A stretch of DNA of 6,444 nucleotides from assembly GCA_021788565.1 (NCBI GenBank), contig JAJYKO010000334.1, forward strand, positions 1 through 6,444, read 5' to 3'. The notes below the pieces were generated by a model, which searched no databases, had not been told where the DNA came from, and saw only the letters and a list, made by a program, of their open reading frames with translations. This document shows positions 1-6,444 of the stretch, in pieces; position 1 is the stretch's first letter; each line of letters begins with the position of its first letter. The position numbers and the translations under genes were made by a program. The stretch comes from Chloroflexota bacterium (GTDB taxonomy: Bacteria; Chloroflexota; UBA6077).

Positions 1-655
1 CGCCAACTAGGTGGCCGCGATGTATCAGGTAGACCCGATCGGCCAGCTCGGGCACTAGGTCCATGTCATGGGTAGAGAAGAGGATGGTGGTACCGAGTTC
101 ATCCCGGATCCAGCGGAGCAGTCGCAGGAGCGATTCCACCCCTTCGGGGTCCATGCCAGAGGTAGGTTCATCCAACACGAGGATTCGAGGCCGCAATGCT
201 AGCACCGCCGCTATGGCCACCCGTTTCTTCTCCCCGCCGCTCAGTTGATGTGGGGAGCGCCGCTCCATGCCGGCCATGCCCACCACATCGAGCGCCCAGC
301 GCGCCTCCTCCGCGATGCGTTCGGGAGTGTATCCGCGGTTCTGCAGCCCAAATGCGATCTCTTGCCCCACCGTGGGGGAGAAGAGTTGGTCGTCGGGTTC
401 CTGAAATACCAGTCCGACCTGCTGTCGAAGATCCTTGAGCTTCCACCCATCCAGTGGAATTCCCTCTATCCAGACCTCCCCTGCCGTGGGCCGGTAAAGA
501 CCGTTGAGGTGCCAGAAGAAGGTGGACTTCCCAGCCCCGTTCGGTCCCACGAAAGCGGCTATGATCCCAGCCGGGAGGCAGAGGGTGATGTCCTCCAGGG
601 CCACCTCACCCGTAGGATAGCGGTAGCTCAGGTCTTCCACGTGAATAGCATCCAA
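1..655 (-). CDS. cbiO: ECF cobalt/nickel transporter ATPase CbiO, C-terminus cut by window edge
   Basis: This is the cytoplasmic ATP-binding subunit that energises a group I ECF transporter. The 218 visible residues carry Walker A GPNGAGKST (37-45), the Q-loop in VFQEPDDQLF (Q85), signature LSGGEKKR (138-145), Walker B ILVLDEP (158-164), D-loop SGMD and the switch His in STHD (H196). The family runs to about 270-280 residues, so some 50-60 C-terminal residues lie beyond base 1. I place the start at TTG 655 because GGGAGGA sits 6 nt upstream; an in-frame ATG at 682, nearly abutting the cbiQ stop (688), would add nine residues but lacks a clear ribosome-binding site. It is the last visible gene of the minus-strand operon cbiM - small membrane protein - cbiQ - cbiO. 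The family call is firm; metal specificity (Co or Ni) cannot be read from an ATPase. Confidence 0.95.
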   Translation of the reverse strand, partial: MDAIHVEDLSYRYPTGEVALEDITLCLPAGIIAAFVGPNGAGKSTFFWHLNGLYRPTAGEVWIEGIPLDGWKLKDLRQQVGLVFQEPDDQLFSPTVGQEIAFGLQNRGYTPERIAEEARWALDVVGMAGMERRSPHQLSGGEKKRVAIAAVLALRPRILVLDEPTSGMDPEGVESLLRLLRWIRDELGTTILFSTHDMDLVPELADRVYLIHRGHLVG

Positions 656-687
656 AGCGGGTCCTCCCTTATCACGATCCATCCATA

Positions 688-1467
688 TCAGTGGAAATTG
701 TCGGCGAGAAGCAAGGCCGACAGGAGAAAGGCTGCCACTCCAGTCGAGCCGTACACTGTTGCGCCAAGCGGAGAGCTGGCAAAATAGTTGGTGAAGTGGG
801 AACGCTCGTCATAACCCCTGGCCTCCATGGCCTGGTGTATCCGAAGACTGCGGTCGTACGCCCTCAAGAACACCATCCCTGCCAGTGCTCCCAGCCCCTC
901 CACGCGTGTGCGCCAGCTATCCTGGATGGCGCGGCTGTCCATGGCTAGCCGCATACGATGGGACTCATCCAACAGAAGGAATAGGTAACGGTAGGTCATG
1001 AAGGCAACATCCAGCACGAAGGGAGGGATCCCCAGGGACCGCAGGCTGGCCAGGATCTCCACCATGGGGGTGGTAACGGACAGGAGCGTCACGGCCGATA
1101 CCGCCGTCAAGATGCGCAGCCCCACGAGCACCCCGAAGAGCAGGCCCTCTTGATACAGGTGCAGAGTCAGAAAATCGATCTTCCACGTGGCCAGGCTGGT
1201 CTCTCCTTGCAGAAGAGCCTGGGTCAAGACGACGAGCCAGGCAACCCCGAAGGGGATATACAGGCGGCGGAGCCACAGCCGCCAGGGGATTCTGGCCAGA
1301 ACGGTCAAGAGAACGATTGAGGTAAGAACGAGCCCCTCAGCCCACAGGTGGCTGAGCGCCACCGTCGTCGCCACCGTCCCCAGGCAGATCCAGGTCTTGA
1401 GCCTCCCATCCGCCCGGTGAAGCGGGCTTGCGCCCGCTGCCAGGCGGTCCACCCATCTTAACTCCAT
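688..1467 (-). CDS. cbiQ: ECF transporter transmembrane (T) component CbiQ
   Basis: Predicted integral membrane protein of 259 residues that couples ATP hydrolysis by CbiO to the CbiM substrate subunit. The N-terminus WVDRLAAGASPLHRADGRLK resembles the family opening (D-x-x-A-x-x-S-x-hydrophobic-H-x-x-D-x-R-x-K). Several hydrophobic segments follow (about 26-58, 71-86, 105-132, 150-166 and 236-255). The two short Arg motifs that dock T components on the ATPases are visible as AMDSR (175-179) and AMEARG (213-218). The start is ATG 1467, preceded by AGGGGG at 7 nt; an upstream ATG at 1572 would add 35 Gly/Pro-rich residues that overlap the preceding gene, and is rejected. The gene ends 32 nt before the preferred cbiO start. 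The 73-nt gap upstream can fold (see 1490-1509). Confidence 0.95.
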   Translation of the reverse strand: MELRWVDRLAAGASPLHRADGRLKTWICLGTVATTVALSHLWAEGLVLTSIVLLTVLARIPWRLWLRRLYIPFGVAWLVVLTQALLQGETSLATWKIDFLTLHLYQEGLLFGVLVGLRILTAVSAVTLLSVTTPMVEILASLRSLGIPPFVLDVAFMTYRYLFLLLDESHRMRLAMDSRAIQDSWRTRVEGLGALAGMVFLRAYDRSLRIHQAMEARGYDERSHFTNYFASSPLGATVYGSTGVAAFLLSALLLADNFH

Positions 1468-1489
1468 TTGAGTACCCCCTTGGGAAAGA

Positions 1490-1509
1490 GGGGGAGCGGA
1501 TCCTCCCCC
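1490..1509 (-). other. Intergenic hairpin upstream of cbiQ
   Basis: On the minus strand GGGGGAG (1509-1503) and CTCCCCC (1496-1490) form a perfect 7-bp stem with a 6-nt loop, followed by only a weak T stretch (TCTTTCCC). The same C-rich arm can instead pair with the GGGGG of the cbiQ ribosome-binding site (1479-1475). It may tune cbiQ translation or act as a processing or weak attenuation site; this is inference from base pairing only. Eight consecutive C at 1505-1512 (plus strand) make this a possible sequencing-error site, but it lies outside both genes. Confidence 0.35.
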
Positions 1510-1540
1510 CCCAACTCCGGGTCTTCCGGCTCCGGCCCGC

Positions 1541-1837
1541 TTACCGGCCGCCAGGAGGTGCGAACAGCCCATTCCAGTGGTGACCCACGATCAGCCCGGC
1601 GAAAAAGTTGGCCACGGAGAACGCGCCTACTTGGGCATCGCCAGGAAGCTCGACGAAGGGGTGAGCCTGCGCGTGAGCGGTGGCAGCGGCCATAGCGTTG
1701 ACGATATCGTCCGTCCCCGTGCCCTCCATGTGGTGGAGCCCCATGTACTCGGCCGCCACGAAGATGGCTGCGAGGAGGAAGAACATCACCCCCAAACAAA
1801 CCTTGGTGTAGCCGTCCAGCCAGACCTTTTCCTTCAT
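1541..1837 (-). CDS. Small two-helix, His-rich membrane protein in the CbiN position; family not recognised
   Basis: This 98-residue protein is encoded between cbiM and cbiQ, where group I ECF operons normally carry cbiN or nikN/nikL. Two hydrophobic helices (about 13-33 and 70-86) flank a loop of some 37 residues, the same layout as CbiN. The residues differ: it lacks the CbiN EFGG and PWFxPxWxPP motifs and lacks the PDGLE motif of NikN. Histidines cluster at the ends of the loop and helices (H35, H36, H55, H59, H86, H87), in contexts such as GLHHMEGTGTDD and VGHHW, suggesting metal handling. The ATG at 1837 overlaps the cbiM stop as ATGA, and GGAGG sits 9 nt upstream inside cbiM, so translation is probably coupled. 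I infer an auxiliary component needed with CbiM. It could be a divergent NikL/CbiN relative; sequence alone does not settle this. Confidence 0.85.
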   Translation of the reverse strand: MKEKVWLDGYTKVCLGVMFFLLAAIFVAAEYMGLHHMEGTGTDDIVNAMAAATAHAQAHPFVELPGDAQVGAFSVANFFAGLIVGHHWNGLFAPPGGR

Positions 1838-2520
1838 GATGCCTTGCCTCCAAGGGCCAACTTCTTCCCTCGCGCAAGCAGCGGTAGAAGGTCGGGGCGC
1901 CGTTCCGCCATCAGAGTCAAAGCCGCCGCGGTGAAAACCGCCTCCAGGACAGCCAAGGGGAACTGGGTCGGTCCGTACCCCAGGAAAAAGATGAGCCACT
2001 GCTTCCAGAGGGCCATCTGCCCATGGAGGGGAATCGCCAACTCCAGGGCGCTGGTCGCGTAGGTCATGAGGTCCCCAACCAGGCCCGCCAGTCCGCCCGC
2101 CAGCCAGATGGGAGCGCCACCTCGCCGGAGGCCCCACCACATCAGGTAGCCCGAGAATCCGCCGACTATCCCCATGGAGAAAGTGTTGGCCCCCAGTGTC
2201 GTGATGCCTCCGTGCCCCAGGAATATGGCCTGGAAGAACAACACGATCGCGGAGATGAAGGCTGTTGCGAAGGGTCCCAGAACGATGGCCGCCAGGGGCG
2301 TGGCACATGGGTGGGAGCAGGAGCCGGTGACGGGGACGGGCAGGTGCATGGCTGACACCACGAAGACCGCCGCACCCATCATCGCGAGGAGAGGCTTGTA
2401 CGCTGGATTCTGCTCCGCCTTCTTCTGAGCCTGCTTTATGCCTGGGATCACGAAGGCCAGAGCAGCCCCATCCCAGGCTACCGTTTGCACCAGAGGAAGT
2501 ATGCCGTCTTCGATATGCAT
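1834..2520 (-). CDS. cbiM: ECF cobalt/nickel substrate-binding subunit CbiM (divergent copy)
   Basis: Predicted multi-helix membrane protein of 228 residues that captures the metal ion. In NikM/CbiM structures the ion is held by the N-terminal Met amine, His2 and a His near residue 67. Here the N-terminus is MHIEDGILP and the second ligand is H70 in PVTGSCSHP, both intact. Other family blocks are QAIFLGHGGITTLGANTFSMGIVG in the middle and GPTQFPLAVLE near the C-terminus. There is no signal peptide. The start ATG 2520 is fixed by the invariant MHI and by GGAGG 9 nt upstream. An unusual Cys pair (C68, C72) surrounds the ligand His in S-C-S-H-P-C. First gene of the minus operon under a cobalamin riboswitch, so cobalt is the likely substrate by context. 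Confidence 0.93.
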   Translation of the reverse strand: MHIEDGILPLVQTVAWDGAALAFVIPGIKQAQKKAEQNPAYKPLLAMMGAAVFVVSAMHLPVPVTGSCSHPCATPLAAIVLGPFATAFISAIVLFFQAIFLGHGGITTLGANTFSMGIVGGFSGYLMWWGLRRGGAPIWLAGGLAGLVGDLMTYATSALELAIPLHGQMALWKQWLIFFLGYGPTQFPLAVLEAVFTAAALTLMAERRPDLLPLLARGKKLALGGKAS

Positions 2521-2602
2521 TGAACGCGACCTCCATATCATGTTGAACAACCGAGAAAGGTCTGGGCCGATTCAATCGCTCGGTCCCGTGCGATGAACCG
2601 TG

Positions 2603-2617
2603 CTATGTGCTTTCCAT
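2603..2617 (-). other. Four-codon mini-ORF (MEST) with very strong ribosome-binding site
   Basis: The minus strand reads TAGGAGGTGGACTC and then ATG GAA AGC ACA TAG. The AGGAGG core (2630-2625) is 7 nt before the ATG, a better match to anti-Shine-Dalgarno than that of any full gene here, yet the frame stops after four codons. It lies between the riboswitch terminator and cbiM, whose start is 82 nt beyond the mini-ORF stop. It may be a translated leader, a ribosome standby or mRNA-protecting site, or the relic of a lost gene start. No frame continues it into a recognisable protein. Confidence 0.35.
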
Positions 2618-2694
2618 GAGTCCACCTCCTATCAACGTAGGGGCGCGCCGGATGCATCCCAGGATTGGGTGGCGGCATCCTGTCGGGCGCTGGC

Positions 2695-2727
2695 GAAAAG
2701 AAAACCCCACCTCGGAGAGAGGCGGGG
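2695..2727 (-). terminator. Rho-independent terminator of the cbiM riboswitch
   Basis: The minus strand folds CCCCGCCTC (2727-2719) against GAGGTGGGG (2713-2705), nine pairs including one G-U, with a 5-nt loop. It is followed directly by TTTTCTTTT (2704-2696). It stands after the aptamer and about 175 nt before cbiM, as expected for transcriptional attenuation. Its 5' arm, loop and part of its 3' arm are also complementary to bases 2824-2808 just downstream of the aptamer, giving a competing antiterminator. Confidence 0.85.
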
Positions 2728-2749
2728 CCCAGATAGCGTATCCGCTTGA

Positions 2750-2784
2750 ACAAAGAACCCCTTGCCTGCGGATAGACAAGGGGT
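2750..2784 (-). terminator. Second hairpin in the riboswitch platform, possible weak terminator
   Basis: On the minus strand ACCCCTTG (2784-2777) and CAAGGGGT (2764-2757) form a perfect 8-bp stem with a 12-nt loop, followed by TTCTTTG. The T tract is interrupted, so termination would be weak. It lies between the antiterminator strand and the main terminator, and could be a helper stem that brings those two strands together, a pause site or a second terminator. Confidence 0.4.
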
Positions 2785-2820
2785 AATCCACTCTGTTCGG
2801 ACCTGCCCCTCTCTCTCGGA

Positions 2821-2946
2821 GGTGCCAACATCCAGACAAAGGCAGTCGTCCTGGCTTATCGGCTCGTCGTGTTACGGCCGCATCACAGTTGCGGGACAGC
2901 GCCGGCTTCTCACCGGCTTCGCTCTAAGCCCCTCGGGGGGGCACCC
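2821..2946 (-). promoter_or_regulatory. Cobalamin riboswitch aptamer, copy 1 (upstream of cbiM on minus strand)
   Basis: On the minus strand the conserved core GCCGGTGAGAAGCCGGC, then CCCGCAACTGTGATG, and the B12 box GCCAGGACGACTGCC (2855-2841) are present in the right order and spacing. The terminal helix can form from GGTGCC (2945-2940) and GGCACC (2826-2821), with an extra G-U. The predicted RNA starts some 20 nt upstream. Inferred mechanism: adenosyl- or other cobalamin stabilises the fold and the terminal helix, locks away bases 2824-2821, blocks the antiterminator and lets the terminator at 2727-2695 stop transcription of cbiM and the downstream transporter genes. Fifty bases (2876-2925) are identical to copy 2. 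Confidence 0.93.
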
Positions 2947-2974
2947 TTGTCTCTGACTATTCGATTGTGAGGTG

Positions 2975-3003
2975 ATGCTAGCACGTGAAGGCAGCAACGT
3001 CAA
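2975..3003 (-). promoter_or_regulatory. Sigma-70-type promoter of the minus-strand cbiM operon
   Basis: Reading the minus strand, -35 TTGACG (3003-2998), a 17-bp spacer and -10 TAGCAT (2980-2975) are present, with an extended -10 TG (TGCTAGCAT). Transcription should start near 2968, about 20 nt before the aptamer. The same -35, spacing and extended -10 recur at 4349-4377 ahead of the other riboswitch, which strengthens the call. Confidence 0.8.
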
Positions 3004-3031
3004 ATACTTGGATACGCGGGCGCGATGGCTC

Positions 3032-3060
3032 TTGCACACCCGACAGCCTTGTGCTAGCAT
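3032..3060 (+). promoter_or_regulatory. Sigma-70-type promoter of nikMN
   Basis: -35 TTGCAC (3032-3037), a 17-bp spacer and extended -10 TGCTAGCAT (-10 hexamer 3055-3060). Predicted start is near 3067, leaving a leader of about 160 nt before the ATG at 3227. It lies back-to-back with the minus-strand promoter, with 28 bp between the two -35 boxes. The palindromic operator at 3071-3085 covers the first transcribed bases, so a bound repressor would block initiation. Confidence 0.75.
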
Positions 3061-3070
3061 GCCGCTGTTA

Positions 3071-3086
3071 TGCAACTAAGTTGCAA
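3071..3086 (+). promoter_or_regulatory. Palindromic operator 1, Nur-box-like
   Basis: TGCAACTAAGTTGCA (3071-3085) is a perfect 7-1-7 inverted repeat; written with its next base it reads TGCAA-N5-TTGCAA. The Streptomyces nickel-uptake repressor Nur (Fur family) recognises TTGCAA-N5-TTGCAA, as I recall it. It sits just downstream of the predicted nikMN start site, and a second copy lies 78 bp further on. Repression by a nickel-bound Fur-family protein is inferred; no regulator gene is in the window. Confidence 0.7.
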
Positions 3087-3148
3087 CACGCATCCCCATG
3101 AGATGAGCGGGCTGGTGGTCCACAAGAGCGATCATTGCGCCACCAATC

Positions 3149-3164
3149 TGCAACTCAGTTGCAA
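3149..3164 (+). promoter_or_regulatory. Palindromic operator 2, Nur-box-like
   Basis: TGCAACTCAGTTGCA (3149-3163) repeats operator 1 exactly except for the central base and again extends to TGCAA-N5-TTGCAA. It lies inside the nikMN leader, 63 bp before the start codon. A hairpin TGGTGG (3113-3118)/CCACCA (3140-3145) could form in the RNA between the operators. Two sites 78 bp apart suggest cooperative or roadblock repression (inference). Confidence 0.7.
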
Positions 3165-3226
3165 TTCGCTCCGATAGAGGTGGCGGCATCGGATTCGCCG
3201 CCGCGTTAAAGGAAAGGAGAGAAACG

Positions 3227-4258
3227 ATGCACATCCCCGATGGATACCTGAGCCCCACCACGTGTGCCGTCGCTTACGCTGCCGCGGCACCTTTTTGGTA
3301 CCACGCCAGCCGCCGCATCAAGGAGGTCCTCCGAAGCCAGGCGGCTCCTCTGATCGCGATGTTTGCTGCCTTCAGCTTCACAATTATGATGTTCAACGTC
3401 CCTATCCCCGGCGGCACCACAGCCCACGCAATAGGGGCCACCCTCATGGCAATAGTGGTGGGCCCCTGGGCCGCAGTGGCAGGGGTGTCCACGGCACTGC
3501 TGCTCCAGGCGCTTTTCTTCGGTGATGGCGGGATCACAGCGTTCGGTGCCAACAGCCTCAACATGGCTATTACCGCGCCTCTCGTTGGATACGCCATATA
3601 TCAGCTAATCTCCGGATCGGACCCTTCGCCCCGCAGGCGGGTCGTGGCCGCGGCGATTGGCTCCTATGTCGGTATCAACGCGGCTGCACTGCTGGCGGGG
3701 CTGGAGCTCGGCATCCAGCCGATCTTCTGGAGTGAGGGTGGAAGGGCTCTTTACAACCCATACGGACTGGAGGTTACCGTCCCCGCCATGCTGCTGGCGC
3801 ATCTCACGGTGGCCGGGTTCGCTGAAGCGGCCATCACCGCCCTGGCCGTCGCCTACCTCCTGAGGACGCAGCCGGCCCTATTGCAGGAGGGGGGTGGCGC
3901 GGACGCAAGGCGCCTGGGCAAGGCCGGCTGGAGCCTGGTCGCGGTTCTGGCCGCATTGGTGGTGCTCACCCCGATAGGACTTCTGGCTCCGGGCGGGGCT
4001 TCCTTCGAGTGGGGAGCCGAGGAGCTGAAAGGCATGGTGGGATACTTGCCAGATGGGTTGGGTCGCCTGAGCGAGGTCTGGTGGCTGGCGCCGCTGCGGG
4101 ACTACCAGCTTCCTGGAATGGGTGCAGAAGCGTCCTTCTTCCAGCAGGCCTCGGGTTACATCCTCTCGGCGGTCGTGGGGGTTGCCGTCATATTCGCCGT
4201 GGTGTTTGCAGCCCGTATAGTGCTTGTCCGAAGAACGTCAGTTGCCAACCAGCGTTGA
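3227..4258 (+). CDS. nikMN: Fused nickel/cobalt substrate-binding subunit NikM-NikN (CbiM domain plus PDGLE domain)
   Basis: This 343-residue protein begins MHIPDGYLSP. The N-terminal NikM/CbiM domain (1 to about 215) carries the metal ligands M1, H2 and H67 (in PIPGGTTAH), the last at the same number reported for structurally studied NikM. It also has QALFFGDGGITAFGANSLNM (94-113). After a linker, the C-terminal part has two hydrophobic helices (about 234-255 and 308-334) around an outer loop containing the NikN-type signature LPDGLGRL (274-281, the PDGLE motif as PDGLG) and WWLAPLRDYQLPG (285-297). Start: AGGAG 7 nt before the ATG and the required MHI terminus. No cognate nikQ or nikO adjoins it. 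The fusion type and the operators favour nickel; cobalt cannot be excluded. Confidence 0.93.
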   Translation: MHIPDGYLSPTTCAVAYAAAAPFWYHASRRIKEVLRSQAAPLIAMFAAFSFTIMMFNVPIPGGTTAHAIGATLMAIVVGPWAAVAGVSTALLLQALFFGDGGITAFGANSLNMAITAPLVGYAIYQLISGSDPSPRRRVVAAAIGSYVGINAAALLAGLELGIQPIFWSEGGRALYNPYGLEVTVPAMLLAHLTVAGFAEAAITALAVAYLLRTQPALLQEGGGADARRLGKAGWSLVAVLAALVVLTPIGLLAPGGASFEWGAEELKGMVGYLPDGLGRLSEVWWLAPLRDYQLPGMGAEASFFQQASGYILSAVVGVAVIFAVVFAARIVLVRRTSVANQR

Positions 4259-4348
4259 TCCCCGCGCAACAAGCGTGGCCGCTCAAAGCCCAACCGAGAC
4301 CCAACCCTGCCAGGCCGATAACTCGCGGATTTGGGCAAGGGGCTACGA

Positions 4349-4377
4349 TTGACGTAGCTGTTTTCAACTGCTAGCAT
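4349..4377 (+). promoter_or_regulatory. Sigma-70-type promoter of the cbiC-cbiM-cbiN-cbiQ operon
   Basis: -35 TTGACG (4349-4354), 17-bp spacer, -10 TAGCAT (4372-4377) with extended TG. The start should fall near 4384, shortly before the aptamer. Both boxes, the spacer length and parts of the spacer and early leader match the minus-strand promoter at 2975-3003, showing that promoter and aptamer were duplicated together. Confidence 0.8.
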
Positions 4378-4400
4378 TGGTGAGCAATCAAATATCAACC

Positions 4401-4542
4401 GCAAGGGTCCCCACGAGGGGCTAAGAGCGAAGCCGGTGAGAAGCCGGCGCTGTCCCGCAACTGTGATGCGGCCACAATTTGGTGGCCGATGAGCCAGGAC
4501 GCCTGCCTTTGCCAGCTGTTTACGGCCTTCGAGGACGAGGAC
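4401..4542 (+). promoter_or_regulatory. Cobalamin riboswitch, copy 2 (upstream of cbiC)
   Basis: The core GCCGGTGAGAAGCCGGC, then CCCGCAACTGTGATG, and the B12 box GCCAGGACGCCTGCC (4493-4507) match the cobalamin aptamer. Bases 4424-4473 are identical to copy 1. A short terminal helix GTCC (4407-4410)/GGAC (4533-4536) is possible. GGAC at 4533-4536 and at 4539-4542 can instead pair with GTCC at 4574-4577 and 4567-4570 in the terminator's 5' arm, a plausible antiterminator though weaker than that of copy 1. A further helix GCTGTT (4515-4520)/AACAGC (4544-4549) is available. B12 should switch the downstream genes off. Confidence 0.92.
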
Positions 4543-4565
4543 AACAGCCGCCATCTGAATGGATC

Positions 4566-4604
4566 GGTCCCCTGTCCACATTCTCGGGCAGGGGATCCTT
4601 TTTT
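4566..4604 (+). terminator. Rho-independent terminator of the cbiC riboswitch
   Basis: A 12-bp stem (4566-4577 with 4586-4597, including two G-U pairs) has an 8-nt loop (4578-4585). After a single C at 4598 come six T (4599-4604). It lies after the aptamer and 73 nt before the cbiC start, as expected for a transcriptional OFF switch. Its sequence is unrelated to the terminator of the minus-strand copy. Confidence 0.9.
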
Positions 4605-4677
4605 ATTGTCGGATCGACACCATTCGCGCCAGGCAGCAAGCCGGGAAACCGGCAAAACCAGACAGGGGAACACGACC

Positions 4678-5328
4678 TTGAAGACACGCCCTTCGCTTCG
4701 ACCGGATCAGATCGAGCCGAGAAGTTTTGAGATCATAGCGGCCCTCCTTCCAGACCTGGATCAAGCTGCTCCCGAGTGGCCGGTCGTCCGGCGGATAGTT
4801 CATACCACCGGCGACCCATCGATAGCCGGGCTGCTCAGAATCCACCCGAAAGCCGTCGAGTCGGGCGTAAGGGCCCTCCGCGCGGGCCACACGATCATCA
4901 CGGACGTCAAGATGCTCGCCGCGGGCATCAACCGAAAGCTGACGGAAAGGCTGGGATGTGAGGTAGTGTGCGCCATCGACGAACCCGCCGCGTTGGAGAT
5001 AGCCCAGGAACGGGGAATAACCAGGGGCGCAGCAGCAATGATCCACCTGCGGTCCACGGTTCCCGGCGCGGTCGTGGCCATAGGGAACGCGCCGACGGCG
5101 CTGTTCGCCTTGCTGGACTCCCTGGATGAGGGGCTGGCCGCTCCGGCCCTCATCGTGGGCACTCCCGTCGGCTTCGTAGGAGCGGCGGAGTCCAAGGCCG
5201 AGTTGGTGCAGATGACGCCGCCCGTCCCCTACATCACGGTCGAGGGAACGAGAGGCGGGAGCACGATCGCGGTCGCGACGGTCAACGCGCTGCTGAAAAT
5301 GGCAGTCGCAGAGGGGAAGGTGAGTTGA
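4678..5328 (+). CDS. cbiC: Cobalt-precorrin-8 methylmutase (precorrin-8X methylmutase family)
   Basis: CbiC/CobH moves the C-11 methyl group to C-12 of (cobalt-)precorrin-8, giving (hydrogeno)cobyrinate in the cytoplasm. The protein has 216 residues, normal for the family. Visible family blocks are [12 protein letters not shown] (36-47) with H42, the position of the catalytic His (His43 in CobH); [16 protein letters not shown] (69-84); [13 protein letters not shown]; and the near-C-terminal [17 protein letters not shown]. The start is TTG 4678 with AGGGG 9 nt upstream. A longer reading from 4489 would put the riboswitch and terminator inside the protein and is rejected. Its stop overlaps the next gene's TTG as TTGA. 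Linkage to cobalt uptake genes and a B12 riboswitch supports the cobalt-early pathway, so CbiC rather than CobH. Confidence 0.96.
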
Positions 5329-6092
5329 AGAGCTATCACGGACCAACCAAGGCCGCAGGGGCATGGGTGGCACTGGCGCTGCTGCTCGCGGGGGCACAGG
5401 TAGCTTACGCGAGGCCCCAGGAGATGCACATCATGGAGGGCTTCCTGTCGCCCTTCTGGGCCGCGTTCTGGTTCGCCGTCGCGGCCCCGTTCTGGGTGGT
5501 GGGCTTCCGGCGAGTCAGCAGGTTGGTCGCGGAGAAACCGGAAACGCGGCTGCTGCTGGGGTTGGCGGGGGCCTTCACCTTCGTGCTTAGCGCTCTCAAG
5601 ATGCCTAGCGTCACCGGATCAAGCAGCCACCCCACCGGCACGGGGCTCGGCGCCATCCTTTTTGGTCCTTCCATCATGAGCGTCCTCGGCGGAATCGTCC
5701 TGCTGTTCCAGGCGCTGCTGCTGGCCCACGGCGGACTGACCACCCTTGGCGCGAACACAGTGAGCATGGGGATCGTCGGCCCCATAGGAGGCTGGGCCGT
5801 CTGGCGAGGACTGGCCGGCCGATCTCCGACCTGGTTGGCCGTCTTCCTGGCCGCCGTCCTGGCCGACTGGCTCACCTATGTCACCACCTCGCTGCAGCTT
5901 GCGCTGGCCTACCCGGACCCGGTGGGCGGGATTCTCGCTTCATTCGTCAAGTTCGGGACGATCTTCGCCGTCACCCAGGTTCCCCTGGCTATCAGCGAGG
6001 GGATCCTCACGGTCTTGATCGTCAACGCGCTTCGTGGCATGGCACCCGACGAGTTGAAGACGCTGAGCGTGAGGGGGCTACAGAATGGGTAG
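5325..6092 (+). CDS. cbiM: ECF cobalt substrate-binding subunit CbiM (canonical copy, with signal-like N-terminus)
   Basis: As called, this protein has 255 residues. A signal-like segment (K2 charged start, hydrophobic [16 protein letters not shown]) precedes [10 protein letters not shown], the canonical mature CbiM terminus, at residue 34. Ligands are M34, H35 and H102 (in [11 protein letters not shown]). [25 protein letters not shown] and [14 protein letters not shown] are strong CbiM blocks. The TTG start at 5325 overlaps the cbiC stop, with GGGG 8 nt upstream. An internal ATG at 5424 has GAGG 9 nt upstream and would give a 222-residue protein starting directly at MHI. In related signal-bearing CbiM the AxA cleavage site touches the Met; here RPQE lies between, so the functional N-terminus is uncertain. 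Overlaps cbiN by 8 nt. Confidence 0.95.
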
Positions 6093-6432
6093 GAAGCAGC
6101 AGCTCACGCAGCGCGGCTTTCGGCCGATCGTAAACTGGTTGCTGATCGCCGCGGTGGTTGCCCTGGTGGTCGTGCCCCTGATGATCCGGACGGGCTCCGA
6201 GTTTGGGGGGACAGACAACGCGGCCGTAAACGAGATAACGACGCTCGATCCCAACGCAAAACCGTGGTTCACGCCGCTCTGGACGCCCCCTGGACCCGAG
6301 GTGGAGAGCTTCCTGTTCTCGGTGCAGGCCGCCCTGGGTGCGGCCTTCATCGGGTACTTCTTCGGCTACAAGCGGGGTCGATCGGCCGGCAACAGCACGG
6401 CTGGTCAGAAGGCAGATCAGGACCATGATTGA
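6085..6432 (+). CDS. cbiN: ECF cobalt transporter auxiliary component CbiN
   Basis: CbiN is the small membrane subunit that works with CbiM in loading cobalt. This 115-residue protein has the canonical two-helix layout: helix 1 at about 16-34, an outer loop with [11 protein letters not shown] and [15 protein letters not shown], then helix 2 ([21 protein letters not shown]) and a positively charged KRGR cytoplasmic turn. Length and motifs are typical. The start ATG 6085 has GAGGGGG 7 nt upstream and overlaps the cbiM stop (ATGGGTAG). The stop overlaps the next start (ATGATTGA). The contrast with the unrelated-looking 98-residue protein in the equivalent place of the minus-strand operon is notable. 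Confidence 0.97.
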
Positions 6433-6444
6433 CCGCTACGCCTA
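6425..6444 (+). CDS. cbiQ: Start of cbiQ, cut by window edge
   Basis: Only six whole codons are visible, reading MIDRYA, which matches the usual CbiQ opening. The ATG lies within the cbiN stop overlap (ATGATTGA), the usual cbiMNQ arrangement. Identification rests on this short terminus plus gene order; cbiO would be expected next beyond the window. Confidence 0.75.

Follow-up and report, generated by a model that had tools for sequence, protein, structure and literature searches.

X, a small protein in the cbiN slot of a riboswitch-led ECF operon, is probably a divergent CbiN-superfamily subunit with its own type of CbiM

The small protein encoded between cbiM and cbiQ, here called X, probably belongs to the CbiN superfamily as a remote branch that has diverged together with its own CbiM, and would be the small second part of the S unit in an ECF importer for cobalt. 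X and a set of weaker relatives, here called Y, are families without their own model in Pfam or NCBIfam, and X is paired with its own CbiM type. In the window (the whole 6,444-nucleotide stretch that was analyzed), the minus-strand order is riboswitch, hairpin, cbiM, X, cbiQ and cbiO (Table 1). The start of X lies inside the stop of cbiM, where minus-strand bases 1837-1834 read ATGA, and GGAGG is found just 5′ of it. An earlier sequence-only reading had placed X in the cbiN slot and had described it as coupled to cbiM by this overlap, and both statements are borne out. The hairpin in the gap between the riboswitch and cbiM is, judged from its sequence, a plausible expression platform, and the operon would be repressed by cobalamin.

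The plus strand carries a CbiM-PDGLE fusion gene, a second cobalamin riboswitch, cbiC, a second cbiM and a true cbiN. The last of these lies about 4.2 kb from X, in agreement with the earlier placement of a true CbiN some 4 kb away, and the bases from 6425 on resemble what is presumably the start of a cbiQ. This one 6.4-kb stretch (window 1541-6444) has three S units, namely CbiM-X, CbiM-PDGLE and CbiM-CbiN. Two copies of the palindrome TGCAACTNAGTTGCAA are located 5′ of the CbiM-PDGLE gene at positions 3071-3086 and 3149-3164 (0 of 200 shuffles), and the pair is perhaps the operator of a metal regulator.

Table 1. Features of the window and predicted parts of X.
Feature	Position	Strand	Remarks
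X, 98 aa, probable divergent CbiN-superfamily subunit	1541..1837	-	intact ORF, ATG start, TAA stop
Predicted parts of X (residues)	helix 9-34; loop with G41-T42-D43-D44 and short helix 42-54; H59-P60-F61; helix 66-92		
cbiM, X type, 228 aa	1834..2520	-	N-terminus MHIEDGIL; H59, C68, H70, C72
cbiQ (T unit, 259 aa)	688..1467	-	PF02361, E 3.7e-46
cbiO (ATPase), truncated by window end	2..682	-	
Cobalamin riboswitch RF00174, leader of cbiM-X-cbiQ-cbiO	2824..2963	-	65.2 bits, E 7.6e-15
Terminator-like hairpin with T-rich tail, riboswitch-cbiM gap	2702..2730	-	consensus scan only
CbiM/NikM-PDGLE fusion, for comparison	3227..4258	+	MHIPDGYL
Second cobalamin riboswitch	4388-4525		plus-strand cluster
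cbiM, CbiN type, behind cbiC, for comparison	5325..6092	+	MHIMEGFL
True CbiN, 115 aa, for comparison	6085..6432	+	GTDN motif; PF02553, E 5.4e-26

One protein search returned 182 homologues of X at E <= 0.01, and the 120 matches listed were 55-88% identical to X over 77-100% of the query. The genome scan gave 51 X loci, whose record labels include Bacillota, Nitrospirota, Pseudomonadota, Actinomycetota and Acidobacteriota among other phyla. X is rare in the sample taken from the class of Clostridium ljungdahlii, being present in 3 of 291 genomes with the central genome included. Among the listed homologues, the NCBI names read 'hypothetical protein', and 15 of the 120 bear the JGI name 'cobalt/nickel transport protein', a string that is also attached to three true CbiN proteins. 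The earlier description of X as unrecognized is therefore correct in that no cut-off in Pfam or NCBIfam is reached, but not in terms of these JGI names.

Conservation was counted in 154 X proteins. P0145, whose 244 aa comprise a tandem duplication of the X domain, was excluded. The residues present in all 154 proteins include L22, M32, D43, P60, L64, G66, D67, A72-S74, N77, G81 and F92. H35 (152/154), H59 (151/154) and M37 (148/154) are near-invariant, while the other histidines are less constant: H86 is found in 120 of the 154 proteins, with tyrosine in the remaining 34, H87 in 86/154, H55 in 64/151 and H36 in 17/154. The six histidines that were first noticed in X (H35, H36, H55, H59, H86 and H87) are all present, but only H35 and H59 are near-invariant across the family, so that two of the six mark the family. 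For the 152 of the 154 sequences that could be split, the mean net charge of the acidic loop is -4.2, and K/R residues are found at both ends. A chance ORF or an overlap artefact was considered for X and is ruled out by this conservation. The candidate relative G518/L114 (21 bits) was rejected because of its gene context.

The two transmembrane helices and the extracytoplasmic loop of X are predictions. The AlphaFold model of X (pLDDT 74) has the three helices at the residues listed in Table 1, and in a simple hydropathy window the first transmembrane helix passes and the second fails. The model of CbiN (pLDDT 65, low confidence) has the same order of a long helix, a short helix from the GTD motif and a second long helix. 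The two-helix, CbiN-like topology proposed earlier thus agrees with the predicted helix order, but the loop holds an extra short helix and the second helix is not supported by hydropathy. If both ends are inside, H35 and H59 would be on the outer side. A Foldseek search with the X model gave nothing at E <= 0.001, and the best match by sequence among solved structures was an unrelated enzyme (E 0.06).

CbiN (PF02553; NF002780, TIGR01165), which is the small component of the S unit in the cobalt ECF importer CbiMNQO, occupies the same slot between cbiM and cbiQ. Like X, it has two long predicted helices on either side of a loop, in which a G-[STA]-D motif marks the start of a short helix, and control by cobalamin riboswitches is common to both systems. 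Unlike CbiN, X has constant HPF, LPGDA and AFSxAN motifs of its own in addition to the near-invariant H35 and H59, whereas no conserved histidine is found in the CbiN alignment A2, which consists of 20 CbiN proteins out of 22 search matches. The residues that are invariant in A2 (n=20) are G42, D44, W61, P68, E72, L77, F78, Q81, L84, G90, Y91 and G94. The glycine and aspartate of the GTD motif and some positions of the second transmembrane helix are common to X and CbiN, and X lacks W61, E72 and Q81. In every printed X-CbiN profile alignment, G41-T42-D43-D44 of X aligns with the invariant G42 and D44 of CbiN.

Profile libraries were searched with the window protein and with the 30 members of alignment A1 (the query together with 29 proteins from the 120 listed, out of 182 found). 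None of these reached the curated cut-off for CbiN in Pfam or NCBIfam, and the window protein itself had no CbiN match in either library. Below the threshold, PF02553 matched 1 of the 30 members (E 0.019) and NF002780 matched 8 (best E 0.0031, 17.3 bits versus a cut-off of 84). An unrelated NCBIfam model, PRK09039.1-3, matched 11 of the 30 at a similar E of 0.0065, and E-values of this size therefore need care. Given the shared G-T-D motif, the same predicted helix order and the eight sub-threshold NF002780 matches, the earlier statement that X carries none of the CbiN motifs was overstated. DUF7472 was also considered as the family of X and was rejected, as its match (E 0.013, in 1 of the 30 members) is under the cut-off.

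The direct profile comparison of X with CbiN by hhalign varied with the alignments used. Untrimmed alignments gave 82% over 78 columns, and trimmed alignments gave 50% with a score of 28.8 (0 of 200 shuffles), which changed to 7% and 21.2 when query and target were reversed. Larger sets gave a score of 17.5, which 2 of 100 shuffles equaled, or 23.9 (0 of 200 shuffles), and the best score for X against 67 control windows taken from other transporter proteins was 23.7. The direct sequence similarity between X and CbiN is thus borderline.

The proteins called Y are five weak relatives of X (L068-L072) from a search of the family of G006, a Desulfosporosinus, and one further protein (L113) from the Nitrospirota sample. 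All six loci have the order cbiM-Y-cbiQ-cbiO, and a cobalamin riboswitch was found in 2 of the 5 Y loci scanned (L070 and L071), of which short stretches only were covered. Y resembles X in its slot, but L068-L072 carry GADxHV and INTxKGDLLLF instead of the GTDD and HPF..LPGDA of X, and the H35/H59 pair is missing: the H59 residue is present in 0 of 5, and a histidine at the spacing of H35 in 2 of 5 (L068 and L069). No model matched Y over the cut-off in Pfam or NCBIfam, and the L113 protein aligned along its length with two CbiN models of NCBIfam, below the cut-off (E 0.0016 and 0.0091). The hhalign comparison of X with Y gave 97% (0 of 100 and 0 of 200 shuffles), and that of Y with CbiN gave 81% (0 of 100), or 70% (1 of 200) when L113 was added. 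X and Y together against CbiN gave 82% (0 of 200), while an earlier X plus Y set gave 19% (1 of 100). Through these intermediates of the same slot, the profile comparison of X with CbiN is good where the direct one is borderline.

Because of the shared motif, the predicted secondary structure and the intermediate sequences, we consider it highly likely that X and CbiN are of remote common descent. It is unlikely that X is instead an unrelated two-helix protein that has converged on the CbiN slot and forms a new class of S-unit auxiliary in its own right, in the way that NikN/PDGLE appears to with respect to CbiN. Convergence would fit the failure of X to reach any curated CbiN cut-off, the near-chance result of the weakest direct comparison and the absence of CbiN's W61, E72 and Q81, but it is opposed by the Y intermediates of the same slot that join X to CbiN, and by the co-linear GTD motif and loop helix. 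PDGLE (PF13190) also bears on this alternative. Like X, NikN/PDGLE serves group I ECF metal transporters as an auxiliary component (window 3227-4258), and unlike that of X, its partner CbiM/NikM has HIPDGY. The comparison of PDGLE with X gave no Pfam match and an hhalign score of 9.9, which was equaled in 92 of 100 shuffles, as the earlier reading had foreseen in finding no PDGLE motif. PDGLE is at chance level against X, Y and CbiN in hhalign, and slot occupants without visible kinship therefore exist. NikN and CbiN were described in 2009 as alike in topology without significant similarity (accessible part of PMC2667541).

NikK and NikL of the NikKMLQO systems also replace N-type subunits, as X does, and NikKMLQO operons lie beside B12 genes or B12 riboswitches in five proteobacteria (both from the accessible part of PMC2667541). 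No match named NikL or NikK was obtained for X in Pfam or NCBIfam, two libraries that may hold no NikL model. A profile comparison with CbiN, NikN and NikL, as the sequence-only reading had proposed, thus gave no match over a cut-off but a sub-threshold kinship with CbiN, to which the Y intermediates are linked at 70-81%. That reading had also suggested a new class of auxiliary subunit. That X is a distinct subunit without its own model that replaces CbiN is supported, but an unrelated class is not, as remote common descent with CbiN is indicated. X is not described in the accessible parts of PMC2667541, PMC7689651, PMC13119186 and PMC11247825; most subscription literature lay outside the search, and X may be in print elsewhere.

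The partner CbiM proteins were compared in a set of 95 rows, consisting of 46 X loci plus the window, 35 CbiN loci plus the window, 5 Y loci, and 6 PDGLE loci plus the window. In this set L019 and L053 are one gene. It contains neither the cut cbiM genes of L032 and L016 nor L057-L067 and L073, most of which duplicate other loci of the set. The N-terminus is HIEDG[IV] in 47/47 X partners and HI[MA]EG[FY] in 36/36 CbiN partners; it is HIAEG in 5/5 Y partners (HISEG in L113) and HIPDGY in 7/7 PDGLE types. The X partners, unlike those of CbiN, also have H59 (47/47, versus K in 36/36 CbiN partners) and C72 (45/47, versus T in 36/36). C68 is common to 23 of the 36 CbiN-type CbiM proteins. H2 and H70 are present in all 95 rows and align with histidines of 5x3x_M and 4m5b_A, and we take the aligned histidines to bind metal in NikM2. 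A DNA pattern for the HIEDG start, restricted to ATG starts, was found in 3 of the 291 genomes, which are exactly the three that have X. In the tree of the 95 CbiM proteins, the CbiN partners form one clade (100/100) that is joined by the Y partners (99/97), and the X partners fall outside the CbiN plus Y group, where a single X-type clade is not supported. According to this tree, the type-specific residues are also lineage differences and no proof of contact.

In terms of gene neighborhood, cbiM is immediately 5′ of X in 47 of the 51 loci, the exceptions being L002, L016, L050 (contig edge) and L051, and the linkage of X homologues to cbiM on which the earlier reading depended is thereby confirmed. 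A cbiQ is 3′ of X in 41 of the 51 loci by the rule of the script, and in 43 when L031 and L038, where the longest cbiQ frames begin further inside X, are counted. A cbiO is within 3 kb of X in 44 of the 51, although that of L027 is a weak and distant ATPase match. In six loci (L009, L011, L026, L027, L048 and L049) cbiM-X is present without a following cbiQ, which indicates that the pairing of X with cbiM is the more stable one. An RNA-family scan of the complete set of 51 loci detected a cobalamin riboswitch (RF00174) on the same strand 5′ of X in 44; in L022, L023 and L046 its distance to cbiM is about 2.5 kb and cbiC intervenes. It was not found in L028, L029, L030, L032, L041, L047 and L050, of which L028, L032, L047 and L050 are near or cut by contig ends. 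Because of these riboswitches, cobalt would be the substrate.

Several loci show further arrangements. An extra cobalamin riboswitch is directly 3′ of cbiM-X in L027 (6340-6525) and in L048 and L049 (6402-6578), which are loci without a downstream cbiQ. In C. ljungdahlii (L060 715-1608 and L049), cbiM-X is present without cbiQ on one contig, and at another locus, also led by a riboswitch, a truncated remnant of X shares the reading frame of cbiQ and cbiO comes next. L016 (1-2962) contains, in this order, a cut cbiM, a frame that resembles X over 215-526 but was not scored as X, a CbiM-PDGLE gene and riboswitch-X-cbiQ-cbiO, and this cluster possibly has two X copies.

The presence of CbiN was counted for 38 of the 51 loci (36 genomes), with draft MAGs included. 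A CbiN match is absent from 31 of the 36 X genomes and present in 5; in the drafts, an absent CbiN can be missing sequence. The family of G006 comprises 45 genomes, with X above 180 bits in 7 and CbiN in 30. CbiN occurs in 1 of the 7 strong-X genomes versus 29 of the 38 others (Fisher p 0.0035, uncorrected for relatedness), and these 38 include the five Y genomes, three with CbiN and two without it. Among 198 Nitrospirota genomes, strong X was found in 7 and CbiN in 4 with an overlap of 0, numbers that are too few to separate exclusion from chance. X and CbiN occur together in the window and in L019, which counts against strict exclusion.

It is very improbable that X is a metal-responsive regulator or chaperone that belongs to the operon by chance and is no transporter subunit. 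Such a role would suit L002, L016 and L051, where X follows the riboswitch with no intact cbiM directly between them, but it does not agree with the slot, the rare co-occurrence with CbiN, the predicted membrane topology, the matching CbiM type and the persistence of X with cbiM alone. Its position in the operon, its topology and the CbiM that goes with it make it most likely that X acts as CbiN does. Both ends of X are probably inside and its acidic loop outside. The metal pocket of CbiM would consist of M1, H2 and H70, by analogy with NikM2. The loop of X, with its GTDD short helix and H35, M37, D43, D44 and H59, probably lies over this pocket like the loop of CbiN, and would aid the loading of Co2+ and trigger the CbiM-Q-O cycle. 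In the accessible part of PMC7689651, the CbiN loop is located over the CbiM pocket, CbiM plus CbiN is the minimal unit, and the action of CbiN on CbiM is still poorly understood.

Compatible with a CbiN-like role for X, though doubtful, is an altered function, in which X and the H59/C72 CbiM together form an entry lined by His, Met and Cys for another metal or another affinity range, and in which CbiN could not substitute for X. The extra His and Met of X and the His and Cys of CbiM suggest, at the level of sequence, a different metal intake. The near-invariant H35, M37 and H59 of X, compared with the A2 proteins and their lack of a conserved histidine, the H59 and C72 of CbiM in place of K and T, and the presence of both X-type and CbiN-type systems in the window and in L019 all point in this direction. 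On the other hand, the 44 riboswitch-led loci point to cobalt, the H35/H59 pair is not kept in Y, C68 is shared with many CbiN-type CbiM proteins, and metal contact by these residues is a prediction from sequence. Somewhat more specifically, and as tentatively, CbiM-X may be a distinct S-unit type in which H35, M37 and H59 of X and H59 and C72 of CbiM form a metal entry relay that CbiN systems lack. If this is true, organisms that have both types would use CbiM-X and CbiM-CbiN for different cobalt supplies or different metals.

X would explain genomes that have cbiM seemingly without cbiN, which is the case for the 31 of 36 X genomes mentioned above, including those of C. ljungdahlii and Desulfosporosinus. 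A CbiN stand-in that has near-invariant histidines and is matched by a CbiM with its own N-terminus offers a handle on how the small subunit contributes to loading and selectivity.
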